Assembly: GCA_016218715.1 (NCBI GenBank)
Contig: JACRDG010000096.1
Span: 1-64,000, forward strand
Length of the DNA: 64,000 bases
DNA from: Desulfomonile tiedjei
GTDB taxonomy: Bacteria > Desulfobacterota > Desulfomonilia > Desulfomonilales > Desulfomonilaceae
Direction of reading: 5' to 3'
Below are positions 1 to 64,000 of the stretch, in pieces. Under the pieces are notes generated by a model. The model did no database searches, was not told the origin of the DNA, and saw nothing but the letters and a program-made list of their open reading frames with translations. The position numbers were made by a program, and so were the translations under genes. Position 1 is the stretch's first letter; every line of letters begins with the position of its first letter.

Positions 1-186
1 AACCTTTTTGAAAAAAGGTTTCTCCCCAGTCCCCTCTCCAAAAACTTCTCGTTTACCGGGCTTTCCTGCTCTCCTCAAAAAGGAGAGCAGGAAAGCCCGG
101 GACAATAGAGTTTCTTGAAGGGGGCTTGGGGGGAACTTCTTTGCACAAAGAAGTTCCCCCCCAAATTGCTCCTTTGATTGTGACGC
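1..186. repeat. Composite family A palindromic element, cut by window edge
   Basis: Three nested hairpins lie in tandem. Positions 1-9 pair with 12-20. Positions 56-75 pair perfectly with 81-100 over 20 bp around a 5-base loop. Positions 128-143 pair with 146-161 over 16 bp around a CA loop. The text around 17-65 (TTCTCCCCAGTCCCCT and following) recurs with changes at 16096-16155. The right part (AAATTGCTCCTTTGATT) resembles the arm of the 91-92 bp family A elements seen elsewhere in the window. No coding signal is visible. Confidence 0.75.
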
Positions 187-205
187 TGAGGTCGAGGAAG
201 GTAGC

Positions 206-979
206 GTGGAAAAACTCCGATTGAAGGTACAGCTCGCGTGTGCCGCTCTGTTCAACATCGGTTTGTTTCAGTGGCATTTCATCTGTTTTCCGGTATTCAA
301 CTGTCATTCGTGCCCAACCTCCGTCTTCGCGTGCCCGCTGGGCGTGATGGGGCAATTCGTGGGAGCGGGCCTTTTGCCGCTGAGCGTGATCGGCGTGGTC
401 GCTCTGGCCGGCCTTGTGGCGGGGAGGTTCCTGTGCGGATGGGCGTGCCCGTTCGGATTCGTGCAGGAGCTGCTCTACAAGGTGCCGTACGTCAAGTTCG
501 GCATCCCTCGCTGGACCAGGTTCATCAAGTACGGCGTGCTCCTCGGGCTGGTGATTGCGGTACCGTACTTCTTCAGCACGTCGTCTCCGCTCTACTTCTG
601 CAGGCTCTGCCCGGTGGCCACGATAGAGTCGGCCATCCCATGGGCCATTATCAATGGTACCACCGATGTTACGACCTTAGCGATTCGGCTGGTGATCCTC
701 TTCGCGATAGTCATCCTCGCGATGGGGCATCGGCGGATCTTCTGCAAAGTGCTCTGCCCGCTGGGCGCGGCCCTTTCCGTGTTCAACCGCTTTGCGGTCA
801 TCTTTCCTCAGCGCAACCAGGACTGCATCGACTGCGGAACCTGCAACCGGGCCTGCATCATGGAGACCGAGCCGGGAAAGAAGCAGTTCGGGGTTTTCGA
901 CGATCGGGTGGAAGAGTGTATCTCCTGCCTCGAGTGCCAGAAGAAATGCCCCACCGAAGCCGTCCACCTGTGGGGGTAG
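206..979 (+). CDS. NapH-like membrane polyferredoxin (4Fe-4S)
   Basis: This 257-residue protein has several hydrophobic segments (about 6-25, 50-75, 108-125, 160-180) and six cysteine clusters. Four lie next to membrane segments: CHSCPTSVFACP, CGWACP, CRLCP and CKVLCP. Two are classic C-terminal 4Fe-4S motifs, CIDCGTCNRAC and CISCLECQKKCP. The pattern matches the NapH/YccM/NosR-C family of quinol-linked electron carriers in the inner membrane. GTG at 206 was chosen because GAGGAAGG lies just upstream and the hydrophobic N-terminus starts there. The gene stands alone, so its redox partner is unknown. Confidence 0.85.
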   Translation: MEKLRLKVQLACAALFNIGLFQWHFICFPVFNCHSCPTSVFACPLGVMGQFVGAGLLPLSVIGVVALAGLVAGRFLCGWACPFGFVQELLYKVPYVKFGIPRWTRFIKYGVLLGLVIAVPYFFSTSSPLYFCRLCPVATIESAIPWAIINGTTDVTTLAIRLVILFAIVILAMGHRRIFCKVLCPLGAALSVFNRFAVIFPQRNQDCIDCGTCNRACIMETEPGKKQFGVFDDRVEECISCLECQKKCPTEAVHLWG

Positions 980-1008
980 GTGGGATTACGGAATAACGCA
1001 CATGGTGC

Positions 1009-1380
1009 TCAGTATCGGTACGCCGGCAGTCCGTACGCCACAGCCGCCACCATCAGGAATACTCCCAAAACGACCCAAGGCCACGTTGTCCTATCTGCCG
1101 GCGGTGTGAACAGCCTGCCGGTCGCCTGAAGTATTATCACGATACCCCCGACCGCAAACCAGGACGGCCGGACCATGGTCGAAGGGAGGAAGTCCAGCAT
1201 GCCAAGCAAACCCAGTGCCATCAATCCAATGCCCGCCGACAGGTAGAGCGCAACTCCGGAGCGGGTCACCCTCTGGTCCCCGACAGATGCTGCCAACGCC
1301 GTGATCGTGAGAGCTGTCCCCAAAGTCATAACCAGCCAGGCCTCTGAGTAGTTCCATAGTCGGTCAAGAAATTGGTCCAC
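1009..1380 (-). CDS. Small four-helix membrane protein, tandem copy 1
   Basis: This 123-residue protein has about four predicted membrane helices and no cysteines or catalytic motif that I recognise. It is a paralogue of the next gene upstream (1459-1833). Shared blocks include the LGLLG segment, STMV/SPTMV, the PPA/PPV turn and an identical C-terminal AYRY. GTG at 1380 was chosen because the preceding bases (ACGAGGTGCAGGCAAA) match those before the ATG of the second copy. The duplication therefore includes the ribosome-binding region. Function unknown. Confidence 0.75.
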   Translation of the reverse strand: MDQFLDRLWNYSEAWLVMTLGTALTITALAASVGDQRVTRSGVALYLSAGIGLMALGLLGMLDFLPSTMVRPSWFAVGGIVIILQATGRLFTPPADRTTWPWVVLGVFLMVAAVAYGLPAYRY

Positions 1381-1458
1381 TTTGCCTGCACCTCGTAAGC
1401 TGTTCCCTCAGCTCAATCGCCCACAAATTTCTGCTACCTTGTAGCGGCACGATGATTG

Positions 1459-1833
1459 TCAGTATCGGTACGCCGCCAGTCCGTGAAACACACCGGCCAG
1501 CACGGAGACCACGCCGCCTGCCGCGACGAACCACCACCTTGTCTTACCTACCGGAGGCGCGTGCATCCGGCTGACCGCGTCGACGATCATCGCCATTCCT
1601 ATGACCGCAAACAAAGACGCCTGGACCATCGTCGGAGATAAGAAGCCCACCAAACCAAGCAAACCGAGTGCCGTCAATGCAACACCGGTTGACAGGTATA
1701 GAGCCAACTGGGGACGAGAGGCGCGCGAGGCGCCGAAGGATGCCTGCAGGCTCCCGATGATGTAGACGACTCCCAAAGTCAGACTCATCCACGCATGTAG
1801 ATGCTCCGATAAATGCCCCCAAAGACGGTTCAT
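1459..1833 (-). CDS. Small four-helix membrane protein, tandem copy 2
   Basis: This 124-residue integral membrane protein is related along its whole length to the downstream copy at 1009-1380. It starts at an ATG preceded by ACGAGGTGCAGGCCAA, nearly the same leader as its paralogue. The two genes are separated by about 78 bp and probably form one transcript. Their 3' ends are almost identical at the DNA level (AGTATCGGTACGCCG). No domain is recognised. Both lie downstream of comM on the same strand, about 60 bp from its stop. Confidence 0.75.
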   Translation of the reverse strand: MNRLWGHLSEHLHAWMSLTLGVVYIIGSLQASFGASRASRPQLALYLSTGVALTALGLLGLVGFLSPTMVQASLFAVIGMAMIVDAVSRMHAPPVGKTRWWFVAAGGVVSVLAGVFHGLAAYRY

Positions 1834-1892
1834 TTGGCCTGCACCTCGTGATTCGTGCCGCGGGGCTCAGTTAGCCCCCCGCAGATAGGCTT

Positions 1893-3425
1893 TTACTCGA
1901 GCCGTCGATCGAGGGTGCGGTACTGGATCGCTTCCGCAACGTGGGGGAGCTGAATCTCCTTCGCGGCGTCGAGGTCCGCGATGGTGCGCGCGAGCTTGAG
2001 GATGCGGTGATAGGCACGCGCGGAAAATCCGAGCTTTTCAACCGCTTTTTCAATAAAGGACATGGAATCTGAGCCAAGCGGGCAGAAGCGCTTGATGTGC
2101 CGATTCCCCATTTGCGCGTTGCAGTACAATCCCGTCCCCGCGAGCCGCTCCAGTTGCGTGAGCCTGGCTGCGCTGACCCGCTTTCGGATGGCTTCGGAGG
2201 ATTCTCCGTCGTTCACCGCGGTCAGATCGCGCCACTGCACCGACGGGACTTCCAGGTGAATGTCGATCCGATCCAGGAGCGGTCCTGAAATCTTGCTCCA
2301 GTACCGCTGAATAGCCTGCCTGGAACAGTTGCACTGGCGCTTGGGATCGCCGCGAAACCCGCACGGACACGGATTCATCGCGGCAACCAGCATGAGCCGG
2401 GCCGGGAAGGTGACCGCGATCTGCGCGCGCGATATGGTGACCTTGCCATCCTCAAGAGGCTGACGGAGCACTTCCAGCACGTTCTTGCGAAACTCGGGCA
2501 ACTCGTCCAGGAAGAGCACCCCGTTGTGAGCCAACGAGACTTCTCCGGGTCGCGGAATTACTCCGCCGCCGATCAGCCCCGCGTCCGAAACCGTGTGGTG
2601 GGGCGACCGGAACGGTCTGGTACTCATGATCGACCCGTTCCGTCCGAGCAGGCCGGCCGCGGAATAGATCTTCGTCGTCTCCAGGGCCTCCTCGAAGACC
2701 GGATCCGGGAGAATGGTCGGAAGCCGCTGCGACAACATGGTCTTGCCCGAACCCGGCGGGCCGATCATCAGGATATTGTGCCCGCCCGCAGCCCCGACTT
2801 CCACCGCGCGCTTCGCGTATTCTTGACCCTTTATCTCACTGAAATCGATGGAATAGCAACCGGTCTCCCGGGCCCGCGGGTCGATCGTGGGCCGCGTCGG
2901 CTCCAGAGGAACTCGACCGGCGAGGAAACCCGCGACGTTCAGGAAATGCGCCGCGCCCAGGACCTCGACTCCCTCTACCACGGCTGCCTCCGCTGCGTTG
3001 GCTTCGGGGAGTATGAGTCCTTTGAAGCCAAGTTCCCGGACTGCCAGCGCCATGGAGAGCGCCCCCCGGACGGGCTTGATGCTCCCATCGAGGGAGAGTT
3101 CCCCCACCACGAGGTATTCCTTCAGTTTGTCGTCAGGGATCAGGTCAAGGGCCGCGAGTATGCCAAGCGCGATGGGAAGGTCGAACCCCGAGCCCTCCTT
3201 CTTGAGGTCCGCGGGCGCGAGGTTGACGGTAATGCGCCGCGCCGGGAACGGGTACCCGCTATTGACGATGGCAGATTTGACACGCGCCGTGCTCTCTTTG
3301 ACCGCGTTGTCCGGGAGTCCGACCACAGCGATGGTGGGCAGACCTCCATGAAAGACGTCAGTCTCCACCTCGATCGGGTGCGCGTCGATTCCGATCAGCG
3401 TTCCGGAATGTACCCGGGAAAGCAC
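1893..3425 (-). CDS. comM: ComM/YifB-type Mg-chelatase-like AAA+ ATPase
   Basis: This 510-residue protein has full family length. The N-terminus carries the ChlI-like/Lon-S16-like domain (VVGLPDNAVKESTARVKSAI is typical). The AAA+ core has Walker A GPPGSGKTML at about 225, a Walker B-like region ending in FLDELPEF, and the cysteine-rich loop CPCGFRGDPKRQC. The C-terminus is the Mg-chelatase helical bundle. ComM is a hexameric branch-migration helicase used in natural transformation and recombination. Its neighbours pilT and recA on the same strand fit a DNA-uptake or recombination context, though such linkage is not proof of competence. Confidence 0.95.
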   Translation of the reverse strand: MLSRVHSGTLIGIDAHPIEVETDVFHGGLPTIAVVGLPDNAVKESTARVKSAIVNSGYPFPARRITVNLAPADLKKEGSGFDLPIALGILAALDLIPDDKLKEYLVVGELSLDGSIKPVRGALSMALAVRELGFKGLILPEANAAEAAVVEGVEVLGAAHFLNVAGFLAGRVPLEPTRPTIDPRARETGCYSIDFSEIKGQEYAKRAVEVGAAGGHNILMIGPPGSGKTMLSQRLPTILPDPVFEEALETTKIYSAAGLLGRNGSIMSTRPFRSPHHTVSDAGLIGGGVIPRPGEVSLAHNGVLFLDELPEFRKNVLEVLRQPLEDGKVTISRAQIAVTFPARLMLVAAMNPCPCGFRGDPKRQCNCSRQAIQRYWSKISGPLLDRIDIHLEVPSVQWRDLTAVNDGESSEAIRKRVSAARLTQLERLAGTGLYCNAQMGNRHIKRFCPLGSDSMSFIEKAVEKLGFSARAYHRILKLARTIADLDAAKEIQLPHVAEAIQYRTLDRRLE

Positions 3426-3483
3426 AACATCGCCTCCAGCACTGGCCGTACCTGCGGATCAGGGGTGATCCCCAAATAAGCGT

Positions 3484-3710
3484 CGTGATACAGGGTGCCA
3501 CTGCTGGCCGGTCCAGCAGTGTCTTTTCGGAAGCCCTGGTGGGCAAGCCAGCAGTGCTTCCCATGCGAGCAGCCGGGATTCGGCAACCGGAATGCCTCCG
3601 ATGGAGAGGACTGGCTCTGGAAGAGTGACCGGCAAGATGCCGGCCTCACCGAACAGCCACGGGAGGGACTCGGACTCCAAGGAAGGCACCGTATCTATGA
3701 AACGCAGTAC
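3484..3710. repeat. Intergenic palindromic repeats (degenerate family C plus GCCACTGCTGG hairpins)
   Basis: The gap between pilT and comM holds no gene. It contains GCCACTGCTGGCCGGTCCAG with an echo GGGCAAGCCAGCAGTG about 45 bases on. A weak family C element follows: ACCGGCAAGATGCCGGCC near 3607-3626, then an end GGCACCGTATCTATGAAACG that resembles the conserved C terminus. The end runs directly into the pilT stop (TAG then GTAC on the minus strand). Transcript processing or termination is possible but not shown. Confidence 0.6.
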
Positions 3711-4811
3711 CTAGGTCATGTCCCACTTGCTCTCGCCCGTGCCACTAATACCACGGACGAACAGTGCGAAGTCGTCAGGGTTGGATGCCGCGGCCAGAGC
3801 CGTTTCGTACGTGACGAAGTTGCTCTTGAACAACTGCATGAGCGACTGGTCGAAGGTCTGCATGCCATAGGCCACATGTCCTTCCGCGATGGCGTCGCGG
3901 ATTTCACGGACCCTCTTTTCGTCGCTGACGCATTCCCTGATGCGCGCGGTGGATATGAGGACCTCCACTGCGGGGACGCGTCCCTTGCCGTCACCCTTGG
4001 GCAGAAGCCTCTGGGAGATAACCCCTTTGATGATCCCCGACAACTGGAGCCGGATGGAATGCTGATGCTCGATGGGGAACGCTGATATAACGCGGTGGAT
4101 CGTCTCGGTTGCGTCCAACGTGTGCAAGGTACTGAACACCAGATGGCCCGTCTCTGCCGCGAGCATGGCGATCTCGATAGTTTCGAGGTCTCGCATTTCA
4201 CCGACCAGGATGACGTCGGGGTCTTCGCGCAAGGCCGCGCGCAAGGCATTCTGGAACGTCAGCGTGTCCTGCCCGACTTCCCGCTGGTTGATGATGCTCT
4301 TCCGGTCCCGGTGCAGGAATTCGATCGGGTCCTCGATGGTCATGATGTGGCAGTTCCGAAACGAATTTATGTGATTGATCATGGCCGCCAGAGTCGTGGA
4401 TTTTCCGGAGCCGGTGGTCCCGGTCACGAGAACCAGGCCGCGGTTCTCCATGGCGATTTTCTCGATCACAGGGGGGAGGTTGAGATCCTTGAGCATCGGC
4501 GGATCGGACGGAATGGTACGAAAGACCATCGCAATGGAGTCTCGCTGCGAAAAAACATTGACCCTGAATCGAGCCAGCTTGGAAACTCCATAGGCCATGT
4601 CCAACTCTTTGGTCTTGGTAAAGATCTCCCGCTGCCGCTCGTTCATGATCGAGAGGGCTATCCGCTTGATCTCGTCAGGCGTGAGTCGCGCTTCGCCTCT
4701 CATGGGAGCCAGTTGGCCGTTGACGCGAATCACTGGCGGGAGGGGGACCTTCAGATGGATGTCAGAAGCCCCCTGGTCCAACGCTTTTCTCAATGTGCCA
4801 TCAAGATCCAT
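3711..4811 (-). CDS. pilT: Twitching motility retraction ATPase PilT
   Basis: This is a hexameric cytoplasmic ATPase that depolymerises type IV pili. The protein of about 366 residues begins with the PilT N-terminal fold ([15 protein letters not shown]). It has Walker [11 protein letters not shown], the Asp box, Walker B ILVGEMRD, and the His box HLVFSTLHT. The late part ([12 protein letters not shown]) is typical of PilT. I chose ATG 4811 because GGAGACGGAT precedes it. A GTG at 4823 in the same frame is the alternative. The start lies inside the recA 3' end, with an 11 bp overlap, so the two genes are probably translationally coupled. Confidence 0.95.
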
Positions 4812-5907
4812 ATCCGTCTCCACCTTCGGCCGTGTCAGGGTCGTCGAAAATGCCCTCGGAAGGCTTTTGCATGAGAATTCCTTTCTGCTCCAAAAGCTTC
4901 ACGCGGATCTCTTCCATAATTTCCGGATTGTCCCTGAGGAATTGTTTTGCGTTTTCACGTCCTTGACCGATGCGTTCCTCACCGTACGAGTACCACGAGC
5001 CGGACTTGTCGACGATCCCGTTTTCCACCCCCATATCGACGACTTCGCCCGCGGCCGATATCCCCTCATTATACATGATGTCGAACTCCACCTGCTGGAA
5101 CGGGGGAGAGAGCTTGTTCTTTACCACCTTGACCCTGGTCCGGGAACCGGTGACCCGTTCACCCTCTTTGATCTGCCCGATCCGCCGGATGTCCAACCTC
5201 ACCGAAGCGTAGAACTTCAAGGCATTGCCTCCGGTGGTGGTTTCCGGGTTGCCGAACATGATTCCGATCTTCTGTCGGATCTGGTTGGTGAAGATCACAG
5301 CTGCGTTGGATCGAGCGATAGCCGCAGTCAGCTTTCGGAGTGCCTGAGACATAAGCCGTGCCTGGAGCCCCATGTGGGAGTCGCCCATCTCACCTTCGAT
5401 CTCGGCTTTCGGAACCAGCGCGGCCACCGAATCGATAACCACCACTTCCATCGCGCCCGATCTGACGAGGATTTCGGTGATCTCCAGGGCCTGTTCCCCC
5501 GTGTCGGGCTGAGAGACGAGCAGTTCGTCGGTCTTTACGCCAAGCTTGCGTGCGTACCCTATATCGAGCGCGTGCTCCGCGTCCACGAAAGCGGCGAAAC
5601 CGCCGCGCTTCTGGGCTTCGGCGATGACGTGAAGGCAGAGGGTGGTCTTTCCCGAAGATTCGGGGCCGAAGATCTCGGTGACTCTCCCTTGGGGGACACC
5701 ACCGACTCCCAAGGCAACATCAAGACCCAGAGAGCCCGAAGGGATGACCTTTACATCCGGGATAACCCCGCCGCTTCCGAGTTTCATTATGGCCCCTTTG
5801 CCGAATTGGCGCTCGATTTGGCTCACCGCCATATCGACCGCGCGGCTCTTTTCGGATTCGGAGGAGCTGGGGTCCGAGGTCTCTTTCCCCTTTTTAGTCT
5901 TGGCCAT
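4801..5907 (-). CDS. recA: Recombinase RecA
   Basis: This is the homologous recombination and SOS coprotease ATPase, about 368 residues. It has the expected N-terminus ([13 protein letters not shown]), Walker [11 protein letters not shown], loop L1 ([20 protein letters not shown]), loop L2 ([20 protein letters not shown]) and an acidic C-terminal tail. Two consecutive ATG codons at 5910 and 5907 follow AAAGGAACC. I take 5907 because its spacing is better. An N-terminal extension with a Ser/Glu-rich stretch ([11 protein letters not shown]) is longer than in enterobacterial RecA. I could not find a convincing LexA box upstream. Confidence 0.97.
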
Positions 5908-6118
5908 CATGGTTCCTTTCATTACTGCCTGAAGGTAGAAGGAGTGACTTCTTCCGTGTCAACGTCGTGGTTATTCTACACTATGTGGCCAAGAAATCAG
6001 AACGGTTTCTTAAAAGGCCGAGCTTTGACAAAGTCGCCGGCAATGTGAGAAAGAATTCAAGGCCCTGCGTTCATCCGGGCTGTGCCGGGTCTCAGACCCG
6101 AATTTCGGAGAAAAAAAG

Positions 6119-7030
6119 ATGCACGTGATTTCAGCCAGCCGACGCACCGACGTTCCTGCATTTCATGCGGAGTGGTTTATGGAAAGGGTGCGCTCGGGTG
6201 GAGTCGCGGTGGTGTCACCCTTTGGCGGGGGGGTGCGGGAGGTCTCCCTTTTGCCCGAAGACGTCATTGCGCTGGTTTTCTGGACCAAAAACGCCAGACC
6301 CGTCCTGCCTTATCTCGATGAGCTGGCTCGACGGGAGTACAGCTTTACTTTCCTCTATACGATCAACAATTATCCGCCGGCGCTGGAACCTCGCGTGCCA
6401 CCGGCTACTCATAGTTTAGAAACCGTCAAAGACCTGCGCCGGCGATTCGCCGGTCCGGTCATCCGATGGAGATACGACACGCTGGTGCTCACGGAAACGA
6501 TGGACAAGACTTGGCACATCAGGAATTTTCGCTACTTATGCGATCTTCTTGCGCCGTACACTGCTGAATGCATCTTCAGTTTTTGCGACTATTATCGCAA
6601 GACCGTACGGAACATGGATCGGTTGGTGCCGGATTATCGCCGACCCGACGACGCCCTGTGTCGGGAGATCGCCGAGGAGATGGGCGAAATCGCCGAAGAA
6701 CGAGGCATCGCCCTGGCCAGTTGCGCCCACGATTTCCTCGTGTCATCGCGTGTCAAGAAGGCCCGCTGCATCGATCCGGAGGTGCTGGTGCGGCTCGTCC
6801 ACACCCAGCAGAAACGGGACGCGGTGCAGGCGCTCCGAACTGCCCCGACCCGGAAAGAGTGCGGCTGCGCAGCTTCGAGAGACATCGGCGCCTATGACAC
6901 GTGCCTCCACGGTTGCGTGTATTGCTACGCGAACACTGACCCCGATCGCGCGGCACGAAATCTCGCCGCAGTGAGCCTTGATCGGCACAGCCTGGACCCA
7001 CGCTACCGCGCGTCCGGGACTGAAACGTGA
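6119..7030 (+). CDS. DUF1848 family protein
   Basis: This 303-residue protein begins MHVISASRRTDVPAFHAEWF, the hallmark of DUF1848. It has FWTKNA near residue 55 and a C-terminal cysteine cluster: CGCA, CLHGCVYC, and C in the upstream block. The CVYCYAN ending is reminiscent of spore-photoproduct-lyase-like radical SAM proteins, but the canonical CxxxCxxC at an N-terminal site is absent. An Fe-S cluster at the C-terminus is plausible. The biochemical role of this family is not established. The start ATG is preceded by GGAG nine bases upstream. It is divergent from recA. Confidence 0.85.
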   Translation: MHVISASRRTDVPAFHAEWFMERVRSGGVAVVSPFGGGVREVSLLPEDVIALVFWTKNARPVLPYLDELARREYSFTFLYTINNYPPALEPRVPPATHSLETVKDLRRRFAGPVIRWRYDTLVLTETMDKTWHIRNFRYLCDLLAPYTAECIFSFCDYYRKTVRNMDRLVPDYRRPDDALCREIAEEMGEIAEERGIALASCAHDFLVSSRVKKARCIDPEVLVRLVHTQQKRDAVQALRTAPTRKECGCAASRDIGAYDTCLHGCVYCYANTDPDRAARNLAAVSLDRHSLDPRYRASGTET

Positions 7031-7175
7031 ATACGGAGGCAGCGATTCTCCACCGTGGCCCTGCCCGAGCGGCATCGGGGTTGAAAATTCGGCAGAATGC
7101 CGTATGATAGAAGAGTGATGAAGATGGTGTGCAACAGGGCTTGCCTTCTGCAGTTTTGGCAGACAGGGGTGCGGC

Positions 7176-8222
7176 GTGAAACCTGGTGACGAAATCAGTC
7201 AAGCATCAGTCCTCAATGAGGGCGACCGAGTGGAGTCACAGGAGTTCATTATACCGGAGGAGTCTTTCGTGCTCCCGGCCCGAATCGCGCGGCCGAAGAG
7301 CCTGATCGCGGCCGATAGAGACCGGACCATTCTCTACTGCGTCGTGGTCTCGGTCCTGCTTCATGTCTTTGTCTTTGCTGCGCTGCCACGTGTCGGCGTG
7401 ATCCAAGACCCCCGTTCGTTTCTGAAACCGGGTGAGAAGGTAACACCGGTTAAACTGGTCGAGTTTCCCACACCGCAAGACAAGCCCGAGCCTCCGCCCG
7501 AGAAGCCGGCTGCCATTTCCGATAGAAATCATACCGCGCAAAAAGAGAGAATACCGAGAGGCTTTCCAAACCCGAAGCCTCCGATGGGAACCATTGAACC
7601 GCCTCGCCAGCAAATGGCATCAGCGATGCCGCCGCCCGCGCCGGAAGACGTCGTGAAGCCCAAAGAGGAGCACCCGCGCAAACCGGACCGCCCGGCACCC
7701 GTGGAAAAGGAGACGAAACACCCCAAAATCAAGCCGGACAAAGAGCGCCCTCGGCACATCACCAGGCAAGAGAATCTGAAGAATCGCGACGTCGATCTAA
7801 GGCCCAGCCCGGAAGAAATCCAGAAGGGTTTTTCATACCCAGGCGGGCCATCGGATTTTAACCCTGACGGTGACCCCGACGAAGCCGTGGTCGATATCAA
7901 CACGCGAGAGGAGCGCTTTTTCTCCTATCTGCTCCATCTCAGAAACAAGATCCAGGCAGTCTGGATCTACCCCTCAGCCGCGGCCAAAGCCGGCATTGGA
8001 GGCGGTCTGACCATAGAGTTCTCCATTGCCAAGGGGGGAGAACTCCTGGGAGTGAGCCTGCTCGATTCCTCCGGCCATCGCATTCTCGACGAGAGTGCTA
8101 TCAAAGCCGTGAAGACCGCTGCCCCGTACAATCCCCTCCCCGCGCGGCTCCACGCGAAGCGACTGCGCGTGCGCGCCAACTTCATGTACATTACGAGCAC
8201 CTATTTCGGCAAAATCATGTAG
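7176..8222 (+). CDS. TonB-like energy transducer
   Basis: This 348-residue protein has a cytoplasmic N-terminus and one membrane segment at about residues 52-71 (YCVVVSVLLHVFVFAALP). A long Pro/Lys/Glu-rich periplasmic spacer covers about 90-215. A TonB C-terminal domain covers about 245-345 (IQAVWIYPSAAAKAGIGGGL ... ILDESAIKAV). Such proteins couple the inner-membrane proton gradient to outer-membrane receptors. No exbB/exbD is adjacent, so the motor must be encoded elsewhere. The start GTG has only a weak ribosome-binding site. The 3' end overlaps the convergent H-protein-like gene by 8 bp. Confidence 0.85.
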   Translation: MKPGDEISQASVLNEGDRVESQEFIIPEESFVLPARIARPKSLIAADRDRTILYCVVVSVLLHVFVFAALPRVGVIQDPRSFLKPGEKVTPVKLVEFPTPQDKPEPPPEKPAAISDRNHTAQKERIPRGFPNPKPPMGTIEPPRQQMASAMPPPAPEDVVKPKEEHPRKPDRPAPVEKETKHPKIKPDKERPRHITRQENLKNRDVDLRPSPEEIQKGFSYPGGPSDFNPDGDPDEAVVDINTREERFFSYLLHLRNKIQAVWIYPSAAAKAGIGGGLTIEFSIAKGGELLGVSLLDSSGHRILDESAIKAVKTAAPYNPLPARLHAKRLRVRANFMYITSTYFGKIM

Positions 8223-8628
8223 CATCGCGCGATCGCGGCTGATCGGTGCCGCCTTCAACCACCTGCGCGTACGCGGCGGCTTTGAGCATCTGCGCGATTT
8301 CCCGCTGGTCCGACGCGTTTACCACGATGAGCCAACCGCTGAGGTAAGGGTCCTCCATAAGGAGGGGAGGGGACTCCTGGACCGCCTGGTTCGATTCCGC
8401 CACGGTTCCGGAAAGGGGGGAAACGAGATCGGTTACGGCTTTGCTGGTTTCGACTAGGCCGAAAGGCCGGTCTTTCGCAACGGATTCTCCCGGCTCGGGT
8501 AGCTGGATGAAGTCGATTTCGCCCAGTTCTTCCAGCGCGTACTCGGTCAGTCCGATGGTGGCGCGAAGGCCGTCCATGCTGACCCAGAGATGGAAATCGG
8601 AATAGAAACGATCTTCCGGAATGCTCAC
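8215..8628 (-). CDS. Glycine cleavage H-protein-like lipoyl carrier
   Basis: This single lipoyl domain of about 137 residues carries the lipoylation lysine in ETSKAVTDLVSPLSGTV, with conserved HLWV and GLTEYALEELGEI near the N-terminus. I chose GTG 8628 because GAGGAG precedes it. The ATG at 8664 has no ribosome-binding site. The gene is isolated from gcvT/gcvP, so it may serve as a lipoyl carrier outside glycine cleavage. A lipB gene lies at 47.4-48.2 kb. The C-terminal residues are longer and less conserved than in canonical GcvH. Confidence 0.85.
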   Translation of the reverse strand: MSIPEDRFYSDFHLWVSMDGLRATIGLTEYALEELGEIDFIQLPEPGESVAKDRPFGLVETSKAVTDLVSPLSGTVAESNQAVQESPPLLMEDPYLSGWLIVVNASDQREIAQMLKAAAYAQVVEGGTDQPRSRDAT

Positions 8629-8888
8629 CGCTCGACTCCTCGGTTCACGGAATTTTCGAGGCATAGTGACTCAAAGGCGAGGTGCTGTCAACGATAGGCC
8701 TCTACTCGACCGGGCGTTCTGCGGCAGGGTCCCGTCGGAAACGGAGTCGGACGACCGGATAGTTGAAAGATCAAGTACCATCGGTTATCATGATGAAGGT
8801 GTATATGAATCGGCCTTCCGGGCGGAATGGTACAGACGTGCCGGGAGTCGAAACTTTCTATTTCAATTGGGTAATGGGTGGAGGAGAG

Positions 8889-9158
8889 ATGAGGCGCTTT
8901 TCGATCGTGTTGTTCTTCTTGCTCGTCGCAAGCATGCCGCAGTTGTGTCCGGCAGGCGAGTTTGTCGGCAGGCTGGAACGAGTGGATCTGGAAACCGTCA
9001 CGTTGCGCGGGGATCATAACAAGATGATGGTTCTTCAGGTGGACCGGGGGCACAGGCAGCTCGCGGCCCCATTCCTCGGGAAATGGATTGCGGTGGACTT
9101 CTCGCGGGAAAACGACGTACTGCGCGCCACAGGCTTTCGGTGCCCGGGACAGAAATAG
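8889..9158 (+). CDS. Small secreted protein of unknown function
   Basis: This 89-residue protein has a clear Sec signal peptide (MRRFSIVLFFLLVASMPQL, cleavage likely after CPAG). The mature part of about 65 residues looks like a small beta-rich domain (FVGRLERVDLETVTLRG ... WIAVDFSRENDVLRATGFRC). The start at 8889 is set by GGAGGAGAG immediately upstream. The reading frame is open further upstream to 8763, but that extension has no ribosome-binding site and would bury the signal peptide. No family recognised. Confidence 0.65.
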   Translation: MRRFSIVLFFLLVASMPQLCPAGEFVGRLERVDLETVTLRGDHNKMMVLQVDRGHRQLAAPFLGKWIAVDFSRENDVLRATGFRCPGQK

Positions 9159-9568
9159 CAGTTGCAGTTCTCAACCCGCGTTGGATCTTTCGGCATGGCC
9201 AGCGGTGCCGATGGCCGGTAGCCTGTTCGCGTCCGTGACCTCTTCCTGCAGCTCGGCCGCCTTGCTCAAAGCGTTCTTTGGGCCCGGCCGGTTTACCACG
9301 AACCCCCCGGACTGTTAAATCGTCAGAGCAGTTTCCTCGCTTTTCTGTTCTCTAAAAGAGAGGCGGGCGCTTTGCCGCGCAGACGGTGCCGTCCATTTCA
9401 GATTACATCTTTACGCGATCTTTACGCCAGCTTCACCAAGCCTTGACCCTTCGATGATTATCTTTGCTTCAGACGTGACGGAACCCTCAGACTCCAGCAA
9501 CAACGGAGGGAGCCCTTCACCTGGACACGCAAATTTCTCGGCTGCGGCCGCACGGAGGAGGCACTGAT
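9159..9568. other. Non-coding gap upstream of msrA
   Basis: About 410 bases separate the small secreted protein from msrA. I see no gene that follows local codon habits. The 9088-9318 frame is a shadow. No strong promoter pair was found. A GGAGGAGG ribosome-binding site for msrA lies at about 9555-9562. Confidence 0.5.
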
Positions 9569-10480
9569 ATGGAAACCACCAGGCGTTCAGCCGGAGGCGT
9601 CGCCCGACGGGCAGATCCGGCGAGAACCATGAGCCGGCGGGTCACTATACCGGCGTTTACCGCGCTGGCTGTGGCGATACTTGCTTCTCTGCTATACGGA
9701 GTTAATCTCAAAGAGAAGGCGGGAACGGATGTCGAATCCATCCAACAGAGGGGAACCATGCTGCAAACAACACAAAAGACGACCGATCGCGCGGGAATAC
9801 CGCCGATTGATGCAGTGGCGCTGAAAGAGTTCGAGACTGCCACCTTTGCCCTGGGCTGATTCTGGGGACCGGATGCCCAGTTCGGGGCTATCGACGGCGT
9901 TATTCGGACTCGGGTGGGATACGCGGGCGGCACGAAGAAAAACCCCACGTACTACAGCTTGGGGGATCATACCGAGACCATCGAAATCGATTACGATCCG
10001 ACCCTGATTTCGTACGAGCAACTCCTGGAGATCTTCTGGAGAAGCCACGATCCGACCCAACGGTCGTGGTCTCGACAGTACATGGCTGCTGTCTTCTACC
10101 ACAACGAAGATCAGAAGAGACTGGCCCTCGAGACGCGCGAACGCGTGCAAGCAAAATTGCCTACTCCTCTATCAACTCAAATTCTGCCGGCTACCGAATT
10201 CCATATGGCCGAAGCGTACCATCAGAAGTACAGGCTGCGACAAGCTCCCGATCTGATGGATGAGTTCACTCGCATTTATCCGAACAACGACGATTTCGTT
10301 AATTCTACGGCGACCGCGCGCGTCAACGGCTACTTATACGGGTACGGGACTGCCGAAGGTGTGGAGGCAGACGTGGATCGTCTCGGCTTGTCCCCGAACG
10401 CGAGCATGAAGCTTCGCGACCTGGTAAAGAACCGACGCTCCGGCTCGAGGCTTCTCGAACGGTTACGGTTGCATCTCTGA
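9569..10480 (+). CDS. msrA: Selenocysteine-containing, membrane-anchored peptide methionine sulfoxide reductase MsrA
   Basis: The frame reads through one TGA at 9857-9859, giving a 303-residue protein. The family motif GCFWG appears as G-U-FWG, so selenocysteine replaces the catalytic cysteine. The rest of MsrA continues in the same frame: GYAGGTKKNPTYYSLGDHTE, EIFWRSHDPT, QYMAAVFYHNE, FHMAEAYHQKY. A hydrophobic segment at about 28-44 suggests export or anchoring. The whole protein contains no cysteine, so there is no resolving thiol. The role is repair of methionine-S-sulfoxide, here probably in the periplasm. GGAGGAGG sets the start. tRNA-Sec lies 5 kb away. SelA/SelB are not in the window. 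Confidence 0.93.
9857..9880 (+). promoter_or_regulatory. UGA-Sec codon with SECIS-like hairpin
   Basis: Directly after the in-frame TGA (9857-9859), CTGGG at 9862-9866 can pair with CCCAG at 9876-9880, leaving a 9-base loop GACCGGATG. Bacterial SECIS elements lie inside the coding sequence just 3' of the UGA and bind SelB through an apical loop with exposed G. Position and shape fit. The exact SelB contact bases are inference. Confidence 0.7.
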
Positions 10481-10613
10481 TGGCTGCGCTCAGTCGTCCA
10501 TTGCGTCCGGGAAAGTATTGTATGCCTACGTTGATTCTGTGGTATACGTCTTTTCAACACGCGTTCCGGGACCTATCATAGTTCCGGAACCGCGCGTCGC
10601 GAAGGATGGAGCG

Positions 10614-10850
10614 ATGACGATAAGAATCAAGGCCCGAGAGTTTGCCAAGGATGTGAGGTCCGCGATGGACGACGACAGCCTGATGGCCAAGTACGGCCTC
10701 AATCCTGATCAGCTTCAGCGCATATTCGAGCAGATGGTCGACATGGATCTGCTCTCGGAGGAACACATCAAAGTCAGAGCCCTCCTTTCCGAAAGCCTGA
10801 TCTCCCGGGCGTTCCTCGAATACGAAGAAGATCGTACCCCCATCGCGTGA
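10614..10850 (+). CDS. Small protein, unknown function
   Basis: This 78-residue, mostly helical, acidic protein (AREFAKDVRSAMDDDSLM, YGLNPDQLQRIFEQMVDMDL) contains no cysteines. ATG 10614 was chosen because GGATGGAG precedes it. The frame is open back to 10518 without a ribosome-binding site. The helix-rich layout and the LNPDQLQRIFEQMVDM stretch look like a small regulatory or adaptor protein, but I recognise no family. It sits between msrA and a family A palindrome. Confidence 0.6.
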   Translation: MTIRIKAREFAKDVRSAMDDDSLMAKYGLNPDQLQRIFEQMVDMDLLSEEHIKVRALLSESLISRAFLEYEEDRTPIA

Positions 10851-10874
10851 TCGCTCATCGTAGAGCGCCGGCAT

Positions 10875-10968
10875 CATACCAAGTAGCTTTCAAAGAGTAA
10901 TTTTGGGGAGGAACCTTTTTTTCAAGAAGGCTCTCCCCAGATCGCTTCTTTGGAAGCCGCGTGGTAGG
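10875..10968. repeat. Family A palindromic element
   Basis: The element begins ATACCAAGTAGCTTTCAAAG and ends CTTTGGAAGCCGCGTGGTAG, which are imperfect inverted repeats. The centre is TTTTGGGGAGGAACC paired with a matching GGCTCTCCCCAGA arm. Its 92 bp length from ATACC to GGTAG equals that of the copy at 36.6 kb. It lies between the small protein and the convergent aminopeptidase gene. Confidence 0.8.
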
Positions 10969-10983
10969 ATATCGGAACGAGCG

Positions 10984-13641
10984 TCACCCGAGGTATGCAG
11001 CGGCCTGGCCGTGGATTGCAAGGCTCACTTCGGCCGTAATCTCGGTGTGTATCCTTTCCAGCGCGGGGCGGACCTTTGCTTGCAAGTCCGGTTTCAACTT
11101 CTTGAAGTGCTGGAACGTGTTGAGCAGCCGGCTGGCAGAGTACCAGTTTATCGGCGTCAGTTCGGTCACCGTGTCGGCCACCCACTGAATGCCACGGTCG
11201 GTCCAGACCATCTCGTTGTTCACGGCCATGGAGAGGAAGAGTGCTCGGGCCCAGGTGGGCTGCTTAATGTCGAACGTTTCCCTGCGCTTTTCCGCTTCGA
11301 TCATGTCGAAAACATCCTGGCAAGTTCCGCCGCCCACAATTCGAAGATAGTTGGCGTACGCGCTCACGTGACCGTGCCACGCGTCGTAGGTCCGCTCCAA
11401 GACTTGACGCCGCGCCGGTGAGGAGCTCCTGTTGAGCGCCAGGAGCGCCGAAATCTGGTCCGACGCGGTGGTTGCTGCCTCCAGATGTTGGAGGATCGAC
11501 TGGTGGCTTTCCGGGGTGTCGTCCACAACGATGAGGTCGAGGAGCACATGCTTCAGGATCCGGTCTTCGATACCATCTCGAGGAGACTTCCTGGGCCTGT
11601 ACGTGTCGAGGCCCTGGAATAGCTCCTGCAAACGCCCGAGATGAGCTCCATTGACCGCGAGCATCAGCTTTTCACGCGCTGCCACCAATTCCTGGTACCA
11701 CGTGCTGTACTCCCGCTCCAGCGGCTGTTCTTCGATCCGAATGAGATAGGCCTTCAAGCTCGGAGGGGCGCTGCGATCGGAGAGGAGTTCCCCATAGATC
11801 GCCAGCCATTGCTCCTCGATGTGGTAGTCCGAATCGAGCAAAAGGCCGATGCGCTGCCGATCGGTCAGTTGCCGCATTGCTTCGACCCGGTTGAACGCGT
11901 TGGGGTCTAGCCGGGCTTGGAGAGCGAGTGTCTCGACGCTCGCGTCCTCGTGCCTGAAAGTGCCGTAGAACGAGTAGTCGCGATTCAGGGACGCAAAGGC
12001 TGGCGCTGCCGGGATGTTCTCGACGATTAGCGTGCCCGAGGCTTCACGCAGCTCGAAAACGCTTTCCGCTCCCGAGAGATCCCGGCCCTGGCTGTCCACG
12101 AGAGCGACCTCGACCGGCAGGTGAAACGGCACGGTGCCTTCTGCAATCTCCTGGCGAAAGTCCACGATGAATTCTCTGCGTGCCGTGTCGTAGCGCGTCC
12201 TGGCGAGGACCTTGGGATAGCCGACTCTGTAGAGCCACGCCTGTTTGAACTGATCGAGCGATAGCCCTGAAACTTCCTCGAAGCACGCGAAGAACTGGTC
12301 CGTGTTCGCATTGCTGTGACGGTATCGTGAAAAGTATAGTTCCTTGCCAGCAACGAAGTGGTCGTTTCCGATGAGCAATCGCAGCATGCGGATGACTTCC
12401 GCAGCCTTGACGTACGTGACCCCGTCGATCAACTCATCAGGGTCGTTGAACCCCTCTCTGACGATCCTGCCGGCACGGCCGCTGTCTTCGATGGTGAGCG
12501 GGCCGAGAAGCGGGTTACGAATGCTATCCACCTGGGTGAGTCGCACGAAGGCCGGATCGAACGTCCCGGCCATGAATTGCCGTTCGACATCCACTGTATA
12601 CGCTTCATTGAGCCAGACGTCGAAGGGCGTCTCCATGGTGGTTTCGCTGCCGCACTGGTTGTGCTCGAATTCGTGCACGATGACCGCATGCGCGTACAGA
12701 AGTGTCTGATCCGGCGTATGCTCGTCGATGAGGGCCGCATCGGTCACGATGGTCGTATTCCCCATATTCTCCATACCGCCGAAATTCGACTTCGTCATGC
12801 AGATGGTTCGATACGTGTCGAGCTGGTACTCGTAATTCTGCGTTTCCCGCACCCATCGCACCGACTGTTTGAGGATGTCCATCGGCAAACGGGCATGTGC
12901 GACCCGGCCGGGCGGGACCAGGTACTCGAGTCTCACCGTGCGCCCAGAATCGAAGGTGACGGTATCGGCGAGCATATCCCAGGTCCCCGCACAGGCCAGG
13001 AACAAGTAAGGGGCCATCGGAATCGTATTCTCGTACCTGATGATCTGCCGTGTGGGATCGCCGGGTTTGGGGACCGGTTTGCCGTCGGGGTTGAGTTCCC
13101 TGGAGATGTTGCCGTTGCTAATGAGGTGCGTGTACGCAGCGTCCGCCTCTATGGTGGTGGTCATGGTGCACTTCGCGCGGCAATCGTCCACGATGGGCAT
13201 GATCCGTTGAAAGCCCCACTGCTGGCACTGGGACATGTACTGCTGCACCGCGCCCGGCGGTGTGGCATCCTGGTAAATCCCTTCCAGGATGTTGTCCGTA
13301 GGGACACACCGGGTTGCCGTCCGTAGGTGAAATCGCTCTCCCGCTTCCACGGGGCGAGGTAGTTTGACGATCAGCTTGTGTTCTTTTTCGCGGTAGTCGT
13401 AAGCGAGGGCTTGCCTGGGCGAGGCGCTGCCGGACCGGTCTTCTATCCAGGCGACCTCGAGGATCTCGAGCCCGTTGGCATCCAGCGCGACCCGGCTCAA
13501 AGGCACCTTGGCAGTGAGGTCGAGCCTGTTGGAAGCCTCGACAAAGTGGTCGAGGAAATTCAGATAGATGTCCAAATGATTGAGCTTCACCTGAAGCTCG
13601 CCAAAATCTTCCCGTCGATACTTGAAGGATGTTTCCGCCAA
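10984..13641 (-). CDS. pepN: M1 family aminopeptidase N
   Basis: This zinc aminopeptidase of 885 residues has the exopeptidase motif FGGMENMGN (variant of GAMEN) at about 285 and the zinc site HEFEH followed by NEAYT. The glutamate is 19 residues after the second histidine (HExxH-x18-E), as in M1 enzymes. QCQQWGFQRIMPIVDDC is the usual domain I/II junction. The long helical C-terminal domain has the PepN arrangement. It probably degrades cytoplasmic peptides. No signal peptide is present. The E. coli-like core HNWTGNR is replaced by HNQCGSE. Confidence 0.9.
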   Translation of the reverse strand: MAETSFKYRREDFGELQVKLNHLDIYLNFLDHFVEASNRLDLTAKVPLSRVALDANGLEILEVAWIEDRSGSASPRQALAYDYREKEHKLIVKLPRPVEAGERFHLRTATRCVPTDNILEGIYQDATPPGAVQQYMSQCQQWGFQRIMPIVDDCRAKCTMTTTIEADAAYTHLISNGNISRELNPDGKPVPKPGDPTRQIIRYENTIPMAPYLFLACAGTWDMLADTVTFDSGRTVRLEYLVPPGRVAHARLPMDILKQSVRWVRETQNYEYQLDTYRTICMTKSNFGGMENMGNTTIVTDAALIDEHTPDQTLLYAHAVIVHEFEHNQCGSETTMETPFDVWLNEAYTVDVERQFMAGTFDPAFVRLTQVDSIRNPLLGPLTIEDSGRAGRIVREGFNDPDELIDGVTYVKAAEVIRMLRLLIGNDHFVAGKELYFSRYRHSNANTDQFFACFEEVSGLSLDQFKQAWLYRVGYPKVLARTRYDTARREFIVDFRQEIAEGTVPFHLPVEVALVDSQGRDLSGAESVFELREASGTLIVENIPAAPAFASLNRDYSFYGTFRHEDASVETLALQARLDPNAFNRVEAMRQLTDRQRIGLLLDSDYHIEEQWLAIYGELLSDRSAPPSLKAYLIRIEEQPLEREYSTWYQELVAAREKLMLAVNGAHLGRLQELFQGLDTYRPRKSPRDGIEDRILKHVLLDLIVVDDTPESHQSILQHLEAATTASDQISALLALNRSSSPARRQVLERTYDAWHGHVSAYANYLRIVGGGTCQDVFDMIEAEKRRETFDIKQPTWARALFLSMAVNNEMVWTDRGIQWVADTVTELTPINWYSASRLLNTFQHFKKLKPDLQAKVRPALERIHTEITAEVSLAIHGQAAAYLG

Positions 13642-13683
13642 GGTGTTCTCCCTTCCTGAGCTTCGAGAGACGGCCGAGTCTCT

Positions 13684-14163
13684 CTACAATCGTACCCCTT
13701 CCAGTTCCAGCAATGCCTTCTTGATTCCGATTCCGGAGCCGTATCCTCCGAGGCTGCCGTCAGCTCTGATCACTCTATGGCAAGGGACGACGATCGGTAT
13801 CGGGTTGTGGTGGTTCGCCATGCCCACGGCGCGCACTGCCGCGGGTTTCCCCACTCCGATTGCCACGTCCCGGTACGAACGCGTCTCACCGTAGGGTATG
13901 CGCGACAACTCTTCCCATACCCGGCGCTGAAACGGCGTCCCGGAGGCAGGGTCCAGCGCAACGGCAAATTCTTTCAGCGTTCCGCGAAAGTACCGGTCAA
14001 GTTCCTCGAGGAGCTGCTCCATGACCGGATGACGACCCGACCTTCGCTGTTTCGCGGGTTCCGACATAAACGTGATCGACCGTACGCCGCTGCCTGATAC
14101 CACGAGCTCCAGCCACCCGACGATCGGAAAGTGGTGGAGCAAAACGAATCCTTGGGTTTCCAA
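13684..14163 (-). CDS. ogt: Methylated-DNA--protein-cysteine methyltransferase (Ogt/MGMT type)
   Basis: This suicide repair enzyme transfers O6-methyl groups from guanine to its own cysteine. The active-site block is IVVPCHRVI near the C-terminus. GTPFQRRVWEELSRIPYGET and AVRAVGMANHHNPIP are characteristic. I chose TTG 14163 because GGGAGGAT precedes it and it gives a typical length of about 159 residues. The frame remains open to 14379, which would add about 72 poorly family-like residues. It is divergent from the radical SAM gene. Confidence 0.88.
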   Translation of the reverse strand: METQGFVLLHHFPIVGWLELVVSGSGVRSITFMSEPAKQRRSGRHPVMEQLLEELDRYFRGTLKEFAVALDPASGTPFQRRVWEELSRIPYGETRSYRDVAIGVGKPAAVRAVGMANHHNPIPIVVPCHRVIRADGSLGGYGSGIGIKKALLELEGVRL

Positions 14164-14317
14164 TCCAATCCTCCCATGACAAGCATCGTCATTTTTGCGT
14201 ATAGTATACCAAGTCGCCTTCGCAGTGGTACTGTCAGCGGGAACATCTTTGCATGGGAATTCGTATCGGCAGAAGATCGCCTCACATCCGATGCTTTGGA
14301 GGCACGGTGTAACCATC

Positions 14318-15274
14318 ATGCGACTGGGACGAACAAAACTTGACCTCGCCACCGCGATGACGGTGATCGAGAACTTCACGGGTCCTTTTCTCGATTACCA
14401 TGTCCGTCGGAAAGTGAGGCCGGTGCTGGCCGGGTACAAGATCACGCACCGGTGCAACCTTAGGTGCCTCCACTGCCCGTACTGGAATAGATCGGGGACT
14501 GAAGCGAACTTCGAGCGGGTTCTCGCCACCTTGCGACGCATGAAGGAACTGGGGGTGCGGATACTCATTCTCGAAGGAGGCGAGCCGTTGTTGTGGCGAG
14601 ACGGAGAGAAGACCATATCCCATGTGGTGGATGCCGCACGCCAACTCTTCTCTTCGGTGTGCGTTACCACGAACGGCACGCTCCCGTGGCGAAATCTCGA
14701 GCTGGATCGCGTGTGGGTGAGCCTGGACGGGCCGGCTGTCGTCCACGATACGATTCGGGGACACGACATTTTCGACCGAGTATGGCGCAACCTCCACGAA
14801 GAAGGCCGCGGACGTGCTTTTGTGAGCACAACGGTGAACACCCTGAACCTCGTGAGCATTCCCGAGCTCGTGGTCATGCTCCGCGGAGTGGTGGAAGGGG
14901 TAACGATTCAGTTTCACTATCCATACCAGGGACTCCCCGACCCGCTGTTCGTCTCCCCTGTCGAGCGAACCCCGATCCTTGACGAACTGATTCGACTGAA
15001 ACGCCAAGGTTATCCGGTGGCCAATTCGGTGAGCAGCCTCAACGAGCTCAAGCAGGAACGATGGACGTGCGAAGACCGTTTGCTCGCCAACGCGGAACCG
15101 GACGGTTCTATCACGCAGGGGTGCTACTTGAAGAATCGAGGGGCCGCCGAATGTTCGCAGTGTGGGTTCACCGCTCACAATGAGATGTCGCTGGCTTTCA
15201 AGGGACGTATGGAGGCGATCAGGACAGGCGTGCGCATCTTCTTCGGCGGGGTGCGCGACTCCGCCGGTAGATGA
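14318..15274 (+). CDS. Radical SAM protein with C-terminal cysteine-rich (SPASM-like) region
   Basis: This protein of about 318 residues has the radical SAM cluster motif CNLRCLHC near residue 43, then EGGEPLLW and the VCVTTNGTL and VWVSLDGP strands of the TIM barrel. The C-terminal region has further cysteines (WTCEDRL, GCYLK, AECSQCGF), as in SPASM or twitch auxiliary domains. The substrate is unknown. ATG 14318 is preceded by GGAGG at a long spacing of 15. ATG 14291 is an alternative. A half-copy of a family A end (ATACCAAGTCGC) lies in the divergent promoter region. Confidence 0.85.
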   Translation: MRLGRTKLDLATAMTVIENFTGPFLDYHVRRKVRPVLAGYKITHRCNLRCLHCPYWNRSGTEANFERVLATLRRMKELGVRILILEGGEPLLWRDGEKTISHVVDAARQLFSSVCVTTNGTLPWRNLELDRVWVSLDGPAVVHDTIRGHDIFDRVWRNLHEEGRGRAFVSTTVNTLNLVSIPELVVMLRGVVEGVTIQFHYPYQGLPDPLFVSPVERTPILDELIRLKRQGYPVANSVSSLNELKQERWTCEDRLLANAEPDGSITQGCYLKNRGAAECSQCGFTAHNEMSLAFKGRMEAIRTGVRIFFGGVRDSAGR

Positions 15275-15358
15275 AGTACAGGCGAGTGCTTCTCACCGGA
15301 GAAGCGTTTCAACCGCGGCATCCCTGCCGACCGGCGCGGGCGCACGGACCCACGGGAT

Positions 15359-15387
15359 TTGCGAAAGCGAGCGCCACGGTGTATACT
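15359..15387 (+). promoter_or_regulatory. Sigma-70-like promoter of selC
   Basis: TTGCGA at 15359-15364 and TATACT at 15382-15387 are separated by exactly 17 bases. The predicted start of transcription near 15394 leaves a leader of about 29 bases before the mature tRNA end at 15423. Confidence 0.7.
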
Positions 15388-15422
15388 TCGTTCGCGTTTC
15401 CGCTAGGGAGAATCGGCGCAAT

Positions 15423-15520
15423 GGAGGTGGTAGAGTCCTGGTGGGCTCCGCGGTCTTCAAAACCGTAAGCAGGGCGCTAGTACCGTCCTGGGTGGGTTCG
15501 ATTCCCATGCACCTCCGCCA
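15423..15520 (+). tRNA. selC: tRNA-Sec (anticodon TCA)
   Basis: This is a 98-base gene with encoded CCA. The acceptor arm begins GGAGGTG and ends CACCTCC before discriminator G. The D arm has a 6 bp stem (33-38 with 43-48 of the 154xx block) and a 4-base loop, diagnostic of tRNA-Sec. The anticodon loop CTTCAAA carries TCA at 15457-15459. The long variable arm CAGGGCG/CGTCCTG has a 7-base loop. The T arm is 5 bp around TTCGATT. The eighth acceptor pair would be G15430 with G15509, a mismatch. This tRNA decodes the UGA in msrA. Confidence 0.97.
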
Positions 15521-16045
15521 CAAGAGTTTACCTTCCCGCCAGGTTGTCCGCTGAGCGAGCTGTCAGGTTTTCCCGTTGCAGGGACAACGAGCGTCCGACT
15601 TTTCAGACAGTATCCACCGGTAACTAGTTGAAATTGCGGTACCGAGCCAAGTCGTGTCCGTTCAGCGCGCACGAAGCTTCCGACCCGACGGCCAAGCGTC
15701 ATCCTATCGTTCACGGTGCTGAAATCCAATCTGCTGAATTTACATCGAAAAAACAGATGGGCCGCTGATTCTGTCCCTTGGCACGAAACGTGCTACATAT
15801 AAAGCAAAATCGTGCGGACCCCAGCAAAGCCCGAGAAGAAAAGCTTCTGGAGACGGCTCGCCATCTCGGGGGAGTTTGGTCCGTGATAGTGGGGGGTCGG
15901 ACCTGGTGAGGAACCGCACGATGCACGGCTCATCCGGCAAGCGCCCACATTCCGGGTGAGCCGACCACACCCCTTTGGCAATCCCACGATCGAGAATCGG
16001 ACGAGAGTATGTATCGCAGATCCTCCTTTCCCCGCGGAAAGACGA
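15521..16045. other. Non-coding region downstream of selC
   Basis: About 525 bases show no gene with family resemblance or good codon pattern. The long minus-strand frames (15740-16503) have unlikely protein composition. Weak palindromic pieces such as ACTATCACGGACCAAACTCC-type inverted text are present, but nothing I can name. Confidence 0.5.
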
Positions 16046-16155
16046 TAATGCCGACTTGCTTTCAACGCAGTAATCTCGTGGGGACCGCTGTAAAAAGAGG
16101 TTTTTCCCCAGCCCCCTTGCCAAGAACCTCCCGTCCCCTTGGCTTTCCGGCCGTG
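16046..16155. repeat. Partial family A palindromic element
   Basis: It begins AATGCCGACTTGCTTTCAAC and GTAATCTCGTGGGGA, matching the left arm of family A. It continues into AGGTTTTTCCCCAGCCCCCT, which matches the text at the left edge of the window (positions 15-40). The matching right terminus is not evident, so this is a decayed or hybrid copy. The following 360 bases up to engB hold no other recognisable feature. Confidence 0.6.
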
Positions 16156-16516
16156 GCCGCGGCAATTATTATTTTGGACATTGGACAAACCCCTATTCCA
16201 AAATGGTTTCTGCCGTGCAATAATGGAATAGATTGCAATCGGGTGCGGTGACGCAGCGGTGATGCTCTCGGAGCGCTTTCCCCGAAAAGAATCGCAACCG
16301 GAGCCTTGGACCGACGGATTTTCCATCGGTTTCATGCCCGAGTGACCCGACCCGATTGTAACGGATCGCCTCCCGGTTCTTGAACGGCAACCGTTGGTCG
16401 GCCCGGATTTCCAGGCCTGCAACGGACGGCCCCGTATGGCGGTAGCGGCGGGCACGTTCTGCTCGTTGTGCGGTTCTATCCTGGAGGCGGCTGTAAGGTA
16501 CACTGGCGTTCACTGC

Positions 16517-17194
16517 ATGAAAATAACCACCGCAAGGTTCCTCACCGCAGCCGAAGACCCGCGGAGTTATCCTCGGGGGGGCCTGACCGAAATGGCCTTT
16601 GCAGGCCGATCCAACGTCGGAAAATCCTCAGCGATTAATTCCCTCCTGGGAAGGCATCACCTGGTCAAGACGTCCAGGACGCCCGGACACACGAGGAAGC
16701 TGAACTTCTTTCTGGTCAACGACCGTTTCATCTTCGTGGACTTTCCAGGTTACGGGTTTGCCAGAGTACCCACCGAAATCAAGAAGCACTGGGGGCCGAT
16801 GGTGGAGACGTACATCCGGCAGCGAAAGGAACTAGCGGGCGTGGTGGTTGTCGTAGATGTCAGAGTGGCACCGACTGAAACCGACACGCAACTAATAGGA
16901 TTTTTGCGATCGCACAACACGCCGTTGATTCTAGTTGCTACCAAGGCGGACAAGCTTCCACACGGCAAGCGCATTGCCCAACTCCGAGAGATCCAGGAAA
17001 AGGTAGGGGGGGATCTCCCGGTGATAATTTTCTCATCCCGCACCGGGCTGGGCAAAAATGAATTGTGGAAACAAGTCAAAAGCCTTATAGAGTGTTGGCG
17101 ACCTGAAGGAAATGACCGTAGCGCTGCTCGGGTCGGGGCCCGAAGCCGTGAATTGACTGAGAACGAGGAAGGAAAAGAAAGACCTCATGGTTAA
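16517..17194 (+). CDS. engB: Ribosome biogenesis GTPase EngB/YsxC
   Basis: This protein of about 225 residues has all G motifs: G1 GRSNVGKSS, G2 region TSRTPGHTRKLNFF, G3 DFPGYGFA, G4 TKADK and G5 FSS. EngB binds the assembling 50S subunit. ATG 16517 starts the conserved N-terminus; the frame is open further upstream to 16394 without support. The C-terminal tail of about 25 charged residues extends beyond the usual family end and overlaps the rng start by 8 bp. Co-transcription with rng is therefore likely. Confidence 0.95.
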   Translation: MKITTARFLTAAEDPRSYPRGGLTEMAFAGRSNVGKSSAINSLLGRHHLVKTSRTPGHTRKLNFFLVNDRFIFVDFPGYGFARVPTEIKKHWGPMVETYIRQRKELAGVVVVVDVRVAPTETDTQLIGFLRSHNTPLILVATKADKLPHGKRIAQLREIQEKVGGDLPVIIFSSRTGLGKNELWKQVKSLIECWRPEGNDRSAARVGARSRELTENEEGKERPHG

Positions 17195-19235
17195 GAAAAT
17201 GCTTATTAACGCCTGCCACCCGGAAGAATGCCGCGTAGCGGTGGTGGCGGACGGAATTCTGGAGGAACTCGATATCCAGATTAAGGCCCGGGAGGCCACC
17301 CTTGGCAACATCTACAAAGGGGTGATCTCCAGGGTGGAGCCTTCCCTGCAGGCGGTGTTTGTCGATTACGGAGCCCCGAGAAACGGATTCCTCTCGATAA
17401 ATGACGTGCACCCGTCCTACTTTCCCGAATCCTATGAGACCGCCCACAGGCGGCCTCGGATTCAGGACGTCTTTCGGAAGGAAGACCGGGTAGTCGTTCA
17501 GGTGAACAAAGAAGAACGCGGCAACAAGGGTGCAAGCCTGACGACAAACATCTCTCTTGCCGGGCGGTACCTTGTGCTTATGCCCGGGACTGACCTGTTC
17601 GGCGTCTCCAGGAAGATCGAGGACGAAAAGGAACGAAAAAAACTCAAGGAACTGCTCAAACAGCTCAAGCTTCCCGACAACATCGGATTTATCATCCGCA
17701 CGGCCGGTATGGGCCGCACCAAGACCGAATTGTCTCGGGACCTGGAGTACGTGCTCAAGCTGTGGCAATCCATCGAGAAAAACGTTGCCGAACAGCCGGC
17801 CCCCTCGTTGCTGCACCGGGAACACGATGCGGTGATCCGGTCCATTCGAGAGCACTTCTCTTCGGATATCTGTGAGATCCTCGTCGATGACAAGGGTCCC
17901 TATCAGAAGGTCCGCGAATTCTTCCACCAGGTCATGCCGAAATACGAACCCCTGGTTAAACTCTATCAAGAGAAGCGACCGCTCTTTAACAAGTATCAAC
18001 TCGAGGAACAGGTCGAGCAAGTCTACAGCAAGCGAATAAGGCTCAAGTCGGGCGGTCACATTCTCATCGAGCCGACCGAAGCCCTGGTCACCATCGATGT
18101 GAACTCGGGGAGCGCGACCAAAGAAAAAGGGGTGGAAGAGACCGCGTACCGCGTGAACATGGAAGCCGCAGTGGAAGTGGTTCGGCAACTGAGGCTCCGG
18201 GACCTTGGCGGCATCATCGTCATCGATTTCATCGACATGACCCAGAAGAAGCACAAGCAGGATGTGGAAAAGGCCGTGCGAGCCACGATGAAACTCGACC
18301 GGGCCAAAACCAAGGTCCTGCGAATTTCCGCTCTGGGGCTTCTGGAACTCTCCAGGCAGCGACTCAGGTCGTCCCTCGGAACCGGTGAGTATCTCGACTG
18401 CCCCCTGTGCGACGGCGCGGGAAAGGTGCGATCTCCCGAGATGTCCGCGCTCTCTACATTCAGAAAGATCAAATCGCTGTTGATTCGGACCGACGTGTCG
18501 GAGGTGAAGGCTACGGTTCCCGCGAAGGTGGCGGAATACCTCCTCAACACCATGCGCGGTCAGCTCGTGGAGCTGGAGAAACAGTACTCGGGGCGCGTCG
18601 TGGTGCAGGTCGGTCACAGCATGTCTGACAAAGAGATCTCGGTAGATGCCGTGAAAGAAGAGCTGCCGGAATCGACTGTGGAAGCGATCGCGCTGGCACC
18701 TCCACCTGCCCCTCCTGTTGAACCGGTGTCTATAGAGGAAGAGGAGCCGGCAGCAGAAGCAGAGAAGAAGGCGAAGAAGCCCGGGCGTCGGCGCCGTCGC
18801 GGCAAGCGTAAGCCCGCGGCCGGCGTGGGAGAAGAACTGGTCGCCGAAGGAGCTCAGGTCGAGGGAGCGGAAGAAGAGTCCCGGGAGATCGAACCGGTCG
18901 ATTCCTTTACCGCGGTCGAGTCTGAGGAAATCGAGTTGGATTTTGTCGAATCCCGGATCGAAGAGGAACTGGCACGGCACGTGGAGCCCATGGCTGCAGA
19001 GGCCGCCGAAGACGTCAAGCAGCTCAGCTCGCAAGCCGCCGATGAGGTTCCCACGGCCGAGCCGGACGCCCAGGAACCCGAACCGGTGGTTCTTGCGTCT
19101 CGATCCGAAGATGCAACCGAAGAGCCAGGAAAGGCCGAAGCCCCAAAAGAGGCCGATGAAACCAAGAAAGAGCCGGCTAAAGAAAAACCGGCCACGCGGA
19201 AGTCCCTTTTGCAGAGTTATCTTCCTTTTTCCTGA
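17187..19235 (+). CDS. rng: Ribonuclease E/G
   Basis: This 682-residue endoribonuclease has an S1 domain at about 38-120 (GNIYKGVISRVEPSLQAVFV). The catalytic DNase I-like region has TIDVNSGSATKEKG and VIDFIDM, which carry the two metal-binding aspartates. The Zn-link is CPLCDGAGKV. After about residue 500 the protein has a low-complexity tail rich in Glu/Ala/Pro with a basic patch (KKPGRRRRRGKRKP), like RNase E scaffolds. It is intermediate between RNase G (core only) and RNase E (long tail), so the symbol is approximate. It acts in rRNA processing and mRNA decay. Confidence 0.93.
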   Translation: MVKKMLINACHPEECRVAVVADGILEELDIQIKAREATLGNIYKGVISRVEPSLQAVFVDYGAPRNGFLSINDVHPSYFPESYETAHRRPRIQDVFRKEDRVVVQVNKEERGNKGASLTTNISLAGRYLVLMPGTDLFGVSRKIEDEKERKKLKELLKQLKLPDNIGFIIRTAGMGRTKTELSRDLEYVLKLWQSIEKNVAEQPAPSLLHREHDAVIRSIREHFSSDICEILVDDKGPYQKVREFFHQVMPKYEPLVKLYQEKRPLFNKYQLEEQVEQVYSKRIRLKSGGHILIEPTEALVTIDVNSGSATKEKGVEETAYRVNMEAAVEVVRQLRLRDLGGIIVIDFIDMTQKKHKQDVEKAVRATMKLDRAKTKVLRISALGLLELSRQRLRSSLGTGEYLDCPLCDGAGKVRSPEMSALSTFRKIKSLLIRTDVSEVKATVPAKVAEYLLNTMRGQLVELEKQYSGRVVVQVGHSMSDKEISVDAVKEELPESTVEAIALAPPPAPPVEPVSIEEEEPAAEAEKKAKKPGRRRRRGKRKPAAGVGEELVAEGAQVEGAEEESREIEPVDSFTAVESEEIELDFVESRIEEELARHVEPMAAEAAEDVKQLSSQAADEVPTAEPDAQEPEPVVLASRSEDATEEPGKAEAPKEADETKKEPAKEKPATRKSLLQSYLPFS

Positions 19236-19520
19236 CCGGAACATACACTTCTGACAACGTTGCAAAAGAATCGGTGCGTTCTCTTTCTCACCGGAGAGAA
19301 CGTACCTCCCCCGGTTTTCTCCTGGTGCAAGTGCCAGCCGTGCCGGCGCTTCCCACGAAGTGCAAAGGGCGGTGTCCGGTTGCACCTGCGGCAATAAACT
19401 GCTAGGGTAAACAAAACCCTCAAGCATTCACCGGGACAAACGCTGTCCCGCGACGTGACGATGGGTACGATTACAAACACCCCAGGAACAGACGCCATTA
19501 CGTGGAAGGAGGAGAAGGTG

Positions 19521-20594
19521 ATGGGCAAAGACAAAAGTGTCATTCACGTGGTGGGTACGGGAACCATCGGCGAACCTCTCATCGGGTTGCTGTGCTCGTT
19601 TAAGGAACAGGCGGGATTCTCAGAAATAACTTTTCACAAACGCTCACCTATTGCCCGAGATCTGCCCAAAATGAGGGCCCTCGTTGCGCGGGGCGCACAG
19701 CTCTGCGTCGACGAAGATAGGATGAACGACTTTGAGGTTCTCGGCCTGAAGCCCGCGCTGACTCACGAAGAAGCTCTTGCAAAGGCTGACGTGGTGATTG
19801 ACTGCACCCCTTCCGGGGTGGGCATATCCAACAAGAACGAGTTCTACGAGAAGTACCTTCCGACCACCAAGGGCTTTATCGCGCAGGGGAGCGAGTTCGG
19901 CTTTGGAAAAATGTACGCTCGCGGCATCAACGATCAGGCTCTCGAGGTTGGAAGGGACCGTTTCATCCAGGTGGTGAGCTGCAACACGCACAATCTTTGC
20001 GCGCTCGTCAATACCATCGCGCTGGTGGACGGTGAGGACAATTTGGAGGAAGCCCGCTTCCTGTGCATTCGTCGAGCGAACGACATCAGCCAGGTTTCCG
20101 GGTTTGTTCCTGCTCCTGAGATCGGCAAGCACAAAGACCCGGTCTTCGGTACCCACCACGCGCGCGACGCGTACCACGTATTCCGGACCAGAGCCCTGGA
20201 ATTGAACATGTGGTCATCGGCACTGAAGGTCAATACGCAATACATGCACTGCATATATTTTACGCTGAAACTGAAGCGAGCCGTAACGAAGGACGAGGTG
20301 TTCGGTCGGCTCCGTGCCGACGAGCGCATCAGCATGACCAAGAAGCAGAGCGCTGGCGAGGTGTTCTCGTTTGGCCGAGATCACGGCTACTTCGGGCGAA
20401 TCCTGAATCAGACGGTCATCGTGGAATCGTCGATTGAAGTCCGCAAGGGCCACGAGGTGATCGGTTTCTGCTTTACGCCGCAGGACGGGAACTCGCTGCT
20501 GAGTTCCTTCAGCGCGGTAATGTGGTTCCTGGATCCGACGACCTATGTCGAAAAGACCAAGTGCCTGAGACCGTACTTCTTCGCGGAAGTGTGA
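19521..20594 (+). CDS. Archaeal-type (type II) glyceraldehyde-3-phosphate dehydrogenase-like protein
   Basis: This 357-residue protein shares the layout of archaeal-type GAPDH. It has a Rossmann start VVGTGTIGEPL, then VVIDCTPSGVGISNKNEFY, IAQGSEFGF and the putative catalytic cysteine in VVSCNTHNLC. ATG 19521 follows GGAAGGAGGAGAAGGTG. Archaeal enzymes use NAD(P) and form 1,3-bisphosphoglycerate. The glycine-rich loop and the residues after the cysteine (HNLC instead of TGLC) differ, so the substrate could be another aldehyde or phosphorylated compound. No glycolytic genes are adjacent. A strong terminator follows. Confidence 0.7.
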   Translation: MGKDKSVIHVVGTGTIGEPLIGLLCSFKEQAGFSEITFHKRSPIARDLPKMRALVARGAQLCVDEDRMNDFEVLGLKPALTHEEALAKADVVIDCTPSGVGISNKNEFYEKYLPTTKGFIAQGSEFGFGKMYARGINDQALEVGRDRFIQVVSCNTHNLCALVNTIALVDGEDNLEEARFLCIRRANDISQVSGFVPAPEIGKHKDPVFGTHHARDAYHVFRTRALELNMWSSALKVNTQYMHCIYFTLKLKRAVTKDEVFGRLRADERISMTKKQSAGEVFSFGRDHGYFGRILNQTVIVESSIEVRKGHEVIGFCFTPQDGNSLLSSFSAVMWFLDPTTYVEKTKCLRPYFFAEV

Positions 20595-20704
20595 GGTCCG
20601 TCGTCAGCAAGGTGCATCAACCGGATCGGCGCTGGAGGATAAAAGAGGACAGTCCCTCGGAACCTCAGCATTACGCCAGATATCGATAGTGTCTCTCAGC
20701 GCGG

Positions 20705-20748
20705 CCGCGGAGACAGTCTGTGTCGCACGGACGTCTCCGCGGTTTTTT
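20705..20748 (+). terminator. Rho-independent terminator after GAPDH-like gene
   Basis: CCGCGGAGAC at 20705-20714 pairs with GTCTCCGCGG at 20733-20742 and is followed by six T residues at 20743-20748. Confidence 0.9.
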
Positions 20749-20756
20749 GCCGGTCC

Positions 20757-20818
20757 AATACCTATTCGATTTCAAAGAAGTTCCCCCCAAGGTTACTCTT
20801 TGGATTACGACTTGGTGT
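20757..20818. repeat. Short family A-like palindrome
   Basis: AATACCTATTCGATTTCAAAG at the left and CTTTGGATTACGACTTGGTGT at the right are imperfect inverted repeats of the family A ends. The central hairpin is reduced to AGTTCCCCCCAAGG. It looks like an internally deleted copy and immediately precedes the Nudix gene. Confidence 0.6.
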
Positions 20819-20894
20819 AAGAGAGCAACGCCACATCGATCGCATATCTCGCGAATATCCCGCATTCCCGCTCATAGGCGTCGGTGCGCTCATC

Positions 20895-21329
20895 GTGGAT
20901 GGCAGCCGAATCGTCCTGGTCAAGCGCGGCAAACCACCTGCCAAAGGGGAGTGGAGTATCCCGGGTGGCCTGGTGAACGTGGGTGAGACGCTCGATGCGG
21001 CGGTTCGGCGGGAAGCCATTGAAGAGACCGGCCTGGAAGTAGAACCGAAAGGTCTGGTAGAACTTCTGGAACGCATATTCCGCGACGAAGCTGGCCGCGT
21101 CGAGTACCACTATGTCCTGGCTGACTTCCTGTGCCGTGTTACTGGAGGAACGCTGGCTGCAGGCTCGGACGCGGATGCCGCGATATGGGTGCAACGGGAG
21201 GAGCTTCACGCCTTGCAAGTGGCCCCCGTCACCCTGAAGGTGATCCTTGCGGCACTGGACAGACGAGCTGAGGCCGGGACGAGTCATGGGAATTTGTCTT
21301 CAAATCGACAGGTTGAGGGAGTGAAGTGA
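20895..21329 (+). CDS. Nudix hydrolase, start uncertain
   Basis: The Nudix box is complete: GGLVNVGETLDAAVRREAIEETGLE runs as Gx5Ex7REUxEExGU within residues 24-46 of the listed frame. Nudix enzymes cleave nucleoside diphosphates linked to other groups; substrate unknown. The listed GTG 20895 would delete the first conserved strand. The same frame reads REYPAFPLIGVGALIV upstream to at least 20841, but with no ATG, GTG or TTG in a good place. Either a rare start (ATA/ATC) is used or the true start was lost to the adjacent repeat element. It overlaps the next gene by 4 bp (GTGA). Confidence 0.8.
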   Translation: MDGSRIVLVKRGKPPAKGEWSIPGGLVNVGETLDAAVRREAIEETGLEVEPKGLVELLERIFRDEAGRVEYHYVLADFLCRVTGGTLAAGSDADAAIWVQREELHALQVAPVTLKVILAALDRRAEAGTSHGNLSSNRQVEGVK

Positions 21330-22756
21330 CCGAACCCGATTTCTCGGCCAGGCTGGATCCGCTGTCGGAACTCCCTGCACTGGCCGGTTACGCCAATACA
21401 AAGAACGTCATCATCACGGCGATTGAAACCACCGGCCGCCTCGATGCGGAAGCACTGAAGCTCGCGGTGAAGCAGACGAGTGAAAAGTATCCCCAGATCC
21501 GCTGTTGTATCCGGGAGGTTCATGAGCGCGGACGGTTCCATCTCCTGCGGCAACCGCGCCCCGATCTCGAAACGCCGGTATTCTTCGCGGACCTGCCGGA
21601 GAGCGATACTGAGGCACCGCTCCTGGACAGGTTTCTCAACTTTCTGTCCCCGCGACTGGATCGAAACTGGGACCTGTTCAACGAACTCCCGGCCGAGTTT
21701 CACTTCGTGAAAGTCTCACCGGACCGCCATATCCTGGCGCCGGTTCTTCATCATGTGGTTGCTGACGCGGGCATCGCAGCCGAGTTGGGCCGCGAGTGGC
21801 TGCTGAACTATCATCGGATTGTAACAGGCACCGAGCCGCAACTGATCGGAGAGACGCCCGGGATCTCGACCTCCGTCAAAAGGCGTGTCCGGACCCGGAG
21901 GTCGTGGTGGAAAGGGATCGGATCCGACGCTCGCGACGTGATCTCGGCACTCTTCGAACACCCCACGCTCCCCGTCGGCAGCAGCTCACCCGACGACTCG
22001 CGAGAGTACCACGTGAAGCGTGTCTTCTCGGTAGAGGATACCGAGGAGATCGCTCGCCTGTCACGGGTGAAGACCGGGTCACTGGTGGACCTTTTGGCCG
22101 TGTGCGCGAACTTGGCCATCGATCAGTGGAACGAGGCCCGCAGCCAGCCGCCCGGCATGCTGACGACCACGGTTTCCGTAAACATGCGCGGGCGTTACCG
22201 GGAGATACACGCTGCCAACAACAGCGGCCAGCTCTTCTTCAAGTCGATGCCCGAGGAGAGGACCGATGCTGCCGCGTTCGCTCGCTCACTTGCCATAAAG
22301 CGCATCGCGCAATTTCGCAGGCAGATGGATTTCAAGTTCTTCCAGGACGTATCCAGGCTGACGAAGGCGGTAAGCGTCCTTCCTTTCCATTTGCGGCGGC
22401 GGCTCGTCCATTTTCTTATGGACAAGCATCAATACTCGGTCGCCATGACCGTCCTCGGGGTCATCTGGCCCGCTTTCAAGAACGGAAGACCTACCGCGGA
22501 CACCTGTCTCACCCGGGTCGGGGATCTCAACATCGAAGAGGTTCACGGCATAGGGTACAAGCTGCTGTCAGCAACGCGGCTCCTGTTCATCGTCTACACG
22601 TTTCGGAATCGCCTCAACCTCGTCCTGGCGGCATCGGGCAACCTCTTCACGAGACAAGAGGCCGATGAATTCATGGACCTCGTTCTGGCGAATCTCGTCC
22701 GAACCCTGGAGATCGTCGGGAAGCCGGCTCGCACCGCGTCAAATGCAAGTGGCTAA
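21326..22756 (+). CDS. Condensation-superfamily acyltransferase-like protein
   Basis: This 476-residue protein has the CoA-dependent acyltransferase (condensation domain) motif HHxxxD as LHHVVADAG near residue 136. The overall two-lobed size is typical, and the SVNMRGRY region is at about 290. Related families include PapA/alcohol acetyltransferases and wax-ester synthases. Donor and acceptor are unknown. GTG 21326 overlaps the Nudix stop, so the genes are coupled. No carrier-protein or NRPS gene is near. The convergent neighbour is a hopanoid-type glycosyltransferase, which hints at lipid modification (inference only). Confidence 0.75.
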   Translation: MTEPDFSARLDPLSELPALAGYANTKNVIITAIETTGRLDAEALKLAVKQTSEKYPQIRCCIREVHERGRFHLLRQPRPDLETPVFFADLPESDTEAPLLDRFLNFLSPRLDRNWDLFNELPAEFHFVKVSPDRHILAPVLHHVVADAGIAAELGREWLLNYHRIVTGTEPQLIGETPGISTSVKRRVRTRRSWWKGIGSDARDVISALFEHPTLPVGSSSPDDSREYHVKRVFSVEDTEEIARLSRVKTGSLVDLLAVCANLAIDQWNEARSQPPGMLTTTVSVNMRGRYREIHAANNSGQLFFKSMPEERTDAAAFARSLAIKRIAQFRRQMDFKFFQDVSRLTKAVSVLPFHLRRRLVHFLMDKHQYSVAMTVLGVIWPAFKNGRPTADTCLTRVGDLNIEEVHGIGYKLLSATRLLFIVYTFRNRLNLVLAASGNLFTRQEADEFMDLVLANLVRTLEIVGKPARTASNASG

Positions 22757-22902
22757 TGTGCTTGGGGAAAAACCCTTCTCAAATAGATTCTAGGCCAGTC
22801 GGGTTCTTTTCTGAACAGAGTGTCACATTTGAAGTCTGGGCTCGTGGTAGTCAGTGGGGCCGCCATCTTGGCGGCCATCGGGCCGGGAAGAGGCACGACC
22901 GC
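22757..22902. repeat. Convergent gap with palindromic fragments
   Basis: The gap between convergent genes contains GTGGGGCCGCCATCTTGGCGGCC near 22855-22877. This is a hairpin of the family C core type with altered stem sequence. An upstream GGGGAAAAACCCTTCTC piece recalls family A. No gene is seen. Confidence 0.5.
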
Positions 22903-24129
22903 CTATCGTTGGACAATATCGGGAGTATCCGAGCAGGCCCGCGCGGGTTCGTATCGGACGGAATCGTAACAGGTTCCTTGCCACTGGAGCGGCTCTTTCA
23001 GCACGATCTTCTTGATGATCCCCGCGAACAACCAGATGAGCATCAGCACCCCGAGCGGCAGGAAGCCTGCGTACCTGGGAGGTATTCCGTGTTGCGCGTA
23101 CGACAAGGGGGGCACGACCAACATCTGCATCACGCAAAGCGCCGGCAAAACGAACCACAGGTGAGGCCACACCTCGCGGCCGGCGGTCCCGTACACCCAA
23201 AGGGCAAAGAGTGACGCAGGCGGACTCATCAACACGTGCATCGCCAGGTACCGAACTGCTGTGGAGAGACGGTGATCCATGGACCCGCCGAGGATGCGGC
23301 TCCATCCCTGGACAGCTTCTTCAAAGCGGCTGTACATCCTCGTTTCCAGCACGCAGCGGCCGTTGGCGAAGAGGAGCCCCAATCCCGCGGCTTTGACCCT
23401 TCTGCCGATGGCGATGTCTTCCACGGAGACGGCTCGGACCGCACGATGGCCGCCGATTTGTTCGTACGCCTCCCGGGTGATCATGAAGAACATCCCGTTG
23501 GCCGACGCCACGGCACTGGACGCGTCGTTAATCTTGTGAAAAGGAAGGATAACGCACGACATGGACGCAAACGCGGGGACACACACCTTTTCCCAGAAAT
23601 GCTTGAGGATGAGCCTCGGGGTGAGCGTTATCATACTCACACGGGCCTGCGCGGCCCTGCTGTAGCACTGCCTCAACGTGGCAGGGTGAAGTCGCGTGTC
23701 GGCATCGACAAACGCGAGCCATTCTCCCGACGCGCGGCGCACTCCACTGTTCAGGGCATGACATTTGCCGAGCCATCCTTCCGGGAGGTGCTTGATGGAC
23801 ACGATGGTGAAATTGGCATGCGCTGCGGAGTACGACCGGGCAATCGCAGGGGTCGCGTCTTCTGAGCGATCGTCGACAAGAATAACCTCGAATCTCGGAT
23901 AATCCTGGTTAAAGAGAGATTCGAGACAACTTCTCAGGGTGCGCTCTTCGTTGTGTGCGGGCACGACCACAGAGACCAATGGCACGTCGTGCGGCAAAGG
24001 GGCTTCGTCGTCGGGGTCGATGAGCGGGACATGCCGAGAGAAAAGCACCAGGTCACGCAGTCGGAATCCCCAGAAACAGGCCTGAAAGATTAGGATCGCG
24101 GAGGCGAGAAGAAGAAGATAGTTCTGCAA
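22903..24129 (-). CDS. Family 2 glycosyltransferase, HpnB-like (membrane-bound)
   Basis: This 408-residue protein has an N-terminal membrane segment (YLLLLASAILIFQACFW). The GT-A domain has VVVPAHNEERTL, ILVDDRSED, the DXD-type VDADTRL and the acceptor-side SVEDIAIGRRV. Two or three C-terminal membrane helices are followed by LQWQGTCYDS. The layout matches hopene-associated glycosyltransferases (HpnB) and carotenoid glycosyltransferases. The substrate is not proven. No squalene-hopene cyclase is in the window. Confidence 0.8.
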   Translation of the reverse strand: MQNYLLLLASAILIFQACFWGFRLRDLVLFSRHVPLIDPDDEAPLPHDVPLVSVVVPAHNEERTLRSCLESLFNQDYPRFEVILVDDRSEDATPAIARSYSAAHANFTIVSIKHLPEGWLGKCHALNSGVRRASGEWLAFVDADTRLHPATLRQCYSRAAQARVSMITLTPRLILKHFWEKVCVPAFASMSCVILPFHKINDASSAVASANGMFFMITREAYEQIGGHRAVRAVSVEDIAIGRRVKAAGLGLLFANGRCVLETRMYSRFEEAVQGWSRILGGSMDHRLSTAVRYLAMHVLMSPPASLFALWVYGTAGREVWPHLWFVLPALCVMQMLVVPPLSYAQHGIPPRYAGFLPLGVLMLIWLFAGIIKKIVLKEPLQWQGTCYDSVRYEPARACSDTPDIVQR

Positions 24130-24662
24130 AGTAATTCCTTATCCCCCGCGATGTTGCTCGGCGGGGGTCTTCGCTGCTGCTCCAGGCTTTATGCTGAACT
24201 TCACTGAGACTGGCGTTAACAGCGCTCCTTTGTGGGCGCCGCCTTCTCAGACAACGTCGAGATCTACTGCCAGTCATGATCGGCTCATACTGAAGCGCTC
24301 TTGAGAATGAGGCTCATTCTCAATGCGATTCAATATTAAGCACAGAAAGCCTCGAAAGACAACTGATCTCCTATAGCCCGCTGCGACCGCGCACTTGGAG
24401 CGACGTCACAGAAAGAAATGAACATGCCCCAATAATTAACCGTTTCTTAGCATAACCCTAACAGTCGGCTGCTACGCTCCGTCTCGACACCCTTTCACGC
24501 CATACGTGTTTCAGCACGAGGTGTCGACTCCCGCGCTGGTGCGGCGTCGTAACCCCATCCCTGTACGTGCGTACGCCGGCAGCGGTAAGGAAATCCGCTC
24601 CCAGTCACGAGAAAGTCTGATTTGTTGCCATTGTAGTTTCATTTTGGAGAAGGAGTGAAGAC
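24130..24662. other. Non-coding divergent region upstream of outer-membrane protein gene
   Basis: This is 533 bases without a gene. It lies between the divergently transcribed glycosyltransferase and barrel protein and should carry both promoters. GGAGAAGGAGTG near 24645-24656 is the ribosome-binding site for the barrel gene. A short AT-rich stretch at about 24420-24460 is unlike the surrounding DNA, but I cannot assign a promoter box with confidence. Confidence 0.5.
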
Positions 24663-26441
24663 ATGGACCTGTGGAAAAGATTCGTCATCATCGGGCTCTT
24701 GCTATCGGTTTGGGCCGTCCCCGCGTTCGGGTGGGAGCTCAGCCTGAAAGGTGAAACGGAGTGGCGCTACCGCTTCTGGCAGCGGACAGGCGACACCGAT
24801 ATCTTCGGACAGATGAACTCGTCAATCGTGAACCTCGGCATCAACCACCTTCGTACGTACCCGACACCGGGGGGCTCGAACAACAGGGTTGCCCCGGGAT
24901 TCGGGGTGCTTGCAGGTGAAAACTGCTACGGGGCCGAGATGACCGCCACCGATATGAAGATGGGCCTTTACCCGACATTCAAACTGAACCCTGCTATCTC
25001 AATCAGCGCCGGGGTGAACCTCACCTCGCTCGGAATCTGGTCTGACGGACAGCCCTATTATAACCCTATAGTGGGTGTGGCCGGGGGAGGAGGAGGAACC
25101 GTAGCAGTCTCGCAGCGGGGCTGGGTCAACTCCCTTTACGTGCCGATCGGCGATCCGCAGGTCGCGACGAACGTTCCCAATACGTTTGTCACGATGCAGT
25201 GGCTCAAGATTGGGATGACCACGCCGATTCTCGATTTCAGCATCGGTTACAAACAGACCAAATTCGGAATAGGACTCTGGAAGCATGAATGCATGAGCCC
25301 GTCCACCTCGTTCGGCGTAACGGCAAAATGTGGGCCGTTCCTGATCGAGTTCGCTCCGTATTTCAGCCGAAATCTTTCTGACTGGCGCGTGGTCACGCAA
25401 CGGAATGAGGGAGCCGCTTCACAACAGAGGCAAATGGATCGCCGGAATTACTTCTTGGCGTACGCTGGTGGATTCGTCTACAACAATGGGCCTCTTCAGT
25501 TGGCTTTCTACTCGGACTCGTATCGTGAACCGAGTGCTCCCCGTGTGAATGGGCGAGGCCTCGCCTTGACCATCGGCAACCCGAGTCAGGACGTGCTCAG
25601 GTACCGCCTGGCATTTGCCGCTAAATACAACAACGGCCGCTTCTTTTTCAACGGAGAAGTGGACCACTTCAACCGTTGGAGATCCGGCCGCGGATCGCAA
25701 AGCGGGGCTCCGGGGGTCGTCGGAACGGTAAATGCGGGTGCGGATGACGCCTCCTGGCTGTACGGCACCGAGTTCGGTGCGCTGGCCGGTCCTTCCAAGT
25801 TTACGTTCAGTTACGCTCGAGCCACCGGGGACGATCCGAGCACGCGTAAGACCAACGAAGACCAAATGATTGCCGAGACCATCGCAACCGGGTGTTTCCT
25901 GAAACCGTGGGGCTACTTGATGTATTACCTGTACGGCACGGGCGACGGTTTCAACGCGGCCGGTGAAGGGAATCCGACCAACTTCCATCACGCGGGTGCC
26001 AGACTCGACTACGCGGTTGCAGCGAACTTGAACTTCTTTAGCGTCTATTCTCGTGCCTGGCGCGATCAGCCAAATGCGTACACGCTCGGTGGGGATTACG
26101 CGGTCGGAGCTCGGCCGTGGACCAACGCGGACCAGCTTGCCGCTCTCAGACCCGCCGTCCCTGACAGCGCCCGAGACATCGGCTGGGAGGTAAATGTGGG
26201 CGCGGATTGGAAGATCCTCGAGAATTGCACCTGGAGTACGACCATAGCGTGGTGGAAGCCCGGCAACTGGTGGGCCTATGCGTACCCGAACACCGCGGCG
26301 ATCTACACTGCCAATGGTGGGGCAGTTATCAACCTCGCCGCCGCTCCCGGCTCGGCGCAAGCGCTCGCAGCAATGACCGGCCTTAACCGGGACATTAATC
26401 CCCTGCTGGCCGTGGAGACAAAGCTCCTGTTCAATTTCTGA
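24663..26441 (+). CDS. Outer-membrane beta-barrel (porin-like) protein
   Basis: This 592-residue protein has a Sec signal peptide (KRFVIIGLLLSVWAVPAFG, cleavage before WELSLKG). It then has alternating amphipathic strands, abundant aromatic residues and Asn/Gly turns, and ends with a C-terminal Phe (LLFNF), typical for BamA recognition. It is related to the convergent gene at 27408-29264: both begin EL(S/K)(L/M)xGxxxWxY and both contain KFNNGRFFFNGE-like strands. Substrate unknown. A terminator follows. Confidence 0.85.
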   Translation: MDLWKRFVIIGLLLSVWAVPAFGWELSLKGETEWRYRFWQRTGDTDIFGQMNSSIVNLGINHLRTYPTPGGSNNRVAPGFGVLAGENCYGAEMTATDMKMGLYPTFKLNPAISISAGVNLTSLGIWSDGQPYYNPIVGVAGGGGGTVAVSQRGWVNSLYVPIGDPQVATNVPNTFVTMQWLKIGMTTPILDFSIGYKQTKFGIGLWKHECMSPSTSFGVTAKCGPFLIEFAPYFSRNLSDWRVVTQRNEGAASQQRQMDRRNYFLAYAGGFVYNNGPLQLAFYSDSYREPSAPRVNGRGLALTIGNPSQDVLRYRLAFAAKYNNGRFFFNGEVDHFNRWRSGRGSQSGAPGVVGTVNAGADDASWLYGTEFGALAGPSKFTFSYARATGDDPSTRKTNEDQMIAETIATGCFLKPWGYLMYYLYGTGDGFNAAGEGNPTNFHHAGARLDYAVAANLNFFSVYSRAWRDQPNAYTLGGDYAVGARPWTNADQLAALRPAVPDSARDIGWEVNVGADWKILENCTWSTTIAWWKPGNWWAYAYPNTAAIYTANGGAVINLAAAPGSAQALAAMTGLNRDINPLLAVETKLLFNF

Positions 26442-26473
26442 CACCATTCGGGTCACAAGACCCGCTCTTGATT

Positions 26474-26522
26474 CCCTGACCTCATGTCTCGCTCGGAGGG
26501 AGATGGGTCAGGGCCTCTTTTT
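26474..26522 (+). terminator. Rho-independent terminator after barrel gene
   Basis: CCCTGACC at 26474-26481 pairs with GGTCAGGG at 26506-26513. Inner TGTCTC/GGAGAT can extend the structure. A T-rich tail (CTCTTTTTC) follows. Confidence 0.8.
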
Positions 26523-26597
26523 CTTGCCACCCCGTCGACCGCTCCTTCCGGAGTTTCAAGACACTCTCAGATTCCGGCATTGTCGAAGTGAGCCCTT

Positions 26598-26754
26598 ATA
26601 CCAATGTGCAGTTCAATTTGTAACATCCGAGGACTCTGCTCTGGGCTGTTCCTGGGAGGTCTCCTCCGCTACGAACGGCACAGCCTGACTGCGCTCCGGA
26701 GACCTCCCAGGAGCGCCCTTCAGCAATATTACTTATTGAATCGCACATTGGTAT
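26598..26754. repeat. Family B palindromic element, 157 bp, copy 1
   Basis: The termini are inverted repeats: ATACCAATGTGCAGTTCAAT on the left, and on the right the complement of ATACCAATGTGCGATTCAAT. The inner part holds GGGAGGTCTCCTCCGCT facing GCTCCGGAGACCTCCC. Length from ATACC to GGTAT is exactly 157 bp, the same as two other copies at 41567-41723 and 56128-56284. There is no coding capacity. Confidence 0.9.
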
Positions 26755-27344
26755 TAGTACTCTATTATCTAGATAGGGTGTCGTATCAAGAACAGCACAA
26801 TTGCGGACCATCTTCCCTGGATCTGCCGCAGGGGCAGGTCTTGCCCTGCCCGTTCCAGAAAGTTGGTGCCGTCTTCATTCGTAGCGACCGGCCTCCGTGC
26901 CGGTCGTTCAGAATGGCCCGGCAGGGACGCCGGGCCCTACGTAGAGGAGGATGCCCAACCCCCCAAAAAATGAGGGAAGGCCATCCAAGCGCTAACTCGC
27001 GAGGCTGGGCGGCTCCACTATCCATCATTCCGGGGTAGGCAGGCATCCAGTTTTTTGCAAGTGGTTCCCGACCTGCGTCGGGACGACGTCTGGATCCCGG
27101 CCCTGGCCCCGGACAGCGATCCCGGGTTCGCCGGCGTGAGGGGTCCAGCTTGATACAACTACCTGTAAATAAGTGGAGCGGTCTTGCAGGCGGCGCCCAC
27201 CGGGCAAAGGCGGCTCCTATACCCCTTCTCCTTAAAGGCCGGAAGGGGGAATTTCGAAGCTTCTGCTCAGGACTAATTCAGGACACCAGGTTTGGCAGCC
27301 GTTCCATTCGTAACAGCTCCTCTATGCAAGGAGCTTTCCACTCC
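26755..27344. repeat. Hairpin-rich non-coding spacer between convergent barrel genes
   Basis: Several short GC-rich palindromes follow one another: GCAGGGGCAGGTCTTGCCCTGC, GACCGGCCTCCGTGCCGGTC and GGCCCGGCAGGGACGCCGGGCC. A stretch CTGGATCCCGG...CCCGGGTTCGCC lies near 27090-27140. No gene is supported. The segment looks like an accumulation site of small repeats between two terminators. Confidence 0.6.
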
Positions 27345-27377
27345 AAAACAAAGACAGGGGCCTCTGGCCCCTGTCTT
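27345..27377 (-). terminator. Rho-independent terminator of second barrel gene
   Basis: A perfect 12 bp stem (27351-27362 with 27366-27377) surrounds a TCT loop. On the minus strand it is followed by TTTGTTTTGG. Confidence 0.9.
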
Positions 27378-27407
27378 CAGGATCAACACAAAAAGTGTGT
27401 ATGGTTG

Positions 27408-29264
27408 CTAGAAACTGCCTTCGAATTTCACCTCTGCACCCCAAACCGGGTCGATGGTGCGGTTGGGGTTGATGAAAGCAGTTGCTGGGGTTCCGCCGGC
27501 TGGCCACACGAGGGGAGCGTTGGTTCCCCACAATGGGATGTTCTTGTCACGGCAGGCCCATTTGAACCACGCGCCGGGCTGCCAGTAGGCCACCGTCAGC
27601 TTCATGACCAGGCCTTCGATGAGCTTCCAGTCCATCCCCGCGTCGATCTCGTATCCGATATTCATGTCGGGGATATTGGGTGTGCTCAGGTTGTTCCACA
27701 CGTTCAAGATATTGGCGTTGGTGATCGCACCAAAGTTCACAGTGCCAGGGAGCGCTCCAGCGGCCGGTGCGGTGGTGTCAGGCCTGATGCAACCCCATCC
27801 GAAACCGCTCTTGGAGGCCCGGTCCGCCCACATGAAGCTGGCAAACGTGTTCAAGTTCGCTGCCAGCGCATAGTCCCACCGGCCCGCGTAAATGATCGCA
27901 TCCTCGATGTATCCGTCCGTGGTATCCCCGTTCTGGAACACCCCGGTGCCGTACACCTCGTTGATGAGGTAACTGTACGGCCGGAAAAAGGGGGTGTTCG
28001 CAAAGGAGTTGCTCCTCAGAATGCCCGTCCGGTCGATTTGGCCGATGAGACCGCCCATGCCTCGACGATCGCCTCCGGACAGCCACGCATAGAGGAGCGA
28101 CATCTTGGACGGGCCTGCAAGCACACCCGCTTCAAGGGCATAGCGCCAGTGCTCGATATAGAGGTCCCTCACGTCTACCGCGACGCCATTCTGTCTGCCT
28201 CTTCCGATGATGCCGTTGGCCGGCAGGCCGCCTCTCGTCTTTTCGGTCTGGTGAAACCAAACCACTTCTCCGTTGAAGAAGAACCGGCCATTGTTGAACT
28301 TGGCATATCCGGAGCCGTACCACTCGGTGTGGTTGTCCAGGTATATGTACGCACGCGCACCGGGGGTCTTGTTGGCCCTGGCAACCGGATCGTCCAGAAC
28401 CCCTTCGCCGCCGGTATGGAAGTTCACCCAGTTGACGAGCGCGCCCATTTCAATGGAGCCCGCTCGGTAGGTGAAGAGGGAACCGACGTCGTATCTGGTG
28501 TTGTCCTTGTCACGATCCACGTTGTAGTACCCGCTGGTATTATTAAACGCCGGGAGGCCCGCGGCGGTCGTCGACGGCCGGGCGGTCGCGCCCCTTCTGG
28601 ACGGGTACACACCAACGGTGATGTTGAACGGCCCGTACAGCGCACTCACGCTCAACGTCTCACTGTTCCGGACATCGGCGTTCCAGCCGAGACCGGTGCC
28701 GAATGCCGAGGGACGTCTTCCAAAGTTCACGATCCCCCAGGGAACCTGCGCGGTCATGAACAGCCAGTTCCAGTAACCAGGAGAGAACGACCGCCGAATA
28801 CCCGTGTACCGGTAGGTGAGATATTCCGACGCGACCAAATCCCCTTGCCCCAAATCCCCGGTGGCTACGGGCTGACCCGCGACCGCACTGCCGGGACCCC
28901 ACTCACCGACGTGGTAACGTCCTCTGACTCTGAGAGCCGGGTTGATCTGCAGGTCGACATTGGTGTCCATCCAGAGGGTCTGCCACCCCGCGTCACTGCC
29001 TGATTGGATGCCTGCCCTCCGATGCCATCCGGCCCAGAAGTTGTACGGCGCGAAAGTGCCCGCTGGAAAACCGGTAACGCCGTCGATCGCAGCCACGTCA
29101 TAGGCCCCGAAAAACCCGCTCTTTCCGGTCTGCGCAAAGGTCTGATAATTCCAGGTGAAGGTCCCGTCCATTTTGAGTTCAAAGGCTGAAGCCGGTCCTG
29201 CCAACAAGCAGAGGCAAAGACCGATCACGGCCGCCATCCATACCTTCCTCGTATGTAGGTTCAT
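27408..29264 (-). CDS. Outer-membrane beta-barrel protein, paralogue
   Basis: This 618-residue protein has a signal peptide (MAAVIGLCLCLLAGPASA, mature FELKMDGTFTWNYQ). It has strand-turn barrel composition and a C-terminal Phe (FEGSF). ATG 29264 was chosen; the frame is open to 29372, but that would put 36 basic residues before the signal. It is a distant paralogue of the gene at 24663 and points toward it. Two related barrels in convergent orientation suggest duplication with inversion. Function beyond transport or pore formation is unknown. Confidence 0.85.
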   Translation of the reverse strand: MNLHTRKVWMAAVIGLCLCLLAGPASAFELKMDGTFTWNYQTFAQTGKSGFFGAYDVAAIDGVTGFPAGTFAPYNFWAGWHRRAGIQSGSDAGWQTLWMDTNVDLQINPALRVRGRYHVGEWGPGSAVAGQPVATGDLGQGDLVASEYLTYRYTGIRRSFSPGYWNWLFMTAQVPWGIVNFGRRPSAFGTGLGWNADVRNSETLSVSALYGPFNITVGVYPSRRGATARPSTTAAGLPAFNNTSGYYNVDRDKDNTRYDVGSLFTYRAGSIEMGALVNWVNFHTGGEGVLDDPVARANKTPGARAYIYLDNHTEWYGSGYAKFNNGRFFFNGEVVWFHQTEKTRGGLPANGIIGRGRQNGVAVDVRDLYIEHWRYALEAGVLAGPSKMSLLYAWLSGGDRRGMGGLIGQIDRTGILRSNSFANTPFFRPYSYLINEVYGTGVFQNGDTTDGYIEDAIIYAGRWDYALAANLNTFASFMWADRASKSGFGWGCIRPDTTAPAAGALPGTVNFGAITNANILNVWNNLSTPNIPDMNIGYEIDAGMDWKLIEGLVMKLTVAYWQPGAWFKWACRDKNIPLWGTNAPLVWPAGGTPATAFINPNRTIDPVWGAEVKFEGSF

Positions 29265-29528
29265 GAAAATTTCCTCCCTCACTCGACAAGGACGACCGGG
29301 TCGCCGTCCACATGAAATGACAGAGAGCCCCTGCCCGACACGCCTCAAGTGCGCCCGGGAAGCGGCACCCAAACAATATACTTTTGAAGAGCTTACAGCA
29401 AAGTAACCCTACACGGCAGGTACGTCCATGTCAACTGGAAAGCGGCACACTTTCCTAGAAAAATGAGAGTAAACTGACGCAATTGTTGGTCTGAACTGTA
29501 ATAATTCCTGACAATTTGTACTCTGGCT
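29265..29528. other. Non-coding spacer
   Basis: 264 bases hold the promoter region of the barrel gene and the 3' flank of the ParB-like gene. It is AT-richer than its surroundings near 29450-29520. No clear boxes or terminator were found. Confidence 0.4.
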
Positions 29529-30467
29529 TTATGCCTCGTCGTCCAGCCTGTCGATTATCCGCTGCGCGTGCTGCCGCGAGTCGCACCTGATTTCCAGGGT
29601 GCACTCGGGGGTTTCGAAGCCTTGAGCATGCCTGATCGTCACGCGGTTCGAGCGCACAACGGACTGGCGCCAGGAGTGGAATTCTTGTTCCTGAGCGGCC
29701 AATTCAGGGTGCTTCCAGGACCTGACCAGGTCTCGGAACCGAGCTGCACGCTCAGGCAGGGCCGCGTCCCGATCCGACAGGATAGCCGCGGCGCACTCGT
29801 CCTGGAGTAAATCGACAACGGGCCTGGAGTGAAAGATCGAGAGATCAACGAGGGAGCTGATAATTTCGTTCTTCTTGTTCGCGTTCAACCCCAGTTCCTC
29901 GGTAATCTGCATGAGAATCGCGCGCTCCGCAGGCGCGAGCCTTGCCAGTATCACACACGTTTTCTCGTGAATGCGCCCGGACGCGAGCGATTCGAGCACG
30001 AAAGGCTCGAGACCGGCCACGATTCTGAGCCTCTCCAGCCGGGGACCGCGAGGCGGCACCCCCATGACCGGAAGGAACTCCTCCGCGACCGCGTCCCGGG
30101 GAAACAGCTCCAGCAGTCGCCGTACGACTACTGAAGTGCAGGCAGGATCGAACGTCCGATGGGTCACGTTGTCCCAGAAGGCCAGGCGGAAGGCATCTTG
30201 CTCCGGCATCCGGGCGGGGAGTACTTTGACCTCGACTTGCGGCAACCCAACGCGCCGCGCAACGGTGAGACGCCGGCGCCCCAGCACGGGGACTGGACTG
30301 CCCGCCACACGCTCCTGCACGACCGGCTGCGTGATGATTCCCACTGCTCGCACAGACTGCTCCAGCGGCTCCAGGTCCGCGAAACAAGGAATGTAATAGG
30401 TCGTGTCATCGAGATCGATGTCACGAGGGTCCGGAGACGATGTTTTCGTGTGCTGCAGCCAATTCAA
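29529..30467 (-). CDS. ParB/Spo0J-like N-terminal domain protein, stand-alone
   Basis: This 312-residue protein has a ParB-N-like start (ALQ-type region as DLEPLEQSVRAVGIITQPVV) and the arginine patch LGRRRLTVARRVGL in the CTP-binding position. It then has a helical region and a divergent C-terminus with FHSWRQSVVRSNRVTIRHAQ. No parA is adjacent, and the spacer does not look like a parS cluster. A role as a transcription regulator or nucleic-acid-bound CTPase is possible. Its start overlaps the upstream glycosyltransferase by 47 bp if the first ATG is used; a later start would remove the overlap but shorten the N-terminus. Confidence 0.75.
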   Translation of the reverse strand: MNWLQHTKTSSPDPRDIDLDDTTYYIPCFADLEPLEQSVRAVGIITQPVVQERVAGSPVPVLGRRRLTVARRVGLPQVEVKVLPARMPEQDAFRLAFWDNVTHRTFDPACTSVVVRRLLELFPRDAVAEEFLPVMGVPPRGPRLERLRIVAGLEPFVLESLASGRIHEKTCVILARLAPAERAILMQITEELGLNANKKNEIISSLVDLSIFHSRPVVDLLQDECAAAILSDRDAALPERAARFRDLVRSWKHPELAAQEQEFHSWRQSVVRSNRVTIRHAQGFETPECTLEIRCDSRQHAQRIIDRLDDEA

Positions 30468-31263
30468 GGTAGTGCTCGGCCTCCTGCGTTCTTCCTCGTT
30501 TTATGCATCCGCCTGCCACGATCCGGCATTTCTTCACCAGTTCCCGCGCGGCAGCCCTGCGATAATCCGGCCCCAATTGCGGATCGGCCAGGATTTTCAC
30601 GATCGCCTGAATCCTGAATCGGTCGATTCCCGGAACGAGCCGCGAAAGCTGATCCGGTCTGCCTCCATGCTTTACCACGAGCGGTTCCGGGATGAAGACG
30701 ACGTCGTGGAACGCCGTGATCCTCAGCCACAAGTCGTAATCTTCCGCCGCGGGCAAGGTCTCGTCGAACGAGCCGACCCGATCCAGCAAGGACCGTGAGA
30801 GCATGACCGAAGAGGGGCTAATCAGGCACCGTTCCAGGGCGCGTTCAAAGAAGTGGCCGCCTTGCTTGCGGTGAATCTCCTTTTGCCGAACAGGCCGGCC
30901 GTTGCAGCACCACAGCTCGTCGGTATGACAGATGAACAGCGGCCTCCGCGGGTCAAAGACCGCGACCTGCCGGGCGAGCTTGTTTGGCAGCCATTCATCG
31001 TCGGAATCCAGGAACGCCAGCAACTCACCCTGTGCTCGAGTAATCCCCGCATTCCGCGCGGCCGAGACCCCGCGATTCTCCTGAAAAACCGCGGTAAGTC
31101 GGTCGTCGAAGCGCGAGAGCACCTCAGTGGTGCCATCCCTTGAGCCGTCGTCCACCACGATCAGCTCGAAGTCTCGGAATGTCTGGTCGAGGACCGACCG
31201 AATCGCCCGCTCCACGACACCCGCACGGTCATATGTCGGTATGATGGCGCTCACCAGCGGCAT
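30421..31263 (-). CDS. Family 2 glycosyltransferase
   Basis: This soluble GT-A enzyme of 280 residues begins VSAIIPTYDRAGVVERAIRS. It has LIVVDDGSRDGT, the FLDSDDEWLP metal-binding block, and AAEDYDLWLRI in the acceptor region. It has no membrane segment. It shares a transcript with the downstream ParB-like gene by overlap. The sugar and acceptor are unknown. The family is typical of surface polysaccharide synthesis. Confidence 0.88.
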   Translation of the reverse strand: MPLVSAIIPTYDRAGVVERAIRSVLDQTFRDFELIVVDDGSRDGTTEVLSRFDDRLTAVFQENRGVSAARNAGITRAQGELLAFLDSDDEWLPNKLARQVAVFDPRRPLFICHTDELWCCNGRPVRQKEIHRKQGGHFFERALERCLISPSSVMLSRSLLDRVGSFDETLPAAEDYDLWLRITAFHDVVFIPEPLVVKHGGRPDQLSRLVPGIDRFRIQAIVKILADPQLGPDYRRAAARELVKKCRIVAGGCIKRGRTQEAEHYLELAAAHENIVSGPS

Positions 31264-31360
31264 GACGGCCCCTCGGGGATTGCGATGCTCCCAAGCCTAC
31301 GACTCATGGTATCATACTACGGGAGTGCCAGCGTTTCCGTTTCAAAGAGGACGGGGCATC

Positions 31361-32020
31361 ATGCCGCAGAGTACGAACGAACGAGAAATCACGGACATTC
31401 TCTTCGACCTCGGGAACGTGCTGGTCCCGCTACACCCGGACACAGCGTTCCGGAGGCTGCTGCCGCACCTTCCCCTGGATAAGGCCGCGCTGCTCAGGAG
31501 AGATCGGCTGGCGTTCCTGAGGCTATTGCATGAGCCAAAGGCCGCCCTGGAAACAGGTAAAATCGACTTCCCGGAGTTTTGCGCCCGCATGTCCGTTATC
31601 CTGGGGGTCTCCTTGCCGATAGACGAATTTCGGTCCATCTGGTGTTCCATGTTCAGCATGGATCCGGAGATGATCGAGCTGGGTGAGCGTCTGTCCACAC
31701 GGTACCGGACCTGGCTCGCGTCCAACACGAGCCGGGTGCACTACGAGTCTATCCGGGAACGGTTCCCGCGCGTGCTGTTCTAACGGGATGCCGCTCTCTC
31801 CTACGAGCTGGGAGTCATGAAGCCGGATCTCGAGTACTATGCCCGCGCGGTGAAGAAGTTTGGAATCGACCCTCGTACAGCGGTTCTCATCGACGACCTG
31901 AGCGAAAACGTTGACGGAGCCATCCGTTCCGGATTACATGGAATAACTTTCGCGGACCGCCCCCAACTTCTGCGAGAGCTGGCGGACCTGGGGGTGCAGG
32001 TGCCAGGTAACGGAGCGTAG
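31361..32020 (+). pseudogene. HAD-superfamily hydrolase interrupted by in-frame TAA
   Basis: The N-terminal half (ILFDLGNVLVPLHP with the DxG variant of the nucleophile motif, cap, and LASNTSRVHYESIRERFPRV) ends at TAA 31781-31783. The same frame continues at once with RDAALSYELGVMKPD, then VLIDDLSENVDGA (motif IV), to the stop at 32018-32020. Joined, it would be 219 residues, normal for the YihX/epoxide-hydrolase-like HAD group. One G-to-T change (GAA to TAA) would explain the break. A sequencing error or a very recent nonsense mutation is more likely than recoding, because TAA is not a Sec or Pyl codon. Confidence 0.85.
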
Positions 32021-32172
32021 TACGCCATTTCACAAATACGGTCTCGCTTGGTGGCTCTGCTCTTGGCTGTTCAGTGGGGCCGGCATCTTGCCGGTCCATG
32101 AAGAAGTGACAGGCAAGATGCCTGTCCCACCAAGAATGCGGAAGTGCCTGACCGAACTTGCGAAAAGGAGCA
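32021..32172. repeat. Family C palindromic element
   Basis: The left end TACGCCATTTCACAAATACGG follows the TAG stop of the HAD gene directly. The centre holds CCGGCATCTTGCCGGTCC and GACAGGCAAGATGCCTGTCC as paired arms. The right end GAACTTGCGAAAAGG mirrors the left. Similar elements lie at 52.4 kb and 61.0 kb. It separates the HAD gene from argJ by a few bases on each side. Confidence 0.75.
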
Positions 32173-32181
32173 CCGAGGACA

Positions 32182-33384
32182 GTGAACGAAGAAAAACTTG
32201 CCATCAGAGGGTTCAGATTCAGCGCAGTGGCTGCAGGCGTCAAACAACCGGGAACCACTCGGCTCGACCTTGGCCTCATCGTCTCGGACGTGCCCGCGAC
32301 GGCCGCGGGGGTTACCACCACCAATCTGGTTGCGGCTGCGCCGGTCCAGATAACACGGAAGCGCCTGGAGCGCGGCCTATGTCAGGCGATCCTCATCAAT
32401 TCGGGCAATGCCAATGCCTATACCGGTGAGGCCGGCATGCAAGCGGCCTCAGACCTGACCCGGGAGGTCGCACAGAGCCTCGCACTGGACCCGGACCTGG
32501 TGCTCCCTATGTCCACGGGCGTCATCGGCAATCCGCTGCCGGTGGATCGGATGCGCGACCGTATCCCGGATCTGATCGCAGGCCTCGATGCAGGGGCCGC
32601 GTCGGAGGTGGCACGCGCGATGATGACCACCGACACCAGACCCAAGACCGTGTTCCTTGAGGGAACCCTCTCCACCGGCCCTTTCAAGATGCTGGGGATC
32701 GCGAAAGGCTCGGGGATGATCGCTCCTGACATGGCCACGATGTTGGCTGTGATCCTCACCGATGTCAGGGTCGAGCGCTCTGTGCTACAGGAGTCTCTGG
32801 TCGCGGCGGTGGAGCGTACGTTCAACCGCATCACCATTGATGGAGACACGAGCACGAACGACACCCTCGTCGTCCTCGCCGGGGGCGAGCCTTCTGCCGC
32901 GGCGCTGAGCGGTTCGGACTCAGACACGACCGCGTTCGCTGCGCTCCTCAATGAAGCCTGTTCGGATCTGGCCCGCCAGTTGGTGCTCGACGGTGAAGGT
33001 GCGACAAAGCTGGTCGAGATTCACGTGCGCGGCGCGGTGGATGAGGCGTCCGCGGTCAAGGTAGCCAAAACCATCGCAGAGTCGCCGCTGGTGAAGACCG
33101 CATTCCATGGTGGCGACCCCAACTGGGGGCGGATCATCGCGGCTGCCGGACGCGCGGGCGTCCCCTTCAATCCCGAGATCATAGAGCTGTCAATCGGCCA
33201 CGCGCTGGTGGTGAAGGATGGCTCCCTCGTACCGGGCGATTGGGAACCCGCAGCGGCTCGTGTCATGAAGGGGCGGGAATTCTCGATCTTTCTCGATTTG
33301 AAATCAGGTCCGGCAGAGGCGTGTTTCCTTACGACCGATTTTTCAGCCGAATATGTGGCTATCAATGCAGATTATCGATCTTGA
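32182..33384 (+). CDS. argJ: Bifunctional ornithine acetyltransferase/N-acetylglutamate synthase ArgJ
   Basis: This 400-residue enzyme of arginine biosynthesis recycles the acetyl group from N-acetylornithine to glutamate. The self-cleavage site is in KGSGMIAPDMATML (before the Thr). LINSGNANAYTG and the C-terminal AEYVAINADYRS are canonical. GTG 32182 was preferred to the TTG at 32158 because GAGG precedes it and the family begins near residue 5 with IRGFRFSAVAAG. No other arg gene is adjacent. The 3' end overlaps the convergent transglycosylase gene by 23 bp. Confidence 0.96.
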   Translation: MNEEKLAIRGFRFSAVAAGVKQPGTTRLDLGLIVSDVPATAAGVTTTNLVAAAPVQITRKRLERGLCQAILINSGNANAYTGEAGMQAASDLTREVAQSLALDPDLVLPMSTGVIGNPLPVDRMRDRIPDLIAGLDAGAASEVARAMMTTDTRPKTVFLEGTLSTGPFKMLGIAKGSGMIAPDMATMLAVILTDVRVERSVLQESLVAAVERTFNRITIDGDTSTNDTLVVLAGGEPSAAALSGSDSDTTAFAALLNEACSDLARQLVLDGEGATKLVEIHVRGAVDEASAVKVAKTIAESPLVKTAFHGGDPNWGRIIAAAGRAGVPFNPEIIELSIGHALVVKDGSLVPGDWEPAAARVMKGREFSIFLDLKSGPAEACFLTTDFSAEYVAINADYRS

Positions 33385-34639
33385 CGGTACGAAGGATCTT
33401 GATCGGATTACCGGGTGCCAGGGATAGGCGATCGCGCTTGCGTACGAGAGCTTTGGTCTTGAGCGTTTGGGCCGGCACCACGATTTTGGCGCCTCGTCGG
33501 AGTCGACGGCGGAGGTTCACGTCCGGATTCAGTTCTGCCAGGTGATGCTTGTCTATGCCATAACGATGGCAGATCTTTCGAACGTTGTCCCCTTGATCCA
33601 CCACGTGCACGATCTGGTTTACCGGCGGTTCCGGAGTCATGTCCTCCAGTTTCTTCGCGAGGATCTGTCTCTTCCCGAGCGGAACGCGCAGCGAGTAAGG
33701 CGGACCGTCCGCGGGGGTCGTTGGACGGAGGAGGGCAGGGTTCAGATCGACCAGTTCATCCGCGGGCACGTTCATTTCTTGCGCCAGAGTCGTCAGGGGA
33801 TGGCAGCCGTTCACGGGAACCAGTTCGTGCTTCTTGTCGAAAGGCTGGGATTTGAGCGCCTGAAATCCGTATTTCGCCGGGTTCTTGGCGATGTGAGCGA
33901 TTGCGTGGAATCGCGGGAAGAACTCCTTGGTTTCCCGTTTCAGCTTACGGCTGCTACAGATCTCGTCGTACCCGTCTGCATCTTCCTGGCAGAGCACCTT
34001 ATTCAGTTTGTTCTCGCCGGAATTGTAGGCACTCAACGCAAGCCGCCAGCACCCGAACATTCCATAGAGATCCTTCAGGTAGAGCAACGCGGCCTTGGTG
34101 GACTTCTCCGGGTCGAGTCGTTCATCGACCCAGCTATCCACTCGCAAGCCGTAGCTTCTCGCCGTGTCGGGCATGAATTGCCACATGCCGAGAGCGTTTG
34201 CCGGGGAGCGTGCCTCCGGGTTGGCCCCTGATTCGAGCAAGAACAGGTAGGAAAGGTCTTCCGGGAGGCCGTTCTCCACGGTCATCGTCTTGACCATGGG
34301 GAGATAGTCTTGGGCCCGAGCCATGTACTGCCGCATGGTTTCCCGCTGCCCGTAAGCGTACATGCGTATGAACTGACGCACCCTCGGTTCGTCTTCTTCG
34401 ATGGGCAATGGAGGGTAGGAAGATTTCTTCTCTTCGGCTTGCAGGGCGGGTTTCTTACGGCTCGTACCGAGCGAGAGCGCGCTGGAGAACGCGTTGGCCA
34501 CGAGGCTGGGCGGTTTTTCGAGCGTTTCCTTGACGATACCCGCGGTCGAACCACACCCACTGAGCGCCGCGAGGCAAACGCCCACTACAACGAGGCCTCT
34601 CCAGCGAGTTCTACTCCACGCCGGGGATTTCCGAACCAT
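33362..34639 (-). CDS. MltD-like membrane-bound lytic transglycosylase with LysM
   Basis: This protein of about 425 residues has a lipoprotein signal (LVVVGVCLAALSGCGS; Cys is the lipidation site). The SLT domain has the catalytic Glu in FLLLESGANPEARSPANALGMWQFM and SAYNSGENKLNKV. One clear C-terminal LysM covers the final 80 residues (IVHVVDQGDNVRKICHRYGI), with a second degenerate repeat before it (PLTTLAQEMNVPADELVDLN). It cleaves peptidoglycan in the periplasm. ATG 34639 was chosen because it places the lipobox 24 residues in. The frame is open to 34735. Confidence 0.9.
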   Translation of the reverse strand: MVRKSPAWSRTRWRGLVVVGVCLAALSGCGSTAGIVKETLEKPPSLVANAFSSALSLGTSRKKPALQAEEKKSSYPPLPIEEDEPRVRQFIRMYAYGQRETMRQYMARAQDYLPMVKTMTVENGLPEDLSYLFLLESGANPEARSPANALGMWQFMPDTARSYGLRVDSWVDERLDPEKSTKAALLYLKDLYGMFGCWRLALSAYNSGENKLNKVLCQEDADGYDEICSSRKLKRETKEFFPRFHAIAHIAKNPAKYGFQALKSQPFDKKHELVPVNGCHPLTTLAQEMNVPADELVDLNPALLRPTTPADGPPYSLRVPLGKRQILAKKLEDMTPEPPVNQIVHVVDQGDNVRKICHRYGIDKHHLAELNPDVNLRRRLRRGAKIVVPAQTLKTKALVRKRDRLSLAPGNPIKILRTVKIDNLH

Positions 34640-34854
34640 CCCACGTGAGAAAACAGAATCAACCGGATCGCCTCTGTGACAAGCACGTATCACTCGGCAA
34701 AACCGCATCATGGCATGTCGGATATTAACACACATTTGGCAACTGTCAACGGTTTCCGCGAAGACCGTCGGGGTGTCCAGGAGCGCGGGATGTTCCTGTC
34801 ACGCAACGATGGGGGTTGGCGCGGGAGACTCAGGAATCGTGAGATGCAAGAAGG

Positions 34855-35565
34855 TCAGGCCTGGGTAGGAAGAGAGATCTTCAGGTCGGTCTTTCCGACT
34901 TCAAGGCGGCCTCCCATCCCAACGACGATCGACTCGGCAACCAGCAGGCCTGTATGAAGCGACGGCTCCAGCGACTTCAGGTCGTCAGGGAATTGGCCGA
35001 GGTCCCATGTGACCTGCATCGATTGAAAGCCCTCGACCTCGGCTAACGCGACGTCCAGGCGTTTCACATAGGCCAGTCCGCTCTTTTCATGCCACCTGGC
35101 CACAACGCTCACCGTGTCTCTGGCAAATGCTACGCCCTGAACAATGAGCCCTTCAATGACCTGCCAGTCGCCTTGGACGAGCGAGAAGCCCTCCTGGGAT
35201 TCGACTCCCACCACTATCCCGCGTACGGAAAGCTGTTGCTCCATCAACTTGAAGATTTTATTGAAAATTCCGGCGATATCTTGCCGCTCCACCGGAAACT
35301 TGTCCTGGCGGTGGAACGCGGAGAACCTGGCCAGAATGTCGGACGCTTTCTGAACCTGCGACGAGACAATCTCCAACCTCTGAAGAAGAAACCCCCTTTC
35401 CGTTTCCGGCAAGGCGCTTCTTTCAATCTTGAGTTGCATGATCTGGCAGGCAATCCCTATGGCATTGAGAGGCTGGGCGATGTCATGGGCAAAACCCCCG
35501 AAAACCTCTTTCAGTGCAATGAGGTGCAGGATCTCCTCTTGAGAAGGCTGATCCTTATGATCCAT
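34855..35565 (-). CDS. Histidine-kinase-like protein without sensor domain
   Basis: This soluble protein of 236 residues has an H-box (FAHDIAQPLNAIGIACQIM) near residue 25, followed by a dimerisation-like helix pair (ILARFSAFHRQDKF). The C-terminal region resembles a HATPase_c fold by size, but I do not see clear N, G1 and G2 boxes; GLLVAESIVVGMGGRLEVG is the closest to a G region. There is no receiver or membrane segment. It may be a degenerate phosphotransfer or regulatory protein. No response regulator is adjacent. Confidence 0.65.
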   Translation of the reverse strand: MDHKDQPSQEEILHLIALKEVFGGFAHDIAQPLNAIGIACQIMQLKIERSALPETERGFLLQRLEIVSSQVQKASDILARFSAFHRQDKFPVERQDIAGIFNKIFKLMEQQLSVRGIVVGVESQEGFSLVQGDWQVIEGLIVQGVAFARDTVSVVARWHEKSGLAYVKRLDVALAEVEGFQSMQVTWDLGQFPDDLKSLEPSLHTGLLVAESIVVGMGGRLEVGKTDLKISLPTQA

Positions 35566-36007
35566 TACTCCTCCAAGAACCTAGCAAGCTTTTGGGGGCC
35601 CTTCTAGCGTGTGCCCGGATCTCCAAATGAATGACAGTGCCCTAGTGTCCTATAGATACCGGGCCCTGTCAACCCTGTGACAAATTGTTTCACTTGTCGC
35701 TCTGGATCGCAGCGGGAAGCCATAGTAACCGTTTTGTGAGACCATTGGCTCTGCATAGTCAGGACCTACCCATGTTTTCTGCGTACCGTCGGGCATAACG
35801 GCTTCTGTACCGCAGTCGCCGCGGTCTCCGAGTGCCACGCTCACCGGTATTTGGGGCTCCTTCCTGCGGTTGTCCATCGAATCGGACACCGTTCTTGGCA
35901 ACTGCTATATAATGGAGAACCGGATCGCTGAAGGAGGGAAATTGAAGTCCCCTGGCCGCAGGGGATCTCGATCGCCGCGGAGAAACCAGGCGCAAAGGAG
36001 GGCAAGC
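35566..36007. other. Non-coding region upstream of pncA
   Basis: This is 442 bases without a gene. TATAAT occurs near 35911 with no good -35 at 17 bases. AAAGGAGGGCAAGC at about 35994-36007 is the ribosome-binding site for pncA. The text GTCCTATAGATACCGGGCCC near 35648-35665 carries an ATACC end like those of families A and B, but the partner end is not clear. Confidence 0.45.
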
Positions 36008-36628
36008 ATGCGCGCAGCACATCACCAGGCGGCGTTGGTCGTCGATATCCAGGCCGATTTCACCGAGTATCGTAACGGCTCGCTGGCCGTACCAGGCACG
36101 GACCAACGATACCTGGAGAAGGTGGTCGAGCGCACTCGGCAGTTTCAGGAGCAAGGGGTTCCTATCATTGCCACCCGGGACCATCACCCCCCTGACCACC
36201 TCTCGTTCTTCACCAACCACGAAGGCGCGAAATTCCTCGACGTGATCCAGGTGGAGGACCGGAAACAGACTCTTTGGCCGCCGCATTGCGTGCAGAGGAC
36301 CCCAGGTGCCGACATCCTACTACCGGCCGACTTGATAACCACGATCATCTCCAAAGGGGAGCATCCGAAATACGACAGCTATTCGGCATTCAGGGACGAC
36401 GGCGGGCATGAGACAGGATTGAAAGAGCATCTGGAGGAACTGGGGGCCGAAACCATCATTATCTACGGGCTGACGACCGATTTCTGCGTCAAATTCACCG
36501 TGCTCCACGCGCTGGAGCAAGGGTTCTCGGCCACCGTGCTGCTGGATCTGTGCCGAGGCGTTACGGCGGAAGGCACCCGGAACGCGATCGACCAGATGCG
36601 GTTCGCGGGAGCCACCATCGTGGCCTGA
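36008..36628 (+). CDS. pncA: Nicotinamidase/isochorismatase-like hydrolase
   Basis: This 206-residue enzyme has the catalytic triad Asp in VVDIQADF, Lys in ISKGEHP, and Cys in LTTDFCVKFT. The metal-binding residues of nicotinamidases are present as DHHPPDHLSF. The likely reaction is nicotinamide to nicotinate in NAD salvage. The ATG has a strong AAAGGAGG. Its TGA stop shares its last base with the first base of a family A palindrome. Confidence 0.9.
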   Translation: MRAAHHQAALVVDIQADFTEYRNGSLAVPGTDQRYLEKVVERTRQFQEQGVPIIATRDHHPPDHLSFFTNHEGAKFLDVIQVEDRKQTLWPPHCVQRTPGADILLPADLITTIISKGEHPKYDSYSAFRDDGGHETGLKEHLEELGAETIIIYGLTTDFCVKFTVLHALEQGFSATVLLDLCRGVTAEGTRNAIDQMRFAGATIVA

Positions 36629-36720
36629 TACCAGGCCGCAATCCAGCGAGTGACCTTGAGAGGAATCTGTTACTCAAAAAGGTTCTCCACGGGTTACCTC
36701 TTTGAATACAAATCGGTATC
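36627..36720. repeat. Family A palindromic element filling a convergent gap
   Basis: GATACC at 36627-36632 and GGTATC at 36715-36720 are the exact inverted termini. ATACC to GGTAT spans 92 bp. The left A is the last base of the pncA TGA, and the right T is the complement of the last base of the rny TGA. The centre holds GTTACTCAAAAAGG and AGGTTCTCC-type arms. It could act as a two-way terminator. Confidence 0.85.
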
Positions 36721-38281
36721 AGCGGGCGATCTCTACCGCACGGGTTTCCCGGATCACCACGATCTTGATCTGGCCCGGGTACGACAACTCCTTTTCGATC
36801 TTGGCGCGAATATCGCGTGCGAGCAGGGTAAGGCCTTCGTCGCTGATATTGGAGTTCTCGACGATGATCCGGATTTCCCGCCCGGCCTGTATGGCGAACG
36901 ACTTGCTGACCCCTCTGAACGAGTCCGCTATTCTTTCGAGGTCTTCCAGCCGCTTGACATAGCTCTCCAGCATTTCGCGCCGCGCTCCGGGTCTGGCGGC
37001 AGAGAGGGTATCGGCAGCCTGCACCAAAACGGCAATGGTGCTTGTCGGCGGTTCGTCCCCATGATGCGCCCCGACGGCATTCACGATGAGTGGTGACTCC
37101 CCGTACCGCCGCGCCACGTCCGCGCCGATGATAGCGTGAGCACCCTCCACCTCATGATCGATGGCCTTGCCGATGTCGTGAAGCAGCCCGGCGCGCTTGG
37201 CCTTCTTCTGGTTCAGGCCCAATTCCGCTGCCATGACGCCGCAGATGAACGCCACTTCGATGGAATGCTGAAAGACGTTTTGTGCGTAGGAAGTCCGGTA
37301 CTTGAGTTTGCCCAGAAGCTTGATCAGCTCAGGATGAATCCCATGAACCCCCACGTCGAAGCTGGCCTGTTCGCCGGCTTCCACGATGGCTTCTTCCATT
37401 TCCTGCGTGACCTTCTTGACAACCTCTTCAATACGCGCTGGATGGATGCGGCCGTCGTTGATGAGACGTTCGAGGGAGATGCGGGCGACTTCCCGTCGAA
37501 TGGAATTGTACCCGGAGAGGATAACGGCTTCCGGAGTGTCGTCGATAATGAGGTCGATACCGGTGGCTGCTTCGATGGCGCGAATATTCCGGCCTTCACG
37601 GCCGATGATGCGGCCCTTCATCTCCTCGTTGGGGAGCGGGACCACGGAGACCGTTCGTTCCGCGACGAAGTCCGCGGCATATCTGCCGATGGCTGACGCA
37701 ATGATTTCTTTGGCCTTCTTATCCGCCTGGACGTGCGTCTCTTCCTCGATCTGACGTATGATGCGTCCGCTTTCAATGCGCGTGTCCGCTTCCACCTTCT
37801 TAAGGACCATTTCCTTGGCGTCAGCAGCAGAGAGGCCTGCCAATTCTTCGAGTTTATCCTGCTGCTTCCTCACGAGGGCGTCGGCTTCGCGTTCTTTTTC
37901 CTTTGCTTTCCTTATTCCTGCCTCGATCTCCTTCTCATGCTTCGCGTTGGAGATCTCCTTGGCTTCGAGTTGCGAGGACTTGCGTTCGAGGATCTCTTCT
38001 TTTCGCAGGAGTCGAGCCTCTCGGGCGGAGAGTTCGCTACGGCGCTCTTTTATTTCGTTTTCAAGGTCTGCCCTGGACTGGAATAGTTTGTCCTTTGCCT
38101 GAAGCAGGGCTTCCTTCTTTATGGTTTCGGCCTCTTTGTTCGCGGTTTTGATGACCGCTTCCGCCTCGGATCTGGCCGAGTGCGTCCGGCTCTTGTCAAG
38201 GATCCTGGTCGCAGCGTACCCTGCCGCGAGTCCAATTATCGCAGCGACAAGGGCAGGAATCAGGGAACTGATCGATTCCAC
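36719..38281 (-). CDS. rny: Ribonuclease Y
   Basis: This membrane-anchored endoribonuclease initiates mRNA decay. It has 520 residues, the normal family length: an N-terminal membrane helix ([18 protein letters not shown]), then a long charged coiled coil to about 200. The KH domain has [20 protein letters not shown]. The HD domain has HSIEVAF and [12 protein letters not shown] with [13 protein letters not shown] 38281 follows GGAGGGG; the ATG 38314 lacks a site. The presence of both RNase Y and RNase G/E in one genome is worth noting. Confidence 0.96.
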
Positions 38282-38486
38282 AACCCCTCCGTCTTGTAAT
38301 GTGACGGGATGCACCGACTAAAGAAACCAAAACAGGACGTTCAAATGTGGGACGAGTAATTGAGGGTAAGACCGTTAAGCTAAGCTCCTATTACCCAATG
38401 CACGTATATATCCCTACCGACTGTCCGTTCGAAGGCTTCTTTCTGCATCCCGGTTATGAGTATCGCAGAACTCGATGAACGACAGT

Positions 38487-38674
38487 GAGGAGCCCCCGCA
38501 ATCGGCCGTTCAGACAGAACTTTTGAACCTGGTTTCCCAGGTGGGCTCCTCCTGGACTGCTTTAGGCTTCCTGCTTCATGGCAGGCATGCTCACCACAGC
38601 CATTTTCGGCTCCCTTTTTTTGAGTGTTGGCTCAAAAAATTGCTGTCCGTATCGAACCGCGCAGGGGCTCCTTC
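38487..38674 (-). ncRNA. ssrS: 6S RNA
   Basis: The 188-base span closes with GAAGGAGCCCC (5') against GGGGGCTCCTC (3'). The conserved core GGTGAGCATGC, a short hairpin (CTGC/GCAG) and GAAGCCTAAAGC match the central-bubble side of enterobacterial 6S RNA. The apical part has CACCTGGGAAACCAGGTTC. It lies 4 bases downstream of the zapA stop, the conserved zapA-ssrS position. 6S RNA binds the housekeeping RNA polymerase and lowers transcription in stationary phase. Ends are estimated from base pairing. Confidence 0.92.
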
Positions 38675-38678
38675 GTCG

Positions 38679-38939
38679 TCAAACGACTCGATCGATGGCC
38701 TTGAGAAGCCTGTCGGTTTTTTCCTCCAGTTCTTTTAGTGTCTTGTCTTTGACCTGTTTGGACTGAAACAGCTCGTCCGTTATGTTCAGGAGCGTCAGAA
38801 TCACGAGATCCACGGTAGAGACGACCGTCGCCTGCTGGCGAATGACGTCGGCCCTGTCCATGATGAAGTCGGCGAGCTTCTGAACGTATTTCTTGTTTCC
38901 GTGCCCCCTTATGCTATATTCTCGACCGAACAACCGCAC
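38679..38939 (-). CDS. zapA: Cell division protein ZapA
   Basis: This 86-residue protein has the ZapA signature VRLFGREYSIRG, KKYVQKLADFIMDRA and a C-terminal coiled coil. It promotes FtsZ ring assembly. The GTG at 38939 has no ribosome-binding site and the usual MK before V is encoded as VK. The open frame runs upstream (EILEPDAGSDESTEAVKV) to the zapB end without an ATG, GTG or TTG. The true start may be non-standard (CTG 39011 overlapping the zapB TGA, or ATT), with translational coupling. Confidence 0.9.
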   Translation of the reverse strand: MRLFGREYSIRGHGNKKYVQKLADFIMDRADVIRQQATVVSTVDLVILTLLNITDELFQSKQVKDKTLKELEEKTDRLLKAIDRVV

Positions 38940-39007
38940 TTTGACGGCTTCGGTCGACTCATCCGAACCGGCGTCGGGCTCCAGAATCTCGCCGGGCTCC
39001 AGCTCTT

Positions 39008-39229
39008 TCAGGTGAATGCCTCCAGTTTTTCGATGATTCTGTCAAGCTTTCCTTTGGCGGCCTTGTGGTCCTTCTGGAGCTTTTTCAGTGTCCGGTCCAA
39101 CTCACCGATGCGCTTGTCCCTTTTCTCCAGCTCTCTGCTGAAGCGCTCTTGTTCTTTCTTGGACTGGTCGTTCTGCTCTATCAGATGCATGATCTTCTCT
39201 TCGAGAAGAGCAAGCTTGTCGGAATCCAT
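39008..39229 (-). CDS. zapB: ZapB-like coiled-coil cell division protein
   Basis: This 73-residue protein is one continuous coiled coil (KLALLEEKIMHLIEQND ... LKKLQKDHKAAKGKLDRII), rich in Lys, Glu and Leu. Length and position directly upstream of zapA match the ZapB-like proteins of this phylum, which bridge ZapA and the nucleoid-linked division machinery. Sequence conservation in such coiled coils is low, so the name relies mainly on context. Confidence 0.75.
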   Translation of the reverse strand: MDSDKLALLEEKIMHLIEQNDQSKKEQERFSRELEKRDKRIGELDRTLKKLQKDHKAAKGKLDRIIEKLEAFT

Positions 39230-39502
39230 CGGGGTCTCCCTACGGCTTTTTTGAGATCCGCTTTGATTATATTTCTTTAGCTTTAGGTGTCAAGAACTAT
39301 CTTGAAGCGGGCTGTGGCCCTGTACCGCAGACTTTTTCCGAGCCGCGGGTCCACTGTTTTTCTGGCCGGTGAATATCCACTCTTTGACACGAACGTGCCT
39401 CTTTCGGTGCCGCGGGGTCGTGCCTCATTCCCCCCACCAGGAATTCATGCGGTCGTCGAGTTGCCGGAGTCTATTACCGGCGAGAGTGAAGACGAAAAAA
39501 AA

Positions 39503-39829
39503 TTACGATTCGGATTCGTGGGGATAAGTACCGGATTCTACAAGCTTCTGGACCTTCCGATGAAACGTGTTCCTGCTCATGCCCAAACGTTGGGCAGCCT
39601 TGACCTTGTTCCCTCGGCTCCGCTCCAGGACTTTGACAATCAGCCGCTTCTCCACCTCGCCCATGATCAGCGGATGAATGCCCTTGACGTTGTTGTCGAC
39701 CAGGTATTCTACCAGTAGGTCGATCGACTCTCCTATATTCGAGTTGAGAACCTCGCCGTACCTACTGGCCGCGGGAACTCCGGGTGGCGCCGGGGAATCC
39801 GGAACCGCGTTCTTCTTTACCGATTTCAT
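39503..39829 (-). CDS. Fis-family helix-turn-helix protein
   Basis: This protein of about 108 residues has a C-terminal Fis-type HTH (VEKRLIVKVLERSRGNKVKAAQRLGMSRNTFHRKVQKL), the same domain that ends NtrC-type activators. The N-terminus has no receiver or AAA+ module and is Pro/Ala-rich. It could be a nucleoid-associated Fis homologue. It lies between zapB and glmU on the same strand. Confidence 0.8.
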   Translation of the reverse strand: MKSVKKNAVPDSPAPPGVPAASRYGEVLNSNIGESIDLLVEYLVDNNVKGIHPLIMGEVEKRLIVKVLERSRGNKVKAAQRLGMSRNTFHRKVQKLVESGTYPHESES

Positions 39830-39990
39830 CACGCCACAACCTTCCCTCTGAACCCACGAGGCTGCCGCGGTCCGTTCGGGCCACCGCAGGAACTCCTCTC
39901 AGCTGGCAGAGCCCCTGACGATCGACCGACGGAGAAAGAGGAGGCGTCCCATCAAGGGGCTCCCCCATCCCGCGCCGGGATACTCTCCCT

Positions 39991-41418
39991 TCAGGACCGA
40001 TCCGTGTCCTCGTGTTCCACTTCTGCCTTGGCTTTTGGTGTCGTCTCTCTCGACGATCCGAGAGGTCTCAGCGGGTACACTTTCTGGGTGGCCCTGGACA
40101 CCGCAAGCATTCCCGGCGGCACATCTCTGGTAATGGTACTCCCCGCGCCGATGACGCTCCCCTCACCGATTTCCACGGGAGCCACAAACTGGACGTCGGA
40201 ACCGACAAAGCATCGGTCGCGGATCACGGTCGGGTGCTTATGCTTGCCGTCGTAGTTGCACGTGATCGTCCCGCAACCGATATTCACGTCCCTGCCGATC
40301 GTGCTGTCGCCGAGATACGTCAGGTGCGACGCCTTCGAGCGATCCCCCACGGTACTCTTTTTGACTTCCACGAAGTTCCCGATTCGGGCGCTCTTCCCGA
40401 TCCGCGCTTCCGGCCGGAGATGTGCCATGGGACCGACGGATGTGTCGTCGTCCACGATGGCTCGATCGAGCCTGGATCCTTGCAGAATCTTCACGCGATC
40501 CCCGAGCCTGCTATCCATCAAATATACGCCCGATTCAATGATGCAATCTGTCCCGATTTCGCTCTGTCCTTTGATAGTCACACAGGGGTGGATCACGGTG
40601 TCGGGGCCTATGCGGACCTCTGCGTCCACGTACACGGTGGATGGATCGAGGAGCGTCACCCCTGAGTCCATCAAGTCCAGGCGCCGCCGCTCCCAGAGGA
40701 CTGCTGCCGCCTGAGCCAATTCGGAACGGGAGTTGATTCCGGAGGCCTCGCCAGCGTTCCTCAGGAGCATCCCGTCTACCGGGATCGAGTCCCGAGCAGC
40801 TTCTGCCACGATATCGGTGAGGTAGTACTCGTGCTGATCGTTCTCCTGCCCCACCCTCGCGAGGAGCCTGTACAGGATGGCCGCATTCACCAGGTAGATT
40901 CCGGTGTTGATCTCCTGTATGCTCCGCTCATGCTCATTCGCGTCCCTCTCCTCGGCGATCCGACTCACGGCCCGATCTGTGTCCCGTATGATTCTTCCGT
41001 ACCCGGTCGGATCCTCCAGCAAAGCGGTCATGAGCGTGATTTTGCCCTGTTTTTCTTCATGCAACCGCACAAACTCGAGCAGGGTCTCGGTTCGGATCAG
41101 AGGGATATCGCCGCACAAGATGAGCACTTCGCCGGCAAAGTCCTGGAGCAGGTCTTTCGCTGCCATGACCGCGTGACCGGTCCCCAACTGCGGTTCCTGC
41201 AACGCGAACTCGATCCCCGGTCGCTGGAGCATCTTCTTGACCGTGTCCGCCTGATGCCCGACAACCACGACGATTTTCTGAAACCGGCATGGCTCAAGGG
41301 CATCAATCACGTACGAAATCATCGGCCGCCCTGCGACCTCGTGCAGGACCTTGCAGAGGCCGGATTTCATACGGGTGCCCATGCCCGCGGCAAGTATTAT
41401 CGCAGCGTAAGCTCTCAT
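39991..41418 (-). CDS. glmU: Bifunctional N-acetylglucosamine-1-phosphate uridyltransferase/glucosamine-1-phosphate acetyltransferase
   Basis: This enzyme makes UDP-GlcNAc for peptidoglycan and lipopolysaccharide. The N-terminal pyrophosphorylase begins AIILAAGMGTRMKSGLCKVL, with the GTGHAVMAA substrate motif. The C-terminal hexapeptide repeats form the left-handed helix, with KKSTVGDRSKASHLTYLGD and NIGCGTITCNYDGKHKHPT carrying the acetyltransferase residues. At 475 residues it is about 20 longer than usual because of a charged tail. It is alone, without glmM or glmS. Confidence 0.97.
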   Translation of the reverse strand: MRAYAAIILAAGMGTRMKSGLCKVLHEVAGRPMISYVIDALEPCRFQKIVVVVGHQADTVKKMLQRPGIEFALQEPQLGTGHAVMAAKDLLQDFAGEVLILCGDIPLIRTETLLEFVRLHEEKQGKITLMTALLEDPTGYGRIIRDTDRAVSRIAEERDANEHERSIQEINTGIYLVNAAILYRLLARVGQENDQHEYYLTDIVAEAARDSIPVDGMLLRNAGEASGINSRSELAQAAAVLWERRRLDLMDSGVTLLDPSTVYVDAEVRIGPDTVIHPCVTIKGQSEIGTDCIIESGVYLMDSRLGDRVKILQGSRLDRAIVDDDTSVGPMAHLRPEARIGKSARIGNFVEVKKSTVGDRSKASHLTYLGDSTIGRDVNIGCGTITCNYDGKHKHPTVIRDRCFVGSDVQFVAPVEIGEGSVIGAGSTITRDVPPGMLAVSRATQKVYPLRPLGSSRETTPKAKAEVEHEDTDRS

Positions 41419-41566
41419 AAACGTCTATGGACGTGCCCAGGGTCTCAATCCGACAACAATATCCCGTTGTGCCGATACTGTCAAGGCGCTTTCTCAGGCA
41501 GCATGCCAGCGGATTCTACCGCGAAAAGGAGACCGCGATCCATGGAAAAGTGGGTCATGGATGCTG

Positions 41567-41723
41567 ATACCGAAACCCGATCAAGGAAGCGGTACTGCTG
41601 ACGGGCACTCCTGGCCGGTGTCCTCCGCTGCGGACGCCGCCGCCTGACTGCGCTCAGGAGAACCGTCAGCAGCAGCCCTCAAGCGGGTTCACGAATATTA
41701 CCTTTTTGAAAGCAGATGGGTAT
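41567..41723. repeat. Family B palindromic element, 157 bp, copy 3
   Basis: ATACC at 41567-41571 and GGTAT at 41719-41723 delimit exactly 157 bp. The inner part has the family B sequence CCTCCGCTGCGGACGCCGCC followed by TGACTGCGCTCAGGAG. The outer arms have diverged more than in copies 1 and 2 (ATACCGAAACCCGATC against the complement of AAAGCAGATGGGTAT). It ends 30 bases before the next gene. Confidence 0.8.
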
Positions 41724-41753
41724 GACCTATGACAGGAAATGGGGAGGCAGGTC

Positions 41754-42326
41754 ATGGAGCGAGAATGGCGAGTGAAAGTGGCGGTCCTCGGGTCGAGTTC
41801 GGTTGCGGAGGATTCGCCGGTGGGCTGCAAAGCTTTCGAGATCGGCAAGCTCGTCGCGGATCGCGGGGCGGTGCTCTTGACCGGGGGTTGCCCCGGCTTG
41901 CCTCACGCTGCAGTACAAGGGGCGCGGTCGGCCGGAGGACTCACGGTTGCGGTATCGCCGGCGATGAACCGAAAAGAACACGCTCAGTTGTATTGCTATC
42001 CCCACGACAGCCAGGTTGTCCTCTTCACGGGGATGGGAACCAAGGGCCGGAATGTGATCCTGGTGCGGAGCGCCGATGCGTGCGTCTTCATTGGCGGCGG
42101 AATGGGCACGCTGAATGAATTCACCATAGCAATGGCAGACCTGGGAACGAGGGCTGCCATCGGCGTGCTGACGGGAACCGGCGGGCTATCAGACGAGTTG
42201 CCGCGACTGGTTTCTCTAACTGACCAATCTCCTCAGGCTTTCCTCCTGACTGATTCCGATCCGCGGCGCCTCCTCCAAGCTGTGTTTGACCATCTCCACC
42301 AGACGCTGCCTGACGACGTGCCCTGA
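41754..42326 (+). CDS. SLOG/LOG-like nucleotide-binding protein (TIGR00725 type)
   Basis: This 190-residue Rossmann-like protein begins VAVLGSSSVAED. It has VLLTGGCPGLPHAAVQGA near residue 45 and the PGGxGTxxE-like phosphate loop as IGGGMGTLNEFTIA near 110. The family is related to LOG cytokinin-activating nucleosidases and DprA, but this subgroup is uncharacterised. ATG 41754 follows GGGGAGGCAGGTC. The last base of its TGA is the first base of a family A element. Confidence 0.82.
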   Translation: MEREWRVKVAVLGSSSVAEDSPVGCKAFEIGKLVADRGAVLLTGGCPGLPHAAVQGARSAGGLTVAVSPAMNRKEHAQLYCYPHDSQVVLFTGMGTKGRNVILVRSADACVFIGGGMGTLNEFTIAMADLGTRAAIGVLTGTGGLSDELPRLVSLTDQSPQAFLLTDSDPRRLLQAVFDHLHQTLPDDVP

Positions 42327-42417
42327 TGCCAAGTCGCAACCCAAGGAGTAATTTTGGGGAGAAACCTTTTTTCAAAAGGGTCTCCCCAGATTACAGCTTG
42401 GAAAGCGGCTCGGTATC
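42325..42417. repeat. Family A palindromic element
   Basis: GATGCCAAGTCGC on the left faces the complement GATACCGAGCCGC on the right. Arms AGGAGTAATTTTGGGGAGA and TCTCCCCAGATTACAGCTT enclose a hairpin AACCTTTTTTCAAAAGGGT. ATGCC to GGTAT spans 91 bp. The left A is shared with the TGA of the SLOG gene. The right end lies 14 bases from the lpd stop. Confidence 0.85.
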
Positions 42418-42430
42418 GGGTGCGCCGCGG

Positions 42431-43864
42431 TCACCGCTTGGTTGGCTGAGGGGTGAAGATGTGGATGGCTCGTCGTTCGACCTGTTCCGCAGCCTCCTCG
42501 ATACTTTCCGGCAACGTGGGATGCGGGTGAATCGTCAGAGTCAGGTCGTCGATGTGAGAGGCTGAGGCCACCGCGAGACACCCCTCGGCGATGAGGTCCG
42601 AGGCATGGGGCCCCACGATGTGCACGCCGAGGATGGCGCCGGACTTGGCGTCCGAAACCACCTTGGAAAAGCCTTCCCCTGCCTCTCCCAGCGTGGCGGC
42701 TCGCCCCAAAGCCTTGAACGGAAAGACCCCGACCTTGACCTCGATCCCTTTCTCCCGAGCCTCATTCTCTGTGAGACCCACAACGGCGATTTCCGGATCG
42801 CTGAAAATCACCCCCGGCACCTCGACCCCTTCGAACGCTGCCGGCTGTCCTGCGATGACTTCCGCGGCCACCTTGCCTTGATACATGGCTTTGTGAGCCA
42901 GCATGGGACCTACTACCATATCACCGATCGCGAAAATCCCCTGCACCGAGGTCATCATGCGCTCGTCCACATCGACGAATCCTCTCTTGTCCAGCTTGAC
43001 ACCGGCTTTCTCCAGTCCGATGTCGCTGGTATTGGGACGCCGGCCAATGGCCACGAGCACTCGGTCCGCAGATATGGATTGTTCCTCGCGTCCGACGGAA
43101 TACCGCAGCTCCGCGCGAGAATCGCTGCGAGTCATTCCTTCCACGCGGGCCCCCAACACGAGCTTGATCCCTTGCCTCTTGAGCGCTCGTTCCATGACCG
43201 GCACAATCTGAGCGTCGATCGTCGGGAGGAGTTTATCCATCCCTTCCAGGATGATCACTTCGGTCCCGAGCTTCGCATAGACCATCCCCAGTTCCAAGCC
43301 GACCGCACCAGCGCCGATCACCACCATGCGCTCTGGAAGGGACTTCAGCTCCAAGGCGTCGGTGGAATCGATCACCAGCTCGCCGTCACGCGGCATTCCG
43401 GGTAGCTGAGCGGCACTGGAACCAGTCGCCAGAATGCACGACTCGAACTCGAACCGATGCACTCCGTCAGAGGCTTCGACAGAGAAGGAATGATCGTCGG
43501 TCAAGTAGGCGTTCCCGCGCACCACCGCGACCTTGTTCTGGGAAAGGAGGACCTCGACCCCTTTCCGAAGCTTCTCGACCACCCCGTCCTTCCAGCCGGC
43601 GAGCTTGGCGAGGTCGACGGACACGTCGCGAGCAAACAGACCGAGTTTTTCCGCGTGCTCGATCTGATTCTTCAGATCAGCGACGTGAATGAGCGCCTTG
43701 GACGGAATGCACCCCACATTGAGACAGACCCCGCCTAGCCACTCCCGTTCCACCACGGTGACCTCGAGACCCAACTGCGCGGCCCGTATGGCAGCAACAT
43801 AACCACCCGGTCCCGCACCAATCACGGCCACCTGCGTGCCACTGGCGAAATCACCTACAACCAT
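42431..43864 (-). CDS. lpdA: Dihydrolipoyl dehydrogenase (E3)
   Basis: This flavoprotein disulfide oxidoreductase of 477 residues reoxidises the lipoyl groups of E2. It has the FAD motif VIGAGPGGYVAAIRAAQLG, the redox-active pair GGVCLNVGCIPSK, the NAD motif VIGAGAVGLELGMV, and the C-terminal HP in LTIHPHPTLPE. ATG 43864 follows GGGAGGAATTGCG. It is the last gene of the pyruvate dehydrogenase operon, 24 bp after pdhC. Confidence 0.96.
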   Translation of the reverse strand: MVVGDFASGTQVAVIGAGPGGYVAAIRAAQLGLEVTVVEREWLGGVCLNVGCIPSKALIHVADLKNQIEHAEKLGLFARDVSVDLAKLAGWKDGVVEKLRKGVEVLLSQNKVAVVRGNAYLTDDHSFSVEASDGVHRFEFESCILATGSSAAQLPGMPRDGELVIDSTDALELKSLPERMVVIGAGAVGLELGMVYAKLGTEVIILEGMDKLLPTIDAQIVPVMERALKRQGIKLVLGARVEGMTRSDSRAELRYSVGREEQSISADRVLVAIGRRPNTSDIGLEKAGVKLDKRGFVDVDERMMTSVQGIFAIGDMVVGPMLAHKAMYQGKVAAEVIAGQPAAFEGVEVPGVIFSDPEIAVVGLTENEAREKGIEVKVGVFPFKALGRAATLGEAGEGFSKVVSDAKSGAILGVHIVGPHASDLIAEGCLAVASASHIDDLTLTIHPHPTLPESIEEAAEQVERRAIHIFTPQPTKR

Positions 43865-43888
43865 CGCAATTCCTCCCACCTGCCGGCA

Positions 43889-45193
43889 TCATGCCACGTC
43901 TACGAGCATTCGCAACGGGTCTTCGAGGAGTTCCTTGACGTGGTTGATGAACCGTCCGGAATCAGCTCCGTCGAGGACCCGATGATCGAAGGAAAGGGTC
44001 AGCGGCATCATGGTCCGGACCACCACGTGATCGTCCCGTACCACCGGCCTCTTGGTCGCGCGCATTGAGGCGAGGATCGCGACCTGGGGGTGCAGGATGA
44101 TCGGAGTGGCCCATGTCCCGCCGATGGCCCCGACATTGGTTATGGTAAAGGTCCCGCCGCGGAGGTCCTCCAGGTCGATGGTGCGATCGCGGGCTTTCTT
44201 GCTAAGTTCCTGCAGGTCCGCGGCGATTTCGAGGATCGACTTTCGGTCCACATCTCGTACTACCGGCACCATGAGCCCCGCTTCGGTGTCGGTGGCAATG
44301 CCGATATTTATATAGTCCTTGAAGACCAGTTCTCCGGTCTCCTCATCCAGGGAAGAGTTGACCATCGGATGCTTCTTCAGGCCGGCCGCGGCAGCCTTGG
44401 CGAGGAATGACAGAATCGTGAGCTTGATGCCTCGGCTCTCCGCGAGAGAGCGTTCCCGCGCGACCACCTGGAGCAGTTCCGTAACGTCGGCCTCGTCAAA
44501 ATGCGCCACATGAGGGATGGTCGAGACCGATCGAGCCATGACCTCCGCAATGCGTTTGCGCACCCCTTTGAGAGGCACCCGCCGCGTCGGGCCGTACTTT
44601 TCGAAATCGAACCCCGCTGTTGCCGGGGCCTGGACTGCAGCGGCTGTCGGAGCTTTCGGCGGTGCGGACGGAACGCGACTCACTGCCTGCCGCACGTCCT
44701 CGTCGGTAATGCGGCCGTGAGGTCCGCTCCCTTTCACGATGTTGATATCGACGCCCAGTTCGCGCGCGAGGCGGCGAGTATGGGGGGTTGCCATGACCCT
44801 TTCGGCGGGGGCGGTCTCAGCCGGTGGAGCTTCGGCGGTGGGCTTCTCGGTCTTCTCCACGGCTCGGGGCCTTTCCGCAGGCCGTTTCTCGGGCTTTTCA
44901 GGCTTCTCGGTCGCAGGCTTTTCGCGCTGCTCGGTCTTTTCTTCAGCCGCTTTGGCCTCGGTCTCGATGACGAGGAGAGCATCGCCGACATTCACCGTAT
45001 CACCCGGCTCGTGCGGGATCTCCGCGACGGTCCCGGCGAAAGGGGAGGGGAGTTCGACCACCGCCTTATCGGTTTCAATGCGCACGACATTCTGGTCTGC
45101 TTTGACACTGTCTCCCACGTTGACGAGGTATTCGACGATCTCGGCTTGCGCTATGCCTTCTCCCACGTCCGGGAGCCTGAATACTTCTCTCAT
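43889..45193 (-). CDS. pdhC: Dihydrolipoamide acetyltransferase (E2)
   Basis: This 434-residue core subunit has one N-terminal lipoyl domain with the lysine in ETDKAVVELPSPFAG. A Glu/Lys/Pro/Ala-rich linker covers about 85-125. The E1/E3-binding domain (ATPHTRRLARELGVDI ... GPHGRITDEDV) comes next. The catalytic domain ends with SFDHRVLDGADSGRFI, which has the HxxxDG active site. It forms the acetyl-CoA-producing core of the pyruvate dehydrogenase complex with the neighbouring genes. A branched-chain oxoacid E2 is the alternative. Confidence 0.93.
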   Translation of the reverse strand: MREVFRLPDVGEGIAQAEIVEYLVNVGDSVKADQNVVRIETDKAVVELPSPFAGTVAEIPHEPGDTVNVGDALLVIETEAKAAEEKTEQREKPATEKPEKPEKRPAERPRAVEKTEKPTAEAPPAETAPAERVMATPHTRRLARELGVDINIVKGSGPHGRITDEDVRQAVSRVPSAPPKAPTAAAVQAPATAGFDFEKYGPTRRVPLKGVRKRIAEVMARSVSTIPHVAHFDEADVTELLQVVARERSLAESRGIKLTILSFLAKAAAAGLKKHPMVNSSLDEETGELVFKDYINIGIATDTEAGLMVPVVRDVDRKSILEIAADLQELSKKARDRTIDLEDLRGGTFTITNVGAIGGTWATPIILHPQVAILASMRATKRPVVRDDHVVVRTMMPLTLSFDHRVLDGADSGRFINHVKELLEDPLRMLVDVA

Positions 45194-45207
45194 GTGCCTG
45201 TCCCCCT

Positions 45208-46185
45208 CTAGAATTGCATGGTATCGTGGATTGCCCTAACCACTCGATCCGAATCCGGATAATTGTATTCCTCGAGCCTTGCCAGGGGTGGAACCACGTC
45301 AAATCCGGTGACGCGTTTGATCGGCGCCAGCAATGACAAGAGGCATCGTTCGGCGACCAGTGCGGCAATTTCCGCGCCGACCCCGAAGGAGCGCGGGGCC
45401 TCATGAACGATGATGAGACGTCCGGTCTTGGTCACCGATTTCGTGATCGCAGCGATGTCGAAGGGCCACACGGTGCGGAGATCGACGATCTCAGCATCAA
45501 CCCCCTCACCCGCGACGTGCTGGGCCGCGCGTTCGCAGACCGAAACCATCCCTCCATAGGTGACGAGGGTGATGTCCTTGCCTTCCTTCACCATTCGCGC
45601 TTCACCGAGGGGAATCCGGTACTCCCCTTCCGGCACCTCTTCTTTGAAGAGGCGGTACAAGCGTTTGGGTTCCAGAAAAACGACCGGGTCCGGGTCTTCG
45701 ACGGAAGCAGTGAGCAGCCCTTTTGCTTCCGCCGGGGTTGAAGGGATTACGACCTTCATTCCCGGCAGATGACAGAATAATGCCTCGGGCGCGTCGGAAT
45801 GGTGCTCCAGCGCGCGAACTCCGGCCCCGTAGGGTGCCCTGATAACGAGGGGGACGCCGTACAACCCCTGTGACCGCCGTCGCAGCCGGGACGCGTGACT
45901 GTATACCTGATCGAAGGCCTTGAACATGAAACCCTCGAACTGAATCTCCGCAATGGGTCGCATTCCATAGACGGCCATTCCTATGGCCGCGCCGACGATG
46001 CCACTCTCCGCGAGCGGGGTGTCGATGACCCGATCGGGGCCGAATTTATCGAGCAGGCCGACCGTGGCCCGAAAAACCCCACCGTCGACGCCCACGTCTT
46101 CGCCCATGATCACGATCCTGTCGTCCTTGGCCATCAGTTCATGCAACGTCGTATTGATCGCGTCCACCATTGATAATCGCGCCAT
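45208..46185 (-). CDS. pdhB: Pyruvate dehydrogenase E1 component, beta subunit
   Basis: This thiamin-diphosphate enzyme subunit of 325 residues has the family start DAINTTLHELMAKDDRIVIMGEDVG. It has PLAESGIVGAAIGMAVYGMRPIAE and YGAGVRALEHHSDAPEALF, where the His pair contacts substrate, and the late ADVVPPLARLEEY-type end. It pairs with the upstream alpha subunit. Branched-chain 2-oxo acid dehydrogenase is the closest alternative, but with lipB and lpd in the same operon the pyruvate role is most likely. Confidence 0.92.
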   Translation of the reverse strand: MARLSMVDAINTTLHELMAKDDRIVIMGEDVGVDGGVFRATVGLLDKFGPDRVIDTPLAESGIVGAAIGMAVYGMRPIAEIQFEGFMFKAFDQVYSHASRLRRRSQGLYGVPLVIRAPYGAGVRALEHHSDAPEALFCHLPGMKVVIPSTPAEAKGLLTASVEDPDPVVFLEPKRLYRLFKEEVPEGEYRIPLGEARMVKEGKDITLVTYGGMVSVCERAAQHVAGEGVDAEIVDLRTVWPFDIAAITKSVTKTGRLIIVHEAPRSFGVGAEIAALVAERCLLSLLAPIKRVTGFDVVPPLARLEEYNYPDSDRVVRAIHDTMQF

Positions 46186-46307
46186 AGTTCACCTCTGTAT
46201 CCGTTCATCCGGTTCGAGGCGGCGCTGCAGCGTCACCCGGAGGTGACGGCAGTCAGCACGCTCTTCCGCGTTTGTCGTTGTTTCCTCGCAGCCCATGATC
46301 CACGATC

Positions 46308-47381
46308 CTACTTCTCGGCATCGCCGACCTGCTGGAGCAACTCTTCGCGCTCTTCACGAAGATGCCAGGGCAGTTCCGCGTACGTATGCTCGAAAATCTG
46401 CTCGGGCGGCGGATGCGGGGCACCCTCGTACTCCTTGACGCACTGCTCCACTTCCGCAGTGAGTTCCTCTATCAGGCCCTTTTCCTTCTGGTCATCCCAG
46501 CCGTGCTCTGCGGACAGGTATTTTCGAAGCCGGTCGATCGGGTCCTTCCCCTGCCAGGGAGCGAGCATCTCCTTCGTCCGGTACCGGCTCGCGTCGTCCG
46601 CTGTGGTGTGGTCGTCCATCCGGTACGTGACCAGTTCCACCAGTGCGGGGCGGTAGTCGGACCGGGCAACGTCGAGGAGCTTCTTCACCGTCGAATAGAC
46701 GGCGATGATGTCGTTGCCGTCCACGCGGGCCCCTCTGATTCCGTATGCGCACGCTTTCTCTGCCAGGGTTTCGGACGCGGTCTGCTTCTCCACCGGCACA
46801 GAAATCGCCCAGTGATTGTTCTGAATCGCGAACACCACAGGGAGCTTGAAGACTCCGGCGAAGTTGAGTGCCTCGTGGAAATCCCCCTGTGAGGTCGACC
46901 CATCACCGGAGCTGGACATCACCGCTATGCGCTCACCGCGAATCTTGGCCCCCCACGCGATCCCCGCGGCATGGAGCAGGTGGGAGCCGACGGTGATGCA
47001 GACCGGCATGACCCGAGAACCCTCCAGCGGCCTTGCTCCCCGTTCATCTCCGCCCCAGTACCGGTAGAGTTCCTCGGGGCGAATCCCTCGGGCGAACATG
47101 GCCCCGTACTCGCGGAACGAGGGGCAGAACCAGTCTTCAGGGCCAAGGGCCAGCCCCATTCCCACGTTGGACGCCTCCTGGCCCCGGACCGATGCGAGGG
47201 TTCCCATGCGGCCCTGGCGTTGAAGGCTGAGGGCCTTGGAGTTCCACAGGCGCGTGAAATTCATGAGGCGGTACATCTCGAGCATGTCCGACTCCTTGAT
47301 CGCCTTCAGGGCGGATTTGTCCACGATGCGTCCGTCGGGGTCCATCACCTGAATAAGATCCTTGTTTGACTCTTCTTTCAT
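46308..47381 (-). CDS. pdhA: Pyruvate dehydrogenase E1 component, alpha subunit
   Basis: This 357-residue protein has the thiamin-diphosphate motif GDGSTSQGDFHEALNFAGVFKLP ... QNNHWAIS and the phosphorylation-loop region YRMDDHTTADDASRYR. Start ATG 47381 overlaps the lipB stop as ATGA, so the two are coupled. The frame remains open far upstream to 47648 in an out-of-frame overlap with lipB, which I reject. A gap of 122 bp to pdhB holds no obvious terminator. Confidence 0.94.
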   Translation of the reverse strand: MKEESNKDLIQVMDPDGRIVDKSALKAIKESDMLEMYRLMNFTRLWNSKALSLQRQGRMGTLASVRGQEASNVGMGLALGPEDWFCPSFREYGAMFARGIRPEELYRYWGGDERGARPLEGSRVMPVCITVGSHLLHAAGIAWGAKIRGERIAVMSSSGDGSTSQGDFHEALNFAGVFKLPVVFAIQNNHWAISVPVEKQTASETLAEKACAYGIRGARVDGNDIIAVYSTVKKLLDVARSDYRPALVELVTYRMDDHTTADDASRYRTKEMLAPWQGKDPIDRLRKYLSAEHGWDDQKEKGLIEELTAEVEQCVKEYEGAPHPPPEQIFEHTYAELPWHLREEREELLQQVGDAEK

Positions 47382-48157
47382 GGTCTTGCCATCCCTCTTT
47401 CTTGCCCCGGAAGTTCTGGGGCTTGTAACGCTTCCAGGATCTGTGCGGGCATGACGCTCGTCGTTCGGTGAAACACTGAGCGGAAGCTTTCTCTGATCGC
47501 CTCGACCACCGAGTCTCTTGCCGGCGCGTCCCCGAGCAGTTCTTCCAGGGTAGCCAACCGGGCCCCTTCGATGCCGCAGGGTCTCACATAGCGTGACGCG
47601 GAATGGTCTCCTTCGAGATTGACTGCGAAACCGAAGCTCGTCATCCATTGACTGATGCGAACTCCCATTGAGACCACCTTCTTGCCGTCAACCCACAATC
47701 CCACGTGGGCCGGGGTGTCGCGCCGGCGAACGGCTGCGAGCCCGAATCTCTCCAGGGTTTTGATGCACACTTCCTCAAGACGGTGCATGTACGCCGGGAT
47801 ATCCCGCTCCCCCGGCTCCAGGGCCATAACCGGGTAACAGACCACCTGCCCCGGCCAGTGATAGGTGATCCCCCCGCCGCGCACCGATCGTACGAGGCGG
47901 ATTCCTTCGGCTTCGAGGCGTTCCGGGCTGACGAGCAGGTCCTTGGGTCGGCTGGTATCGCGGTCTTTGAGGCCGAGTGAAACGGTGTGAGGATGTGCGA
48001 GAAAAAGCAGAAGATCCGGTGTTTCTTTCCCGGCTATCAAAGCGTGAGCGGTAGTCATGAGCCGCTCGGCCACAGGAACCTCGACGACGCCCAGATCGGT
48101 GCACAGGCAACCATTGTGGTTTGGTCGAGCGTCCGAGGTCGACTCCGGCATCTGCAT
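47378..48157 (-). CDS. lipB: Octanoyl-[acyl-carrier-protein]:protein octanoyltransferase LipB
   Basis: This enzyme of about 259 residues transfers octanoate from ACP to lipoyl domains, the first step of lipoate synthesis. It has the RGGGITYHWPGQVVCYPV motif (family RGGxxTxHGPGQ), the catalytic Lys/Cys region ARRRDTPAHVGLWVDGKKV, and GFAVNLEGD with SRYVRPCGIEG. ATG 48157 follows AAAGGGGGT. ATG 48151 and a GTG at 48181 are alternatives. It is the first gene of the pyruvate dehydrogenase operon, supplying the cofactor for pdhC and probably the H-protein-like carrier at 8.2 kb. Confidence 0.93.
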   Translation of the reverse strand: MQMPESTSDARPNHNGCLCTDLGVVEVPVAERLMTTAHALIAGKETPDLLLFLAHPHTVSLGLKDRDTSRPKDLLVSPERLEAEGIRLVRSVRGGGITYHWPGQVVCYPVMALEPGERDIPAYMHRLEEVCIKTLERFGLAAVRRRDTPAHVGLWVDGKKVVSMGVRISQWMTSFGFAVNLEGDHSASRYVRPCGIEGARLATLEELLGDAPARDSVVEAIRESFRSVFHRTTSVMPAQILEALQAPELPGQERGMARP

Positions 48158-48438
48158 TACCCCCTTTATGTAACCCGACACGACAGGAGTCTCTTCAGTT
48201 CCCTCGCATCAAGGTCAATATTCCGATCTTTAGAATACTCACTCGGCCCCAAAAGGTAAAGGCGGCCAGTCGACAGTAATGACCTTGACGCGACGAAGGG
48301 CCAGGGGGGCCCGTAGCAATTGGCAAAAATAGTATTCGATTGGACGGACGCGGTTGTGGAGGGAACTGGCAGCCGGTAGACACGGCCTCCCCGGGACGAT
48401 GGGTCCCGGCGAGGTGGTGAATTCAGCCGAGATCTATT
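48158..48438. other. Spacer between the redox cluster and lipB
   Basis: 281 bases with no gene. Both flanking genes are on the minus strand, so it carries the end of the redox cluster and the lipB promoter. CACGGCCTCCCCGGGACGATGGGTCCCGGCGAGGTGG near 48379-48416 contains an imperfect inverted repeat (CCCCGGGAC/GTCCCGGCG) that may be a terminator, but it has no T-run. Confidence 0.4.
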
Positions 48439-50739
48439 CTAGGCTTTCTTCACCTTGACCGTCCCGTGGGCGGAGATCAAGGCAGCAGCGTTGATCCCCG
48501 CTGCAGGGGTTTTATCCGGGGGAGCGATCCGGCCGTCGATATCCTGAGGGGCTGCGCCGGCCTGGCTGTACCCAAAGCCTCGCGCCAGCGCCACCACGCC
48601 CGGTCTGATCCCCGGCATGACATGCGCCCGGCAGGGTACCTGGACTTTGCCGTCCACGGTTGCCACCGTGACCGCATCCCGTTGCTTTATTCCCAGTTTT
48701 CGGGCATCCACGGTATTGATGATGAGCCGGTTCTCCGGAAGCACTTCCAGCAACCAACGGTTGATACCTGCCCTCGGTCCGCGGTGGAACGGGAGATTGT
48801 ACGTGGTCAGGAGGAATTCTCCCTCAACGATTCCGGCTGACTGGGGCGCCTCGGCGGCTTTGGCCGACAGCTTCCAGGAGGCCATGACCTGCGGTTTCTT
48901 CTTGGCGGTTCCGCTGAATTCCGTCGCGGACGGGAAATAGCCCCCGCGCTGGAGGACCCGTTCACGGTCGGTCGCTGAAACCGACACAGGGAACCCGGCC
49001 TTCTGCATCCCTTCCAGCACTGCGAGGGCGAGTGGCCCGTAGTAGTCCCACGCGGTCTTCAGATTGCCGGCCGGTCCCATTCCTTTTTCGCCGAACCCTG
49101 GCAGGTCGAGGTTCACAGCGAGATCCGCGAGGATCTCTTCCATGGGCCGGATTTCCCGCAGAATCGGGAAGTACTCTCCCGAACGGGGGTCGATCTCGCC
49201 CACGACAGGCCGGCGGAATCCCACTCCCGGCGCGGTCACTGAAGGCGGGAAGCTGCACACATCCCATCGTTCGAGGTACGTGGTATCAGGAAGGATATAA
49301 TCCGCGTACACGCTGGTTTCGGTGATCTGCCGGTCGATGGCCACGAAGAGAGGGTTCTCCTGCCGATTCTTCAGCGCCGCGGGGGTTGCTTCCGGGTCGT
49401 CGTACACCGGGTCCGCTTCCCAGGCAATCAGGGCCTTGCCGCGGAGATCCGTGGTCGGCGGCGTCTCTTTGTACTGGAGCTGACCCATGATCCTGGTGTA
49501 CGCGCCTTCGAGGAAGCGGTCGTCTCTGGAGGTCAGTCCACCCGATCCGGGGACCGAGCCGACCATGAGATTGAGCCTCAGGATGGTCGCTGCGGTTTCC
49601 ACACCATTCGGTTGAGCCAGAATTCCTCGTCCCGGAAACACGGCGGCCTTTTCTCCCGCATTAGCCAGCATATCGGCCAGGGACGCGATGCGCTCCTCGG
49701 GCACGCCGCATTCCTGCGCATAATCCGCGGTGGAACGAGCCATGAGCGACTGCTGGAAGGCTCGATCCGGAATGCCTGGAATCGCGGGGTGGCGGTCGAG
49801 CAGGGCCCTCATGATCCCCAGTGCCAAGCTCAGGTCCTTTCCCGGGATGACAGGGACCCACAAATCTGCGCGTGAAGCTGAGGTCGAGAGCCGGGGATCC
49901 ACCACTGCCCACTTGAGGCACGGTCCAACCACGCGTGCATCCGCGATCTCCCGCACCACCGACACCAGCGGAATGCCGGAATCGATCGGCGCGTCTCCGA
50001 AACTGATCACGAGGCTCGCGGTGCGGTAATCGGGCGACACAGGCCCGGTTCCAGGGCCGAACGCGGCTACCGAGGCCAATCGGGCCAAATCTTCCAGCCG
50101 GGCCTCTCGGTCCCGAACGAGGACCGCTCCGGGAAAGGCGGCCATGAAACGCTTGATAAACGTCATGGCGCCCCAATCCACGCGTCCTGCGAGGAATCGC
50201 AGGCCTTCCCCCGATTCCTTCAGGTTATGGAGGCCCGAGACGTTCCCTTCGCCGAAGAGATCGCCGCCCTGAACGATCTCTGCCATAGCCTGCTTCCAAG
50301 AGATTGCCTTCCACTTGCCGGAGCCCCTCGCACCCACACGCTTGAGCGGTCTCGCGACGCGGAAGGGATCGTACAGGGTCTGGATACCGCTGCCGCCAAT
50401 GGCGCAGACGCTGGCACCGTGCTTTACCGCTTCGGCCGGCAGAGTTTGGAACGGTAAGGGTGAAGCCGTCGAAATGGGATGGTACGGATTGCCGCCGATC
50501 TTCACGAGCGTCCCGCTGGCGATCCGGCAGCAGATACCGCAGTTGCCCGGGCAAAGGCCACAGACAGAATAGAGGTTGCTCAGGCCCGGCAAGGTCTCGA
50601 CCGGGTCCACAGCCGGGGCGCCCTGGATGTACTCCGGCACCGCAGGAGGCTCTCCAAGAAACGTGCATCCGGCAAAAAGGGATGCTCCTCCCATCAAGGA
50701 GGCGAGGCGAATAAATTCTCGTCGGGTGATACGGGTCAT
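48439..50739 (-). CDS. Tat-exported molybdopterin-oxidoreductase-fold protein, possibly without metal ligand
   Basis: This 766-residue protein has a Tat signal (TRREFIRLASLMGGASLFAGC). The N-terminal Fe-S site has four cysteines (CGLCPGNC plus C in GASVCAIGG). NPYHPIST and PFRVARPLKRVGARGSGKW resemble the TtrA/Qrc group, and GGDLFGEGNV is shared with TtrA. The C-terminal domain (YNLPFHRGPRAGINRWLLEVLPE) is the dinucleotide-binding fold. In the region where family members place the Mo-ligand Cys, Sec or Ser (after FMAAFPGAVLVRD), I see no such residue. It is much shorter than TtrA (about 1000 residues). It forms a CISM-type trio with the two genes upstream. Confidence 0.8.
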   Translation of the reverse strand: MTRITRREFIRLASLMGGASLFAGCTFLGEPPAVPEYIQGAPAVDPVETLPGLSNLYSVCGLCPGNCGICCRIASGTLVKIGGNPYHPISTASPLPFQTLPAEAVKHGASVCAIGGSGIQTLYDPFRVARPLKRVGARGSGKWKAISWKQAMAEIVQGGDLFGEGNVSGLHNLKESGEGLRFLAGRVDWGAMTFIKRFMAAFPGAVLVRDREARLEDLARLASVAAFGPGTGPVSPDYRTASLVISFGDAPIDSGIPLVSVVREIADARVVGPCLKWAVVDPRLSTSASRADLWVPVIPGKDLSLALGIMRALLDRHPAIPGIPDRAFQQSLMARSTADYAQECGVPEERIASLADMLANAGEKAAVFPGRGILAQPNGVETAATILRLNLMVGSVPGSGGLTSRDDRFLEGAYTRIMGQLQYKETPPTTDLRGKALIAWEADPVYDDPEATPAALKNRQENPLFVAIDRQITETSVYADYILPDTTYLERWDVCSFPPSVTAPGVGFRRPVVGEIDPRSGEYFPILREIRPMEEILADLAVNLDLPGFGEKGMGPAGNLKTAWDYYGPLALAVLEGMQKAGFPVSVSATDRERVLQRGGYFPSATEFSGTAKKKPQVMASWKLSAKAAEAPQSAGIVEGEFLLTTYNLPFHRGPRAGINRWLLEVLPENRLIINTVDARKLGIKQRDAVTVATVDGKVQVPCRAHVMPGIRPGVVALARGFGYSQAGAAPQDIDGRIAPPDKTPAAGINAAALISAHGTVKVKKA

Positions 50740-50763
50740 CTTTTCCCCAGTACCAGGATTCTG

Positions 50764-51654
50764 TCAGCTCAATGGAATCTCATAACCGATGAAGACGACG
50801 GAGTATCTCATGAGAAATACCCCTCCGATAATCAGGAGCGATGCTATGCAGAGCCACACTTTCTGTTCTCTGGTCCGCGGCAAGAGCAGCAACACGAGCG
50901 GCACGAGCATACCGAGCACGAGTTCTCCCCACACATAGAGCTTCTCGTGAAAAGCCACCATGATGGACGCGTAACCGTCCGCTGTGGAAACGAGCAACGT
51001 CAACCAGAAACTGACATTCCAGAACAGGTCGGTCAGAATTATCCCGATCATCATCAGGCGGAGGCTCTTGTACAGGTCCGTCTCGAGCTTCTCCTTACGG
51101 AACCGATCCATGAGCAGCGCGACGACGAGGAGAAGCGCTATGCCCGAGAGCAACGCCGAGGTGAGAAAATATCCCGGCATCAGGGCCGAATGCCACCACG
51201 CGCGGGCTCGTACCAGAGCGAAGGCAAACCCCGTGTACGCGTGGACAGCTATGGCCAGAGGCACGGTAATCGCGCCCAGCACGCGCGTCACGTCATCGCT
51301 CTTGACGAAGATGAAATAGATATAGATCAGGTTCGCAATGGGATAGAGCGTGAGCAGCCAGGAACCGAACGAAAGCGCGGACATTCGGTTGAAGTACTCG
51401 GGAACCAGCGTGTGCCAGAATCGAGTAGGCTGATGCAGGTCGAGGATCAGGCACGCCGGAGCGAGGAGCAACAACCCGAAAGAAATGATCGCTGCCGGCA
51501 GAGCCATCGGCTTGAAGCGTTTAATCCGAAATACCGTCGACAGGGTCGAGAGGATGAAGGATCCGGCTGAGAGGCCCGTAAAATAGAAATAGAGCGGGAT
51601 GTAAATCCTCCAGGGGATCTCGTGAGGCACATTGTAGAGTACGGCAGCGTCCAT
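50764..51654 (-). CDS. NrfD/PsrC-like quinone-interacting membrane subunit
   Basis: This 296-residue protein has eight predicted membrane helices (FYFTGLSAGSFILSTLST, SFGLLLLAPACLILDL, WLLTLYPIANLIYIYF and later ones). The N-terminal IPWRIYIPLYFYFTGLSAGS is typical of NrfD. This family exchanges electrons with menaquinone in the PSR, Ttr, Qrc and ACIII complexes. It stops 24 bp before the Mo-fold gene and starts 6 bp after the ferredoxin gene, so the trio is one operon. Confidence 0.92.
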   Translation of the reverse strand: MDAAVLYNVPHEIPWRIYIPLYFYFTGLSAGSFILSTLSTVFRIKRFKPMALPAAIISFGLLLLAPACLILDLHQPTRFWHTLVPEYFNRMSALSFGSWLLTLYPIANLIYIYFIFVKSDDVTRVLGAITVPLAIAVHAYTGFAFALVRARAWWHSALMPGYFLTSALLSGIALLLVVALLMDRFRKEKLETDLYKSLRLMMIGIILTDLFWNVSFWLTLLVSTADGYASIMVAFHEKLYVWGELVLGMLVPLVLLLLPRTREQKVWLCIASLLIIGGVFLMRYSVVFIGYEIPLS

Positions 51655-51660
51655 CGGCCT

Positions 51661-52362
51661 CTATTTTCCTCTTTTCCAGTAGGACTCGGACGGGCTCGGG
51701 ATATGCTGATGGTATTCCAGGATTCCCTCGGTGAAATCCTCGGAGTACTGGATTCTCCCCATCAACGCATAATCGGGCTGGATGTAGAACACCTTCGGTT
51801 TCGTCCCGAGTTCGGGTTTGATGACGACGGCCCCTGCAGAAGCGAGCCGCTTGGATATCTCGGAAGACGGATCGTCCATATCTCCAAACACGAGAGCGCG
51901 GGATATGCACGCTTCAACGCACGCGGGCTGCAGCCCTTGTTCGACCCGGGCCGAACAGAAATCGCATTTGTCGGCGGTGTGGCGCACGGGGTGAATGAAC
52001 CTCGCGTCGTACGGGCACGCGCCGATACACATCCCGCACCCGATGCACTTCCCGTAATACATCACGACTACACCGTCTTCTTCGCGGCGCACGGTGGCCT
52101 GCACCGGACAGACCTGCACGCACGGCGGCTCGTCGCAGTGGTTGCAGAGCCTCCGGAGAAAGAAGTTCCCCACATCGGGGTACGTCCCCTTTTGCAGGCC
52201 TTTGACCCACGAGCGCCAAAAGCCGAGCGGCACGTTGTTCTCGCTCTTGCAAGCGATGGAACAGCTATGGCACCCCGCGCATCGGCGCTGATCCACGAGC
52301 ATTGCGAGCCGTTTCTTTTTCGGACGCGGCTGCTGGCCTTCTGGTGTGGAAGTTGTGCTCAT
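51661..52362 (-). CDS. Four-cluster ferredoxin subunit (TtrB/PsrB/DmsB-like)
   Basis: This 233-residue protein carries four cluster motifs: CAGCHSCSIACKSEN, CNHCDEPPCVQVCP, CIGCGMCIGACP and CDFCSARVEQGLQPACVEAC. It passes electrons between the NrfD-like subunit and the Mo-fold subunit. ATG 52362 was chosen; the open frame to 52452 runs into a family C palindrome. No own Tat signal is visible, so export, if any, would be by piggy-back on the Mo-fold subunit. KPKVFYIQPDYALMGRIQYS near the C-terminus is specific to this group. Confidence 0.92.
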   Translation of the reverse strand: MSTTSTPEGQQPRPKKKRLAMLVDQRRCAGCHSCSIACKSENNVPLGFWRSWVKGLQKGTYPDVGNFFLRRLCNHCDEPPCVQVCPVQATVRREEDGVVVMYYGKCIGCGMCIGACPYDARFIHPVRHTADKCDFCSARVEQGLQPACVEACISRALVFGDMDDPSSEISKRLASAGAVVIKPELGTKPKVFYIQPDYALMGRIQYSEDFTEGILEYHQHIPSPSESYWKRGK

Positions 52363-52385
52363 TGAGTAACTCGTTCCCTGCCTTA

Positions 52386-52520
52386 GTACCAGTTTTCGGA
52401 AATACGGTCGCGGATTTAGGTTTCTTGGTGGGACAGGCATCTTGCCTGTCACTTCTTAATGGACAGGCAAGATGCCTGTCCCACCATGCTTCCCGAAATG
52501 CGTCACCGCATTTGCGCCAT
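52386..52520. repeat. Family C palindromic element inside the redox cluster
   Basis: The left end AGTACCAGTTTTCGGAAATACGG matches other C elements. The inner arms are GGTGGGACAGGCATCTTGCC and GGCAAGATGCCTGTCCCACC, separated by TGTCACTTCTTAATGGACA. The right end is CACCGCATTTGCG. It lies between the c7-like cytochrome gene and the ferredoxin gene and could terminate or attenuate read-through. Confidence 0.85.
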
Positions 52521-52543
52521 TGAATGCTAAACCCCGTACGGCC

Positions 52544-53083
52544 TCAGTAGGCACGATGGCACTTCAGGCACTCCATTCTGCTGAAAGACTCTTTCCCGTC
52601 GTGACAGCTCCCCGTTGCGCACGTCGCGCAGGCTCTCGGAACGTCGTACGTCACCAGGAGGGTCCCGTCTTCGCGGCCTGAACCGGGGACGTACAGGGTC
52701 GAGGCTTCCAGGCCGATGCGTACTTTTCGCGGCGGTGAATCCCGCAACGCGGCCAGTACGTAGGTACCGTACTTCTGGGTCGCGAAGAGCTTATCGTGGC
52801 ACGTCTTGCAGTCCTTGTATTTGCCAGCCTGGAACGACATGTGCGCGTAGTGGCTGAACGCCACCGGACCCGGTGAACCGACCGCTTCAAAGGTGACGGT
52901 TCCTCCTCCGAACACGGAGGAGAGCGCGAGAATGGCAAACAGGGCCGCTCCCGCGACGAGGACGACGATGACGATCCCCCATGCAGTTGCCTGAACCCGC
53001 CAGTAAGGGGAGGGGTTCCGCAGCTCCAGAACATAGTCCCTGATCGCGGAAAAAGTGCTTCTATTCACAGGCTGACCGATCAT
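52544..53083 (-). CDS. Membrane-anchored triheme c7-like cytochrome
   Basis: This 179-residue protein has one N-terminal membrane helix (WGIVIVVLVAGAALFAILAL at about 35-55) and a periplasmic domain of the c7/c3 type. The domain has FSHYAHMSF as distal histidines and haem sites CKTCH, CATGSCH (CX4CH spacing) and CLKCH. It probably takes electrons to or from the flavoprotein complex or soluble cytochromes. It starts 9 bp after the flavoprotein stop. Confidence 0.88.
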   Translation of the reverse strand: MIGQPVNRSTFSAIRDYVLELRNPSPYWRVQATAWGIVIVVLVAGAALFAILALSSVFGGGTVTFEAVGSPGPVAFSHYAHMSFQAGKYKDCKTCHDKLFATQKYGTYVLAALRDSPPRKVRIGLEASTLYVPGSGREDGTLLVTYDVPRACATCATGSCHDGKESFSRMECLKCHRAY

Positions 53084-53092
53084 GACGGAACC

Positions 53093-54772
53093 TTACCGCA
53101 GGGTCCCCACGTAGGTGGTGGTCCACTGTCTCTGCTTCACGTCCGGGTTTCCATAATCAGGCAAGACCATGGGGGAAACCCGGTCGGTTTCGATTCCGGC
53201 CTCTTCGAGTTCCTTGTGGTATCGCCGCACGTGCTCGACGCTCAACGTGCCGACGTCGCCTCGTTCTTTGACAAACGCCCCCGCTGCTTCCCCGGCGAGT
53301 CGCCCGAACACGGTGATGTCGAGCAGCGAATTGCCCATGAGCCTGTTCGCGCCATGGACGCCCCCGCCTACCTCGCCTGCCACGTAGAAACCGGGCACGC
53401 ACGTTGACCCGTCAGAATTGTACGCCAGACCGCCGTTCTGATAGTGGAGGGTCGGGTACACCAACATCGGCACCTTGGAGATGTCGATGCCATAACGCTT
53501 GTACAGGATGAACTTCGCGGGGAATTCCCGCTCGACCGTTCCCGGGCCTTCCAGAAGCTCGATCATCGGGGAGTCGAGCCAGACACCCCACTTTCCGGCC
53601 TGCCCCGGCACCGGTACCCCTTTGCCGATCTTGGTGCACTCCCGAATGATGCTCGCGGATTCGATGTCTCGCGGCTCGCGCTCGAAGACGAACTGTTCGC
53701 CTTCAATGTTGATCAGGTTCGCACCTGCGCCCCGCACCTTCTCGGTAATGAGCAGACCCTCGGCCTGTTCCGGGAATACCGCGCCCGTGGGGTGATACTG
53801 GGTCGCGTGGAGAAACCGGACCCCCACGCCGATGCGATACCCCATAACCAGGCCGTCGCCGGTCGCGCCGTAATGGTTGGTGGTCATGAAGCCCTGGACA
53901 TGAAGCCTCCCCGAACCGCCGGTGGCCATGACCACGGCTTTGGCTTTAACAATGAAGTACTCTTCGGTCTCGAGGTTGTACAGCACCGCGCCGGAACAGT
54001 TCCCCTTGTCGTCAAGCAGGAGTTCCACGGCAGGAGAGAATTCGAGCACCCCGATATCCTTGAGCCGGTTCCGTGCTTCGTCACGCAGGACCCTCATGAT
54101 CTCCGCACCGGTCATGTCCCCGGCATAGTGCATGCGCTTGCGGCAGGTGCCTGCGCCGTGGAGCGTGAAGAGCTTCCCGTCGGCCCACTTGTTGAACATG
54201 CACCCGAGGTTCTCCAGCCATCCGATGACCTTCGGCGCCTCGGTGACCATGGTTTTGACCAGTTCGGGGTCGTTCTCGAAATGGCCGCCGCCCATGACAT
54301 CCAGGTAATGGTAGTAGGGCGAGTCTTTCCATCCTTTGGTCGCGGCCTGAATGCCACCCTCGGCCATCATGGTATTGGCGTCGCCGTGCCGAAGCTTGGT
54401 CGCGATGATCACGCGGGACCCTTGTTCCTGCGCGATGAGAGCCGCGGCAGTGCCCGCGCCGCCACCGCCGATTACGAGCACGTCCGTGTCGTAGTGGACT
54501 TCATCGAGATTGATCTTGTCGGGGTCGACGCGACTGCGAGCCTCGAATGTGTCGGCAAATTCCCAGGCGAGCTTGTACCCTTTGCTGGGCCCGACTTTCA
54601 GTTCCCTAAGCCCGCCCGGCCGGTAGTCCGGATGGTACTTTTCAAGCCTGTCCTGGCGCTCGTCGAGAGTCAGGGCGGGGAATTCGATGCTCGCCTTTTT
54701 CCGTGCCACTCGCTCCGGGCGAGTCTTCTCGCATCTCTTGATGAGGTCCATCAATTCCGGCGTATATCCCAT
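53093..54772 (-). CDS. Fumarate reductase/succinate dehydrogenase-like flavoprotein
   Basis: This 559-residue FAD subunit has an unusual 92-residue N-terminal extension, then the FAD motif DVLVIGGGGAGTAAAL. The covalent-flavin histidine of FrdA (SHTVAAEGG) is replaced by Asn in DANTMMAEGG, so FAD should be non-covalent. Active-site blocks are present: TQYHPTGAVF, TEKVRGAGANL, LHYQNGGLAYNSDG and HGANRLMGNSLLD. Dicarboxylate chemistry (fumarate/succinate or an analogue) is likely. There is no Tat or Sec signal, so it is cytoplasmic. It is followed by a cytochrome gene instead of frdC/D. Confidence 0.88.
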   Translation of the reverse strand: MGYTPELMDLIKRCEKTRPERVARKKASIEFPALTLDERQDRLEKYHPDYRPGGLRELKVGPSKGYKLAWEFADTFEARSRVDPDKINLDEVHYDTDVLVIGGGGAGTAAALIAQEQGSRVIIATKLRHGDANTMMAEGGIQAATKGWKDSPYYHYLDVMGGGHFENDPELVKTMVTEAPKVIGWLENLGCMFNKWADGKLFTLHGAGTCRKRMHYAGDMTGAEIMRVLRDEARNRLKDIGVLEFSPAVELLLDDKGNCSGAVLYNLETEEYFIVKAKAVVMATGGSGRLHVQGFMTTNHYGATGDGLVMGYRIGVGVRFLHATQYHPTGAVFPEQAEGLLITEKVRGAGANLINIEGEQFVFEREPRDIESASIIRECTKIGKGVPVPGQAGKWGVWLDSPMIELLEGPGTVEREFPAKFILYKRYGIDISKVPMLVYPTLHYQNGGLAYNSDGSTCVPGFYVAGEVGGGVHGANRLMGNSLLDITVFGRLAGEAAGAFVKERGDVGTLSVEHVRRYHKELEEAGIETDRVSPMVLPDYGNPDVKQRQWTTTYVGTLR

Positions 54773-54781
54773 AACAGCCTC

Positions 54782-55561
54782 CTACAGGAATTCCTTCTCC
54801 TGCGGTTCCCACATTTCGTCCGCACCGTGCGGTTCCATCTCTCGGTCTACGTAGAGTTTCCTCAGGGTTTGCAGGTCCGCGGCCATGAGCTTCCTCAGCG
54901 GCCCCTCGAACCGTCCTGATTCGATCCTCGCTATCTGAGCCTTCACATGCTCGGCCGCCGGGTTGATGTATCTTCCCGTCAGTCTGCGGCACAGCATGCC
55001 GATGTGATACTGGGCCAGTTCAGCCGGGCACCGCGACGTACAGATCCCGCACATGACGCAGGGGAACGACAGCTCGGCCGCCTTTTCGATCTCGCCCCGC
55101 AACGCGGCCGAGATGTATTCCATCACCGGAAGATCCATCGGGCACGATTTGGTGCAGGTGTTGCACCCCATGCACTTGGCAAGCTCCGGATAATGCTTCA
55201 GAAGCGTTTTCACGTCCGGTTCGATCTCGTCGAGGTCGTAAACGGCTCGGTTCGCGGGGAAGAACGGAACCATGGCCAGGTACATGCTCGGCTGGACCAC
55301 CGTCTGGCACGCGAGGCCCACGTGGATCTTCGGGCTGTCCGGAAGTCGGTAAACCGTTGCGCATGCGCCGCAAATGCCGCCACGGCAACCGCAGCTTCGA
55401 ATCAATTGGTACCCCGCGTACTCGAACGCCTTCTGGATCGTCAGCGTGCTGGGAACATCGTACCTTTTGCCCATGATGAAGATGGGCACGAGGTCGGTTC
55501 TCTCCGCGAGATACAGCGGGAGGTTCGTAGTCTGGACGGGTTTTTGTTCAGCCGTTGCCAT
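54782..55561 (-). CDS. FrdB/SdhB/TfrB-like iron-sulfur subunit
   Basis: This 259-residue protein has a 2Fe-2S ferredoxin domain (SCGCRGGICGACA and the late Cys in GLACQT) and two C-terminal clusters (CMGCNTCTKSCP, CVMCGICTSRCP). It resembles the Fe-S half of thiol:fumarate reductase (TfrB) or HdrC-like subunits more than enterobacterial FrdB. No CCG domains follow. ATG 55561 was chosen; GTG 55570 is an in-frame alternative. It starts upstream of the flavoprotein with a 9 bp gap. Confidence 0.9.
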   Translation of the reverse strand: MATAEQKPVQTTNLPLYLAERTDLVPIFIMGKRYDVPSTLTIQKAFEYAGYQLIRSCGCRGGICGACATVYRLPDSPKIHVGLACQTVVQPSMYLAMVPFFPANRAVYDLDEIEPDVKTLLKHYPELAKCMGCNTCTKSCPMDLPVMEYISAALRGEIEKAAELSFPCVMCGICTSRCPAELAQYHIGMLCRRLTGRYINPAAEHVKAQIARIESGRFEGPLRKLMAADLQTLRKLYVDREMEPHGADEMWEPQEKEFL

Positions 55562-55606
55562 TGCTCTCACCCTTTCTTGCCACTCTCATTATCCGTCCCT
55601 CAGGCA

Positions 55607-56086
55607 TCAGCGTGCGAGAAAGACCCCGATAACCATGCCGATTATCAGGGCGATCAATGCCATGAAGTAGTTGTCCAGCGAGGTGATCCGGGGAGCCGGT
55701 TGTATGGTCTCCGGGATGACCTCATCCACGATGTAGTCCTTGTAAGCGGTGTCCACTTGAGGACAGGCGAGCACACAGGAGTAACACTGCTCGCAGTCTT
55801 CGCCCACGCAGGACTCCAGCGCGAAGGAGGTTCGCTGCTCGGTCTGCTCGAACCGTTTCGGGTCCCTGCGGAGCACCGGACACGAGTCGATACAGTTGCC
55901 GCACGCGAGACACGCCTTGTCCCCCACCACGTCAAACTCCGCGTCCCTGATGTACAGCCGATGGTACGGCTCCATACCTTTGGACAGTAGGCGAAAACGC
56001 GCGACGGGCGGCTCTTTGGTCTTGAGTAGGATGTCCGCGACTTCTTTGTTTATGTTGTCTTTTGAATCATCCCGTGTTGTGGGCAT
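55607..56086 (-). CDS. Tail-anchored 4Fe-4S protein
   Basis: This 159-residue protein has two 4Fe-4S sites (CLACGNCIDSCPVL, then CVGEDCEQCYSCVLACP with extra Cys). A single C-terminal membrane helix (YFMALIALIIGMVIGVFLAR) is followed by the stop. It probably anchors the FrdA/FrdB-like pair to the membrane and relays electrons, replacing the haem-b subunits. ATG 56086 follows GGGAGAAGGGAT. The frame is open to 56122. Confidence 0.85.
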   Translation of the reverse strand: MPTTRDDSKDNINKEVADILLKTKEPPVARFRLLSKGMEPYHRLYIRDAEFDVVGDKACLACGNCIDSCPVLRRDPKRFEQTEQRTSFALESCVGEDCEQCYSCVLACPQVDTAYKDYIVDEVIPETIQPAPRITSLDNYFMALIALIIGMVIGVFLAR

Positions 56087-56127
56087 ATCCCTTCTCCCGC
56101 TACTTATGGGCGGCAGCCGCACCGTTC

Positions 56128-56284
56128 ATGCCAATGTGCTCTCCAGTAGTTCGTACTTGGCACACCTGTTGAGGGCTTCTCCTGGCAGGTCTCCTCCGCT
56201 GCGGACGGCACGACCTGACTTCGCTCCGGAGACCTCCCGGGAACGCCCATCAGCAGTACCGTTTCTCTGATCGCACATTGGCAT
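56128..56284. repeat. Family B palindromic element, 157 bp, copy 2
   Basis: ATGCCAATGTGC on the left faces the complement of GCACATTGGCAT on the right, exactly 157 bp apart. The inner arms GGCAGGTCTCCTCCGCTGCG and GCTCCGGAGACCTCCCGGG match copy 1. It sits in the redox cluster between the heptahaem cytochrome (stop 56295) and the tail-anchored 4Fe-4S gene. Confidence 0.9.
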
Positions 56285-56294
56285 CGGACACCAT

Positions 56295-57179
56295 TCAGTT
56301 TCCGGTTTCGGCTGCGAGCATCTTTTCGCGATCCTTCAGGTACTGCTCGAAGTACTCCCTCGTCATGAGCGGATGGCATTTCAAGCAGTTGTCGTAGTTC
56401 TTTCCTTCGCGGCAATCTGCGTTGAAGATAGCCGTCTTATAGTGAATCTTGCCATTATGGCATCGGCGGCACGAGTATTCCGACGGTATGGCCACCGGCC
56501 ACCGGGGGTTCGTTGCGAGGCGATTCCACGCCGCGTCACGGGCTGTCACGTACTCCTGGTTCGTGATCGGCAGCATCAGGTCTTTTCGATACGCGTGCGA
56601 CGCCAGGGTATGGCACGAATCGCAGGCCAGGTGATTCACTTCCGCGTAATTGACCCCTTTATCCGTCTGGGAGGTCTCCTTATCCTTGTAACGCTCGTGG
56701 CACCGGGCACACGTGTCCTCGCGCGCCAGCACGTGCTTGCGATGATCCATCTTTAGGCCGATCTTCTGCAGCCCGGGTGGGAGATCCTTCACACGGACCT
56801 CGATGCGCTTCTCAGCCCCCAGGTGACAGTACGCGCAATTCTCTCGCGGAATGCGGCTGCGGTGGAACAGCCCCGAAATCTCAGACTTGCGCGGATCGAT
56901 CTGCGGCTCGAGATACGTCACCGCGTGGAGGAGTCCGCGAAGCTTGGACATGGCCGTCCGTGCAGGAGCCCCCTCGATGTGACAATCCGCGCAGCCGAGC
57001 AGTTCATGGCTGAACCCGCGCTTTTCGCTCTTCAGCTTGCCCGCCATCCAGGTGGCGAATTCAGCTTCCCGGCTGTGACAGGCCATACAGGTGGCACTGC
57101 GGACCGAAACCTCGGCTGTTGCTGCAACGATCAGCACGACCGCCGCTATCACAATTATGTAGGGGAGTCCGCGGCCCAT
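56295..57179 (-). CDS. Seven-haem NapC/NrfH-like cytochrome c
   Basis: This 294-residue protein has an N-terminal signal/anchor helix (LPYIIVIAAVVLIVAATA) and seven CxxCH sites: CMACH, CADCH, CAYCH, CARCH, CDSCH, CRRCH and CLKCH. Members of this group take electrons from menaquinol and pass them to periplasmic partners. ATG 57179 overlaps the TGA of the upstream gene (TGATG). The open frame to 57425 has cysteine-poor unlikely sequence and is rejected. Confidence 0.92.
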   Translation of the reverse strand: MGRGLPYIIVIAAVVLIVAATAEVSVRSATCMACHSREAEFATWMAGKLKSEKRGFSHELLGCADCHIEGAPARTAMSKLRGLLHAVTYLEPQIDPRKSEISGLFHRSRIPRENCAYCHLGAEKRIEVRVKDLPPGLQKIGLKMDHRKHVLAREDTCARCHERYKDKETSQTDKGVNYAEVNHLACDSCHTLASHAYRKDLMLPITNQEYVTARDAAWNRLATNPRWPVAIPSEYSCRRCHNGKIHYKTAIFNADCREGKNYDNCLKCHPLMTREYFEQYLKDREKMLAAETGN

Positions 57180-58207
57180 CAGACGGAAACCTCCTGCTCC
57201 TCGGCGGTCTTGGCCTTTTTCGCCTCGTAACAAGCCTGGAACGCCGCAGCGATCACCAGCGGACCGGAGTTGCCGATCGGACACTTGGCTGCACAACGGC
57301 CGCACCCAACGCAGTACTTGGACAGCTCCGTCACTCGCTCGTACTCGCCGAGCCGCGTGAGCAGGACCAGCCCCATGGGCATCTGCACCCCTTCGGCCTC
57401 TTTCACCGGGCAAACACCCACACACGTAGCGCAGTTGTAGCAGTTGATCGACCGGCCCGTTCCCGGTGTGAGCATGGACTGCAACGCGTAATCGAAAACC
57501 ATGAACGCAGCGAACAGAATAGCCAGGCCGTTCAGGCTCACCCGGTCCGGGGCCTTGCCCAGAAACGCGTCCAGGAGGCCGCGAGAAAAGATGCTGTACT
57601 GGGGATAATCCGGTATCCCCTTGGTCAGCGCGGCTTCGATGGCGTTGACGTACCCGGTCAATGTGCGGATGGCGCCTCGGAACATGTCCGGATCGGACGG
57701 CTTTTCGAGTCGCCCTTTCTCCAGGAGTTCCCGCTTGAAGCTCGTGATCAGGTTGTCCTTCACGGAGATCAAATCCGGATATTCCAGGGTGCGGATCGCG
57801 GTAATCCGGTGATCCTCGACGTGAACCTCAACCTTGATCGCGCCGCGGAAGCCTTCCCCAACCCCTTGATAGGTCCCGTCCGCGACGAGGCGGATGCCGT
57901 CTCCCCAGGGACTCATGGCGAGCCGCTGCCGGTCGACGTCGATGACGTTGATCCGCGCGACCCAATACCCGAGGACGATCAGTCCCAGAGCCGCGGCCAG
58001 GTAGAAGATCTTCCGGCTGGCTGTTCTCCGATAGTCCTGTAGCCACATGACTGCCAGCGTGACCAGAAGTGCAAGCGAGAGGATAAACCTCGTTGACGGG
58101 AACAACGCAGCCACCAGGAGCAGGTACACGGTCAGGCGGACGCCGCGGGTCGTTATCGCGGCCCAGAGAAAGCCCGCCGGATCACGCAAGAGCCTTGACC
58201 ACGTCAT
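57179..58207 (-). CDS. FMN-binding-domain membrane protein with two 4Fe-4S clusters
   Basis: This 342-residue protein has membrane helices at about 20-40, 43-60, 70-90 and 225-245. Between them is an FMN-bind (RnfG/NosR-type) domain: GTYQGVGEGFRGAIKVEVHV and YVNAIEAAL. The usual SGAT motif that carries covalent FMN reads as RGAIRTLTG, so attachment is uncertain. The C-terminal ferredoxin region has CYNCATCVGVCP and CVGCGRCAAKCP. The layout resembles NosR in miniature. It overlaps the next upstream gene by 26 bp. Confidence 0.85.
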   Translation of the reverse strand: MTWSRLLRDPAGFLWAAITTRGVRLTVYLLLVAALFPSTRFILSLALLVTLAVMWLQDYRRTASRKIFYLAAALGLIVLGYWVARINVIDVDRQRLAMSPWGDGIRLVADGTYQGVGEGFRGAIKVEVHVEDHRITAIRTLEYPDLISVKDNLITSFKRELLEKGRLEKPSDPDMFRGAIRTLTGYVNAIEAALTKGIPDYPQYSIFSRGLLDAFLGKAPDRVSLNGLAILFAAFMVFDYALQSMLTPGTGRSINCYNCATCVGVCPVKEAEGVQMPMGLVLLTRLGEYERVTELSKYCVGCGRCAAKCPIGNSGPLVIAAAFQACYEAKKAKTAEEQEVSV

Positions 58208-58724
58208 CGATGAATTCCTTTCCGACCAGTCCCTCGTTCATGGCCCGTTCGAGACTGTATCGGGGTACGATCCCATTGCGGATGGCACTGCGCGTGTCGT
58301 CCTGCATGATCTCGAACATCCGGGGAAGCGGCAGGTACTGCACGCAGTAACTCTGGCAATTCCCACACCGGATGCACTTCAACCCGCCGTTGCGAATGAA
58401 CCGGTCGTAGTCCAGCACGCGGCCTGCAACCGCCAGCTCGGCTTGGAACATGATGCCCACAGGGCACCGGTCCTGCGTCGCGTAGCAGGCCCTGCATTCG
58501 TAACAATAGATGGTCGCTGCATTCCCGTGGAAGAGCGGCTTGAGCACCGTCGCCAGCAATGCGGTCACGATGCCGAAAAGCGCGACCCTGTCCAGGTTGA
58601 GCGTCCAGCCTCGGTCCTTCAGATTTGTGAAGAACTGATAACGATGGATTCCGGGCAAGACCGTAGGCTGCTTCGTGTCCTGCCTCTTCTCTCCAATCTG
58701 CACGCGTTTTTCTTGATCCGACAT
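58182..58724 (-). CDS. Membrane 4Fe-4S protein
   Basis: This 180-residue protein has one or two membrane helices near 47-65 (VALFGIVTALLATVLKPL). Two cluster motifs follow: CYECRACYATQDRCP and CIRCGNCQSYCVQYLP. A C-terminal helical region comes after. Paired with the FMN-bind protein by a 26 bp overlap, it likely forms part of the same membrane subcomplex. I recognise no named family. Confidence 0.8.
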   Translation of the reverse strand: MSDQEKRVQIGEKRQDTKQPTVLPGIHRYQFFTNLKDRGWTLNLDRVALFGIVTALLATVLKPLFHGNAATIYCYECRACYATQDRCPVGIMFQAELAVAGRVLDYDRFIRNGGLKCIRCGNCQSYCVQYLPLPRMFEIMQDDTRSAIRNGIVPRYSLERAMNEGLVGKEFIDDVVKALA

Positions 58725-58742
58725 CAGACCTGTTTCCTTAGG

Positions 58743-58895
58743 TTAGTGGGGGAGCATAGCGGCCATCAGCAGGCCCGCGATGAATCCTCCCACCGCTCCC
58801 TGGACCAGCTCCCGGGGAGTCTTCATGTCCAGAGCCCAGGCGATGATTACACCCGAAAGCGATCCCACAAAGATAAACGTCAACCAGGTCAGCAA
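58743..58895 (-). CDS. Small two-helix membrane protein, 50 residues
   Basis: A TTG start at 58895 is preceded by GAGGTGT at a good distance, and the frame opens directly after the permease stop (58905-58907). It encodes LTWLTFIFVGSLSGVIIAW and GAVGGFIAGLLMAAMLPH, two glycine-rich membrane helices with a charged turn (DMKTPRE). The second helix resembles the last helix of the upstream permease (GVAGGIVAAMLIGLMVPR). It may be a split-off subunit. Function unknown. Confidence 0.6.
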   Translation of the reverse strand: MLTWLTFIFVGSLSGVIIAWALDMKTPRELVQGAVGGFIAGLLMAAMLPH

Positions 58896-58904
58896 CGGTA
58901 CACC

Positions 58905-60608
58905 TCACATCTCCGGCCCGGACAACGTGGCGGTCATGCGGCGCGATAGGGTGCGCGGCACCATCAGGCCGATCAACATCGCTGCCACGATACCGCCGGC
59001 CACTCCCTGGAGAATGGCGGTCGCGTTGGTCTCAAAGAGCGCGAAGGCGAGTATCCCTCCCGCCAGGGCTCCTGCCGTGAGGAAGCCGATCAGTTGAAAG
59101 TAGAAATTTCGGGACGAGTCGGTACCCAGGACCCGCCGGCTCAGGAATATCAGGAAGAGGTTCACCGCAACCACGGCCAGCGCGAACTCCATAATTGTGG
59201 TGATATCCTTAACGAAACTCGGATCAGACGGCTGAAACACCTTCAGGTTCATGAACTTCATGTAGATGGCCGCCAACGGTGCCATGATCGCCATGGACGC
59301 GAAGGTGTACGCACCTTTGATGAATCCGGTTTCGGCCCTCATGGTCCCTTCGCCCATCATCCCGCCGCCGCCCAAAGGCGAAGGACCGCAGGAGGTCGTC
59401 GCGTTGATGATGTACGCGGCCATCACTATTGCAAGCTGAGACCAGTCGAGAAAGGCGAACTTGGCAGGGCCGAACAGATAGAGCACCGGTACCAGCGCGG
59501 CGGTGAGGATTCGTGCGCAGGAGAGCGGGAGAATCGTCTGAAACTGTACGAAGATCGCCAACATCCCGGCAACGCCGAGGAACGGCACCTTCACGAGACT
59601 GTTGAGCAGCGTGCCCAGCGCGTCGAAGCCACCAGTCGCCGCGAGTGCTCCCGCAGCGAGAAATCCGGAGGCCATGGCGGTTACCGGCAGGAGGATGATC
59701 CCTTCCATCAAGTGGGTCAAGCGGATACGGCAAACCACGATCATGAGGAGCGCACCGGCCACGAGGACCGATTGCACCGGCATCTTGCCGAACGGCTGGA
59801 AAATGGCAGTCAAGAGCGATAGGACGAAGATCGCCAGCGCGAGGTACCCTTCGAGAGGCGCGACGATCTCGGGTTCTTTCCGTTCCACTCCCTCCGCGGA
59901 AGGCGGCGCTTCTCGCAGGGCGACGTCTTCGGGGTACAGCCTCTGGCTTATCATCTTCAGGAAGATGGCCACGATAGCCGTTCCCAGCATAAGGGAAAAA
60001 GCCTGCGGCGCTCGGAGTATCCCCTCGGACGCGGTGGGAAAAAAGCTGCCCAGAAAACCTTCGCCGATCTGACCGACCCCGCCTATGGGAGAGGGGCCGC
60101 ACGATCCCATGGCATTGCGCGTGAACGCTCCGATAAGCACGATCAACTGGGATTTGGTCAGGATCCCCAAGCCGCCTTCGAATCCGAAGGTGAAGAGCAA
60201 TGGGAGCAGCGCGGCTGCCAGGATCCTGCCGCACGGAAGCGAAGATATCACCGGAAGATTGATCAGAATTACGAGCGTCCCCACCAGGCCGATGGGGCTC
60301 CTGCGCAGATACCGGAGAATGACCTTGAGCGCCTCGAAACCGCCGGATGCCTTCAATCCGCCAGCGAGAAACAGCCCAGTGAGCAGCGCGGTGATGGGAT
60401 GGAGGATTATGCCGCCGAGAAACTCGTTCGGTAGGAGCATCACGGCATCCCAGCCCGAATACGCAAAGCGGAAAATGCCGCCGACGATCAGGCAGAGGAT
60501 CGTAGACATCACCAGCACGGTCTGGACCGGTGTACGAATGTACCCGAAAAGCGTGAGGAGCATCAGAGTAAGAAATATGCCGAGAGTAAGATAACCCAGT
60601 ATCTCCAC
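58905..60608 (-). CDS. Membrane transporter-like protein with internal duplication
   Basis: This 567-residue protein has at least 12 membrane helices in two homologous halves. Each half carries the same signature: NAMGSCGPSPIGGVGQIGEG in the first, and NATTSCGPSPLGGGGMMGEG in the second. The duplicated signature recalls substrate sites of the ion-transporter superfamily (dicarboxylate and citrate carriers), but I know no family with SCGPSP. A C4-dicarboxylate or other anion substrate is a guess from the fumarate-reductase-like neighbours. It starts 15 bp after the upstream gene. Confidence 0.75.
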   Translation of the reverse strand: MEILGYLTLGIFLTLMLLTLFGYIRTPVQTVLVMSTILCLIVGGIFRFAYSGWDAVMLLPNEFLGGIILHPITALLTGLFLAGGLKASGGFEALKVILRYLRRSPIGLVGTLVILINLPVISSLPCGRILAAALLPLLFTFGFEGGLGILTKSQLIVLIGAFTRNAMGSCGPSPIGGVGQIGEGFLGSFFPTASEGILRAPQAFSLMLGTAIVAIFLKMISQRLYPEDVALREAPPSAEGVERKEPEIVAPLEGYLALAIFVLSLLTAIFQPFGKMPVQSVLVAGALLMIVVCRIRLTHLMEGIILLPVTAMASGFLAAGALAATGGFDALGTLLNSLVKVPFLGVAGMLAIFVQFQTILPLSCARILTAALVPVLYLFGPAKFAFLDWSQLAIVMAAYIINATTSCGPSPLGGGGMMGEGTMRAETGFIKGAYTFASMAIMAPLAAIYMKFMNLKVFQPSDPSFVKDITTIMEFALAVVAVNLFLIFLSRRVLGTDSSRNFYFQLIGFLTAGALAGGILAFALFETNATAILQGVAGGIVAAMLIGLMVPRTLSRRMTATLSGPEM

Positions 60609-60623
60609 GATATCCTCACACGG

Positions 60624-60935
60624 CTAACTGCCGCTACATGTGCCCTTGCGGATCCACGGAAGATCGACGACGTATCCGTCCGAACAGTTCGAGACCCGCA
60701 CCTCGTCTCCAACCTTCAGTCGGCCGAGACATGCGGTGCAGCCATTGAGCTGAGCGGTCACCTCATGCCCGTCTTGCAGTCTCACGGAAACAGCTTGTAC
60801 GGGAAGAATAGCCGAAAGCGGGCCCTGATCCTGAAAGGAGACGATCACTCCGCGGTGAGCCCGCACGGATCGGTAAAGCTCCGCAGCAATAAACACGAGA
60901 ACCAGAAAGATGATGGTAACCTGTTCCAAGTCCAT
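60624..60935 (-). CDS. Small anchored protein with conserved cysteines
   Basis: This 103-residue protein has an N-terminal membrane helix (QVTIIFLVLVFIAAELY). It then has a small beta-rich domain with QAVSVRLQDGHEVTAQL and cysteines at CTACLGRLKVG, SNCSDGY and near the C-terminus (GTCSGS). The domain size recalls NusG-II or NfeD-like barrels, but the match is weak. It is the first gene of the permease/FMN module, just after the family C element. Confidence 0.6.
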   Translation of the reverse strand: MDLEQVTIIFLVLVFIAAELYRSVRAHRGVIVSFQDQGPLSAILPVQAVSVRLQDGHEVTAQLNGCTACLGRLKVGDEVRVSNCSDGYVVDLPWIRKGTCSGS

Positions 60936-60939
60936 GGAT

Positions 60940-61075
60940 TGCCGTATCTACAGGGACGTTCGGTGGGACAGGCGTCCCGCCTGTCATTTCCTCATGGACC
61001 GGCAAGATGCCGGCCCCACGGAGCAGCCAAGGGCGGGGACCCCAAGTCAGACACCGTATTTGCGAAAAGGTGTAC
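60940..61075. repeat. Family C palindromic element
   Basis: GGTGGGACAGGCGTCCCGCC and ACCGGCAAGATGCCGGCCCC are the inner arms around GTCATTTCCTCATGGACC. The right end ACACCGTATTTGCGAAAAGG runs into GTAC and the TAA stop of the NHL gene. It separates the NHL gene from the permease/FMN module. Confidence 0.8.
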
Positions 61076-61984
61076 TTAGGTTCGGGGCAGAACCTGCACT
61101 CTGCCGTTGCCGTTATCCGCGACGTAAACCTTGTCCTCGTGGAACGCGATCCCCGTCGGGGTCTTGAACTCACTCGGTCCGGAACCGGGTTTGCCGACCA
61201 CGGACCGCTGTTTGCCGTCGAGATCGAATACCTGGAGGCGGTGATTCCCCGTATCCGCCACCCAAACCAGGCCCTCGGGATCCATCTTCATTCCCTGCGG
61301 GAGGTTCAGCATGCCCGGGTCGCTCCCCACGCCGCCGAAGCTCCTCTTGAAGGTGAGATCCTCGCCGAAGACCTTCACCTGGCCGTGTTTACTGTCCAGC
61401 ACGAAAATCTCGCGGTCAGGGCTCACCGTAACTGCAGTCGGAAGCCGGAACTGATCCGGGTCGTCCCCCAGCATTCCAACGATTCCCACGAGCTTTTCAC
61501 CCTCGAAGATTTGCACGCGATGGTTTCTCGTGTCAGCCACCAGGATGCGCCCCGTGCGGTCGAGGCATATTCCCTGAGGGGTTGCGAACGAGCCGCCGAT
61601 CGAGCCGATTGACCCGATGACGCCCGTTACCTCTCCCTTTTCATCGAACACCTGGACGCGGCAGTTATTGGAATCGACCACGTAAACTGCACCTTCGCTG
61701 CCGACAGCTATGCCGGTGGGGAAGTTCAGTCGTCCAATCTCTGCTCCGGGTTTTCCGACGAAAGGGGCCGGTTTGTGAGATGGGTCCATTCGCATGACGC
61801 GATATTTGGCGGGCTCGGTGACGAGAAGATGGCCGGAAGGATCACATTCCAGGTCAAAAGGCCCAGTCAGGGCAACCTGGTTCGGCTCTTCATCCTGGCG
61901 GGCAGCGGCGTGGGCCGAAGCTCTCCCCATCAATGAGAACATCCCTACCGCGCCAACCGATTTTATAAAATCACGCCGTCTCAT
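61076..61984 (-). CDS. Tat-exported NHL-repeat beta-propeller protein
   Basis: This 302-residue protein has a Tat signal (RRRDFIKSVGAVGMFSLMG) and about six NHL repeats, for example FPTGIAVGSEGAVYVVDSNN, TPQGICLDRTGRILVADTRN and LPQGMKMDPEGLVWVADTGN. It is a periplasmic propeller without cysteine or haem. It is probably a scaffold for the redox partners encoded downstream, because it opens the cluster. No enzyme residues were found. Confidence 0.88.
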   Translation of the reverse strand: MRRRDFIKSVGAVGMFSLMGRASAHAAARQDEEPNQVALTGPFDLECDPSGHLLVTEPAKYRVMRMDPSHKPAPFVGKPGAEIGRLNFPTGIAVGSEGAVYVVDSNNCRVQVFDEKGEVTGVIGSIGSIGGSFATPQGICLDRTGRILVADTRNHRVQIFEGEKLVGIVGMLGDDPDQFRLPTAVTVSPDREIFVLDSKHGQVKVFGEDLTFKRSFGGVGSDPGMLNLPQGMKMDPEGLVWVADTGNHRLQVFDLDGKQRSVVGKPGSGPSEFKTPTGIAFHEDKVYVADNGNGRVQVLPRT

Positions 61985-62202
61985 GGCGTTAAGCAGCCTC
62001 CCAAATCATCGGCCTACTGACACGCTCTCTACGAGTGGTCAGTGTCCCGGGACGCTCTGCGGTGGTCGAGGGATTTTGAAATATGCGATGGGAATAGAGT
62101 TCCATTTATACTCCTCCGCCCCCTTCATGTCAAGCATCGACCCGGACAGGAGAATCCGGACAGAAAGGTCGTGAAGTCATCGAGTTAGTCAATACGGCAC
62201 GC

Positions 62203-62865
62203 TTAAGCGAACCGAAGAATTCTTTCCACCGGCTCCCTCGTGCTCCGGAACAGGCTGGCCGGCTCGTCGGGATGAGGCACGCCGACGGCGATCCCGATCA
62301 CCAGCTTTTTTTCTTCCGGCACGTCTAGCACCTCTCTGACAATGTCCGGAAAGTGCATGGACGCGGCCAGGTAAATGGTTCCCAGGCCTTCCTGCACTGC
62401 CGCGTAGCAGAGGGTGGTTCCGATGGAGCCGATGTCCAGGCACGCGTAGGGGACGCTCAGTTCACGGTCGATGAAGAAATAGACCACCGCTGGCGCGCCG
62501 AAGAACCCGTACATGTTGAGGTAATGCTGGAGACGGCCGTCCTTGTCATCTCGCGCGATGCCGATGCACGTCAACAGGTCCCTGCCGAGTTCCATGTATC
62601 GTTTCTTGTGGGTATCGGGAAATACCAGCGGGATTTCGATGTCGGTTCTAGGAAAGGCCCCTTTCTTCCCTTCCTCGACGAGGCGTCTTGTCAATTCCGC
62701 AGCTTTTTCTCCGTCTGCGATGACGATCTCCCAGGGTTGGGTGTTCCCCCATGAAGGTGCCCAGCGAGCGACCTCCACCATCCTGACCAGCTTGTCCCGA
62801 TCGACCTGCTCGGGGAGAAACGCCCGGATGCTTCGTCTCTCGTGGACTGCGTCGTTGAGTTCCAT
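62203..62865 (-). CDS. Nitroreductase-family flavoprotein
   Basis: This 220-residue FMN enzyme begins VHERRSIRAFLPEQVDRDKL, the FMN-binding RRSIR start. It has APSWGNTQPWEIVI, SIGTTLCYAAVQEGLGTIYL and IAVGVPHPDEP. The family reduces nitro-aromatics, quinones or enoates with NAD(P)H; the substrate is not inferable. ATG 62865 follows GAGAGGT. Confidence 0.88.
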   Translation of the reverse strand: MELNDAVHERRSIRAFLPEQVDRDKLVRMVEVARWAPSWGNTQPWEIVIADGEKAAELTRRLVEEGKKGAFPRTDIEIPLVFPDTHKKRYMELGRDLLTCIGIARDDKDGRLQHYLNMYGFFGAPAVVYFFIDRELSVPYACLDIGSIGTTLCYAAVQEGLGTIYLAASMHFPDIVREVLDVPEEKKLVIGIAVGVPHPDEPASLFRSTREPVERILRFA

Positions 62866-63223
62866 ACCGAATACCTCTCTCGTGCAAATGTGCGCGGCCG
62901 GGCTACACACACCTTTTCACAAATAGGGTACGGTATTCCTGCCGCAAAATTACCGGTTGCGATCACGCCGGTCGTCTGACCGACGGAAAGCGCCTTATAC
63001 TGCCGTTCACCGGCAACGCCGGCGAAGGGTTCAACTGTAAAGCAGCGCGGAGGAAAATCATAGCTTTTTTTGCCGCGAAAAGCAGCTTGTCAGGTTCATC
63101 ATGATGAATCTTCGACCCCGTTCAGGCGCTTTTCCTTTGCAAGTCGATGAGGGGGGTGATAAAAGAAAGAATTACTTCGCGTTACCCGTTTCAACCAGCA
63201 AGCTCTCCCAAGGAGGATGGAAA
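62866..63223. other. Non-coding divergent region
   Basis: 358 bases between divergent genes. CACACACCTTTTCACAAATAGGG near 62908-62930 resembles a family C end, and ACCGGCAACGCCGGCG near 63009 is a small hairpin. AGGAGG at 63211-63216 is the ribosome-binding site for the next gene. No other feature is seen. Confidence 0.5.
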
Positions 63224-64000
63224 ATGGCGTTTTCGTTCCGCGGTTATACCATCAACAAGGTCGGCGTGATCGGCTCCGGCCAGATCGGTCCCGACATAGC
63301 ACTTCATTTCCTGAAGGCTCTCTATCCCTACGGCGTCCAGGTTGTCGTGGTCGACGTCGCGGAGGAAGCCCTGCAAAAGGGAAAGGGGAAATTGTTCAAG
63401 AAAGTGGACAAAGGCGTGGAGTCGGGAGCCTTCAAACCCGATCGGGCTGAGGGGATGAAGAGCCACATTACCTTCACCTCTGATTACAGCCAACTCAAGG
63501 GAGCAGACCTCGTTGTGGAAGCCGCGACGGAAGATCTCCCGCTGAAGAGGCGCATATTCAGGCAGGTAGAGGAACTCGTGGCGCCCACGACCATCCTGAC
63601 GAGCAACTCCTCACACCTGGAACCGGAAAAGATCTTTGCCGAGCTTCTGCATAAGGGACGATCGCTCTGCACACACTATTTCTTCCCCGCTGAACGCAAC
63701 CCCGCGATCGAAATCATACCGGGCAAAGACACCGCAGCGGATGTTGCGGAGTTCACTATGCGCTTCTACGAGGCGATCGGGAAATTCCCGGTCAAGGTGG
63801 GTTCGCGGTACGGGTATGCGGTCGATCCGGTCTTCGAAGGGCTGCTCCTGGCTTGCGTTCAGTGCGTCGACGCCGGCCTGGGAGATTCCAAACAGGTCGA
63901 TACGGTCGCATCCAAATGCCTGGGGCTGAGGGTTGGGCCTTTCACGGCTCACAACCTCACCGGAGGAAACCCCATCACCGCGCACGGCCTATCCGAGATG
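63224..64000 (+). CDS. 3-hydroxyacyl-CoA dehydrogenase, partial (cut by window end)
   Basis: The first 259 residues are visible. The NAD site is KVGVIGSGQIGPDIALHFL. VVEAATEDLPLKRRIFRQVE, TILTSNSSHLEP and the catalytic His region CTHYFFPAERNPAIEIIPG follow, then the start of the C-terminal dimerisation domain (GYAVDPVFEGLLLACVQ). The role is NAD-dependent oxidation of 3-hydroxyacyl-CoA in beta-oxidation or aromatic-acid degradation. ATG 63224 follows AGGAGG. The HFFxP motif reads HYFFP. The remaining part, possibly a fused enoyl-CoA hydratase, lies outside. Confidence 0.9.
   Translation, partial: MAFSFRGYTINKVGVIGSGQIGPDIALHFLKALYPYGVQVVVVDVAEEALQKGKGKLFKKVDKGVESGAFKPDRAEGMKSHITFTSDYSQLKGADLVVEAATEDLPLKRRIFRQVEELVAPTTILTSNSSHLEPEKIFAELLHKGRSLCTHYFFPAERNPAIEIIPGKDTAADVAEFTMRFYEAIGKFPVKVGSRYGYAVDPVFEGLLLACVQCVDAGLGDSKQVDTVASKCLGLRVGPFTAHNLTGGNPITAHGLSEM

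Follow-up and report, generated by a model that had tools for sequence, protein, structure and literature searches.

The Sec-MsrA gene of Desulfomonile tiedjei encodes a methionine-S-sulfoxide reductase of the Clostridium oremlandii type, with one selenocysteine (Sec) and no cysteine, and is probably the source of two proteins; this reading is given a probability of about 0.75. Judged from the sequence, an exported form and a cytosolic form are probably both made from the one gene. The window is the whole stretch of DNA that was analysed, 64,000 nucleotides (assembly GCA_016218715.1, contig JACRDG010000096.1, positions 1 to 64,000). The features concerned are as follows.

9554..9561, + strand: Shine-Dalgarno sequence GGAGGAGG of the first start (ATG 9569), duplex energy -12.1 kcal/mol.
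9569..10480, + strand: Sec-MsrA gene, long form, 303 aa, Sec at residue 97.
9635..9709, + strand: N-terminal membrane helix, residues 23-47 (AlphaFold2 model; hydrophobicity 2.16).
9747..9755, + strand: Shine-Dalgarno-like sequence AGAGGGGAA of the second start, duplex energy -8.2 kcal/mol.
9758..10480, + strand: predicted short form, 240 aa, from internal ATG 9758 (Met64); the ATG is conserved and is the sole start in the relative G005.
9836..10243, + strand: MsrA catalytic domain PF01625 (PMSR), residues 90-225 (Pfam).
9857..9859, + strand: Sec codon TGA replacing the catalytic Cys codon, in frame, ...FALGUFWGPD...
9872..9892, + strand: SECIS hairpin GAUGCCC-AGUUCG-GGGC(U)AUC (covariation in 56 sequences; fold of the window copy).
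10283..10393, + strand: helical domain typical of selenoprotein MsrA, PF20939, residues 239-275 (Pfam and family scan).
15423..15520, + strand: tRNA-Sec gene, anticodon TCA, 5 kb from the Sec-MsrA gene.

Gene and predicted protein

As read from the window sequence, the frame is opened by ATG 9569 and closed by the stop codon TGA 10478-10480. The long-form translation (METTRR...FALGUFWGPD...RLHL) has 303 residues and zero Cys; the description of a 303-residue product without any Cys in the earlier note is literally true of the window protein. The in-frame TGA which that note had placed at the catalytic Cys of GCFWG was confirmed at 9857-9859, inside an open frame. PMSR and MsrA_helical are the only domains returned by Pfam. 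The PMSR match (4.2e-43) runs uninterrupted across the in-frame TGA, and PF20939 scores 26.7 bits against a cut-off of 23.7; the latter domain is present in 56/59 family members scanned. The AlphaFold2 model, built from 59 family members, is characterized by a mean pLDDT of 87.6, values mostly >94 in the catalytic and helical domains, and a low-confidence linker joining the membrane-like helix (23-47) to the catalytic domain.

Relatives were collected by a scan of a species-genome collection and a phylum-level family search, which together yielded 85 non-redundant TGA genes; their records carry the labels Deltaproteobacteria/Desulfobacterota, Nitrospirae, Chloroflexi, Planctomycetota and others. 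Cys is lacking after Sec in 58 of the 85; some Cys, often near the C-terminus, is present in the other 27. Many Nitrospirae Sec-MsrAs bear a terminal Cys about 198-199 residues past Sec, often as CPL or CP (loci L049, L051, L061, L073, L094, L095, L096, L108, L111, L116, L121), and some of these have further Cys at +165 and +190. The C-terminal Cys is possibly a late-acquired resolving Cys.

Just downstream of the Sec-MsrA gene a 78-residue protein is encoded at 10614-10850, with no match in Pfam. The window also contains a 6S RNA gene at 38489-38670 on the minus strand (Rfam RF00013, 119.7 bits).

First start and export signal

The membrane helix of the window protein is preceded by a basic stretch. 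According to the positive-inside rule, a basic stretch before a helix places the downstream domain outside the cytoplasm; the catalytic domain of the long form would therefore be extracytoplasmic. A hydrophobic N-terminal segment is found in 63/85 relatives, and lipobox-like or twin-arginine-like N-terminal motifs in 32 of the set (pattern match). Substitutions in the upstream segment are distributed over the codon positions as 77/66/126 (p 1e-5), and its pN/pS, summed over related pairs, is 0.49 vs 0.18 in the catalytic domain. By these substitution patterns the upstream segment evolves as coding sequence, i.e. is translated.

The same evidence bears on whether the enzyme is cytosolic only, with translation truly beginning at the internal ATG and the hydrophobic frame ahead of it being untranslated or a relic. 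This is unlikely in view of the third-position excess and the pN/pS of the upstream segment, the hydrophobic cores and export motifs of the relatives, and the very strong Shine-Dalgarno sequence at the upstream ATG of the window, even though the C. oremlandii enzyme is without the extension, conservation is higher at the internal start and the Shine-Dalgarno sequence of the first start varies. The upstream start is strong in 35/63 relatives vs a background of 42%, and is less consistent than the internal start; in one Nitrospirota (Nitrospirae) group the constraint on the upstream segment is weak. Because of this variability and weak constraint, some species may make little of the long form or have lost it.

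Second, internal start

The conserved ATG 9758 lies past the membrane helix and before the catalytic domain, and is preceded by AGAGGGGAACC (-8.2 kcal/mol). An in-frame ATG occurs 25-40 codons before Sec in 77/85 genes, exactly at -33 in 37, but in only 20/80 and 17/89 cases in adjacent windows of equal length. The median Shine-Dalgarno energy at the internal ATG is -8.2 kcal/mol, vs -3.0 for 177 downstream in-frame Met codons (p 6e-23; the p-values ignore the relatedness of the relatives and are rough). The core motif is found in all three reading phases (36/17/9), a pattern that points to selection on the nucleotides and makes amino-acid conservation an unlikely cause of the Shine-Dalgarno sequence. 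Such an internal start site is present in 41/50 Sec-MsrAs vs 1/26 other exported single-helix proteins of the same contigs. Both starts have strong Shine-Dalgarno sequences in the window (-12.1/-8.2) and in locus L012 (-10.7/-8.1). In the relative G005 the upstream extension is absent, and the gene starts precisely at the Met equivalent to 9758.

An exported enzyme only, with the long form as sole product and the internal ATG there by chance, is improbable. The first start of the window does have the stronger Shine-Dalgarno sequence, and export signals are common among relatives, but the internal ATG greatly exceeds the controls in both placement and Shine-Dalgarno strength, and the G005 relative has the short form only. 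The content of the genome also speaks against it: the sole other MsrA and the sole MsrB are one fusion protein (MsrAB) with a signal-peptide-like N-terminus, so that the cell would be without a cytosolic MsrA if the short form were absent. The apparent periplasmic location proposed in the earlier note is upheld as regards a membrane-bound or exported form, which is indicated by the N-terminal helix and by the signals of the relatives; an exclusively periplasmic enzyme is probably wrong, given the second start with its Shine-Dalgarno sequence after the helix.

In G005 (locus L014) the short-form-only gene at 1432-2124 is directly followed by an exported Cys-MsrA gene from 2142. An in-frame ATG between the signal and the catalytic domain is also found in some exported Cys-MsrA genes (L019, L020, L033, L034, L037, L040), in most cases with a strong Shine-Dalgarno sequence. 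The layout with two starts may therefore extend to further Msr genes.

Selenocysteine insertion

The window gene is a true selenoprotein gene. Besides the tRNA-Sec gene, the genome encodes SelB (above the cut-off), SelA and SelD; the search for selA, selB and selD proposed in the earlier note thus found each of them. Reassignment of UGA to another residue is not needed, since tRNA-Sec and SelA/B/D are present. The TGA, which the note had suggested looking for in relatives, is kept in three further genomes of the same family (59-63% identity) and in the 85 genes at large, these three included; among the homologues from the same searches only three have a Cys codon at the Sec position (L054, L114, L124). 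The selenoprotein reading is supported by the machinery, by this conservation and by a covarying SECIS, and with selB present and the TGA kept in relatives neither refutation foreseen in the note applies. SelD is itself encoded by a selenoprotein gene, with an in-frame TGA in KTAGUASKMS (locus L042, G000:C85:75991-76908).

Covariation was analysed in 56 ungapped sequences downstream of UGA. Columns 17-22/28-33, which form the hairpin at 9872-9892, contain 13 compensatory double-change cells vs 4.5 +/- 1.5 in shuffled alignments (0/500 reach 13), with a covariation score of 0.154 vs 0.094 +/- 0.012. The paired arms often change together, as in GAUGCCC/GGGCAUC (L119) vs ACUCCC/GGGAGU (L057). The loop starts 19 nt past UGA and contains an invariant G. 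A second, 5-bp hairpin (CUGGG/CCCAG) lies nearest to UGA and is probably the one that the earlier note had seen in SECIS position. It exists, and is 99.6% paired in the 56 relatives, but has zero double compensatory changes among them, whereas the next hairpin covaries; its pairing is largely dictated by the FWG...Q codons. It is probably not the recognised SECIS, although RNAalifold nevertheless favours it on energy.

A pseudogene whose catalytic codon was hit by a nonsense mutation, for which only the Cys MsrAB of the same genome could be cited as making the Sec-MsrA copy dispensable, can be dismissed as extremely improbable, given a TGA that 85 non-redundant genes from several phyla share, with the frame open before and after it, a catalytic-domain pN/pS of ~0.18 in relatives, the complete Sec machinery and the covarying SECIS.

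Comparison with known enzymes

Among proteins of solved structure, C. oremlandii MsrA (CoMsrA) variants are closest in sequence, colinear with the window protein over residues 88-286 (2.7e-57); CoMsrA is closest by fold as well (E 1.6e-22, TM 0.91 on target). Identity to CoMsrA (PDB 4LWJ, 4LWK, 4LWL, 4LWM, 4U66) is 44-45% over ~200 residues. CoMsrA has one catalytic Sec and no Cys, requires its helical domain for activity, and is reduced by glutaredoxin, not thioredoxin (PMC4333827, PMC4479559). The catalytic Sec, the complete lack of Cys and the C-terminal helical domain are common to both proteins (PMC4333827). The window gene combines the traits of the C. oremlandii type: Sec at the Cys of GCFWG, Sec machinery and SECIS, PF20939, and no resolving Cys. 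The missing resolving Cys, which the earlier note had presented as unusual, is no novelty, as CoMsrA is already known as a Cys-free Sec enzyme (PMC4333827, PMC4479559). A protein of 209 residues with Sec at 16, CoMsrA is devoid of a membrane segment; the window gene differs by ~80 extra residues, which include a membrane helix, and by its second start.

A precedent is Neisseria PilB, reported to be made from one gene as a periplasmic form and, by internal initiation, a shorter cytosolic form (PMC6210582), although PMC6372556 did not observe the latter. As in PilB, an export signal is combined in the window gene with an internal in-frame start, here with its own Shine-Dalgarno sequence, before the catalytic domain. 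The likeness lies in the working mode of a dual-compartment Msr, and no homology of the N-termini is claimed. PilB is a Cys enzyme with a resolving Cys, a fused MsrB and its own thioredoxin-like domain as reductant, whereas the window protein has Sec, no Cys and no attached reductant; neither the N-terminal thioredoxin-like domain of PilB nor its fused MsrB was found in the window protein by Pfam.

Sec-MsrA is listed in a deltaproteobacterium, e.g. Syntrophobacter fumaroxidans, in table 3 of PMC1794560, and the bacterial Sec-MsrA motif is given as GUFWG/H in PMC13188914. In the available parts of these two selenoproteome surveys export signals and a second start both go unmentioned, unlike in the account of the window gene given here.

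Reductant and gene neighbourhood

Because a resolving Cys is lacking, the oxidised Sec would need an external thiol. Several proteins encoded in the genome may supply it: a soluble glutaredoxin (L149:2593-2880, CSHC), a glutaredoxin-like protein whose N-terminus is signal-like (L046, CPHC), and DsbD-like proteins, of which one contains a thioredoxin domain. None of these candidates is genetically linked to Sec-MsrA. A dedicated reductant gene beside Sec-MsrA was not found at the window locus or as a conserved neighbour in relatives. What recurs most clearly beside the gene in relatives is MsrA(B)/MsrB (15 loci), as a rule immediately upstream and in the same orientation; the window gene lacks such a neighbour. 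The largest neighbour cluster in relatives is sensor-kinase-like, with scattered positions. In L083 and L084 (Chloroflexi records, ~3800-4645) MsrB is fused in frame upstream of Sec-MsrA.

Proposed mode of action and significance

We infer the use of both starts, the topology, the catalysis and the reductant. Sec would be inserted by SelB at UGA 9857-9859 via the hairpin at 9872-9892. Initiation at 9569 would give a helix-anchored form whose catalytic domain is extracytoplasmic; a soluble cytosolic form would result from initiation at 9758. In either, Sec would attack methionine-S-sulfoxide, and the oxidised Sec would depend for its reduction on a distinct thiol protein, which by analogy would be a glutaredoxin. 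It is fairly likely that the two-start design serves methionine repair inside and outside the cytoplasm across several phyla, the exported Cys-free form being recharged by an extracytoplasmic thiol carrier.

Cys-free Sec-MsrA is already known; the predicted exported-plus-cytosolic two-start design, which is well supported at the sequence level, is new. In the literature searched, mainly open-licence with few subscription journals, neither export nor a second start is reported for a Sec-MsrA. Should both starts be in use, start-site annotation in the Sec-MsrA family could misplace the protein in either direction. One gene would then give rise, in several phyla, to a selenoenzyme outside the cytoplasm and a cytosolic twin, which would make it well suited for testing how internal initiation sends one protein to two compartments, and would raise the question of which reductant serves a Cys-free selenoenzyme outside the cytoplasm.
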